NCBI GenBank assembly: GCA_002695065.1
Contig: NZNW01000100.1
Span: 1 to 35,561, forward strand
Direction of reading: 5' to 3'
Source: Salinicola sp.
GTDB taxonomy: Bacteria > Pseudomonadota > Gammaproteobacteria > Pseudomonadales > Halomonadaceae
DNA length: 35,561 bases
Shown: positions 1-35,561 of the stretch, piece after piece
How the letters are laid out: each line of letters opens with the position of its first letter
How positions within the stretch are numbered: position 1 is the first letter of the stretch
Made by a program: the position numbers and the translations under genes
Notes under the pieces: generated by a model
What the model was told of the DNA's origin: nothing
Database searches by the model: none
Seen by the model: only the letters and a program-made list of their open reading frames with translations

Positions 1-236
1 GGTGACGGCGGCCGACACTCGTATACCGCATTTTCTGAGATATTTTTAACATTTTTTGGTTTTGTTCGTCACTTATTGTTTTTCTTCTAACAAGCTCATA
101 GAGTAGTTTCGGGTCTTCCAAAGCCCCATATATGGTGCCTTTGGAGCCGCGGCGTTACCAGGCTTGCTTGATCCAGCCCCAGTCGGTTGGCGGTGAAGAT
201 GAGAAAAAAGTCACAAAATCAAGACAGTCACGCCCT
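1..236. other. AT-rich non-coding left edge
   Basis: No convincing gene is seen. The first 130 bases are T-rich and well below the GC content of the rest of the window. Short open frames here have no recognisable protein features. The stretch holds one interrupted inverted repeat at 117-145, listed separately, and runs into a palindromic intergenic repeat at 237. It may be the tail of an intergenic region whose flanking gene lies to the left of the window. Confidence 0.6.
117..145. repeat. Nested inverted repeat
   Basis: TCCAAAG at 117-123 is the exact reverse complement of CTTTGGA at 139-145. A perfect 10-base palindrome, CCATATATGG, sits between them at 126-135. The whole could form a hairpin or a dyad-symmetric protein site. 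No gene lies close enough to assign a role. Confidence 0.5.
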
Positions 237-380
237 AAGCTCTGTTTGAAAAATCGACGAGCGACAGCCAGACAAGGCAAAAATCGACGAAAAAGCGTAG
301 TTTACGCGGTGTAAATGAGCATTTTGAGCCGATTTTTAACGCCGTATTGCCGAGCGCAGCTAGTTTTCGTACAAAGCCTA
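237..380. repeat. Palindromic intergenic repeat (MITE/REP-like), full copy
   Basis: This unit of about 143 bp has imperfect terminal inverted repeats. AAGCTCTGTTTGAAAAA at 237-253 pairs with the reverse complement of GTTTTCGTACAAAGCCT at 363-379, with 13 of 17 positions matching. Its interior is itself a long imperfect palindrome: an arm containing AAAAATCG near 279-288 faces one containing CGATTTTT near 330-338, around a small hairpin TTTAC-GCGGT-GTAAA at 301-315. There is no coding capacity. The snap-back structure and related pieces at about 551-612 and 14787-14836 suggest a dispersed non-autonomous element. I have a memory of similar intergenic repeats in Halomonas, which is not a search result. 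Confidence 0.6.
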
Positions 381-550
381 GCACGCCGCCCTCGATTGAC
401 AAGCGGAATAAAGCCAAGAAACACTGAAATAAATCATGAAAATTATGCAGTTGAATGCCCATGAAACAGCCAAAACCCGCATTCTTTATCATGAAAAAAG
501 GTAACTACGAAAACGAGTTTTTTAATAATTATTCATTAATAAACGCTTGG
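381..550. other. AT-rich intergenic stretch, no clear gene
   Basis: Low-GC DNA between two repeat pieces. Two overlapping very short frames exist: ATG at 436 gives 22 codons ending at 504, and ATG at 461 gives about 30 codons ending near 553. Neither has a ribosome binding site or recognisable domain. I regard them as chance frames or decayed DNA. The base composition differs sharply from the neighbouring GC-rich genes. Confidence 0.5.
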
Positions 551-612
551 TAAATCGACGAACGAACGCCAGACAAGGCCAGGCAAGGTAGAAATCGGCG
601 ACAAATCGTCAG
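551..612. repeat. Partial copy of the palindromic intergenic repeat
   Basis: The run starting AAATCGACGAACGAACGCC and continuing with the shared word CCAGACAAGGC resembles 251-280 inside the full copy. It lies in the same orientation. Similarity fades after about 612, so this looks like a truncated or recombined copy. Confidence 0.45.
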
Positions 613-677
613 GATGGAGGATGTAAGCAGCGCCGCTCCACGAAGTGCGAGCGTCAAGGATGTCGCGAGTCAAAAAA

Positions 678-705
678 GGACCGGGCTGACACAGCAGCCC
701 GGTCC
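678..705 (-). terminator. Rho-independent terminator of selO
   Basis: An 11-bp perfect stem, GGACCGGGCTG with CAGCCCGGTCC, closes a 6-base loop. Read on the minus strand it is followed by a run of six T (672-677 on the plus strand is AAAAAA). It lies about 75 bases past the selO stop codon, in the right orientation for that gene. Confidence 0.85.
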
Positions 706-778
706 CATTTCTTCCACACCATCGCGCCGATGCCGGCCTGGGGAGCGGCATCGTGCGACAATGCGATAACCGGAAAAC

Positions 779-2239
779 TCAGGACGAGCAGGAGAGACAC
801 ACGGGCGGCGCGCTGGCCGACGGCGCTTCGCTCCATACCTCCATGCCGGGTCGACGAACGAAAGGGGTCGACAGCAGTTCGCGGAACGTCGCCAGCGGAC
901 GCGTATCGCCCTCCTCCGCCGCCTCGATCACCTGCTGCGCCAGATGCGTACGCAGGATATAGAGCGGATTGACCCGCCGCATGGCCGCCAGCCGCTCGGT
1001 GTCTCCACGGGATTCCTGATCCAGACGCCGGCGATACCGCTCCAGCCAGCTGTCGAGTTCCGGACTCTCGATTTCGGCGCTCAGCGACAGACCACCGACG
1101 ACGTCGCGCTCGCTCAACGCGCGGAAGCTGCGATGAAAGTCGGCCCGCGAGCTCTCCAGCAGTCTCAGCCACTCGTCGATCAGCTCGCCATCGCCCTCCT
1201 GCTCGGTCTCGAGGCCCAGCCGTCCGCGCATCAGAATGGCGTAGGCCGCCTGCAGCGTGGGCTCGTAGCTGTCGAGAATCTCGCGCAGGCGCTCCACCTC
1301 GATCAACGGCGTCAGCGACTGCCCCAACACGGTCAGGTTCCATAGCGCCACGCCCGGCTGCTGGTCGAAGGCGTAGCGGCCCGAGGCATCGGTGTGGTTG
1401 GGGGTCAGGTTGGACTCGAAGCGATCCATGAATGCATAGGGACCGTAGTCCAGCGTCAGTCCCAGGATCGACATGTTGTCGGTGTTCATCACCGCATGCA
1501 CGAAACCGTACGCCTGCCAGCGGGCGACCAGTTCGGCGGTGCGGGTGACCACGTCCTGGAACAGCGCTTCGAGCGGTGCCTCCTCCTGGGCCAGGTCGGA
1601 GCGGTGGCGATCGATCACGTGGCGCATCAGCCGCTCGAGATCCTCGACGCGCTGCTGCTGGTAGAGCCATTCGAAGTGACCGAACCGGACGTGGCTCTCG
1701 GCCAGCCGCAGCAGGGTCGCGCCGGGCTCGACACGCTCCCGCATCACCTTCTCGCCATTGACGGCAACCGCCAGCGCCTGCGTGGTCGGGATCTTGAGCC
1801 CGGTCATCGCCTCCCCGGCCAGATATTCTCGGATCGAGGAGCGCAGCACCGCGCGACCGTCACCGAAGCGCGAGTAGGGTGTCTGGCCGGCGCCCTTGAG
1901 ATGCAGGTCGATCGGCCCCTGCGAAGTCATCGCCTCGCCCAGCAGCAGGCCGCGCCCGTCGCCGAGCGCCGGGTTGTAGGTTCCGAACTGATGACCGGTG
2001 TACTTCTGGGCCAGCGGCTCCATGCCGTCCAGCAGGCGCTCGCCGCTCATCAATGCGGTCAATCGCCCCCGATCGATATCGTCCACCTCCAGTCCCAGCC
2101 GCGCGGCGCCCGCTGGACTGATGTCGAGCAGCCGGGTATCGCGCCACGGGGTCGGGCTCACCCGGCTGAAGAAATCCTGGGGAAAGCGAGACCAGACATT
2201 ATCGAAGGTCAGTGACTCGAGGGATGTCGCGCTGGCCAT
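779..2239 (-). CDS. selO: SelO family protein adenylyltransferase (AMPylase)
   Basis: A 486-residue protein, matching the usual bacterial SelO/YdiU length. The family has a pseudokinase fold that binds ATP upside-down and transfers AMP to Ser, Thr or Tyr of target proteins, linked to redox stress. Visible landmarks are the lysine in KGAGQTPYSRFGDGR (K115), the metal and nucleotide-binding stretch HAVMNTDNMSI (N252, D254) and LDYGPYAFMD (D264). The C-terminal end CLSCSS carries the conserved redox cysteine pair. The ATG at 2239 follows GAGGAGG at good spacing. No partner gene adjoins it. It appears to be transcribed alone and to end at the terminator at 678-705. The assignment is secure; targets in this organism are unknown. 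Confidence 0.96.
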   Translation of the reverse strand: MASATSLESLTFDNVWSRFPQDFFSRVSPTPWRDTRLLDISPAGAARLGLEVDDIDRGRLTALMSGERLLDGMEPLAQKYTGHQFGTYNPALGDGRGLLLGEAMTSQGPIDLHLKGAGQTPYSRFGDGRAVLRSSIREYLAGEAMTGLKIPTTQALAVAVNGEKVMRERVEPGATLLRLAESHVRFGHFEWLYQQQRVEDLERLMRHVIDRHRSDLAQEEAPLEALFQDVVTRTAELVARWQAYGFVHAVMNTDNMSILGLTLDYGPYAFMDRFESNLTPNHTDASGRYAFDQQPGVALWNLTVLGQSLTPLIEVERLREILDSYEPTLQAAYAILMRGRLGLETEQEGDGELIDEWLRLLESSRADFHRSFRALSERDVVGGLSLSAEIESPELDSWLERYRRRLDQESRGDTERLAAMRRVNPLYILRTHLAQQVIEAAEEGDTRPLATFRELLSTPFVRRPGMEVWSEAPSASAPPVCLSCSS

Positions 2240-2306
2240 GGCGGCCTCCTCGGGTTGGCGGGGAATGGCTGTAGTCTAGCCCATATGACCGGTCACACAC
2301 GACCCG

Positions 2307-2335
2307 GCGCGACCGGGCGATTTCGCCGGTCGCGC
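2307..2335. terminator. GC-rich hairpin after the bax-like gene
   Basis: GCGCGACCGG and CCGGTCGCGC form a perfect 10-bp stem around a 9-base loop. It lies between the bax-like stop and the selO start. No T-run follows on either strand, so it may be a weak terminator or only an RNA-stabilising hairpin. Confidence 0.4.
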
Positions 2336-2375
2336 TCGCGAGGATCGGTTCGGGCAAGAGACTCGACCTGAAGAA

Positions 2376-3254
2376 TCAGGCCGGGCTGCCTGCCGCGAAC
2401 GGATCGCCGGTGCCATGGTCGCGGATCAGATCACCGTTGGTGCGCAACAGCGACAGCAGCTGCTGCTGGTAGTCGGGTGACGTCGAGTAGTTGTGCAACG
2501 TGCCGATCAACTTCTCCGCGGAGATGGACTTGCCTCTGGTGGCAAGCGCGGCGCGCTGGTCGCGCAGTTGAGCGTAGGCGCGGTGGGTATTCAGATTATG
2601 CAGATAGGCACCGACGCCGTCGCGGACGCTATCGAATACCTGGAAACGTCGTGTGGTGCCGCGCTGCGCGATACCGCACCCCTTGCTGAAACAGCGCATG
2701 CCGAACAGATTGTTGCTTTCGCGGGCCAGCCTGGAGGTCCCCCAGCCGGACTCCTCGACAGCCTGGATCACCACCATCTCCAGCGGCACGGTATTGACCC
2801 GTGACAGCAGCGCCTGACTGACCTCTCCCGGCGCGCAGGTGACGCCGTACTCGTCGCACAGTCGGGCCAGGCGTCGCTTCTCGTCCGGCCGGATCGGATT
2901 GATGCGGGAACGCACCCCCACCAGCCAGTTGCGGTCGCTCTGAATGCGGGCGTTCTCGGCCTGCACCAGCGGTACCAGCATGCTCAGGAAGGCCGCCTTG
3001 CGCTTGGGGCCCGCCTTGATCTCATTCAGGTTGGGCAGCTCGTTGACGGGATCCAGCGCCGGCGGCTGGATACGGGCATCGAGGGTCGTTACGGTTTCGG
3101 ATAGCGACTCGGCTGGAGATGCTATCGGAAATATCGCGACACCCAGCATCAGGATGCCGCCGGTGATCGCGGTCACGGCTCGCCGCAAGCGATCGGGTCG
3201 GGCGCGTTGGCGACACTGGCGGCGGTTGGAAAACGGTGGAAAGGATCGCGACAT
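2376..3254 (-). CDS. Bax-like N-acetylglucosaminidase (GH73 family)
   Basis: A 292-residue protein related to E. coli Bax and flagellar FlgJ-type glucosaminidases, which cut glycan strands of peptidoglycan. A basic N-terminus is followed by a hydrophobic stretch at about residues 27-48 (AVTAITGGILMLGVAIFPIA), which would act as signal anchor or signal peptide. The catalytic part starts near residue 140. The motif AVEESGWGTSRLARESNNLFGM contains the expected catalytic glutamate and the SNNLFG signature of the family. I chose the ATG at 3254 because GGGGGAGCGAGT precedes it; an ATG 42 bases upstream has no such site. Its role is probably cell-wall remodelling in the periplasm. It lies downstream of htpG but behind a strong terminator, so it is likely transcribed separately. 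Confidence 0.88.
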   Translation of the reverse strand: MSRSFPPFSNRRQCRQRARPDRLRRAVTAITGGILMLGVAIFPIASPAESLSETVTTLDARIQPPALDPVNELPNLNEIKAGPKRKAAFLSMLVPLVQAENARIQSDRNWLVGVRSRINPIRPDEKRRLARLCDEYGVTCAPGEVSQALLSRVNTVPLEMVVIQAVEESGWGTSRLARESNNLFGMRCFSKGCGIAQRGTTRRFQVFDSVRDGVGAYLHNLNTHRAYAQLRDQRAALATRGKSISAEKLIGTLHNYSTSPDYQQQLLSLLRTNGDLIRDHGTGDPFAAGSPA

Positions 3255-3347
3255 ACTCGCTCCCCCATTTGAAAGAAGACGGCAGGTTAACAGCAATTAG
3301 CCTCAAGGTTGTGGAAAAAACGTGCAAAAACGCTGTTTCAAAACGAA

Positions 3348-3376
3348 CGACGGCCGGCTTTGCAAGCCGGCCGTCG
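3348..3376 (-). terminator. htpG terminator
   Basis: A 13-bp perfect stem, CGACGGCCGGCTT with AAGCCGGCCGTCG, has a 3-base loop. On the minus strand it is followed by TTCGTTTTG. It lies about 30 bases past the htpG stop. Confidence 0.8.
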
Positions 3377-3406
3377 CACTTACCAAGCCCAATCAGGTCA
3401 TGTCGA

Positions 3407-5305
3407 TCAGGCACTTAGCAGCAGGTTGAGGCGCTTGACGTAGGCCGCCGGGTCGTCGAGGTGCCCACCCTCGGCGATGACCGCCTGATCCAGCAGGATA
3501 TGCGCCAGATCGTCGAAGTTGCTCCCTTCGGTGCTTTCGAGACGTGACACGAGGGCGTGTTCCGGGTTGAGCTCGAGGATCGGTTTCACCTCCGGCAACG
3601 GCTGGCCGGCGGCCTCCATCATGCGACGCATCTGGAAGCCCATCTCGTGCTCGGGAAGGACCACGCAGGCTGGCGAATCGGTCAGGCGATGGGTGACCCG
3701 CACCTCCTGAACCTCATCGCCCAGCACCTCCTTGACTCGCTTGACCAGCGCTTCCTTCGACTTGGCCGTCTCTTCCTGCGCCTGCTTCTCGGCTTCATCG
3801 GCCATGTCGTCGAGTTCCAGGTCGCCCTTGGCCACATCGGCAAACGACTTGCCGTCGAACTCGGTCAGATGGCTCATCAGCCACTCGTCGATGCGATCGT
3901 GCAGCAGCAGGACCTCGATGCCCTTCTTGCGGAAGATCTCCAGGTGCGGGCTGTGGCTGGCCGCATTGAAACTGTCCGCCACGATGTAATAGACCTTCTT
4001 CTGGCCCTCCTTCATGCGCTCGACGTAATCCGCCAGCGACTGATCCTGCGTCGCGCTGTCGGTATGGGTGGTCGAGAAGCGCAGCAGCCCCGAGATCTTG
4101 TCGCGGTTGGCGTAATCCTCCGCCGGCCCTTCCTTCAGCACATCGCCGAAGGTGTTCCAGAAGGTCTGATAGGCCTCCTTGTCCTTCGACAGCTTCTTGA
4201 GCATGTCCAGCGCGCGCTTGGTCAGTGCCGACTTCATCGAGTCGACCTGCGGCGATTTCTGCAGCAGCTCGCGGGAGACGTTCAACGGCAGGTCGCGGGA
4301 ATCCAGCACGCCCTTGACGAAGCGCAGGTAGAGCGGCAGGAAGGCCTCGGCGTCGTCCATGATGAAGACGCGCTGGACGTAGAGCTTGAGCCCGCGCACG
4401 CCGTCACGCTGGTAGAGATCGAACGGCGCACGCTCCGGCACGTAGAGCAGGCTGGTGTACTCGAGTTTGCCTTCGACCTTGTTGTGGCTCCAGGTCAGCG
4501 GGTCGCTGAAATCGTGGGCAATATGCTTGTAGAACGCCTTGTACTCGTCGTCGCCGATCTCGGCCTTGGGTCGCACCCACAGCGCGGTCGCCTCGTTGAC
4601 GGTCTCCCAACTGACGGTCTCGCTGCCTTCGATCTCGTTGCCCTCTTCGTCGCGGGCCTTCTCGACCTTGGGCATGCGCACCGGCACATCGATGTGGTCC
4701 GAGTACTTGCGAACCAGATTCTTGAGCCGGAAGTCGTCGGCGAACTCCTTGGCGTCGTCCTTGAGGTGAAGCACGATCTCGGTACCGCGCTGGGGGTAGT
4801 CGATATCGGCGATGGTGAACTCGCCCTCGCCTTTCGAGCGCCACTCGACCCCCTGATCGCTGTCGGCGCGACGCGTACGCACGACCATCTCGTCGGCGAC
4901 GATGAAACCGGAGTAGAAGCCCACGCCGAACTGGCCGATCAGCTTGGCGTCTTTCTGCTTCTCGCCGGAGAGCTGCTTGAGGAAGTCCGCGGTGCCGCTC
5001 TTGGCGATCGTGCCCAGATTCTTGATCACTTCATCGCGATTCATGCCGATACCGGTATCGCGCACGGTGACCGTGCCTGCCTCGGCGTCGTGCTCGATCT
5101 CGATGCGCAGCTCGGCGTCGCCGGCGTAGAGCGCATCGTTCTCAAGCGCCTCGTAGCGCAGCTTGTCGCAGGCGTCCGCCGAGTTGGAAATCAGCTCACG
5201 CAGGAAAATCTCCCGGTTGGAGTACAGGGAGTGGATCATCAAATGGAGAAGCTGCTTGACCTCGGTCTGAAAGCCTAGTGTTTCTTCTTGAGTCGCGGTG
5301 GTCAT
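3407..5305 (-). CDS. htpG: Molecular chaperone HtpG (bacterial Hsp90)
   Basis: A 632-residue cytosolic ATP-dependent chaperone, a dimer that helps late folding of client proteins. The N-terminal GHKL ATPase domain shows [23 protein letters not shown] and [11 protein letters not shown], the three nucleotide-site motifs. The middle client-binding domain and the C-terminal dimerisation domain follow, ending in LNLLLSA without the eukaryotic MEEVD tail, as expected for bacteria. The start is the ATG at 5305 (MTTATQ), preceded by AAGAGG at good spacing; an upstream in-frame ATG would add 32 residues with no family match. A sigma-32 type promoter lies 75-102 bases upstream, so heat-shock induction is expected. 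Confidence 0.98.
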
Positions 5306-5379
5306 TGATGGCCTCTTGACGGTTTTGCGTAATGAAGACGAAACGGGAAATGAAGACGAACGAAATTGGGTGCTCAGCG

Positions 5380-5407
5380 ATATGGGGCTGGCCAGCCCCA
5401 TTTCAAG
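5380..5407 (-). promoter_or_regulatory. Sigma-32 heat-shock promoter of htpG
   Basis: On the minus strand, CTTGAAA (5401-5407) is followed after exactly 13 bases by CCCCATAT (5380-5387). This matches the known sigma-32 consensus CTTGAAA / CCCCATNT at accepted spacing. The -10 and spacer also form a 20-bp perfect palindrome at 5382-5401, which may double as a terminator hairpin for the DUF1232 gene ending at 5429. Confidence 0.88.
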
Positions 5408-5428
5408 CCGAGCTCGCGGGAAGCGGGT

Positions 5429-5764
5429 TCAGTCGACGACCACCTCGTCGTCGTCGATGCCCTTCCAGCGCCGATAGTCGCCCATCGCCCGGTCGACCCG
5501 CGTCAGCAACCAGCCGACGATGAAGACGTCATCGACGAGCCCGACGATCATCAGGAAATCGGGGATCAGGTCCAGCGGCGACACCAGATAGACCAGCGCC
5601 AGCGCCATCCACCCGAAAGCCGCCCACGGAATGGGACGGTAGCGTCCACGCAAGACGTCCATGCTCATGGGTCCGAAGACGCGAAACGCGCGTCCGATCC
5701 GGGCCAGGGCGCCGCCACGCTGTCTGAGGCGGGAGAGCTGGGTCACGAAACGCCAGGGATTCAT
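5429..5764 (-). CDS. DUF1232 (YkvA-like) membrane protein
   Basis: A 111-residue protein with the DUF1232 signature around residues 50-85: a hydrophobic segment leading into YLVSPLDLIPDF, then VGLVDDVFI. The family is widespread, small and membrane-associated, and its biochemical role is not established. The N-terminal half is basic (RLRQRGG, RIGRAF), and the C-terminus is a run of acidic and valine residues (DDDEVVVD). The ATG at 5764 follows AGAGG. It lies directly upstream of htpG on the same strand, with 123 bases between. Because htpG has its own heat-shock promoter, co-transcription is possible but not required. Confidence 0.85.
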   Translation of the reverse strand: MNPWRFVTQLSRLRQRGGALARIGRAFRVFGPMSMDVLRGRYRPIPWAAFGWMALALVYLVSPLDLIPDFLMIVGLVDDVFIVGWLLTRVDRAMGDYRRWKGIDDDEVVVD

Positions 5765-6065
5765 GGTCGAACCTCTAGTGATGGATTGGGGGAAGATGGC
5801 GCAAGCGCTGTCACCTGTCCCTGTAGATGGTCACGATTCGACCCGGATTCAACGTTGGCGTTGTGAAACGGGGCTACCCAAGTCGCTCCCCATCGGCGAC
5901 GATGGGCGCCATGAGTCGACCCGCTCCTGGCGGACGGCCCGGCCGCGGCGCCACCTCTTCCACCGGCGCCACCGGTACGGCCTCGCCGGAGAGACGTCGT
6001 CGACCGCAGCCCGATCGGACCAGCCGCGTTCGACGACGAGAGCGCTTTGAAAAGAGAGAGACCCA
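5765..6065. other. Divergent intergenic region, DUF1232 / slt
   Basis: About 300 bases separate two divergent starts, so promoters for both genes must lie here. I see no strong sigma-70 boxes, palindromic operator or small gene. The half nearest slt is very GC-rich. Confidence 0.5.
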
Positions 6066-8042
6066 ATGCCCGCATTGCCCATCCGCAGACGTTGGTTCAG
6101 CTGGTGCCTGGCCGGCGCCATGGGCTTGAGCACCGGTGCCCAAGCCGTCGTGACGTCGGCCGACGTCAGCACCAATGACGACCGAGTCATGAAGCAGGCG
6201 CTGGATGCCGCCCGCGACCGGCGCTGGGACGATATCGACCAGGCCGCCATACAGGACCATGTGCTGGCCGGTTACGTGGAGTACCACAGGCTTCGCGCCC
6301 GGCTCTCCAGCGCGTCGGCGGCGGAGGTCAACGACTTTATCGTTCGCCATGGCGACTCCCCGCTTGCGGACTGGATGCGCGGCGCCGCCCAGACCCGCTT
6401 CGGCCAGTTGGGACGCTTCGACGACCTGCTGGCCATCAGCGATGGCGAACCCTCCGCCACCATCCGGCAGTGCTACTACTACACCGCGCTTCTCGATCGC
6501 GATCCGGCCGAGGCCGCGGCGGGCGGGGAGAAGCTGTGGCACGTCGGCGCCTCCCAGCCCGAGGCCTGCGACACCCTGTTCTCGACGCTTAAGCAGCGCG
6601 GCGTGCTGACCGACGAGGACACCTGGGAGCGCATGATGCTGGCGTGGGAGAACGGTCAGGATGGGCTGGTCACCTATCTCCAGCGCGGCCTGGACGACGC
6701 CTGGCAGCGCGCCATCGACAGCTTCGACGGCGTCCGCGGCAATTACGCCGGGGTCACCCGGGTCCCGCTGGACCTGGGGCCCGACGGCGAGGCCAGTGGT
6801 GCCCTGATCGCCGCCGCCATGCACGGCCTGACGCGCGCCGATACCGAAGCCTCGCTGGAGGCCTGGCGCAAGATCGCCCCCCACGTCTCGCTCAGCGAGG
6901 AACGACGTCACCGAATCGAACACGATCTGGCGTTCTACTCCATGGTTCGCGACGTCGACAACAATCAGGGCTGGGTCGACTCGACGCTGCCGCGTCTCGC
7001 GGACGCCGACCTGATCGAGCTGCGCATCCGCAATGCGGTCACCGAGGGCAATTGGCCCAACGTCGCGCGCTGGAGCGAGGCGCTCCCGCCCGACGTGCGT
7101 GCGGAGGCCCATTGGCAGTATTGGCTCGGGCGCGCCAGCGAGGCGATGGGAGACGAGGCCAAGGCGCGTCAGGCCTACCAGCTGGCCGCGCAGGATCGCA
7201 GCTTCTTCGGCTTTGCCGCCGCCGATCGCCTGGGACAGCCCTATCAACTGCAGATGGCCAACACCCAGGTCTCGACGTTGCAGCAGGAACTGACGGGCAT
7301 GCTGCCGGTGGTGAAGCGCACCGAGGCGCTGATGCGCATCGGTGAAGAGGGCCTGGCGCGCAGCGAGTGGTATACCGCCGCCGCTCGCGACACGCCGGAC
7401 CAGGCCGAGGCGCTGGCCGACTACGCGATCCGACAGGGCTGGTACGGCATGGCGATACAGACCACCATCGCCGCGAAACAGTGGGACGCCCTGCCCTGGC
7501 GCTTCCCGTCGGCCTATCGCGACTCGTTCATCAAGTGGGGCGAGGTCAACCAGGTCGACCCCTATCTGCTGATGGGCATCGCAAGGCGCGAGAGTGCCTT
7601 CAACCCCCAGGCGACCTCCCCCGTGGGAGCGCGCGGGCTGATGCAGCTGATGCCGGGTACCGCCGACCACGTCGCCCGCAATCTCGGCATCAGCGCCCCC
7701 AGCACCTCGGAGCTGTTCGAGCCCCAGGTCAATATCCGTCTCGGCAGCACCTATATCCATTCGATGCTGGAGCGCTATCGTGGCAACCGGATTGCGGCGA
7801 CGGCGGCCTACAACGCCGGCCCCCAGCGCGTGGACCGATGGCTGGCCAGCGCACCGCGGGAATTCGACCGCTTCGTCGAGAGCATCCCTTTCCGCGAGAC
7901 CCGGGACTACGTGCAGGCCGTGCTGGCCTATCGGGTCATCTTCGAGAGTCTGGCCAAACAGGGCGATACCCAGGGCGTCGCCATGCTCTCCCAGGCCGAG
8001 CGCCAGGGGAACTACGACCCCACCCTGATCGCCCGGAACTGA
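6066..8042 (+). CDS. slt: Soluble lytic murein transglycosylase (Slt70-like)
   Basis: A 658-residue periplasmic enzyme, close to the 645 residues of E. coli Slt70. It cleaves the MurNAc-GlcNAc bond of peptidoglycan and leaves a 1,6-anhydro end. A Sec signal peptide covers about residues 1-27 (RRRWFSWCLAGAMGLSTGAQA). A long alpha-helical superhelix, the U- and L-domains, follows to about residue 480. The catalytic domain then shows ARRESAFNP with the catalytic glutamate at E509, GARGLMQLMP and AATAAYNAGP, all family 1 transglycosylase motifs. AAGAGAGAG precedes the start. The gene stands alone, divergent from DUF1232 and convergent with the ExoD-like gene. With the bax-like glucosaminidase it is one of two wall hydrolases in the window. 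Confidence 0.95.
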   Translation: MPALPIRRRWFSWCLAGAMGLSTGAQAVVTSADVSTNDDRVMKQALDAARDRRWDDIDQAAIQDHVLAGYVEYHRLRARLSSASAAEVNDFIVRHGDSPLADWMRGAAQTRFGQLGRFDDLLAISDGEPSATIRQCYYYTALLDRDPAEAAAGGEKLWHVGASQPEACDTLFSTLKQRGVLTDEDTWERMMLAWENGQDGLVTYLQRGLDDAWQRAIDSFDGVRGNYAGVTRVPLDLGPDGEASGALIAAAMHGLTRADTEASLEAWRKIAPHVSLSEERRHRIEHDLAFYSMVRDVDNNQGWVDSTLPRLADADLIELRIRNAVTEGNWPNVARWSEALPPDVRAEAHWQYWLGRASEAMGDEAKARQAYQLAAQDRSFFGFAAADRLGQPYQLQMANTQVSTLQQELTGMLPVVKRTEALMRIGEEGLARSEWYTAAARDTPDQAEALADYAIRQGWYGMAIQTTIAAKQWDALPWRFPSAYRDSFIKWGEVNQVDPYLLMGIARRESAFNPQATSPVGARGLMQLMPGTADHVARNLGISAPSTSELFEPQVNIRLGSTYIHSMLERYRGNRIAATAAYNAGPQRVDRWLASAPREFDRFVESIPFRETRDYVQAVLAYRVIFESLAKQGDTQGVAMLSQAERQGNYDPTLIARN

Positions 8043-8146
8043 ACCGGCCCAACCGCACTACCGCAATGCCCCGTCCGTCCGGGAATGGAGTGCCAATTCG
8101 GGACGTCCGGGGCGATTCGGGTCGAAAGGACCGGGGCCCGAGCCGG

Positions 8147-8725
8147 TCAGAGCAGCCACAGGCCGATGCCGATACCGCCGGCCACGGTGATGCCGAGGCC
8201 GATCAGCATCATCAAACCGTCCCCGGCGGTCAGGCCGAGCGCCATGATGACGATCGCCAGGGCCGGTATGGCGGCGGCGAACGGTAGCAACTCCAGCGGC
8301 ATCATCCCGAGCCCCAGCACGACCATCAGCAGCGCCAGCAGGCGTTGGGTCACATCCCCCATCAGCCAGGGCAGCCGCGGCGCGAGGAATCGATCGATTC
8401 TCCGCGTCCACGGCTTGGCGCGCTGGGTGACGCGATGCCACCGTTCGTGGCTGATGCCGCGTTCGGCCAGGGTCCCCGGTAGCCATGGGCTCTTGCGCCC
8501 GAGGACCAGTTGGATCGCCATCAGCGCGATGAAGACACCGCAGAGACTCGGCACCCCCGGCACGCCACCGGTCGGCAGCAGCGCGATCAGCGCCGGCAAC
8601 AGCACCACGGGACCGAACCCCCGGGCGTTGAAGGTATCGACGATGTCCTGCAACGTTATCGTCTCATCCTCGACCTGACGGTCGAGCGTTTCGAGAATAT
8701 CGGTGAGCTTCATGCGCTCCGACAT
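8147..8725 (-). CDS. ExoD-like integral membrane protein
   Basis: A 192-residue protein of the ExoD family, named after a Rhizobium gene affecting exopolysaccharide and alkali tolerance. The molecular function is not known. An amphipathic N-terminus (LTDILETLDRQV) precedes the family-typical hydrophobic stretch FGPVVLLPALIALLPTGGVPGVP, then a helix (GVFIALMAIQLVLG), a basic loop around residues 75-115 and three or four further membrane helices to the C-terminus. AGGGAGGTGACGT precedes the ATG at 8725. The gene next to it on the same strand starts beyond 9200, and only 60 bases separate that gene's stop from this start, so the pair could be co-transcribed. Confidence 0.85.
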   Translation of the reverse strand: MSERMKLTDILETLDRQVEDETITLQDIVDTFNARGFGPVVLLPALIALLPTGGVPGVPSLCGVFIALMAIQLVLGRKSPWLPGTLAERGISHERWHRVTQRAKPWTRRIDRFLAPRLPWLMGDVTQRLLALLMVVLGLGMMPLELLPFAAAIPALAIVIMALGLTAGDGLMMLIGLGITVAGGIGIGLWLL

Positions 8726-8785
8726 ACGTCACCTCCCTGTGACGTCATGAATTTCATCCAGCCAGCGGACCAGCCGAGGGGTCGG

Positions 8786-9202
8786 TCATAGGCCACGACG
8801 GGCATGCTTCAACGAGATCTGATCGTTGAGCGTCCAGAAATCGTAGAGAACCCCGACCAGGAACAGGCCGCCGGTCACCAGGTAGATCAATCCGGTGATC
8901 CACTTCCCCATGTACATGCGGTGAATGCCGAACACCCCCAGGAACGTCAGCAGGATCCAGGCCAGGGTGTAGCTGGTGGGCCCGGCCCGGAAGCGCAGAT
9001 CCGCCTGGCGATCCATGCTCGGGATCAGGAACAGGTCGATCAGCCAACCGATCCCGAACAGCCCCAGCGTCAGAAACCAGATCGTACCGGTCACGGGCTT
9101 GCCGTAATAGAACCGATGGGCTCCGGTGAACCCGAAGATCCATAACAGGTAACCGATGACCTTGCTGTGCGTGTCGTTGAGACTCAGACCGTGTTGTGCC
9201 AC
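8786..9202 (-). CDS. Tandem TM2-domain membrane protein
   Basis: A protein of 138 residues if started at the GTG at 9202, which has GGAG eight bases upstream. The open frame continues 94 codons further, but that part has no hydrophobic or domain character. Two TM2 units follow one another: GYLLWIFGFTGAHRFYYGK with TIWFLTLGLFGIGWLIDLF, then WILLTFLGVFGIHRMYMGK with LIYLVTGGLFLVGVLYDF. Each has the family pattern of a helix ending G-HRFY/MYMGK, a short turn and a second helix. That makes four membrane segments. TM2 proteins are common and mostly uncharacterised. The neighbour downstream is the ExoD-like gene, 60 bases away. Confidence 0.8.
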   Translation of the reverse strand: MAQHGLSLNDTHSKVIGYLLWIFGFTGAHRFYYGKPVTGTIWFLTLGLFGIGWLIDLFLIPSMDRQADLRFRAGPTSYTLAWILLTFLGVFGIHRMYMGKWITGLIYLVTGGLFLVGVLYDFWTLNDQISLKHARRGL

Positions 9203-9830
9203 GCGCGTTGCTCCAGACTCGTTTGATGTTTGAAAACCACTGGCCAGCACAGTCTCGCTGCGCCGGCGCACCCCATAGACAGCGAGCGACAGCTTACCCA
9301 AGGTCGCCGACACGATACATAGCCGTGTTCGGGACGATACGTAGCCGGATTCGGGACGGCGGCTCGGCCACGACGTCGGCCGAGATACCCGCTGCGACCT
9401 CGACGTTGGGGAGACGTACCCGCCACTGTCGACGGCAAACTCCGAACATTCCCCGCCAGCAGCGGCGTCTGTCGGGCCGAGCATGACGGTTTTCTGTCAA
9501 TCTTCTTAAAAAGGGTTAATAAAACCATACCGTGTGACGCGATCAGCCCGGAAAAAAGGCGTTGGCGGGCTGTAGACGTGCATAAATTTTCCATCTATGG
9601 TTCATATGCGGGGCATGGGAAACGATGCTACCAAAGTCAAGCCCCCAGGCGCTTGACGAGGTATATCGCCCAATGCAACATCCGTTGCGTAGGTTTGCAG
9701 GTAGAATGTCGTCAGTTGTTAGTCGATCTCGTCGAACTCCTAGTGCGCATTCCCCCCTAGTCTGACCACGCATTTCGGGCATCCCCCGGGAGGCTCGGGT
9801 ACATCACTATGCAAGTTAAGGATATCGACA
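9203..9830. other. Divergent intergenic region, TM2 / cold-shock gene
   Basis: This stretch of about 630 bases holds no convincing gene. The part nearest the cold-shock gene (about 9540-9830) is more AT-rich. It could contain the long 5' leader typical of cspA-type mRNAs, which acts as an RNA thermosensor in E. coli, but I cannot show this from sequence alone. TTGACG at 9653-9658 is a possible -35 box; the matching -10 (CAACAT, 17 bases on) is poor. Confidence 0.5.
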
Positions 9831-10037
9831 ATGGCAACTGGCACTGTCAAATGGTTCAACGACACCAAAGGCTACGGTTTCATCTCTCCCGATGACGGCG
9901 GCGATGATCTGTTCGCGCACTTCTCCGAAATTCAGGCAGAAGGCTTCAAAACTCTGCAGGACGGCCAGAAGGTCACCTTCGACGTCACTCAGGGCAAGAA
10001 AGGCCTTCAGGCCGCCAATATCAAGGTTGCTGGCTAA
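9831..10037 (+). CDS. CspA-family cold-shock protein
   Basis: A 68-residue single-domain OB-fold protein that binds single-stranded RNA and DNA and prevents RNA structure. The RNP1 motif KGYGFISPD (about residues 13-21) and the RNP2 motif DLFAHFSEI are both present, and the start [11 protein letters not shown] is canonical. AAGGA lies upstream of the ATG. It is a single-gene unit with a long upstream gap and a strong terminator at 10095-10120. The family contains both cold-induced and constitutive members; sequence alone does not say which this is, so no specific csp letter is given. Confidence 0.96.
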
Positions 10038-10094
10038 ACCCGGCCAAAGGTTCCAGACGCAGGGATCGATTCCAAGCGTTTCACCGCCTTGAGC

Positions 10095-10120
10095 AAAGCC
10101 CACCGGATGGTGGGCTTTTT
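10095..10120 (+). terminator. Rho-independent terminator of the cold-shock gene
   Basis: AAAGCCCACC and GGTGGGCTTT form a 10-bp stem around GGAT, followed by TT on the plus strand. The A-rich left side means it could also serve the deaminase gene that ends at 10160 on the minus strand. Confidence 0.85.
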
Positions 10121-10159
10121 AGTGCGCCCCCCAAAGCCCGAAAGCGCCCCGCCCGGTCC

Positions 10160-10600
10160 TCAGGGTTCGCCGATATCCTCGTGCCAAACCTCCGGATGGG
10201 CGGCGATGAACCGTGACATCAACTCCCGGCACACCGGATCGTCGAGGACTTCGACCCCGACGCCACGCGCCCTGAGCAGCGCCTCTTCGCCCATGAAGGT
10301 TCGGTTCTCGCCGACGACGACCCTGGGTATGCCATAGAGCAGAATCGCACCGCTGCACATCGGGCATGGCGACAGTGTCGTGTAGAGCGTCGAATCCCGA
10401 TAGACAGCGGCAGGAAGGCGGCCGGCATTCTCCAGCGCATCCATCTCGCCGTGGAGAATGGCGCTTCCCCGCTGCTGGCGCTGATTGTGCCCTCGCCCGA
10501 TGATCTCCCCCCGGTGGACCAGGACGGACCCGATCGGGACGCCGCCCTCGTCGAGACTGCGCCTCGCCTGTTCGACCGCTGCCTGCATGAAGTCATCCAT
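10160..10600 (-). CDS. Cytosine deaminase, fungal FCY1-like type
   Basis: A 146-residue zinc deaminase of the cytidine/deoxycytidylate fold. The zinc site is clear: HGEMDALENAG (H50 ligand, E52 proton shuttle) and SPCPMC (C79, C82 ligands). From memory, yeast cytosine deaminase shares unusually long stretches with it: LYTTLSPC, GAI--YGIPR-VVGEN and the C-terminal W-EDIGE, whose aspartate (D142 here) contacts the pyrimidine ring, plus the asparagine in GRGHN (N39). That points to cytosine to uracil conversion in pyrimidine salvage rather than tRNA or guanine deamination. It is unrelated to E. coli CodA. I chose the ATG at 10600 because it matches the family N-terminus; in-frame ATGs 21 and 33 bases upstream lack a ribosome site. 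Lies 58 bases downstream of a lipid kinase gene. Confidence 0.85.
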   Translation of the reverse strand: MDDFMQAAVEQARRSLDEGGVPIGSVLVHRGEIIGRGHNQRQQRGSAILHGEMDALENAGRLPAAVYRDSTLYTTLSPCPMCSGAILLYGIPRVVVGENRTFMGEEALLRARGVGVEVLDDPVCRELMSRFIAAHPEVWHEDIGEP

Positions 10601-10658
10601 GTCGAGCCCGCCCTTTTGCATTGACCGATTCATGACGCTGCCCCATCGCCGGCCGATA

Positions 10659-11582
10659 TCAACCGGCGCGGCCTATCAAGGGGCAGTTTTCGGGAACCAC
10701 CAGCGGCAAAGCCTCGCAATCGAGCGATGCCCGGAAGTGCTCGTAGCGGCGTGGTTCACCATCGAGGTTGAGCGGAAAGGCGCCGTCGCTGTCGAACTCG
10801 ACCCATGGTACGCGGAGATAGCGCACGAACTCCCCATCCTGGGGGAGATTCTCGAGCTCGTCGATGATGCGTTTCAGCTCGCCCAGCGAGTTGAAGTGGC
10901 GCACGAACAGCAGTTCGAGCAGACCGTCGTCCAATCTCGCGGAGGGCGCCAGGCGCTGCCCGCCTCCAGCCTGGCATCCGTTACCGATGGCCAGCATGAA
11001 GAGCGGAACCCTCGCTTCTCCCTCCGGCCAGCGCAGGTGGCCTTCGAAGGGCTGATAATTCCACGCTTTCAACATGCCCATCAACGAATAGGCCCCGCCG
11101 CCCAGCAGCCGCTTCAGCCCCACCGGGGTGGAGGTGGTGATCTCGGCACCGAACCCGCCCGAGGCCACATTGACGAAGGCCTCGTCATCGAGCTTGCCGA
11201 CGTCCACCGCCCTGACGCTGCCGGTCAGGGCCAACTTCAAGGCGTCACGCGGCGCCATCGGCAGATTCAGGCCGTGGGCGAAGTCGTTGGCGCTGCCCAG
11301 CGGCAGGATGCCCAGAGCCGGGCGACGCTCCGGAGGCTGGCGCATCAGTCCGGCGACGATCTCGTTGATCGAACCGTCGCCACCGCCGGCGATGATTCGC
11401 GAAGCGCCACCGGCTACCGCGGCGTCCACCAGCCAGACGCCATCGCCGCCCTCCCAGGTGACCCGGACCTGGAGATCGTGACCTTGACGGCGCAGATCCT
11501 CGACCGCGTCACGAATCTCCGGCTGCTGCGCCGATTTCCCGTTGAGAATCAACCATGTGCTTTCCTTGCCAGGACTGGCCAT
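10659..11582 (-). CDS. YegS-like lipid/diacylglycerol kinase
   Basis: A 307-residue protein of the diacylglycerol kinase catalytic family; E. coli YegS has 299 residues and phosphorylates lipids such as phosphatidylglycerol in vitro. The nucleotide-binding motif GGGDGSINEIVAGL sits around residues 66-80, followed by LGILPLGSANDFA, the second family motif. The C-terminal beta-sandwich carries FVNVASGGFGAEI and ends in a substrate-site region. The start at the ATG at 11582 (MASPGKES) has AAAGGA upstream. An ATG 36 bases earlier is possible. It is soluble and probably acts at the inner membrane surface. The deaminase follows 58 bases downstream on the same strand, with no obvious functional link. 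Confidence 0.9.
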   Translation of the reverse strand: MASPGKESTWLILNGKSAQQPEIRDAVEDLRRQGHDLQVRVTWEGGDGVWLVDAAVAGGASRIIAGGGDGSINEIVAGLMRQPPERRPALGILPLGSANDFAHGLNLPMAPRDALKLALTGSVRAVDVGKLDDEAFVNVASGGFGAEITTSTPVGLKRLLGGGAYSLMGMLKAWNYQPFEGHLRWPEGEARVPLFMLAIGNGCQAGGGQRLAPSARLDDGLLELLFVRHFNSLGELKRIIDELENLPQDGEFVRYLRVPWVEFDSDGAFPLNLDGEPRRYEHFRASLDCEALPLVVPENCPLIGRAG

Positions 11583-11845
11583 ACCTGTATCGTCCTTTCC
11601 CGAGGCCGGTCGAATCATCTCGCCCGTGCCGTGATGTCTCGCGCTGCCGTTACCACGAACCCGCTCATTCTAGCGCGTTGGCGGCGTCCCGATATGCGAC
11701 GTGTTAAACCTCACCCCAACGCAACGACAACCCGTGCCGTCTCATCGATCGCAAGGCGACGAAGAGTCGGCTGCGACAGCGAGACGGTTGCCGATCGTTC
11801 GGCATGGCTGTGACAACGGCACGGCAAACTCTCTCCACGGACCAG

Positions 11846-13039
11846 TCACTCGCTGGCGGCGACATCGGTGTCCGCCATCGCTCTTGCTGTCGCCCACAGC
11901 GCCGCACCGGCACCACAACAGATCAGCGCCAGAGACGTCTGTGGTGCCAGTGGCGTGATCAGCAGCAGGGTCGCCAGCGAAGCACCGCCGCCCAGTTGAA
12001 TGGCGCCCAGCAGGGCCGCCGCCGTCCCCGCCCGCTCCGGGAACGGTTCCAGCGCCAGGCTGGCCGCGGCACCGAGCACCATCGAGAAGCCCACCGAAAG
12101 CACTGCCACCGGCCCCATGAACGTGAGCACGGAAACCGGCACGCTCCAGTACAGGCAAGCGATCAGGGCACCTCCGCCCACGACGACGACCAGCCCCCGC
12201 TGCACGGTGGATTTCCGCCCCCACCGTGCCATCAGCCGGGGCACGATGAAGAACGCCACGGTGCTGACCAGGGCATTACCGCCGAACCACAGGCTGAAGA
12301 CCCACTCCGGCTGTCGCAGCCTATCCATCATCACCACCGGCGCCGCCGACACATAGACGAGTATGGCCGCCATCATGGTGCTGACGAGAATGGCGTAGTA
12401 GAGAAACCGCCGATGGACCAGCACCGGGCGATAGCGCGACCAGCGATAGAGCCGCCGTTCGATCGGCGTGTCGTGGGGCCGTGTCTCCCCGAAGCGCCAG
12501 TAGGCACCCAACCACAGCAACCCCGCAAACCCGGTCATGAAGGCAAAGTTGCTGCGCCACCCCAGCGCCACTGTCAACGCCCCGCCCAGCACCGGCGCCA
12601 GTGAGGGCACCAGCGTCAGCGAACCGTTGAGATAGCTGTAGAGCCTGGCCCCCTCGATGGGCGTATAGCTGTCACGCACCGCCGCAAAGGCCACGGTGAC
12701 GGAGGCGCAGGCGCCGAACCCCTGCAGGACGCGGGAGGCGTAGAGCATCTCTATCGACACGGCAGACATGCCGATCAACGCCGCGACCATGTAGATGGCA
12801 GCGCCCCCCAACAGCACGGGACGGCGTCCGAAACGATCGGTCAGCGGGCCGACCATGAGCTGACCGACACCGACGCTCATCAGAAACAGCGTGATGGTCA
12901 GCTGCAAGGCAGCATGGGAACGCTCGAACTCATCCGCCATCGCGGTCAACGCCGGCAGATAAATGTCGATCGCCAGTGGCGACAGCATGACCGCGCCCAT
13001 CAAGATCCAGAAAGCCGGACGTCCTTCACGTTGCTGCAT
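11846..13039 (-). CDS. Bcr/CflA-family multidrug MFS transporter
   Basis: A 397-residue inner-membrane protein with about 12 membrane segments. The N-terminal signature LSPLAIDIYLPALTAMADEF is diagnostic of the Bcr/CflA (DHA1) drug:proton antiporters. The first cytoplasmic loop shows GPLTDRFGRRPVLLGG (motif A). Helix 4-5 shows RVLQGFGACASVTVAFAAVRD (motif B and C region). Substrates in relatives include bicyclomycin, sulfonamides and chloramphenicol; the substrate here cannot be read from sequence. GAGGCAGTC precedes the ATG. No regulator adjoins it. Confidence 0.92.
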   Translation of the reverse strand: MQQREGRPAFWILMGAVMLSPLAIDIYLPALTAMADEFERSHAALQLTITLFLMSVGVGQLMVGPLTDRFGRRPVLLGGAAIYMVAALIGMSAVSIEMLYASRVLQGFGACASVTVAFAAVRDSYTPIEGARLYSYLNGSLTLVPSLAPVLGGALTVALGWRSNFAFMTGFAGLLWLGAYWRFGETRPHDTPIERRLYRWSRYRPVLVHRRFLYYAILVSTMMAAILVYVSAAPVVMMDRLRQPEWVFSLWFGGNALVSTVAFFIVPRLMARWGRKSTVQRGLVVVVGGGALIACLYWSVPVSVLTFMGPVAVLSVGFSMVLGAAASLALEPFPERAGTAAALLGAIQLGGGASLATLLLITPLAPQTSLALICCGAGAALWATARAMADTDVAASE

Positions 13040-13108
13040 GACTGCCTCGCCACTATTCGGGAGCGCCTACTCTATCGACTGACGGGGGAATGACAACCAT
13101 TCTCGATA

Positions 13109-13804
13109 TCAATCCCCCGTGGGAGAGAGCTGGAACTCCAGCAGGCGGTCGTGGTCGCGCAGATCGGCGGCCAGTGGCGGAATGTACTTGCGGTCATGCG
13201 TTCGCAACATCATGCGGTATTCGAACTGACGACCCTCGTCGCGCGTCCGGTAGCTCAGGCTCTCGATCCTGAACCGATGAGCCCCCATCAGGTCATGAAT
13301 CTGGCGCTCGGACATGACGCTCTGACTGTCGAAACGCAGGATGCAACGGGCAAAGATCCGGCTGGGCATACGCCCCTCCACCATCCGGAAAAGCGATAGC
13401 GTCAGCAAGGTGACTGCCGTCGCCACCACTGCCGGGAACAGAAAACCGATGCCATAGAGAATGCCCAGCGTGGAGGTGATCCAGATCGAAGCGGCCGTGG
13501 TCAGCCCCCGGACCGTCAACCCCTCCTTGAAAATCACGCCGGCGCCGAGGAACCCGATCCCGGTCATGATTCCTTGAGCCATTCGGGTGGGATCGGTGCG
13601 AATGGTCGTTTCCGGCACCTCCGTCCCCAGCCATTGCCACTGATACATCGTGACCATCATCAGCAGCGCCGACGATACGCAGACCAGCGCATGGGTACGG
13701 AAGCCCGCCGGCCGCCCATGAAAGGTCCGCTCCAGCCCGATCAGGCTTCCCGCCAGCCAGGCCATCCCCAAGTGCATCAGCATCGTCCAGGATTCCGGCG
13801 ACAT
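13109..13804 (-). CDS. MgtC/SapB-family membrane protein
   Basis: A 231-residue protein. Residues 1-140 hold the MgtC domain with about four to five membrane helices and the conserved stretches WLAGSLIGLERTFHGRPAGFRTHALVC and GIMTGIGFLGAGVIFKEG, then GLTTAASIWITSTLGI. The C-terminal part (about residues 145-231) is a soluble ACT-like domain, as in Salmonella MgtC. Family members modulate F-type ATP synthase and are linked to growth at low magnesium and survival in host cells; in a free-living bacterium the role is more likely magnesium or phosphate stress. AAGGAG precedes the ATG. It is divergent from the YfdC-like gene. Confidence 0.93.
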   Translation of the reverse strand: MSPESWTMLMHLGMAWLAGSLIGLERTFHGRPAGFRTHALVCVSSALLMMVTMYQWQWLGTEVPETTIRTDPTRMAQGIMTGIGFLGAGVIFKEGLTVRGLTTAASIWITSTLGILYGIGFLFPAVVATAVTLLTLSLFRMVEGRMPSRIFARCILRFDSQSVMSERQIHDLMGAHRFRIESLSYRTRDEGRQFEYRMMLRTHDRKYIPPLAADLRDHDRLLEFQLSPTGD

Positions 13805-13936
13805 CGTTGGCTATCTCCTTGTCGCATTTACGACTATCGTTCAAGCATAGCGCCTGTGAACATCGATCGCAGAGGCCTCGGCGGTGATTTTCGCCGCCTC
13901 CGCTCCGCCACTTTTCAGCTGACGAGGAATGACCGC

Positions 13937-14788
13937 TTGAGCAAACGCCACAATCTCACCCCGCCCAGCCGGGTGGCTAAAGACGACGACGATGAGCACG
14001 ATCTCCAGCTCAACGGCGAGGAACTACCCTCCCGCGCCGCTGCCGTGCATGAATCCATCCGGGAGGAGGGGGAAACGGAGCTGAGCCGGACCGTATCGGC
14101 CCTGCTCTGGTCCGCCATCGCCGCCGGCCTCTCGATGAGTTTCTCGATGCTGGCGAAGGGCCTGCTGCGCGCGCACCTGCCGGACAACGACGTCGGGTTC
14201 CTGGTCGAGTCACTGGGCTACACGGTGGGGTTCCTGGTGGTCATCATGGCCCGCCAGCAGCTCTTCACCGAGAATACCGTGACGGCGGTGCTTCCCGTGA
14301 TGAGCCAACCCCGGCTCGGCAAGTTCATGTGCCTGCTCCGGCTCTGGGGCGTGGTGCTGGTGGGCAATCTGGTCGGCGTCGCCGTCTCCGCCTGGGCCAT
14401 TCTGGCACTGCCGATCTTCTCGATGCAGACCCACGAGGCGTTCCTCGCGCTGGGCGAGCACATCCTCGAGAACACGCCGATGCAGATGTTCGCCAAGGGC
14501 ATCGTGGCCGGGTGGATGATCGCGACCATGGTCTGGCTGCTGCCCAGCGCGGGAAGCGCCAAGATCTGGGTCATCCTGATCGTGACCTACCTCGTCGCGA
14601 TCGGCGAGTTCACGCATATCATCGTCGGCTCCACCGAGGTGATGTACCTGGTCTTCTCCGGCCACGCCGGCTGGTCGGAATACCTGTTCCACTTCGGCTT
14701 CCCGACCCTGCTCGGCAATGTCGTCGGCGGCACCTTCATCTTCGCCCTGATCAGCCACGCGCAGATCCGCAGCGACAGCGATCGCTAA
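13937..14788 (+). CDS. yfdC: Formate/nitrite-transporter family protein, YfdC-like
   Basis: A protein of 283 residues with the TTG start at 13937, which has GAGG nine bases upstream. A GTG at 13856 in the same frame would add 27 residues but has no ribosome site. A charged cytoplasmic N-terminus (DDDDEHDLQLNGEELPSRAAAVH) precedes six membrane helices. Landmarks shared with E. coli YfdC, as I recall it, include ALLWSAIAAGLSMS, VVIMARQQLFTENTVTAVLPVM, WGVVLVGNLVG and GNVVGGTFIFALISHAQIR. The family forms pentameric channels for small monovalent anions; YfdC's substrate is not known. The stop codon TAA is also the first bases of a palindromic intergenic repeat. Confidence 0.88.
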   Translation: MSKRHNLTPPSRVAKDDDDEHDLQLNGEELPSRAAAVHESIREEGETELSRTVSALLWSAIAAGLSMSFSMLAKGLLRAHLPDNDVGFLVESLGYTVGFLVVIMARQQLFTENTVTAVLPVMSQPRLGKFMCLLRLWGVVLVGNLVGVAVSAWAILALPIFSMQTHEAFLALGEHILENTPMQMFAKGIVAGWMIATMVWLLPSAGSAKIWVILIVTYLVAIGEFTHIIVGSTEVMYLVFSGHAGWSEYLFHFGFPTLLGNVVGGTFIFALISHAQIRSDSDR

Positions 14789-14836
14789 GCTCCGTCTGAA
14801 AAATGCCTGCGCTCGCCGACTTTTCTTACGAACCCT
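14787..14836. repeat. Short copy of the palindromic intergenic repeat
   Basis: AAGCTCCGTCTGAAAAATG matches the left terminus of the full copy at 237. About 25 bases on, CTTTTCTTACGAACCC resembles its right terminus. The two ends are imperfect inverted repeats of each other with GC-rich arms between. The interior of the full copy is missing, so this is an internally deleted or minimal version. Its left edge overlaps the yfdC stop codon. Confidence 0.5.
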
Positions 14837-14893
14837 GAGTAGGCGCCAGGGAGAGCGAAACCGCTCGCCTGACGCAGTTTTCCCCGGCCGCGC

Positions 14894-14920
14894 TCAAGCC
14901 GAGCGCGTGCCCGCCGATAC
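14894..14920 (+). promoter_or_regulatory. Sigma-28 (FliA) promoter of the flgO lipoprotein pair
   Basis: TCAAGCCG is followed by GCCGATAC with exactly 15 bases between TCAA and GCCGATA. The known FliA pattern is TAAA/TCAA-N15-GCCGATAA. It lies 58 bases before the ATG of the first lipoprotein, in the right orientation. The -10 matches at 7 of 8 positions; the -35 at about 4 of 8. Confidence 0.7.
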
Positions 14921-14977
14921 TCTCCGAAAGCCATAACCATACAGACGTCCCGGCGATCGGACAGGAACTCTCTACAC

Positions 14978-15649
14978 ATGTCATTGAAACCTTGGGTGCT
15001 GCTCTGCGGCCTGCCGCTGCTGAGCGGCTGCTTCGGCGTCAACACCTCCCAGGCCCCGCTGGCCACCACCTACCCGGCGACCACCCAGCAGCGTATGCAG
15101 GCCGCCTATCACTGGGAGGTGCTGGCGCGGCACGAGGCCAAGGCCATCATGGCCGACCGCAGGCTCGACCGGCGCGCGCTCTATATCAGGCCCCCCGAGA
15201 CCGAAACCGCCTTCAGCCGCGGCTTTGGCTCGCTGCTGACCAGCGAGCTGGTGAAACAGGGCGCCACGGTCAGGACCAGCGATCTCGGCGCGGCCACCGT
15301 CACTTTCGACGTGCAGGTCGTGGCACACCGGGATCGCCAGCCGATCCGCCCACCCCAGGGCGCGTTGACCGCGCTGGCGGCGGGCATCGCGGTGGCAACG
15401 ATTCCGTTCAACCATTGGTCGGAGCCCTCGCTGGCGCTGATCCCTGCCGCCGGGCTGGTCGACCTGTTCAGCGGCAGCTGGACCTCGGAGAGCGACGAGG
15501 AGGTGATCATCACCGTCCAGGCCGACGAGTACCAGACCCTGCTCTACTCCTCTTCCAATCTCTACTACATCAACCCCGGCGATAGCGGCCAATACGGCCG
15601 TGCGCCGGCTGCCGAGCAGGGCCAGCTCAAGGTATCGTCGCAATGGTGA
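14978..15649 (+). CDS. Uncharacterised outer-membrane lipoprotein paired with FlgO
   Basis: A 223-residue protein that I do not recognise as a named family. It begins with a lipoprotein signal peptide: MSLKPWVLLCGLPLLSGC, with the lipobox LSGC at about residue 18 and no aspartate at +2, so outer-membrane sorting is likely. After a conserved-looking block ARHEAKAIMADRRLDRRALYIRPPE it has a region FGSLLTSELVKQGATVRTSDLGAATVTFDVQVV. That region resembles the alpha-beta pattern of FlgO and other domains that build periplasmic rings or pores. Residues about 130-165 include a hydrophobic loop (ALTALAAGIAVATI). It is followed directly by the FlgO-domain gene and sits behind a FliA-type promoter. By context it is probably a flagellar outer-membrane accessory; this is inference. 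Confidence 0.7.
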   Translation: MSLKPWVLLCGLPLLSGCFGVNTSQAPLATTYPATTQQRMQAAYHWEVLARHEAKAIMADRRLDRRALYIRPPETETAFSRGFGSLLTSELVKQGATVRTSDLGAATVTFDVQVVAHRDRQPIRPPQGALTALAAGIAVATIPFNHWSEPSLALIPAAGLVDLFSGSWTSESDEEVIITVQADEYQTLLYSSSNLYYINPGDSGQYGRAPAAEQGQLKVSSQW

Positions 15650-15672
15650 GGCGCAGCCGAGAGAGTTCCGCA

Positions 15673-16218
15673 ATGTACGTATCTTTCTACGCTCGGCTGC
15701 TGCTCGTGCTGCTGCTGGCGGCACTGACAGGCTGCTCGATGCTCGCCCCCAACGGCCGCCCACACCAGCCGACCACCCTGGAGCGGGTCGACTCGGCAGC
15801 CAAGGCGCTGGTCGAGAACAGCCGGGGGCGGCTCGACGACGCCGCACCGCTGGTCGCCACCACCTTCGTCGACGTCGACCACCTCGGGCAATCCTCGACC
15901 CTGGGCCGTACCCTGAGCGAAATGTTCGTCTCGCGGTTGGTCGAGTCTGGCCAGCAGGTGATCGAGGTCAAGCTGCGCAACAGCCTCTACATCGAAGAGA
16001 ACACCGGCGAGCTGATCCTGTCGCGTAACGTGCAGCGGCTGAGTCAGGATTACGACGCCAGCGCGGTGCTGGTGGGCACCTACGCTCAGGCCCAGGATCG
16101 GCTGTTCGTCAACGCCCGGGTGGTGCGTATCGCCGATCGCGCAATCCTCGGCGCGACCAGCTTCGAGCTGCCGCTCAACAATGATCTGCGTACGCTGCTG
16201 CCCCCCAGCTACCCCTGA
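15673..16218 (+). CDS. flgO: FlgO-domain outer-membrane lipoprotein
   Basis: A 181-residue protein. A lipoprotein signal peptide (YARLLLVLLLAALTGC, lipobox LTGC) is followed by a FlgO domain. Landmarks are APLVATTFVDVDHLGQSSTLGRTLSEMF, RLVESGQQVIEVKLRNS and DYDASAVLVGTYAQAQDRLFVNARVV. In Vibrio, FlgO with FlgP and FlgT is needed for stable flagellar anchoring at the outer membrane. The ATG at 15673 gives a signal peptide of normal length; an ATG at 15643 overlapping the previous stop would add ten charged residues before it. Only 23 bases separate it from the upstream lipoprotein, so the two are one operon. A strong terminator follows. The flg letter is used for the domain; orthology to Vibrio FlgO is not proven. 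Confidence 0.85.
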   Translation: MYVSFYARLLLVLLLAALTGCSMLAPNGRPHQPTTLERVDSAAKALVENSRGRLDDAAPLVATTFVDVDHLGQSSTLGRTLSEMFVSRLVESGQQVIEVKLRNSLYIEENTGELILSRNVQRLSQDYDASAVLVGTYAQAQDRLFVNARVVRIADRAILGATSFELPLNNDLRTLLPPSYP

Positions 16219-16251
16219 GCCGAGCCGACCTCGAGACTATCTCGACAACGC

Positions 16252-16278
16252 AGAAGGGCGCCCGATGGGCGCCCTTCT
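16252..16278. terminator. Bidirectional terminator, flgO / leuA
   Basis: AGAAGGGCGCCC and GGGCGCCCTTCT form a 12-bp perfect stem with a 3-base loop, between two convergent stop codons. T-richness after the stem is limited on either side, but position and strength support a shared terminator. Confidence 0.75.
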
Positions 16279-16306
16279 CGTCTTGCCTCGCAGCGGTCGG
16301 TGACGC

Positions 16307-18013
16307 TCAATCGACGGTGGTCGCGCGCGCCTCGGTGGTCTGCGGCGCACCCTGGGCCTCGGCCAGATTGATCCCGGAGAGGATCGCCTTGAGCGAGGCA
16401 CTGACGGTGTCGCTGTCCTCGGCCACGGCGCAGACGCGTTGCCCGTCGACGTTGAGCTGGACGAAGGCGATGGCGTTGGCCTCGCTGTCGCCACCCAGCG
16501 AGTGCTCCGCGTAGTCGATGATGCCGACGCTGACGCCGGAATGCTTCTGCCACGCATCAGTGAAGGAGGACATCGCGCCGTTGCCCTTGCCGGCGAGACG
16601 CAGCGTCTCGGCGCCCTGCCACAGGGTCACCTCGATGCCTTCGTCCTGCCCTTTGGAAAGACGATAGTCGGCCAGCGACAGCGGTGACTCGCAGGTGAAC
16701 CGATCGAACATCACCTGGCGAATGATCTCGCTGGAGAGTTCGCTGGCCCGCTTCTCGCTCTCCTGCTGCACGTGGGGCGCCAGCGCCAGCATCATCCAGC
16801 GCGGCAGGCTGATGCCGTAGTCGCGCTCGAGCAGGAACGCCATGCCGCCCTTGCCGGATTGGCTGTTGACCCGAATCACCGCCTGATAGTCGCGACCGAT
16901 GTCATGCGGATCGATGGGCAGATAAGCGACCTGCCACGGCTCGTCCGGCCGCTGCTTCTTGAGCGACTTGCGGATCGCGTCCTGATGGCTGCCCGAGAAG
17001 GCGGTGTAGACCATCTCGCCGACCCAGGGGTGGCGCGGGTGAATCGGGATGTTGGTGCACTCGTTGACCACTTCGATGATCTCGTCCGGCCGCGACAGGT
17101 CGAGTTCCGGATCGATCCCCTGGCTGTAGAGGTTCATCGCCAGCGTGACGATGTCCATGTTGCCGGTGCGCTCGCCGTTGCCCAGCAGCGTGCCCTCGAC
17201 GCGCTCGGCCCCGGCCAGCAAGGCCAGCTCCGCGGAGGCCACCGCCCCGCCGCGATCGTTGTGGGTGTGAATCGAGATGATGACGCTGTCGCGATCCCTG
17301 ATGTGCTGGCAGAAGTACTCGATCTGATCGGCGTGATGATGCGGCCCCGCCACTTCCACCGTGGTCGGCAGGTTGAGGATGCACTTGTTGTCGGGTGTCG
17401 GCTGCCAGACGTCCATGACCGCTTCGCAGATCCGCAGCGAGAAGTCGATTTCCGTGCTGGAGAAGCTTTCGGGCGTGTATTCGAACCGCCACTCCACTTC
17501 CGGATAGCGCTCGGCGTAGGTCTTGACCCAGGTGGCGCCCTGCACCGCGATGTCGACGATGCCATCGCGATCCATCTCGAACACCCGCTCGCGCTGGACC
17601 GTCGAGGTGGAGTTGTAGAGGTGGACGATGGCGCGCTTGGCACCGACCAGCGACTCGAAGGTCTTCTCGATGAGGTGCTCGCGACACTGCACCAGCACGG
17701 CGATGGTCACGTCGTCGGGAATCTGGCCATCCTCGATCAACCAGCGCACGAAATCGTAGTCGGGCTGGCTCGCCGAGGGGAATCCGACCATCACCTCCTT
17801 GATGCCCACCTTGACGATCTGGTGCCAGAATCGCTTCTTCTGCTCGACGCTCATCGGTTCCAGTAGCGCCTGATTGCCATCGCGCAGGTCTTCGCTCACC
17901 CAGATCGGCGCGTGATCGAGATCACGATCCGGCCACTGGCGGTCGAAGGCGGGGACCCGGGGAGCCGGGCGGTATTTTCTGTGATCAAAGGCGCGATGAT
18001 CGAAAGCAGACAT
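16307..18013 (-). CDS. leuA: 2-isopropylmalate synthase
   Basis: A 568-residue enzyme of the long LeuA subgroup. It condenses acetyl-CoA with 2-oxoisovalerate in the first committed step of leucine synthesis. The TIM-barrel domain shows APIWVSEDLRDGNQAL with the metal and substrate residues, then IISIHTHNDRGGAVA and GAERVEGTLLGNGERTGN. The C-terminal regulatory domain begins near residue 440 and includes GKGNGAMSSF and AIAFVQLNVDG, the leucine-sensing fold. The start is the ATG at 18013, with CAGGA eight bases upstream; an ATG three codons earlier is too close to that site. No other leu genes adjoin. It is divergent from an Lrp/AsnC-type regulator, a suggestive pairing for amino-acid control. 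Confidence 0.97.
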   Translation of the reverse strand: MSAFDHRAFDHRKYRPAPRVPAFDRQWPDRDLDHAPIWVSEDLRDGNQALLEPMSVEQKKRFWHQIVKVGIKEVMVGFPSASQPDYDFVRWLIEDGQIPDDVTIAVLVQCREHLIEKTFESLVGAKRAIVHLYNSTSTVQRERVFEMDRDGIVDIAVQGATWVKTYAERYPEVEWRFEYTPESFSSTEIDFSLRICEAVMDVWQPTPDNKCILNLPTTVEVAGPHHHADQIEYFCQHIRDRDSVIISIHTHNDRGGAVASAELALLAGAERVEGTLLGNGERTGNMDIVTLAMNLYSQGIDPELDLSRPDEIIEVVNECTNIPIHPRHPWVGEMVYTAFSGSHQDAIRKSLKKQRPDEPWQVAYLPIDPHDIGRDYQAVIRVNSQSGKGGMAFLLERDYGISLPRWMMLALAPHVQQESEKRASELSSEIIRQVMFDRFTCESPLSLADYRLSKGQDEGIEVTLWQGAETLRLAGKGNGAMSSFTDAWQKHSGVSVGIIDYAEHSLGGDSEANAIAFVQLNVDGQRVCAVAEDSDTVSASLKAILSGINLAEAQGAPQTTEARATTVD

Positions 18014-18112
18014 GGCAACCATCCTGACGAGGTGAAAGAGCCGAAGGATCGTAGGGCGCGCCGCTGGAGCGAGCCCCGCTGTTGAGCCACCGCGGATCGC
18101 GGCGGACACGAG

Positions 18113-18143
18113 GGCCGGCCCCCGGATGTGGAGGCCGGCCCGA
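18113..18143. promoter_or_regulatory. GC-rich hairpin in the leuA 5' region
   Basis: GGGCCGGCC and GGCCGGCCC flank a 12-base loop about 100 bases before the leuA start. There is no T-run and no leucine-codon leader peptide that I could find. Classic attenuation is therefore not supported, but the stem is strong enough to affect the leader RNA. Confidence 0.35.
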
Positions 18144-18223
18144 AGCTGCTTGTGGCAGCAGAAACAGTGTAAGGCTTTTGAGCCGACAGGACATTGCGAA
18201 GATCGATCTTTTTCGCCACTTGG

Positions 18224-18268
18224 TGGCATAATCTGCCAACCCATAAAAATTTACAGGCAGATATTGCC
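18224..18268. promoter_or_regulatory. Paired inverted-repeat operator, leuA / Lrp-type gene
   Basis: TGGCA-TAATC-TGCCA (18224-18238) is a perfect dyad. A second, GGCA-GATAT-TGCC (18256-18268), ends two bases before the regulator ATG. Their centres are 31 bp apart, close to three helical turns, so both face the same side of DNA. This arrangement fits cooperative binding by an Lrp/AsnC protein octamer and autoregulation. CATAAT at 18227-18232 could be a -10 box covered by the first site. Confidence 0.55.
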
Positions 18269-18269
18269 A

Positions 18270-18755
18270 ATGAAAGCCCCACAACCCCTTGCACTCGATC
18301 GCTACGACCGACGCATCCTCGAACTGATCCAGCAGGAAGGCCGGATCAGCAACCAGGAACTGGCCGAGCGCATCGGGCTCTCGCCGTCGCCCTGCCTGCG
18401 CCGTCTGCGCGCGCTGGAGGAGAATGGCCTGATCCTCGGTTACCGCGCCCTGGTCGACGCGCGGCAGCTGGGTTATCGGCTGATGGCGCTGGTGCACATC
18501 TCCATGGATCGCCACACCCCCGAGCGCTTCGCCAACTTCGAGCGCCAAGTGGCGGCGCTGCCCCAGGTACAGGAGTGCCTGATGATCACCGGCCAGGAGG
18601 TCGACTATCAGCTCAAGATCCGGGTCGAGGACATGGACGGCTATCAGCAGCTTCTGCTGCAGCACATCACGCCGATCGAGGGCGTCTCCGGCGTCCACTC
18701 CAACTTCGTGCTGCGTCCAGTGTTCGAAAATCGCGGCGTGCCGGTGGAGCTCTGA
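18270..18755 (+). CDS. Lrp/AsnC-family transcriptional regulator
   Basis: A 161-residue DNA-binding protein. The N-terminal winged helix shows LDRYDRRILELIQQEGRISNQELAERIGLSPSPCLRRLRALEENGLI (about residues 9-55), a classic AsnC-type HTH with the SPSPCLRR recognition helix. The C-terminal RAM domain, residues 70-150, has the alpha-beta fold with the ligand-site glycine in LMITGQEVDYQLKI. I started it at the ATG at 18270; the frame is open upstream but non-coding in character. It is probably a feast/famine-type regulator responding to an amino acid, plausibly acting on the divergent leuA and on itself through the paired dyads between them. It is not close enough to call Lrp itself. Confidence 0.9.
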   Translation: MKAPQPLALDRYDRRILELIQQEGRISNQELAERIGLSPSPCLRRLRALEENGLILGYRALVDARQLGYRLMALVHISMDRHTPERFANFERQVAALPQVQECLMITGQEVDYQLKIRVEDMDGYQQLLLQHITPIEGVSGVHSNFVLRPVFENRGVPVEL

Positions 18756-18838
18756 CCGACAGGACCGCCCCACACCGCGCGAATTGGACCATACTCATGC
18801 ACGACGACGCGCGACCGATCACAACACAGGAAAATGCC

Positions 18839-19354
18839 ATGCCTTTTCGCCGTACCCTGCTCGCCTCGCTGCTGCCGCTGGCCGCCGCCATCCTGACGCC
18901 GGCGCAGGCTCAGCAGCCGAACGAACCACAGGTCGATACCGAGCAATTCCAGTCCTGGGAAGTGCGCTGTCCCAAGGGCGGTGAGCGCCAGAGCTGCGTG
19001 ATGAGCCAGATGGTCAGCAACCCGGACAGCGACGAGCCGCTGATGCGCGCCATGGTCGGACTTCCGGCCCAGGCCGACGGTCCGGTCATGGTCTTCCTGC
19101 TGCCGCTGGGCGTGCGTCTGGCGCCGGGTATCCAGCTGCAGGTGGACGACAACGAACCGGTGGGCATGCCCTATCAGGTCTGCCTGCAACAAGGCTGCCG
19201 CGCCAATCTGGCGCTGTCGCCGCAGCTGCTCGCCCAGCTGCGCGGCGGCAACCAGGCCACCGTCAGCGCCATCGCCCCCGACGGCAAGCGGCTCGACATG
19301 GACCTGTCGCTGATGGGCTTCACCAGCGCCAGCCAGCGCATCGCCTCGCAGTAA
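18839..19354 (+). CDS. Invasion-associated locus B (IalB) family periplasmic protein
   Basis: A 171-residue exported protein. The signal peptide at about residues 1-26 (RRTLLASLLPLAAAILTPAQA) is followed by the IalB domain. Conserved features are FQSWEVRCP, the cysteine in QSCVMSQMVSN, MVFLLPLGVRLAPGIQLQVD and MPYQVCLQQGCRANL, giving four cysteines likely in disulfides. Named for a Bartonella invasion factor, the family is widespread in non-pathogens, where its role is unknown. The ATG at 18839 has CAGGAAAA upstream; an ATG at 18797 would bury the signal peptide. It lies 83 bases after the Lrp-type gene, and co-transcription is possible. Confidence 0.88.
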   Translation: MPFRRTLLASLLPLAAAILTPAQAQQPNEPQVDTEQFQSWEVRCPKGGERQSCVMSQMVSNPDSDEPLMRAMVGLPAQADGPVMVFLLPLGVRLAPGIQLQVDDNEPVGMPYQVCLQQGCRANLALSPQLLAQLRGGNQATVSAIAPDGKRLDMDLSLMGFTSASQRIASQ

Positions 19355-19371
19355 AGGGCCCCGCCAGATGC

Positions 19372-19398
19372 CAGGCCCGGCGCCCCGCGCCGGGCCTG
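19372..19398 (+). terminator. GC-rich hairpin after the IalB-like gene
   Basis: CAGGCCCGGCGC and GCGCCGGGCCTG form a 12-bp perfect stem with a 3-base loop, 17 bases after the stop. The T-run is poor, so efficiency is uncertain. Confidence 0.6.
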
Positions 19399-19504
19399 TC
19401 CTGGCCGCAGCGACGGTCCGGTCCCGACGGCGCAGCGTCGGCGCTGGTCGACTTCCCCCCATTAGACGATTGCGCAATTGTGGAGAGCGTAACGCCGGGT
19501 TAAG

Positions 19505-19520
19505 ACTTTGCATGCAAAGT
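19505..19520. promoter_or_regulatory. Perfect 16-bp palindrome upstream of the Bug protein
   Basis: ACTTTGCATGCAAAGT reads identically on both strands. It lies 57-72 bases before the ATG of the binding-protein gene, a usual place for a repressor or activator site. A shorter palindrome, ATTGCGCAAT, lies at 19469-19478. No regulator gene adjoins, so the binding protein would be encoded elsewhere. Confidence 0.55.
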
Positions 19521-19551
19521 TCATCTTGAAAACCCGTTCATCCTGAAAACC
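19519..19551 (+). repeat. Two near-identical 16-bp direct repeats
   Basis: GTTCATCTTGAAAACC (19519-19534) and GTTCATCCTGAAAACC (19536-19551) differ at one position and are 17 bp apart. They lie just downstream of the 16-bp palindrome and 26 bases before the gene start. They may be tandem protein-binding sites or a slippage duplication in the leader. Confidence 0.6.
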
Positions 19552-19576
19552 ACAAGACACGCCTAGCGAGGTCACC

Positions 19577-20554
19577 ATGAAACGATCAAGCGCGCCCCGC
19601 CATCTCGGCCTGCTGCTGTCCGCCGCCGTCCTGGCCTCGCCGCTGGCATGGGCGGACTATCCCGAAAAGCCGATCACCCTGATCGTCCCCTGGGCAGCCG
19701 GCGGGGGCACCGACGCCACGGCGCGCATCATCGCCTCGTCGCTGGAACAACAGCTCGGGCAGACGATCAACGTGCAGAACCGTACCGGGGGTAGTGGCGT
19801 GGTCGGCCATACGGCGATCGCCAACGCCAAGCCGGATGGCTACACCCTGGGCCTGGCCACCGTCGAGGTGGCGATGATGCACTGGCAGGGGCTGACCGAT
19901 CTCACCTACCAGGACTTCACCCCCATCGCTCAGGTCAATTTCGACTCCGCCAGTCTCTCGGTTGCCGACGACTCCCCGTTCGAGAACCTCGAAGACTTCG
20001 TGACGAAGGTCAAGGACGACCCGCAAGGCACCTATACGGCGTCGGGCACTGGCCTGGGCGGCATCTGGCACGTCGCGCTCAACGGCTTCCTGATGGACCA
20101 GGGCATCGCCGCCGGCAAGATCACCTGGATTCCCAGCCAGGGCTCCGCGCCGGCCATGACCGAGCTGGCCTCCGACAGCATCGACCTGGTGGCGTCGTCG
20201 CTTCCCGAGGCGCGATCGATGATCGATGCCGGCGAGCTCCAGAGCCTCGGCGTCATGACGCCCGAGCGACTCGAGGGCTTTCCCGATGTCCCGACCTTCA
20301 AGGAACAGATCGGCAGCGATTTCACGCTGGGGGCGTGGCGCGGCATCGTCGGTCCCAAGGGCATGAGCGAGGATATCGTGGCCACGCTCGAGGAGGCGCT
20401 CAAGAAAGCCTACGACAGCGATGCCTATCAAAACTTCATGGCCAAGCAAGGTTACGGCGTGGTGTGGCGAGACGCCGATGGCTTCGCGCAGTTGATGGCC
20501 GAAGATGACCAGAAATTTGGCAAGATCATGGGCGAGATGGGCCTGACTCATTAA
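19577..20554 (+). CDS. Bug/TctC-type solute-binding protein (orphan)
   Basis: A 325-residue periplasmic binding protein of the tripartite tricarboxylate transporter type. The signal peptide covers about residues 1-26 (cleavage after LASPLAWA), followed by the canonical start DYPEKPITLIVPWAAGGGTDATAR, the first ligand loop. The second loop region is near YTASGTGLGGIWHVAL. Bug proteins bind carboxylates such as citrate, glutarate, nicotinate or aromatic acids in a Venus-flytrap cleft with two water bridges. GAGGTCACC precedes the ATG. The usual TctA and TctB membrane partners are absent from this window. The next gene, 101 bases on, is an HpaI-type aldolase, so the ligand may be a 2-oxo or hydroxy acid made or used by that enzyme. 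Confidence 0.93.
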   Translation: MKRSSAPRHLGLLLSAAVLASPLAWADYPEKPITLIVPWAAGGGTDATARIIASSLEQQLGQTINVQNRTGGSGVVGHTAIANAKPDGYTLGLATVEVAMMHWQGLTDLTYQDFTPIAQVNFDSASLSVADDSPFENLEDFVTKVKDDPQGTYTASGTGLGGIWHVALNGFLMDQGIAAGKITWIPSQGSAPAMTELASDSIDLVASSLPEARSMIDAGELQSLGVMTPERLEGFPDVPTFKEQIGSDFTLGAWRGIVGPKGMSEDIVATLEEALKKAYDSDAYQNFMAKQGYGVVWRDADGFAQLMAEDDQKFGKIMGEMGLTH

Positions 20555-20655
20555 GGGATATCCCGCACCCTGCTCTCGATACCCGATCGGGCCGGCGTCG
20601 TGACGATACCGGCTCGTTCTCATTTCCCGTCTCAGATACCCAAGAGGTGACCTGC

Positions 20656-21453
20656 ATGGAGCTGCCACGGAATCCATTCAACCGCTCGCTCGACGGCAAT
20701 ACGCGCTACGGCTGCTGGGCCGGTTTCGGTACCGGCTATGCCACCGAGATTCTCGCCACTGCGGGGTTCGACTGGCTGCTGATCGACGGTGAACACGCGC
20801 CCAACACGGTTCCCTCCATTCTGTCGCAGTTGCAGGCCGTGGCCCCCTACGCCAGTGCACCGGTCGTGCGTACCGTCAACCACGACCCCGCCCTGATCAA
20901 GCAGCTGCTCGATGTCGGCACCCAGACGTTGATGATCCCGATGGTCGATACCGCCGAGCAGGCCGCCAGACTGGTCGCCGCGACCCGCTACCCGCCACAC
21001 GGATTCCGGGGCGTCGGTGGGGGCCTGACCCGCGCCACGCGGTGGGATAGCGTCGAGGATTACCTGGCCCGGGCTCATGAGGAGCTTTGCCTGATAGTCC
21101 AGGTGGAGTCGCGGACCGGCGTCGACAATGCCGAAGCGATAGCGGCGACCGAGGGCGTCGATGCCATCTTCGTCGGGCCGGTGGATCTGTCCACCGGGGT
21201 CGGCCACGCCGGCAATCCGAACCATCCCGACGTGCAGGCGATGATTCGCCATACCCTCGAGGCGACCCACGCCGCCGGCAAGGCCGCCGGCATCCTGGCC
21301 CCCGCCGAGGCAGACGCCAGACGCTACGCGCAATGGGGCTTCGACTTCATCGCCGTGGGAATCGATATCTCGCTGCTACGTCAGGCCGCCATCGAGACGA
21401 TTTCGCGCTATAAACCCGAGACGCCAAAACCGAAATCGAGCCTCGGGTACTGA
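20656..21453 (+). CDS. HpcH/HpaI-family class II aldolase
   Basis: A 265-residue cytosolic enzyme of the family that includes 4-hydroxy-2-oxoheptanedioate aldolase (HpaI) and 2-dehydro-3-deoxyglucarate aldolase (GarL). It is expected to cleave a hydroxy-oxo-acid to pyruvate plus an aldehyde, using a divalent metal. The catalytic histidine lies in LLIDGEHAPN (H47). The metal ligands lie in VQVESRTGV (Glu) and IFVGPVDLSTG (Asp). The phosphate- or carboxylate-binding arginine region is in YPPHGFRGVGGG. AAGAGGTGA precedes the ATG at 20656. It is probably in one unit with the Bug protein. The true substrate cannot be read from sequence. Confidence 0.9.
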   Translation: MELPRNPFNRSLDGNTRYGCWAGFGTGYATEILATAGFDWLLIDGEHAPNTVPSILSQLQAVAPYASAPVVRTVNHDPALIKQLLDVGTQTLMIPMVDTAEQAARLVAATRYPPHGFRGVGGGLTRATRWDSVEDYLARAHEELCLIVQVESRTGVDNAEAIAATEGVDAIFVGPVDLSTGVGHAGNPNHPDVQAMIRHTLEATHAAGKAAGILAPAEADARRYAQWGFDFIAVGIDISLLRQAAIETISRYKPETPKPKSSLGY

Positions 21454-21482
21454 AACCCGCCACTCGATCGTGAGTTGGCAAC

Positions 21483-21514
21483 GGCATCGAAGCATCGAGG
21501 CATCGAGGCATCGA
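21483..21514. repeat. Four tandem 8-bp repeats
   Basis: Four consecutive copies of (G/A)GCATCGA lie between the aldolase stop and the DUF1127 terminator. They are short enough to vary by slippage. No function is evident. Confidence 0.8.
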
Positions 21515-21516
21515 AA

Positions 21517-21547
21517 AAGCCCCGGCCACATCCTGTGGCCGGGGCTT
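21517..21547 (-). terminator. Terminator of the DUF1127 gene
   Basis: AAGCCCCGGCCACA and TGTGGCCGGGGCTT form a 14-bp perfect stem with a 3-base loop. On the minus strand TTT continues directly after the stem, giving a run of five T. It starts three bases past the DUF1127 stop and can also stop the aldolase transcript from the other side. Confidence 0.9.
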
Positions 21548-21549
21548 GG

Positions 21550-21879
21550 CTAAGCCAACTGTTCTCCGCAATATCGACATATCACGGTCTTGTCCGCGAG
21601 GGATTCGACGCCCGGCATCGCTTCCACTGCACGAGTCATGTCCGCCGTCTCTCGGTAGTTCGCGGTCTGCTCGGACTCGCTGAAAACACGACCCCTTCCC
21701 ACCGTCGTTTTTTCATTGAAGACCGGGAAAGCCGAAACGATCTGGTTCTCCTCCCGGCGCAGACCGATGTCCTCGAGCATATGGTCGTTCAACCCCCTCA
21801 AGGCCCTCAAATCACGCCGGCACTGACGACTCGCCGCGAAACGCTTCAATAACGCATTGAAAGAATTTGAAATTTTCAT
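21550..21879 (-). CDS. DUF1127 protein with long C-terminal tail ending in CxxC
   Basis: A 109-residue protein. Residues 1-48 match the DUF1127 (YjiS-like) pattern: basic, with RDLRALRGLNDHMLEDIGL and then RREE. Most DUF1127 proteins that I know are 45-75 residues and stop near there. Some bind RNA and affect phosphate or stress metabolism in alphaproteobacteria. Here a further 60 residues follow, polar and without clear domain, ending in VICRYCGEQLA with a CxxC pair that could hold half of a zinc site or be redox-active. GGAG lies nine bases before the ATG. It has a strong terminator directly after the stop. The function of the tail is unknown. Confidence 0.82.
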   Translation of the reverse strand: MKISNSFNALLKRFAASRQCRRDLRALRGLNDHMLEDIGLRREENQIVSAFPVFNEKTTVGRGRVFSESEQTANYRETADMTRAVEAMPGVESLADKTVICRYCGEQLA

Positions 21880-22391
21880 TGATCCGATCTCCAGATCGGC
21901 GGAGGCCGGACACGAATCGCGGTAAAAAGGAGTGGACTTTCGTCGTCTTTCGGCCGCGATGGGTGTCGCGGCCGATGATGAAATTCACCCCAGGACGCGC
22001 GACCGACAGCGTGCTCGCATACCGCGCAGGCGCGCGATATTGGAGAACGGTGAACAGGCCAGGCGATGGGAATTCATCACGATTTCCGAAAGTTGATGAG
22101 AAGTCTTCGATAACGTCATCCGCTATCGAATTACCGAAAGCAATAAACTTATTCCCTCCGGTCATTTTGATTAAAAACGAGGCATCTGCCGGCGTCAACC
22201 GGCAAAATGGAAATAGGTCAAGATTCTTCGAGTCGCGCCGGGATGGAAGCTCACGACGGGAAAAGCGAGGTGGTTACCGGGGTAAAGCGTGCAGGTGTGG
22301 CCTGGCACGCCGGCACCGATCGGAAACGCGACGGTTCGGCAGCCCTTCAAACGCCCGGCTAGCGCTGGGTAGCGCCAGCCGGGCGCAGGCT
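21880..22391. other. Intergenic region without a clear gene
   Basis: About 510 bases between two minus-strand genes. Open frames cross it on both strands (for example 21812-22198 minus), but they lack ribosome sites, domains or sensible composition. CGGCCGCGA and TCGCGGCCG (21951-21974) form a 9-bp hairpin. An AT-rich patch lies at about 22080-22180. Promoter signals for the DUF1127 gene should be near 21890-21950; none is strong. Confidence 0.5.
22352..22385 (-). terminator. yjfB terminator
   Basis: CGCCCGGCTAGCGCT and AGCGCCAGCCGGGCG form a 15-bp stem with one mismatch and a 4-base loop. TTTG follows on the minus strand. It begins six bases past the yjfB stop. Confidence 0.75.
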
Positions 22392-22595
22392 TCAGGCATA
22401 GGTGTTGATTTGCGTTCCCACGCTGCCGGAGGATGCCAGCTCCGGCGACGGTGACACCGAGGACATCAACTGCGCGATGTGTGACGCCTGCCCATCCAGC
22501 GACTTCTTCAACAGGCTATTCTGCACTTGCTGGTCCTGATTGAAGTTCTGTAGTGCCAACGCAGTGCCGACGGTGGCATTGACTGCAGTATCCAT
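22392..22595 (-). CDS. yjfB: YjfB-family putative motility protein
   Basis: A 67-residue soluble protein. The pattern fits the small YjfB family: an Ala- and Gln-rich helix (VGTALALQNFNQDQQVQNSLLKKSLDGQASHIAQLM), a Pro/Ser-rich linker and a C-terminal GTQINTYA, where family members end in a similar G--I-T-A. The family is annotated as putative motility proteins without a known mechanism. The ATG at 22595 has AAGGAG at ideal spacing; an upstream ATG at 22625 does not. A FliA-type promoter lies about 95 bases upstream and a terminator directly downstream, so this is a single-gene flagellar-class transcript. Confidence 0.8.
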   Translation of the reverse strand: MDTAVNATVGTALALQNFNQDQQVQNSLLKKSLDGQASHIAQLMSSVSPSPELASSGSVGTQINTYA

Positions 22596-22644
22596 CACCA
22601 ACTCCTTGATCCGAAGAAAGGCCATGTTGCCATCGAACTTTCAG

Positions 22645-22676
22645 TTTCTCGATCTTTCGGTTTCTCGATCTTTCGG
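22645..22676 (-). repeat. Perfect 16-bp tandem duplication in the yjfB leader
   Basis: TTTCTCGATCTTTCGG (plus-strand reading) occurs twice in direct succession. It lies between the FliA-type promoter and the yjfB start, so it would be transcribed into the 5' leader. It may be a slippage product or a duplicated binding element. Confidence 0.75.
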
Positions 22677-22690
22677 TCCATCGATTGGTC

Positions 22691-22718
22691 TTATCGGCCG
22701 GACGCCACACCGACTTTA
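22691..22718 (-). promoter_or_regulatory. Sigma-28 (FliA) promoter of yjfB
   Basis: On the minus strand TAAAGTCG (22711-22718) precedes a perfect GCCGATAA (22691-22698). There are 16 bases between TAAA and GCCGATAA, one more than the usual 15. Both boxes otherwise match the flagellar sigma-28 consensus. Confidence 0.7.
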
Positions 22719-22840
22719 GCCATCGGGCATGGGCAGGCATCGCGGGCGGCGACCCCTGCGGGTAAATCACGACGCTATCGTCTACGCTTGACGGCGCAAT
22801 TCTCATCCGGTCAAGCGTTTACCGTCCGAAGGATATATCG

Positions 22841-23449
22841 ATGCCCAGACTCTCGTTTACCCTCGCACTGGCACTCTGTGTCGGCGTTACCTTGAGTGCC
22901 TGCCAGCAGCGTGATGCCGCGAATCAGGATAGCGACGCTTCCAAGGAGACCTTCCACGCGGCGAATTACCCGCTCGAGGTCCAGTACGATGCCTCGCTGA
23001 CACGCGTCGATGGAGAGGTCTCCAGCTATTTCGACGACGGCGGCTGGCAACTGTCGGACAACACGCCCGGCGATCGCCTGATCCTGCTGGAACTCCCCGA
23101 ATCCGACGACGTGGCGACCGCGCTGTGGCGCCTGGGCGCAAGCCGTGATACCGAGGCCGTGGACCACTGCCTGACCTTGCCTGCCAATGCCCAGGCCATG
23201 CCCACCAAAACCACCTTGGCGGGAGAGGCGTTTACGGGCTTCACCCTTGGCGACGCCGGCATGAGCCACTTCCAGAATGCCGAAGGTTATCGCGCCGTGG
23301 TGAACGATACCTGCTACGCCATCGACCTGATCGTGCAGGGCACCCGTGGCGAGGTCTACGATCCCCCACGCCAGCCGCCGTTCTCCAGCGACGAGGCCAT
23401 GAAACGGTTGCGCTCGATCAGCGACGGGCTGTCGTTCACTGGCAAATAG
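22841..23449 (+). CDS. Hypothetical lipoprotein
   Basis: A 202-residue protein with a lipoprotein signal peptide, MPRLSFTLALALCVGVTLSAC (lipobox LSAC, cysteine at about residue 21, followed by QQ, which predicts outer-membrane sorting). The mature part is mildly acidic, with no domain that I recognise. It has two further cysteines (in DHCLTLP and NDTCYAID) that could form a disulfide. AAGGA lies seven bases before the ATG. It is convergent with the chemoreceptor gene, only five bases between the two stops, so no functional link is implied by orientation. Confidence 0.8.
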   Translation: MPRLSFTLALALCVGVTLSACQQRDAANQDSDASKETFHAANYPLEVQYDASLTRVDGEVSSYFDDGGWQLSDNTPGDRLILLELPESDDVATALWRLGASRDTEAVDHCLTLPANAQAMPTKTTLAGEAFTGFTLGDAGMSHFQNAEGYRAVVNDTCYAIDLIVQGTRGEVYDPPRQPPFSSDEAMKRLRSISDGLSFTGK

Positions 23450-23454
23450 CCAGG

Positions 23455-24996
23455 CTATCCCACTGCCGCCGGCGTTCGGCCGGCCACCTGAGGGAGCGCG
23501 CGCGCCCCCGATGGGGTCGCTCCAGCCGAATACCGGCTCGATGCCGCCGCGTCGATCGTCTTCCCCAGATCGAAGGACGAGATCGCCTCATCCAGCAGGC
23601 AGGATTGCTGACGCAGTCGCTCCGAGGCGCGCGAGACGCTATCGACCAGCGATCCGTTCTCCTCGGTATCCTGGCCGATCCCGCGCAGGTCGGCGTTGAC
23701 CTCGCCAATGTCGTCGCTCTGGCGGCAACAGGCCTGGCTGATCCCGTCGATCAGCCGGGCGACATCGTTCGTCCGGGCAAGCATGTCGGCCATGGTATGC
23801 GCGACGTCTTCCGCCCTGGCGGTACCGTTCACGACTTGCTGCCGGGAGTTGCCGATCAGCGCCCTGATATCGCGGGACGCGCCGGCGCTGCGGTTGGCCA
23901 GCGCCTGCACTTCGCCGGCGACGACCGCAAAGCCACGCCCGCTCTCCCCCGCGCGCGCTGCCTCCACGGCGGCATTGAGCGCCAGGATATTGGTCTGAAA
24001 GGCGATGCTGTCGATCAGATCGGTGATTTCGGTGATCCTGTTCGAGCTCTCGCGCAACTGATGCATGGCCTCTGTCAGCGCATCCACCATCTGCTGGCCC
24101 TCTTCCGCCACGCCGCCTGCTTCACTGGCCAGCGTACTGGCGCGTCGGGCATGGTCGCTGTTCTCCTGCACGGAGCCGCCGAGAGCCTCGAGCTTGCCTT
24201 GCGTGCGGACCAGCGCCGTCTCCTGCCGGCGATTGCGATCGGCGAGCTCGTCGTTGCCTTGATTGATCGTGCTGGAGACTCCCGCCACCTCGACGAGCGT
24301 CGCCTCCACGCGCCCGAGCGTCGCGCGCACGGCCTGCATCGTGCGCTTGAACTCGCCACCGACGTGGCTGCGCATCGTCGTATCGTCGAAGCCGAGATCG
24401 AATATGCCCTCGCGGCGCCCGATGTGCCTGCTAAGACGGCTCAGCTCTTCGGCAATGACGGCGTCACGTGCCATCTGGCGCGCCAGGAACCCCAGCACCA
24501 CCGTCTGGACGACCACGTAGGCAGCGTGGATCAGGACCATCGGCAGATAGGCCATCATGTGCGATTGCGGCATCACATAGATGTCCCAGCCCTGGTGTTG
24601 CAAATAGCAGAACAGCAGGTGATGACCCGCGATTACGCCCGCGCCGCAGGCCAGCACCCGCCAATCCCGGTACGCCAGCAGGGTCGACAACAGGACGAAG
24701 ATGACGAAGTGCCCCTCGATCATCCCCAGCAGCAGGTGGATCTGCAGTCCCGCATGGACCATGAACGCCGTCGCCACGCCGAGACGCGTCATCAGTGCGG
24801 TCGGCCAGCACCGAATCATCGCGATGGGTACGATACTGGCCGGCAACCCCACGACCAGGGCTGGCCACCACAGGTCGTGAATGGCGGCCATTCCCAGTGT
24901 CGCGAAGCAGAGGACGATCAGCAGCAGCTCCATCAGACGATTGGCACGAACATAGACGCCGGTCAGCAGGTCACTGGGCGAAGAAGATGAATCCAT
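23455..24996 (-). CDS. Methyl-accepting chemoreceptor with His-rich membrane sensor
   Basis: A 513-residue protein. The first 170 residues form about six membrane helices with almost no periplasmic domain. They carry many histidines: H81, H87, H96, H125, H126, H134, H146 and H157, in [35 protein letters not shown] and [10 protein letters not shown] cytoplasmic coiled coil follows, then the MCP signalling tip at about residues 322-372 ([39 protein letters not shown]). No C-terminal CheR/CheB pentapeptide is seen. The start is the ATG at 24996 after GAGAG; a GTG four codons earlier is possible. A FliA-type promoter lies about 75-100 bases upstream. The sensed ligand is unknown; histidine spacing suggests heme or metal binding. 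Confidence 0.92.
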
Positions 24997-25067
24997 GGCG
25001 TCTCTCACGGTCTTGTTGTCGGATCCGGTCCATTACCGGGTGTCAGCGTGCATGCCGATCAGAACAG

Positions 25068-25094
25068 TTATCGGCACCGCGAAGCGACACTTCA
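25068..25094 (-). promoter_or_regulatory. Sigma-28 (FliA) promoter of the chemoreceptor gene
   Basis: On the minus strand TGAAGTGT begins at 25094, and a perfect GCCGATAA ends at 25068, with exactly 15 bases between TGAA and GCCGATAA. The -35 matches TAAAGTTT at 6 of 8 positions and the -10 at 8 of 8. The expected transcription start is about 65 bases before the ATG. This is the best of the three FliA sites. Confidence 0.82.
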
Positions 25095-25185
25095 CTCCCT
25101 TTTCGTCGGCCCCTCCCCGCCGCGGGACACCGCCGTGGCGCGGCTGCTACACTGCGAGCGCCAGCCCCAAGGATTGGATGACCTC

Positions 25186-26034
25186 ATGAAAACCATCGGA
25201 GCCCACGTCAGCGCCGCGGGCGGTGTCGACCAGGCCGTGAGTCGCGCCACCGAGATCGGCGCCAACGCTTTTGCGCTGTTCACCAAGAATCAGCGCCAGT
25301 GGAAGGCCAAGCCCCTGGAAGAGAGTACGATCGAGGCATTCAAGCGCGCCTGTCGCGAGCAGGGTTTCGGCCCGGCGCAGATACTTCCCCACGACAGCTA
25401 CCTGATCAACCTGGGCCATCCCGACCCGGACGGGCTGGCCAAGTCCCGCGCGGCGTTTCTCGACGAGTGCCAGCGCTGCGAGCAGCTGGGGCTGACACTG
25501 CTCAACTTCCACCCCGGCAGTCATCTCAACCGGATCAGCGAGCGCGACTGCCTGGCGCGCATCGCCGAGTCGATCAACGAGGCCCATGCGGCGACCCGCT
25601 CGGTGGTCGCGGTGATCGAGAACACTGCCGGCCAGGGCTCGAATCTCGGCTTCAGGTTCGAACAACTGGCCGAGATCATCGAACAGGTCGACGACAAGAC
25701 CCGCGTGGGCGCCTGCATCGATACCTGTCACGCCTTCGCCGCCGGCTATGACCTGCGCACCGAGGCGGACGCCACTGCAATGCTCGACGAGTTCGAGCGC
25801 GTGGTCGGCATTCAATACCTGCGCGGCATGCACCTCAACGATGCCAAGAGCGAGTTCGCCAGTCGGGTCGACCGCCACCACAGCCTCGGCAAGGGCAATA
25901 TCGGCCTGCCGGGGTTCACCGCATTGATGCGCGATCCCCGCACCGATGACATACCGCTGATACTGGAAACCGTCGAACCGGCGATCTGGCCGGACGAAAT
26001 CCAGTGGCTGCGCGATCAGCAGCACGCCGATTAA
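25186..26034 (+). CDS. nfo: Endonuclease IV (AP endonuclease)
   Basis: A 282-residue enzyme, against 285 in E. coli Nfo. It cleaves DNA at abasic sites and removes blocked 3' ends in base excision repair, using three zinc ions in a TIM barrel. Family signatures are [73 protein letters not shown] and [11 protein letters not shown], which supply the His, Glu and Asp ligands. The ATG at 25186 (MKTIGAH) is the conserved start; the open frame before it runs into the promoter region of the chemoreceptor. A small membrane protein follows 22 bases after the stop. Confidence 0.97.
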
Positions 26035-26056
26035 CTTTTCAGGACAAGACCTCACC

Positions 26057-26344
26057 ATGGATGGATTCTTCAACTGGCTCGGCGAAGCGATCGGCAACGT
26101 GATTCGTGCCGTGATCAATGGGCTGCACGGCGTTTTCGGCGGCCTGTGGCAGGCACTCGACGGCTTCGTCGAGGGATTGACCGGCTCACTGGGCATCAGC
26201 GACTCGGTCTTCAGCATCGCCGTGCTGGTGATTGGCGTGCTGCTGCTTGTCAGTGGCATCCGCTCACTGGTTCGCGGCGGCATCGTCGGCGGCATCGTCT
26301 GGCTGCTGCTGGGCCTGCTGATACTGAGCTGGCTGATTCGTTGA
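26057..26344 (+). CDS. Small two-helix membrane protein, unknown function
   Basis: A 95-residue protein. An amphipathic N-terminal half (FFNWLGEAIGNVIRAVINGLHGVFGGLWQAL) is followed by two clear membrane helices, VFSIAVLVIGVLLLVSGI and GIVGGIVWLLLGLLILSWLI. No family is recognised. It lies 22 bases after nfo, with AGGA upstream, so it is probably co-transcribed. A link to DNA repair is not evident. Confidence 0.7.
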   Translation: MDGFFNWLGEAIGNVIRAVINGLHGVFGGLWQALDGFVEGLTGSLGISDSVFSIAVLVIGVLLLVSGIRSLVRGGIVGGIVWLLLGLLILSWLIR

Positions 26345-26351
26345 GTCGGGT

Positions 26352-26383
26352 GTCTTCCCGATGGCAACAATCGACGGGAAGAC
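26352..26383 (+). terminator. Hairpin after the nfo operon
   Basis: GTCTTCCCG and CGGGAAGAC form a 9-bp stem around a 14-base loop, starting seven bases after the stop codon. No T-run follows. It is a candidate weak terminator. Confidence 0.45.
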
Positions 26384-26439
26384 ATGCCTATTCCTCCTGG
26401 GCCCCCGTGATCTCCTTGTCATTCCCCCTTTCGTCTACC

Positions 26440-26497
26440 ACCTTGAGGTCGCAAGGTCACATTGATCGGTGACCGATTGACGACAGGTTCTGTCGTC
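26440..26497. promoter_or_regulatory. Cluster of three inverted repeats upstream of aldA
   Basis: ACCTTG/CAAGGT (26440-26457), ATCGGT-G-ACCGAT (26465-26477, perfect 13-bp dyad) and GACGACAG-GTT-CTGTCGTC (26479-26497, perfect 8-bp arms) follow one another within 58 bases. The last ends 23 bases before the aldA ATG. The middle dyad looks like an operator; the last could also be an mRNA hairpin. Confidence 0.55.
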
Positions 26498-26520
26498 GCG
26501 TCAGACAAGGAGACATCAGG

Positions 26521-27996
26521 ATGAGTCAGTCACTCAAATCGCAGCAAGACGGCGTCGACGTCTACAGCCAGTTCATTGGCGGCCAATGGCTCACCGGTGA
26601 CGGCGAACTGCTGGACGTGCTCAATCCCGCCACCGGCGAGGTCATTGCGCGGGCCCGACTGGCCGATGAAAAGCTGGCCGACCAGGCACTCCAGGCAGCC
26701 CAGGATGCGTTCCCCGCTTGGTCACGCAAGACCGCCGTCGAGCGCGCCGATCATCTCTACAGGCTGGTGGAGCTGATCCAGGAGAACCGGGACCGCCTGG
26801 CCCGGCTGATCACCACTGAGCAAGGCAAGCCGCTCTCCGAATCCGATGCGGACGTCGGCATGTGCTGCGACCTGATCCGCTTCGCGGCCGAGAATACCCG
26901 CCGGCTGGAAGGCGACATCATCCCGGCGGACGACCCCGACGAGCAGATCTGGATCCAGAAGGTCCCGCACGGCGTGGTGGTCGGCATCACTGCCTGGAAC
27001 TTCCCCGCGGCGCTGATCGGCCGCAAGCTCGGCCCGGCCCTGGCGGCGGGCAACACCATCGTGCTCAAACCCTCGGAAGAGACCCCGCTGACCGCGCTCG
27101 AGCTGGTCGAACTGGCGCGTCAGGCCGGTATTCCCGACGGGGTGGTCAACCTGGTCAACGGTCGCGGTCGAGACATCGGCAATCACCTGATCCAGAGCCC
27201 GATCACCCAGCTGGTCAGCATGACCGGCAGCGTGCGCGGCGGCCGCGAGATCAACAAGGCCGCCGCCGAACATCTCAAGATCGTGCGTCTCGAGCTGGGC
27301 GGCAAGGCGCCGTTCATCGTGCTCGACGACGCCGATCTCGACCCGGCGGTCGACGCTGCCATCGCCTCGCGCTACAACAACTGCGGCCAGGTGTGCACCT
27401 GCAACGAGCGGATGTACGTGCAGTCCGGGATCTACGATCGCTTTCTGGAGCGCTTCAAGCAGCGCGTCGAGGCGCTCAAGGTCGGCAATCCGCTGACCGA
27501 CAAGGACGTCGACATGGGGCCGAAGATCAACGCGAAAGAGCTCGACAAGATCCATGACATGGTCGAACACGCCCAGAACCAGGGCGCGCAGCTGCTGACC
27601 GGCGGCAAGCGACTGACCGGCGGTGACTACGACAAGGGCAACTACTACGCGCCGACGATCCTCACCAACGTCAACAATGACATGGACATCATGAAGGAGG
27701 AGATCTTCGGGCCGGTGGCGCCGATCATGAAGGTCGACGGTTTCGAACAGGCGATGGCGTATGCCAACGCCTCGGAGTACGGCCTATCCGCCTATGTATT
27801 CACCCAGAACGTGAAGCACCTGATGGCGCTGACCCGGGAGCTCGATTTCGGCGAGATCTACGTCAACCGTGGCGGCGGTGAGTCGGTCCAGGGCTTTCAC
27901 AAGGGATACCGCAACAGCGGCCTTGGCGGCGAAGACGGCAAGTACGGGCTGGAAGCCTACGTCAAGAGCAAGACGATGTACGTGCACTATTCCTGA
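26521..27996 (+). CDS. aldA: Aldehyde dehydrogenase, AldA type (lactaldehyde/glycolaldehyde)
   Basis: A 491-residue NAD-dependent aldehyde dehydrogenase. The active site is intact: nucleophile C292 in NNCGQVCTCNERMYV, general base E258 in LELGGKAPFIV, and the oxyanion asparagine in ITAWNFPAAL. VLKPSEETPL and MTGSVRGG form the NAD site. From memory, the closest well-known relative is E. coli AldA, which oxidises L-lactaldehyde and glycolaldehyde; shared points are GFHKGYRNSGLGGEDGK and FGEIYVNR near the C-terminus. Real substrates may be wider. AAGGAG lies eight bases before the ATG. It is a single-gene unit with a palindrome cluster upstream and a terminator downstream, so it is likely substrate-regulated. 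Confidence 0.9.
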   Translation: MSQSLKSQQDGVDVYSQFIGGQWLTGDGELLDVLNPATGEVIARARLADEKLADQALQAAQDAFPAWSRKTAVERADHLYRLVELIQENRDRLARLITTEQGKPLSESDADVGMCCDLIRFAAENTRRLEGDIIPADDPDEQIWIQKVPHGVVVGITAWNFPAALIGRKLGPALAAGNTIVLKPSEETPLTALELVELARQAGIPDGVVNLVNGRGRDIGNHLIQSPITQLVSMTGSVRGGREINKAAAEHLKIVRLELGGKAPFIVLDDADLDPAVDAAIASRYNNCGQVCTCNERMYVQSGIYDRFLERFKQRVEALKVGNPLTDKDVDMGPKINAKELDKIHDMVEHAQNQGAQLLTGGKRLTGGDYDKGNYYAPTILTNVNNDMDIMKEEIFGPVAPIMKVDGFEQAMAYANASEYGLSAYVFTQNVKHLMALTRELDFGEIYVNRGGGESVQGFHKGYRNSGLGGEDGKYGLEAYVKSKTMYVHYS

Positions 27997-28030
27997 TCGA
28001 AGCACCGACTTTTCCTCGAACTCTCCCGCT

Positions 28031-28055
28031 AACGGGCCGCCAGTGGCGGCCCGTT
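28031..28055. terminator. Terminator between aldA and the MFS gene
   Basis: AACGGGCCGCC and GGCGGCCCGTT form an 11-bp perfect stem with a 3-base loop, followed by CTCGTTA. It lies between two convergent genes and can serve both. Confidence 0.75.
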
Positions 28056-28077
28056 CTCGTTACCGGCTATCGCTCTG

Positions 28078-29277
28078 CTAGCACTGCCCAAGCGACGGCA
28101 GCACGTGGTCGCGATAGCACCACAGGATGAACACCCCGGTGACGACCATGACGAGCGCCACGCCCAGCAGGATCGAACCCGTCGCCAGAAAACCGGCCGT
28201 CGCGCTGACGAGCAACCCGCCCAGCGGCTGGGTGAAATTGTTGAGCATCACTACCAGCCCCGTCGTCTTGCCGAAGTCTTCCGAGGGGATGACCCGACGG
28301 CGCAGGCTGCGAATCGAGACGCTGAACATCTTGTCGAAGCCGATCACCAGCAGGAAGCCGATCGCGTAGAGCGGCGAGATCGCGGTCACGCTCGCCATCA
28401 GCCCGCCCAGCGCCATCGCCGCATAGGCCAACAGCCCCAGCCGGTCCGCCGGTATCAGCGACCTTGCCGTGAACAGCAACACCAAGATCGTGGCCAGCGC
28501 GCCGCCGGCCTGCAGCACGCCATAGTAGATTTCGCCGTGGTTCTGAACGCCGGTGACAATGGCGGGCGCCGTTGCCAATAGCGTTCCCAGCAACAGGTTG
28601 ACGGCCATCGCCAGGCCGATCGAGGCCGGCAAGGCGGGGCTGGTGCGCAGGTGACGGCCGGCGATCAGCAGCGCCCGATACCCGTTGGGCGAATCCGATC
28701 GCGGCATCGGCAGCTCGGGCCGAGCCCCGCGCTGCCAGCGCCACACCGCGAAATCGCTCAGCGCGAACCCGAGCGCGATCACCACCACCACCGCCTCCCA
28801 CTCGAGCCGCGCCAATAGCGCCGCCGCCACCAGCGGGCCAAGTACCGTCCCCACCTGGTCGAACAGTTGAGCGTGGGAGACGAGTCGCTCGTAGCGGGTT
28901 GCACCGAAGGCCTGCACCAGCAGCATCTCTCGCGCCATGACGCCCTGGGTCGACAGTACGCCGACCAGCGCCGACAGGCCGATCAACCATGCCACATGGG
29001 GTGCCGCCAGATAGCCCAGGATCGCCGCGATGCATGTCGCCATGCGCCAGCGCTGGCTCGACCGCAGCAACCGATCGTTGCGATGACGGTCGCAGAGCTG
29101 ACCGCACAGCGGAAAGGCCAGAAACCGTGGCAGGGTCTCGAAGAAAAATGCCAGCCCCGACCAGGCGACACTGCCGGTCAGCCGATAGATCACCAGCGGT
29201 ACCAGAAACAGCAGCATCTGGTCCGCCAGTCGCGACAGCAGCAGCGAAACGAAGAAATGACGGTTGGACGATGTCAT
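28078..29277 (-). CDS. MFS transporter, EntS-like exporter type
   Basis: A 399-residue inner-membrane protein with about 12 helices. The N-terminus LLSRLADQMLLFLVPLVIYRLTGS and the loop FPLCGQLCDRHRNDRLL (motif A variant) resemble the MFS_3 group that includes the enterobactin exporter EntS and macrolide exporters. A conserved stretch in the second half is GFDKMFSVSIRSLRRRVIP. No siderophore biosynthesis gene adjoins it, so the substrate is open. GGAG lies ten bases before the ATG. The gene is 100 bases downstream of pepN on the same strand; a shared transcript is possible. Confidence 0.85.
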   Translation of the reverse strand: MTSSNRHFFVSLLLSRLADQMLLFLVPLVIYRLTGSVAWSGLAFFFETLPRFLAFPLCGQLCDRHRNDRLLRSSQRWRMATCIAAILGYLAAPHVAWLIGLSALVGVLSTQGVMAREMLLVQAFGATRYERLVSHAQLFDQVGTVLGPLVAAALLARLEWEAVVVVIALGFALSDFAVWRWQRGARPELPMPRSDSPNGYRALLIAGRHLRTSPALPASIGLAMAVNLLLGTLLATAPAIVTGVQNHGEIYYGVLQAGGALATILVLLFTARSLIPADRLGLLAYAAMALGGLMASVTAISPLYAIGFLLVIGFDKMFSVSIRSLRRRVIPSEDFGKTTGLVVMLNNFTQPLGGLLVSATAGFLATGSILLGVALVMVVTGVFILWCYRDHVLPSLGQC

Positions 29278-29377
29278 CCGCCGGACGCTCCCTCCAGGTT
29301 CCTATTACCGGCGGCAACCGCCAAGCCGCGGAGCCGCTCGCCGGGCGCGACCGGAGTCGACCTGGCGAGAGCCGCCA

Positions 29378-32029
29378 TCAGGCATCCGCCAGCGCACGTT
29401 CCACCATCTCATAGACGTTGGGCGAGAGCTTCTCGGCACGAATGCGTTCGAGCTCGGCCTTCATCAGCGCCTGGCGCTCGTCGTCGAAGCGCTGCCAGCG
29501 GGTCAACGGGGTGATGATGCGCGCGGCGATCTCCGGGTTGAGTCGGTTGAGTTCGATCACGACGTCCGCCAGCAGCTTGTAGCCCTCGCCATCGAGCCGA
29601 TGGAAGTTGACCCGGTTCTGGGCGAAGGCACCGATCAGCGCGCGCACCTTGTTGGGGTTCTTCATCGAGAACAGCGGATGCCCCATCAGGAAGCGCACGC
29701 GATCGAGTACGTCGGGCTGGGGGCGGGTGACCTGGATCGTGAACCATTGATCCATCACCAGCGGATCGTGAGCCCATTTCTCGCCGAACGCCTTGAGTGC
29801 CGGCTCGGCCAGATCGGTACGGTCGCTGTGCGCCAGCAGCGTCAACGCGGCGCGGACGTCGGTCATGTTGGCGCCCCGCTCCAGCTGCTGCTGGGTGAGG
29901 CCGATGGCTTCATCGTCCTCGATACTCATCAGGTAGGCCAGGGCGACGTTCTTGAGGCGACGGCTCGCGATCTGCTCCGGCGTCGGCGCGTAGGGCTCGT
30001 CACTCAGGTTGTCACGGTAGACGGCGAGAAAGTCGTCGCGCAGCTGCCAGGCCAGCGACTGGCGCACGAACTCGCGGGCGGCATGGATGGCGTCGACATC
30101 GACCACCGGCTGCTGTTCGGCGATGTACGCCTCCGACGGCAGCGTCAGCATCTCCGCCAGCACCGCCTTGTCGTCACCGGGCTCGTTGAGCAAGCTGCGG
30201 TACGCCTCGACCAGGCGCACGTCCATCACCTTCTCGACGCCGTTCCGATGCGCGGCGATCAGGTCGTCCAGCGCCAGCATGGTCAGACGCTGGCCCGCAT
30301 CCCAACGATTGAAACCGTCGGAGTCGTGGGTCAGCAGGAACGCCAGCTCCTCGCGGGAGTAGGGATAGCGCAGCTTCACCGGCGCCGAGAACCCGCGCAG
30401 CAGCGACGGCACCGGCGCCTCTTCGACGTCGGTGAAGACGAACGTCTGCTCGGCTTCGCGCAGATGAATGACGGCATCTTTGCCCCGTTTCTCACCGTCC
30501 AGCGTCAGGGTCAGGTCGTGGCCGGACTTGGTCCCCACCAGGCCCATGCGAACCGGAATGTGGAGCGGCAGCTTGTCGGTCTGTCCCGGCGTCGCCGGAG
30601 TGCGCTGCGACAGGCGCAGATGATATTCGCAGTTGGCGTAATCGTACTCGCCATGGGCGTCCACCTCCGGCGTTCCTGCCTGCGAGTACCAGCGCAGGAA
30701 CTGTTCGAGGTCGAGGCCGGACACTTCCGCCATGCAGGCGACGAAGTCCTCGATCGTCACCGCCTGGCCGTCGAAGCGCTCGAAGTAGAGATCGCTGCCG
30801 CGGCGGAAATCCTCCCATCCCAGCAGGTGGCGCAGCATGCGCACCAGTTCCGCGCCCTTCTCGTAGATGGTCAGGGTGTAGAAGTTGGATATCTCGATGT
30901 AGTGATCGGGACGGACGGGATGGGCGGTGGGTCCGGCGTCCTCGGCGAACTGGGCGGTACGGAAGAACGAGACGTCCTCGATCCGCTTGACCGCGGCCGA
31001 ATTGACATCGGCGGAGAAGGTCTGGTCGCGGAAGACGGTGAAGCCCTCCTTCAGCGAGAGCTGGAACCAGTCGCGGCAGGTGACCCGGTTGCCCGACCAG
31101 TTATGGAAGTATTCATGGGCGACGATCCCCTCCACCCGCTGGAAGGTAGCGTCATTGGCAGTCTGCGGATGGGTCAGCACCGCCGCCGAGTTGAAGATGT
31201 TGAGACCCTTGTTCTCCATCGCCCCCATGTTGAAGTCGTTGACGGCGACGATCATGAAGCGGTCGAGATCGTACTCGCGACCGTAGGTCTCTTCGTCCCA
31301 CTGCATGGAGCGCTTGAGCGAGGCCATGGCGTGCTCGGTCTTGTCGAGGTTCTCCGGCTCGACCCAGATCTGCAGCAGCACATCGCGGCCGCTCATGGTG
31401 GTGTAGTGGTCCTCGACCTTCTCCAGGCTGCCGGCGACCAGCGCGAACAGGTAGCTGGGCTTGGGGTGCGGGTCTTCCCAGGTCACGAAGTGGCGATTGT
31501 TGGGCAGTTCGCCCTTCTCCACCGGATTGCCGTTGGAGAGCAGCACCGGCAGCGAATCGCGGTCGCCGATCACCGTGGTCGAGAACGTCGCCATCACGTC
31601 CGGACGATCGGGGTAATAGGTGATACGGCGAAACCCTTCCGGCTCGCACTGGGTGCAGAACATGCCATTGGAGCGATACAGCCCCTCCAGTGCGGTATTG
31701 GCGTCGGGATCGATCTCGACCTCGGTATCGAGCAGGAAGCGCTCCGGTACGGTGGCGACGGTCAGCTTGCCGTCGCCGACCTCGAACTCCCCCGGCTCCA
31801 GCGTCTGGCCGTCGATGGCGATACGGATCAGCTCGAGCTCGCCACCGGCCAGTTCCAGCGGCAGGCCGGTCTCATTGTCATCGGGCTCGCGATCGGGATG
31901 GCGTTCCATATGCAAGCGCGCCTTGACCCGGGTAGCGGACGGCGCGAGATCGAAGGTGAGCTCGGTGTGCGTGACGCGGTACGCCGGCGGCAGATAGTCC
32001 TTGAGATAGGTCGCTTGCATCCCAGACAT
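29378..32029 (-). CDS. pepN: Aminopeptidase N (M1 zinc metallopeptidase)
   Basis: An 883-residue cytosolic enzyme, against 870 in E. coli PepN. It removes N-terminal residues from peptides and completes protein turnover. The M1 signatures are exact: the substrate-binding GAMEN in NMGAMENKGLNIF, and the zinc site HEYFHNW with H305, H309 and E328 as ligands and E306 as catalytic base. The N-terminal beta domain, catalytic domain, beta-sandwich and long C-terminal helical domain are all present. The ATG at 32029 (MSGMQATYLKDY) has AAGGAG at ideal spacing; the frame continues 166 codons further upstream through non-coding and antisense sequence. Confidence 0.97.
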   Translation of the reverse strand: MSGMQATYLKDYLPPAYRVTHTELTFDLAPSATRVKARLHMERHPDREPDDNETGLPLELAGGELELIRIAIDGQTLEPGEFEVGDGKLTVATVPERFLLDTEVEIDPDANTALEGLYRSNGMFCTQCEPEGFRRITYYPDRPDVMATFSTTVIGDRDSLPVLLSNGNPVEKGELPNNRHFVTWEDPHPKPSYLFALVAGSLEKVEDHYTTMSGRDVLLQIWVEPENLDKTEHAMASLKRSMQWDEETYGREYDLDRFMIVAVNDFNMGAMENKGLNIFNSAAVLTHPQTANDATFQRVEGIVAHEYFHNWSGNRVTCRDWFQLSLKEGFTVFRDQTFSADVNSAAVKRIEDVSFFRTAQFAEDAGPTAHPVRPDHYIEISNFYTLTIYEKGAELVRMLRHLLGWEDFRRGSDLYFERFDGQAVTIEDFVACMAEVSGLDLEQFLRWYSQAGTPEVDAHGEYDYANCEYHLRLSQRTPATPGQTDKLPLHIPVRMGLVGTKSGHDLTLTLDGEKRGKDAVIHLREAEQTFVFTDVEEAPVPSLLRGFSAPVKLRYPYSREELAFLLTHDSDGFNRWDAGQRLTMLALDDLIAAHRNGVEKVMDVRLVEAYRSLLNEPGDDKAVLAEMLTLPSEAYIAEQQPVVDVDAIHAAREFVRQSLAWQLRDDFLAVYRDNLSDEPYAPTPEQIASRRLKNVALAYLMSIEDDEAIGLTQQQLERGANMTDVRAALTLLAHSDRTDLAEPALKAFGEKWAHDPLVMDQWFTIQVTRPQPDVLDRVRFLMGHPLFSMKNPNKVRALIGAFAQNRVNFHRLDGEGYKLLADVVIELNRLNPEIAARIITPLTRWQRFDDERQALMKAELERIRAEKLSPNVYEMVERALADA

Positions 32030-32223
32030 GACAACGCTCCTTGTGGAAGTGGGCAGGTCGCGACGGCGGATCGAATCCGAAAACGGGCCCGCCGCCCGAC
32101 GATCGAGCACCATTCTACCCGCGTGACCGGAACGATATCGAATCAGGATCGCGCCCGGAGAAGACGGGCGGGATGTAAAGCAACGAAGGGAGGAGAAGAG
32201 AGACGCGGATACCGGCCCCGGGC

Positions 32224-32643
32224 TCAGCGGCGCTCGGGAGCCTCTTCCGACCACACCCCGCGCACCGGACACTGCAGGCTCGGCAAGGGCCGCGTCACGA
32301 TCCAGAGCGCCAGCCCCGCCAGACCCACGATCAGGCCGAGCTTGAGCGGCCAGAGGGAGACGGTGAAGGCGATGATCGCACACGAGACACCGAGCATGAT
32401 CACGGCCATGATCTTGGCGTGCCTGGGGATGGCACGCTCGCGTTCCCACGACTGGATCGGCGGGCCGAAGCGCGGATGGTTGCGAATCCAGTTGGCAAAG
32501 CGCGGAGAACCTCGCGACGCCAGCCACACCGCTGCGAGCATGAAACAGGTGGTCGGCATTACCGGCAGGAACAGACCGATCACGCCCAGCGCAAAGCTGA
32601 TGGCGGCCAAGGTGACATAGATGGCATTACGCATGCCGGACAT
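32224..32643 (-). CDS. DUF454 (YbaN-like) membrane protein
   Basis: A 139-residue protein with the DUF454 pattern: a first helix (IYVTLAAISFALGVIGLFLPVMPTTCFMLAAVWLA) containing the conserved LP--PTT, then the signature SRGSPRFANWIRNHPRFGPPI. A basic stretch with AIPRHAKIMAV follows, then two further helices. The function of the family is unknown; one study context links relatives to heme uptake, which I cannot verify here. The start is uncertain: ATG at 32643 (used) or 32634, both behind a GTGGGG-like site. It lies 194 bases upstream of pepN on the same strand. Confidence 0.85.
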   Translation of the reverse strand: MSGMRNAIYVTLAAISFALGVIGLFLPVMPTTCFMLAAVWLASRGSPRFANWIRNHPRFGPPIQSWERERAIPRHAKIMAVIMLGVSCAIIAFTVSLWPLKLGLIVGLAGLALWIVTRPLPSLQCPVRGVWSEEAPERR

Positions 32644-32849
32644 CCCCACTGCGATGGATCGAGGCGCCGCCCGAAGAGGACGCTTGTTCCGGTAGTGTAA
32701 ACCAGCCTCCTCCCTGCCCTCCAATCTCCGTCGATGGAAAACGCCAATGTTGACGATAGCGAAACCGTCCGTTCGCCTGGAGACGGCTAGTGTGGCCCGG
32801 TCTTCGGCGTAGGCTGTCGGTAATGCCCATGTTCACGGAAGCGACTGCC

Positions 32850-33635
32850 ATGACGATGCGCCAGGTGCTCTATCTCTCCCACGGCTCCCCGGACCTCAGC
32901 CTGATTGACCATCCGGCCCGCGCCTTCCTGGCCGACCTCGGCGAGCGGTTGCCCAAGCCCTCGGCCGCGCTGGTGATCTCGGCGCATTTCGAAGCGCCGG
33001 GGCTGGTGCTGGGCAGTGCAGCGACGCCCGCTACCTGGCACGACTTCCACGGCTTCGCCGATGCCCTCTATCGGATGCATTACCCGGCTCGCGGCTTGCC
33101 CGAGATGGCCGGATCGTTGGCGGCCGGGCTCAATGACAGCGGGATCGATACGCGACTCGATCCCGAGCGGGCGCTGGACCATGGTATCTGGTCGCCACTC
33201 TCGCTGCTGTGGCCGGGCGCCGATGTGCCGTTGATACCGGTCAGCGTGCCCATGGCGGCCGATACCGCGACCCAGCTTCGGATAGCGGCAGTATTGGGCC
33301 GATGGGCCGCAGCCAACGACCTGATGCTGATCGGCTCCGGTGCCGCCACCCACAACCTCGGCGCCCGGCACTTCGTCCACGACGCCCCGGATACCTGGGC
33401 CAGGCAGTTTCACGACTGGGTCATCGACGTCGCCGCACGCGGCGATCTCGACGCGCTGAGAGCGTGGCGGGATGCGCCGAACGCCCGCTACGCGCACCCG
33501 ACGCCCGAGCACTTCCTACCGTTGTTGATGTGCGTGGGTGCCATGGAGGGCCGACCGCTTCGGCCTCTTCACGAGAGCTTCATGTTCGGCAATCTGAGCA
33601 TGCTGGCGCTGGGTAGCGAGGCTGTCGCTGCCTGA
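32850..33635 (+). CDS. DODA-type extradiol dioxygenase (YgiD-like)
   Basis: A 261-residue non-heme metal enzyme of the LigB superfamily; E. coli YgiD has about the same length and opens the ring of 4,5-dihydroxyphenylalanine. Metal ligands are visible: H11 in LYLSHGSP, H46 in VISAHFEAP and the histidine in GSGAATHNLGARHF. The family block HPTPEHFLPLL lies near the C-terminus. The ATG at 32850 (MTMRQVL) has GGAA nine bases upstream; ATGs at 32823 and 32829 are alternatives. The natural substrate is unknown. The convergent AraC/BenE neighbours are also linked to aromatic compounds, a possible thematic cluster. Confidence 0.9.
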   Translation: MTMRQVLYLSHGSPDLSLIDHPARAFLADLGERLPKPSAALVISAHFEAPGLVLGSAATPATWHDFHGFADALYRMHYPARGLPEMAGSLAAGLNDSGIDTRLDPERALDHGIWSPLSLLWPGADVPLIPVSVPMAADTATQLRIAAVLGRWAAANDLMLIGSGAATHNLGARHFVHDAPDTWARQFHDWVIDVAARGDLDALRAWRDAPNARYAHPTPEHFLPLLMCVGAMEGRPLRPLHESFMFGNLSMLALGSEAVAA

Positions 33636-33670
33636 ACTCCATCCCGTGATTCCACGCTTCAAGACCCGTT

Positions 33671-34522
33671 TCAGGGTGAGTAATTATCCATGACGCGCTG
33701 ATACTGACTCGGCGCCGCACCGATGTGACGACGAAAGAAGCGTGTGAAATGCCCCTGCTCGGAGAAACCCAGTTCCTGGGCCAGATTTCCCAGAGAGCCT
33801 TGGCGATTGTCGGCCAGCCACTGAAACGCGGAACTCATACGCCCCATGTTGGCCAGCATCTGGGGGGTCATGCCCGTCGTTTTCTTGAACAGCGAGAAGA
33901 AATGCGCGCGTGATAGTCCACACTGTCGAGCAATCAGATCGAGATCCAGCTCGCCCGGCGCGGATTCGAGAATGAGCCCGATGCCTCGTCGGATACGGAC
34001 GTCGTAGAAATCGCCCGCAGTACCCGCCTTCAACCTGGCCAGATGATGCCAATCGGAGTGCTTTTCGACGATCGATATCAAGAGATCGAACAGCAGGCTC
34101 TCCATTTTTTCCCGGGGCATCGGCCCAAACCCGAGCATCTCGCCGATCAGGATATCCGCCTGACGACGCATGCGGGGGGTCAGTTCGATACACGGCTGCA
34201 CGAAAAAATCGGGGCGAGCGCTGGTCGAGAGATCCGTTTGAAGCGCTGCGAGCCAGCGTGGTTCGATATACAGTGCCAGAATCACGCTTTCGGATACGCC
34301 GGCCTGGTGGTCGTAATAGTGAGGTTCCCAGGCGTTGACGAGCACGGCGGTGTGATCGGTGAGCGGTAGTCGACGCCCGCGCACCGAGAAATAGGTGTTC
34401 TGCCCGGTGGCCTTGATGAGGACGTGACACTCGGAATGGGCATGAGGCACCAGCGGCTCGTCCATATCCAACAAGGCGATTCGTCCGAACCCCCCATGAA
34501 AGATTCGATAAGCATTCGACAT
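33671..34522 (-). CDS. AraC-family transcriptional regulator
   Basis: A 283-residue protein. The N-terminal cupin-like sensing domain carries VPHAHSECHVLIKATGQNTYFSVRGR and HTAVLVNAWEPHYYDH, with conserved histidines of the arabinose-binding fold. The C-terminal double HTH (about residues 180-280) shows LDLDLIARQCGLSRAHFFSLFKKTTGMTPQML and the second helix pair LGNLAQELGFSEQGHFTRFFRRHIGAAPSQYQR, a standard AraC signature. GAGAGG precedes the ATG. It lies 179 bases after the benE-type gene on the same strand, so it may regulate that transporter in response to its substrate; this is inferred from position. Confidence 0.93.
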   Translation of the reverse strand: MSNAYRIFHGGFGRIALLDMDEPLVPHAHSECHVLIKATGQNTYFSVRGRRLPLTDHTAVLVNAWEPHYYDHQAGVSESVILALYIEPRWLAALQTDLSTSARPDFFVQPCIELTPRMRRQADILIGEMLGFGPMPREKMESLLFDLLISIVEKHSDWHHLARLKAGTAGDFYDVRIRRGIGLILESAPGELDLDLIARQCGLSRAHFFSLFKKTTGMTPQMLANMGRMSSAFQWLADNRQGSLGNLAQELGFSEQGHFTRFFRRHIGAAPSQYQRVMDNYSP

Positions 34523-34701
34523 AGTGCCTCTCGGTCATCCCGATTATGTTGATGGCCAACAGCCCACAATATCACTCCGAAGCCGATCCAACGGTGGTAT
34601 TGGACCAAAGATGAAACCGCTCACGAAGCGATGATTACCTGACGTCACGCCATCCCGATCTCGCCAGGTACCACCGCGCCTGCCTGTCACCGATGCACCG
34701 C

Positions 34702-35561
34702 CTAGACCCGGCTGCCGTCGACAGGAGCGTTCTCTCCCGGCGTTGCCGATACGCCATCGACGGGGGCCTCGCGCAATATGGCCGATACTGCGATGCCAGC
34801 GACCAACGCCCAGAATGGTGAACTGATTCCCAACAGACTTAATTTGCTCATCGCCACTACCAGGGCCACGAAGGCCCCGATTTGATAACCGAACTGTTTG
34901 TTGAAGGCTTGCTGGAAAGCCGCCAGCAGCACACCGATCATCGCCACACCGGCAACACTGGCAATCAACGCCTTGGGCAGCGCCATGATCAGCGGCACCG
35001 CACCGCCCGCGAACAACCCGAAGGCGCAAAACAGCACGCCATTGACCAGCGTCGCGCCATAACGCTTTTCACGGTCGGCGCCGGCTTGATCGGAGGCGCA
35101 GATCGCCGTCATCGGTCCGGCAATGTTGGCGTTGTGCCCGCCGAGCAGCCCGGCCACAATGCCGCCGATGCCGCTGATGATCGTCATCGCGTTGACCGGC
35201 GGCCGATATCCCTCGGCTAGCAGGACCCCCGTCGCCTGGGCGTTTTCCGCCCCAAGCACCAGCGCTGCCAGCGGGATCGATATCGCCACGAAGGCATCGA
35301 ACGAGAAATTCGGCCAGGTGAACTGTGGCGCCACCATCGCGATATCTACGCCACCGGTCTGAATGGCACCCGTGAAATAGGCCATCAGAAAGCCCACTAC
35401 CGCAGCGACCAGTACCGGGGGAACGGACTTCAAAAAGCGTGATGTCAGAAAGAAGGCAACGAGCGCCATTCCGGCAATCAGCGGCGCGGCGCCCACCGAG
35501 TCGACGGCCCCGACGCCGAAGCGAATCAACGCCCCGGCGATCATCGCCATGACGATCGGCA
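34702..35561 (-). CDS. benE: BenE-type benzoate/H+ symporter, 3' part
   Basis: The frame stays open to the window edge, so about 286 C-terminal residues are seen; the family is about 390-400 residues, leaving some 110 N-terminal residues outside. Around nine membrane helices are visible. Family landmarks are IPLAALVLGAENAQATGVLLAEGY, ISGIGGIVAGLLGGHNANIAGPMTAICA and LLAAFQQAFNKQFGY, typical of the BenE group that imports benzoate with protons. The ATG at 35550 is internal: the codons before it read PIV in the same frame. Benzoate catabolic genes are not in this window. The AraC gene downstream is a plausible regulator. Confidence 0.88.
   Translation of the reverse strand, partial: PIVMAMIAGALIRFGVGAVDSVGAAPLIAGMALVAFFLTSRFLKSVPPVLVAAVVGFLMAYFTGAIQTGGVDIAMVAPQFTWPNFSFDAFVAISIPLAALVLGAENAQATGVLLAEGYRPPVNAMTIISGIGGIVAGLLGGHNANIAGPMTAICASDQAGADREKRYGATLVNGVLFCAFGLFAGGAVPLIMALPKALIASVAGVAMIGVLLAAFQQAFNKQFGYQIGAFVALVVAMSKLSLLGISSPFWALVAGIAVSAILREAPVDGVSATPGENAPVDGSRV

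Follow-up and report, generated by a model that had tools for sequence, protein, structure and literature searches.

Predicted sigma-28 (FliA) promoters at three loci of Salinicola and a lipoprotein gene of no named family adjoining flgO

Three two-box sites resembling FliA (sigma-28) promoters were recognized in a 35,561-nt stretch of a Salinicola genome (the whole stretch analysed is referred to as the window), upstream of a lipoprotein/FlgO gene pair, a yjfB-like gene and a chemoreceptor gene. Housekeeping genes surround these loci in the genome of this salt-loving bacterium. Judged from sequence and its conservation, the three sites are very likely genuine sigma-28 promoters of the E. coli-like late flagellar class, with a probability of about 0.88. 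It is nothing unusual for scattered motility genes to have FliA promoters, and the E. coli targets outside the flagellar clusters given in Table 2 of PMC4183435 include aer, tsr, trg, ycgR and yhjH. The new part is the first gene of the pair, at 14978, designated here as LIP. LIP is a predicted lipoprotein that belongs to no named family and adjoins FlgO in the relatives examined, and its promoter is predicted to link late flagellar expression to a lipoprotein family for which Pfam has no model.

Direct reading of the sequence located the three sites at the positions and on the strands proposed by the first-pass annotation. Promoter 1 (14894..14920, + strand) reads TCAA-N15-GCCGATAC and precedes the lipoprotein/FlgO pair; its -10 box ends 57 nt before ATG 14978, and the predicted transcription start is at about 14927. 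Promoter 2 (22691..22718, - strand) reads TAAA-N16-GCCGATAA and precedes yjfB, at a distance of 92 nt from GTG 22598 or 95 nt from the likelier ATG 22595, with a predicted start at about 22684. Promoter 3 (25068..25094, - strand) reads TGAA-N15-GCCGATAA and precedes the chemoreceptor gene, 59 nt from GTG 25008 or 71 nt from ATG 24996, with a predicted start at about 25061. At each of them a -35 TNAA and a -10 GCCGATA are separated by 15 or 16 nt and directed at the named gene. All three sites are intergenic under the gene starts adopted; a mechanical list of open reading frames extends an endonuclease frame back to 25048, covering site 3, and ATG 25186 was adopted as its start.

The genome search revealed fliA, flhDC, motA, cheA, cheZ and flhB, as well as flagellin and FlgK, in the Salinicola genome of the window. 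A lack of flagellar genes, which had been named beforehand as grounds against FliA control, was thus not found. The FliA frame is 232 aa long and stop-free, and scores 317 bits against the FliA model. Further late promoters of like form are present in the same genome: the N15 form lies upstream of flagellin, FlgK, CheY and several chemoreceptors, and the N16 form upstream of motA and one chemoreceptor. These promoters resemble the E. coli late promoters described in PMC4183435 in the -35 box (TAAA or TCAA), the -10 box (GCCGATAA), the 15-nt gap and the use at late motility genes outside flagellar clusters. They differ in that a 16-nt gap is also seen (motA, a chemoreceptor and yjfB), that C is frequent at the second position of the -35 box, and that the targets take in FlgO and LIP. 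The first-pass annotation described the three loci as a hidden motility regulon. The regulon is supported by the flagellar genes of the genome and by the conservation of the sites, but "hidden" is an overstatement, since scattered FliA targets are normal in E. coli.

Comparison among relatives supports the promoters more strongly than the motif does. A FliA-type site with a score of at least 12 was found upstream of the pair in 45 of 45 carriers of the family sample (opposite-strand control, 1/45), upstream of yjfB in 43 of 82 copies (control, 0/82), and upstream of the chemoreceptor in four of five full-length orthologues, the fifth scoring 11.5 (control, 0/5). The chemoreceptor orthologues were collected at E 1e-60, excluding a fragment (L140) and a partial locus with 45% identity (L141). 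A score of 12 is reached by 5.1% of 3000 random 300-nt stretches from the fetched loci, which is an upper bound because these loci contain promoter regions themselves; all three sites are conserved across orthologues above this background. The yjfB site is present in all 14 Salinicola orthologues of the sample, and with 39 of the 82 copies having no site at 12, its conservation is confined to part of the family. With a matrix from E. coli sites at a score of 8, the numbers are 45/45 against 6/45 on the opposite strand for LIP, 46/82 against 16/82 for yjfB, and 5/5 against 0/5 for the chemoreceptor. In the orthologue upstream regions the boxes are kept at all three sites and the DNA between them is diverged (the 43-row column statistics exclude the two N16 sites). 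When 16 upstream regions were aligned without selection, site 1 stood out as the main block of conservation.

Among 23 named loci there were four without a FliA-type site before LIP at a score of 12, three from Marinobacterium and one from a Desulfobulbaceae MAG, and one Marinobacterium locus reaches 8.3 when another stretch is used. No such site at that score was found before LIP in the eight class-sample loci outside the family, for which start codons were guessed and one is unresolved. Sigma-54 sites before LIP in the class loci and Marinobacterium are weak partial matches, the best with 6 of 12 positions.

LIP (14978..15649, + strand) is a predicted lipoprotein of 223 aa with the lipobox LLSGC and Cys18, and has no match to Pfam, NCBIfam or PHROGs families. 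The second gene (15643..16218, + strand) starts with an ATG that overlaps the end of LIP and encodes a FlgO-domain lipoprotein; the match to PF17680 has an E-value of 1.9e-39, with the frame read from 15673, and 135 bits against a gathering score of 22.6. The motility assignment by domain that had been made for this locus therefore holds for the second gene of the pair and not for the gene at 14978. PF17680 has no match in 14 named control genomes, including E. coli. The FlgO of the pair is related (E 3e-17) to FlgO chains in solved entries, of which 9yds has 58 and three others together 174; 9yfg is likewise a FlgO entry. LIP has no solved relative at E 1. The identity of LIP as FlgP was considered and discarded, as 24 members gave zero matches to LPP20 even at E 1. 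In profile-profile comparison, LIP matched FlgO with 92.9% when signal peptides were included (reversed control, 0.2%) and with 10.8% when they were removed (control, 0.3%), the trimming having also cut some mature residues. Because the signal fades upon removal of the signal peptides, LIP is not claimed as a paralogue of FlgO.

FlgO follows LIP in 45 of 45 family loci, one of which, with a LIP gene split across two frames (G047), is counted once. In the family sample, 45 of 46 genomes with FlgO have both an adjoining LIP and a FliA-type promoter, the 46th (G092) being a weak match, and all 45 carriers have FliA above the cut-off. Class-sample FlgO matches with E-values above 1e-10 were excluded from the FlgO counts, and a second LIP-like copy in G156 (L254), with no FlgO in the examined stretch, was left uncounted.

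The pair resembles the H-ring genes flgOP/flgT of Vibrio in containing the FlgO family (PF17680) and in the arrangement of two adjacent lipoprotein-like genes in one operon. As described in the text of PMC6504787 considered here, Vibrio FlgO has FlgP and FlgT as partners and belongs to the sigma-54/FlrC-dependent class III. In Salinicola, the partner of FlgO is LIP, FlgT/LPP20 was not found, and the promoter is of the sigma-28 type. FlgT_M and LPP20 were not detected at E 0.001 in any of the 45 pair carriers of the family sample, and the Vibrio-type combination of FlgO, FlgP and FlgT was not seen there. A strict exclusion between LIP and FlgT, true in the family sample (0/45), is broken in the class sample, where two of 11 LIP genomes (G203 and G240) carry FlgT. 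In the part of Kaplan et al. 2019 (PMC6375700) that concerns it, FlgO of the halomonad Chromohalobacter salexigens (Csal_2511) is the "sole exception" to the rule linking periplasmic rings and stator type. It is likewise a FlgO without FlgP or FlgT. That part lists only FlgO and MotY for C. salexigens, whereas LIP stands beside FlgO in 45 of the 46 family-sample genomes, C. salexigens being outside the named loci. LIP is a candidate partner for this exceptional FlgO.

A role of LIP and FlgO in a ring of the motor or stator is possible, at most with an even chance. Under FliA control, which is very likely, completion of the hook-basal body would free FliA, which would then transcribe the LIP-FlgO operon, yjfB and the chemoreceptor gene as separate units outside the flagellar clusters. 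From the overlapping genes, LIP and FlgO would be made together; both would most likely be located at the outer membrane, where they may build an accessory collar or ring round the motor or stator, tuning rather than enabling swimming. In its specific form this proposal is tentative: the pair may constitute a two-lipoprotein outer-membrane ring of halomonads, an H-ring variant that lacks FlgP and FlgT, is built late under sigma-28 and has LIP in the place of FlgP, and the genes with their own promoter may be a cassette gained and lost as a whole. If so, FlgO can serve in the absence of both FlgP and FlgT, Vibrio and halomonads control it by different factors (sigma-54 and sigma-28, respectively), and a motor add-on can act as a cassette. 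For the rule of Kaplan et al., LIP would be a concrete candidate partner of the FlgO that does not fit it.

It is also conceivable, though short of probable, that the promoters are real and the pair is no part of the motor, being instead a late envelope lipoprotein pair that guards the outer membrane of swimming cells or reshapes it, for instance where the filament exits. The pair is missing from eight of 14 Salinicola genomes although these have FliA, which means that the motor cannot require it. Such a role outside the motor would also be consistent with the flanking genes of class loci outside the family, where Pfam matches are mostly housekeeping and none flagellar (10 proteins, seven of eight loci scanned), with the absence of FlgT and LPP20 from the carriers, and with the V. 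cholerae flgO mutants reported in PMC6504787 as merely less motile, with fragile filaments. However, Vibrio FlgO is a known ring component according to the same source and PMC6375700, and in one genus (g10) all 12 genomes carry a MotB/MotD-like gene no more than about 2 kb from the pair, both of which favor the ring at the motor. Salinicola relatives with and without the pair allow a direct test.

It is very unlikely that GC-rich DNA has produced the three sites by chance and that the genes use other promoters. The window contains 18 copies of GCCGATA where 4.0 were expected, probably through codon use, and this over-representation means that a bare -10 box is no evidence there; it was discarded as such. 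Many of the 26 N15 and 20 N16 matches in the genome lie within open reading frames. With at most one mismatch allowed, the two-box N15 pattern is found five times in the window against 1.05 expected, and the two exact ones are sites 1 and 3. Nine sites elsewhere in the genome were used to build a matrix, which ranks the three sites first to third (22.3, 19.4 and 19.0; next non-overlapping match, 13.0); three matches reach at least 14, whereas 20 random sequences gave 0.35 on average and never more than 2. This matrix is partly circular because its training sites were found with the same pattern. With the independent matrix, for which 22 E. coli ChIP-seq sites were used, sites 2 and 3 take the top two places (21.8 and 19.4; next, 15.2), but site 1 receives only 8.4, a chance-level score; thus the case for site 1 rests on conservation rather than on a match to the E. 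coli motif. As it cannot tell site 1 from chance, this matrix was discarded as the only judge, and Fitzgerald et al. report in PMC4183435 that in vivo FliA binding is poorly predicted by computation. What speaks against chance is that all three sites are intergenic, rightly oriented and conserved around divergent spacers, and that where the genes are missing the site is missing too: pair and promoter are absent as a block from all five examined of the eight pair-less Salinicola. A crude sigma-70 scan of two regions gave no alternative promoter, which says little given chance expectations of just 0.2 and 0.5.

The chemoreceptor gene (23455..25008, - strand) encodes a methyl-accepting chemotaxis protein of 517 aa (PF00015, E 4.8e-41), possibly starting at ATG 24996. 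The yjfB-like gene (22392..22595, - strand) encodes a small protein of 67 aa. Contrary to its earlier assignment by domain, the protein is below the Pfam cut-off for PF14070 (20.3 bits against 27, E 5.8e-4), and YjfB_motility is used as the nearest family label only. It shares with that family the small size, the MD start and 39 matched profile residues, and differs in the score and in a conserved GTqiNTyA end (83-row alignment). YjfB is reported in one gene module with the flagellar sigma-28 in the portion of PMC11607428 cited here. Among the relatives, yjfB occurs in 77 of the 111 genomes whose FliA is above the cut-off and in one of the 10 others. One genome without FliA above the cut-off (G009) keeps a good yjfB site, as would be expected if the sites were relics of ancestral FliA control irrelevant in the present strain, but this is hardly credible here, where the FliA frame is intact and flagellin bears its own site.

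Direct reading of the sequence confirmed, at their exact positions, the three two-box FliA-type (sigma-28) sites proposed in the first-pass annotation. With the gene starts used here, all are intergenic. Site 1 (14894-14920, plus strand) lies in the gap between a formate/nitrite-transporter gene and the predicted lipoprotein gene LIP at 14978; site 2 (22691-22718, minus strand) between yjfB and the gene at 22841, which diverges from it; and site 3 (25068-25094, minus strand) between a chemoreceptor gene and the gene at 25186, also divergent and of the AP_endonuc_2 family (endonuclease IV-like). The divergent neighbor of yjfB (22841-23449, plus strand) encodes a predicted lipoprotein of 202 aa without a Pfam match, and it was found in all five Salinicola neighborhoods examined. 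The -10 motif GCCGATA occurs 18 times in the window against 4.0 expected, an excess probably caused by codon use, and FliA scans based on the -10 box only are therefore misleading here.

The window is one entire contig of a draft genome of 4.68 Mb in 153 contigs. Across this genome, TNAA-N15-GCCGATA has 26 matches versus 2 for the reversed pattern, and TNAA-N16-GCCGATA has 20 versus 4. Nine of the 26 N15 matches precede the genes for flagellin, FlgK, CheY, three chemoreceptor-type proteins, a PilZ-HD protein, and the two window loci; the 17 that remain are mostly located inside open frames or ahead of genes that carry no motility label. Three of the 20 N16 matches precede motA, a chemoreceptor gene, and yjfB, and one or two others are possibly upstream of sensory genes. 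Since motA of the same genome has the 16-nt spacing, the N16 spacer does not tell against site 2. When scored with a matrix built from nine of the non-window sites, whose leave-one-out scores are 12.8 to 23.4, the window sites rank 1 to 3. An independent E. coli matrix supported sites 2 and 3 and left site 1 unsupported. The site ahead of the PilZ-HD domain protein (G000:C107:28017-28042, minus strand) is a possible link of c-di-GMP to the late motility genes in this genome.

The absence of flagellar genes had been named as grounds against a FliA regulon; FlhDC, FliA, flagellin, FlgK, and MotA are all present. Among ten proteins scanned on contig C130, FlhD, FlhC, MotA, CheA, CheZ, FlhB, and FliA exceed the NCBIfam cut-offs, an FlhE-like protein is below its cut-off, and two are chemoreceptor-like, neither passing an equivalog cut-off. 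Flagellin and FlgK were identified by Pfam, and CheY is the receiver-domain protein immediately before cheZ. The flagellar hierarchy is of the E. coli type, FlhDC and then FliA, unlike the sigma-54-type hierarchy of Vibrio. In the FlhDC-FliA-FlgM cascade, FliA is freed on completion of the hook-basal body, as summarized in two articles (PMC4183435, PMC6504787). The three units would then be switched on along with flagellin and the chemoreceptors once FliA is released.

The family sample of 121 genomes contains 82 yjfB copies in 78 genomes. A site scoring at least 12 precedes 43 of the 82 copies (control 0/82), including those of all 14 Salinicola genomes and all 10 genomes of genus g2, which we take to be Chromohalobacter from the identities of its LIP relatives. 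The first -35 base is G in all 10 g2 sites. Orthologues of the chemoreceptor were matched at E 1e-60 in 7 of the 18 genomes of the genus; four of the five full-length ones have a site of at least 12, and the remaining one reaches 11.5. Genome G003 yielded no more of the chemoreceptor than its last 151 residues (C30:63132-63584), between the endonuclease gene and the match of the gene at 22841, with yjfB intact.

Ten of the 121 genomes lack FliA over the cut-off, one of them (G017) only just. yjfB is found in 77 of the 111 genomes with FliA versus 1 of these 10, with a Fisher p of 0.0004 that overstates the evidence because the genomes are related. The exception (G009:C12:371825-375028) has a good FliA site before yjfB, with the score 22.0, and is either a relic of lost flagella or an assembly gap. 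The interpretation of the sites as FliA promoters is supported by fliA in the genome, the same site before late flagellar genes, and conservation in orthologues. Most of the three-site finding is ordinary late-flagellar biology, and what deserves further attention is the LIP-FlgO cassette.

LIP (14978..15649, plus strand) overlaps the second gene of the pair, FlgO (PF17680; 15643..16218, plus strand), whose ATG at 15643 is inside the end of LIP. No family was found for LIP in Pfam, NCBIfam, or PHROGs; its closest named relatives are from Salinicola tamaricis (97%), and Gammaproteobacteria bacterium MFB021 and Salinicola endophyticus (96% each), which places the organism in Salinicola or close beside it. 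LIP occurs in 45 of the 121 family genomes, followed by a same-strand FlgO in all 45 loci, and FliA is over the cut-off in every carrier (p of co-occurrence 0.013). One extra, weak FlgO match without LIP is in G092. In the class sample of 369 genomes, LIP is present in 11, all with adjacent FlgO, and a strong FlgO occurs without LIP in another five genomes.

A same-strand FliA-type site of at least 12.8 is present within 300 nt before LIP in 45/45 genomes, and one of at least 15 in 34. The opposite-strand control reaches 12 in 1/45. Among 3000 random 300-nt stretches of the fetched loci, 5.1% do so; as these loci contain the promoters, this value is an upper bound. In 43 distinct N15 stretches, the -35 T, A, and A, the following G, and GCCGA are invariant, and the remaining spacer columns show 30 to 74% identity; the values for the boxes are biased, since the matrix itself selected these sites. 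When 16 upstream regions were aligned with MAFFT without such selection, the two boxes again stood out as the main block of conservation, except in one sequence with its site further upstream. The lowest-scoring sites are variants from genus g10, where most genomes depart from the consensus in the final one to three bases of the -10 box, such as GCCGATTT, GCCGATCT, and GCCGACTA. In L030 and L031, and the named loci L065 and L066 (S. acroporae- and S. lusitanus-like), the best site is 209 and 141 nt from the pair start versus the usual ~57, a shift that would fit an insertion of DNA.

A site of at least 15 precedes LIP in 19 of the 23 named loci; those lacking one are three Marinobacterium loci and one Desulfobulbaceae MAG. 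Eight class loci outside the family, with guessed start codons, have no site either (best 5.1). Judged from this distribution of sites, control of the pair by FliA seems to be a trait of halomonads.

Of the 14 Salinicola genomes, 6 carry the pair. The neighborhood was compared in five of the eight that do not: the transporter, leuA, lrp-like, TctC-like, HpaI-like, yjfB, and endonuclease genes are kept in order, and the pair is absent from it in all five. In G003, the flanks match at 100% and 99.7% identity as far as the pair block. In all five, the leftover gaps of 120 to 183 nt are free of FliA-like sites (top score 2.0 on the same strand and 6.9 on the opposite). The pair genes and their promoter are present or absent as a single unit. 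The regulon had been described as scattered among unrelated housekeeping genes; in Salinicola and g2, LIP and yjfB are 5.5 to 11 kb apart in 16/16 genomes having both, so that the scatter there is a conserved neighborhood.

FlgO is an H-ring component in Vibrio, and Chromohalobacter salexigens, with FlgO and without FlgP or FlgT, is the sole exception to the rule of Kaplan et al. (PMC6375700; for the H-ring also PMC6504787). The partner missing for this FlgO could be LIP. FlgO relatives occur in solved entries having 58 chains of one sequence, and LIP-FlgO may form a late, optional outer-membrane collar. Neither LIP nor FliA control of halomonad flgO is described in the titles and abstracts listed on FlgO with FlgP and FliA, FlgO/FlgP/FlgT/H-ring, YjfB, FliA in Halomonas, FlgO in Chromohalobacter, and flagella in Salinicola (10 of 15 for the last), where subscription journals are mostly uncovered; this silence is weak evidence of novelty.

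FlgT and LPP20, the FlgP family, are both present in the same 16 of the 121 family genomes. These 16 lack LIP as well as any PF17680 match, the reverse of the halomonad situation. The two genes are adjacent in G028:C40:102259-103614. FlgT is present in 2 of the 11 LIP genomes of the class sample, and the exclusion between LIP and FlgT is therefore not general. In all 12 genomes of g10, to which the named loci L081 (Halomonas sp. MAG) and L082 (Vreelandella zhanjiangensis) probably belong, LIP has a MotB/MotD-like gene at a distance of no more than about 2 kb; no such gene was seen near LIP in the other 33 family loci, where the stretches examined are often too short to judge. In one genome (G047:C1:2604205-2604824), LIP is split over two reading frames, through decay or a sequencing error.
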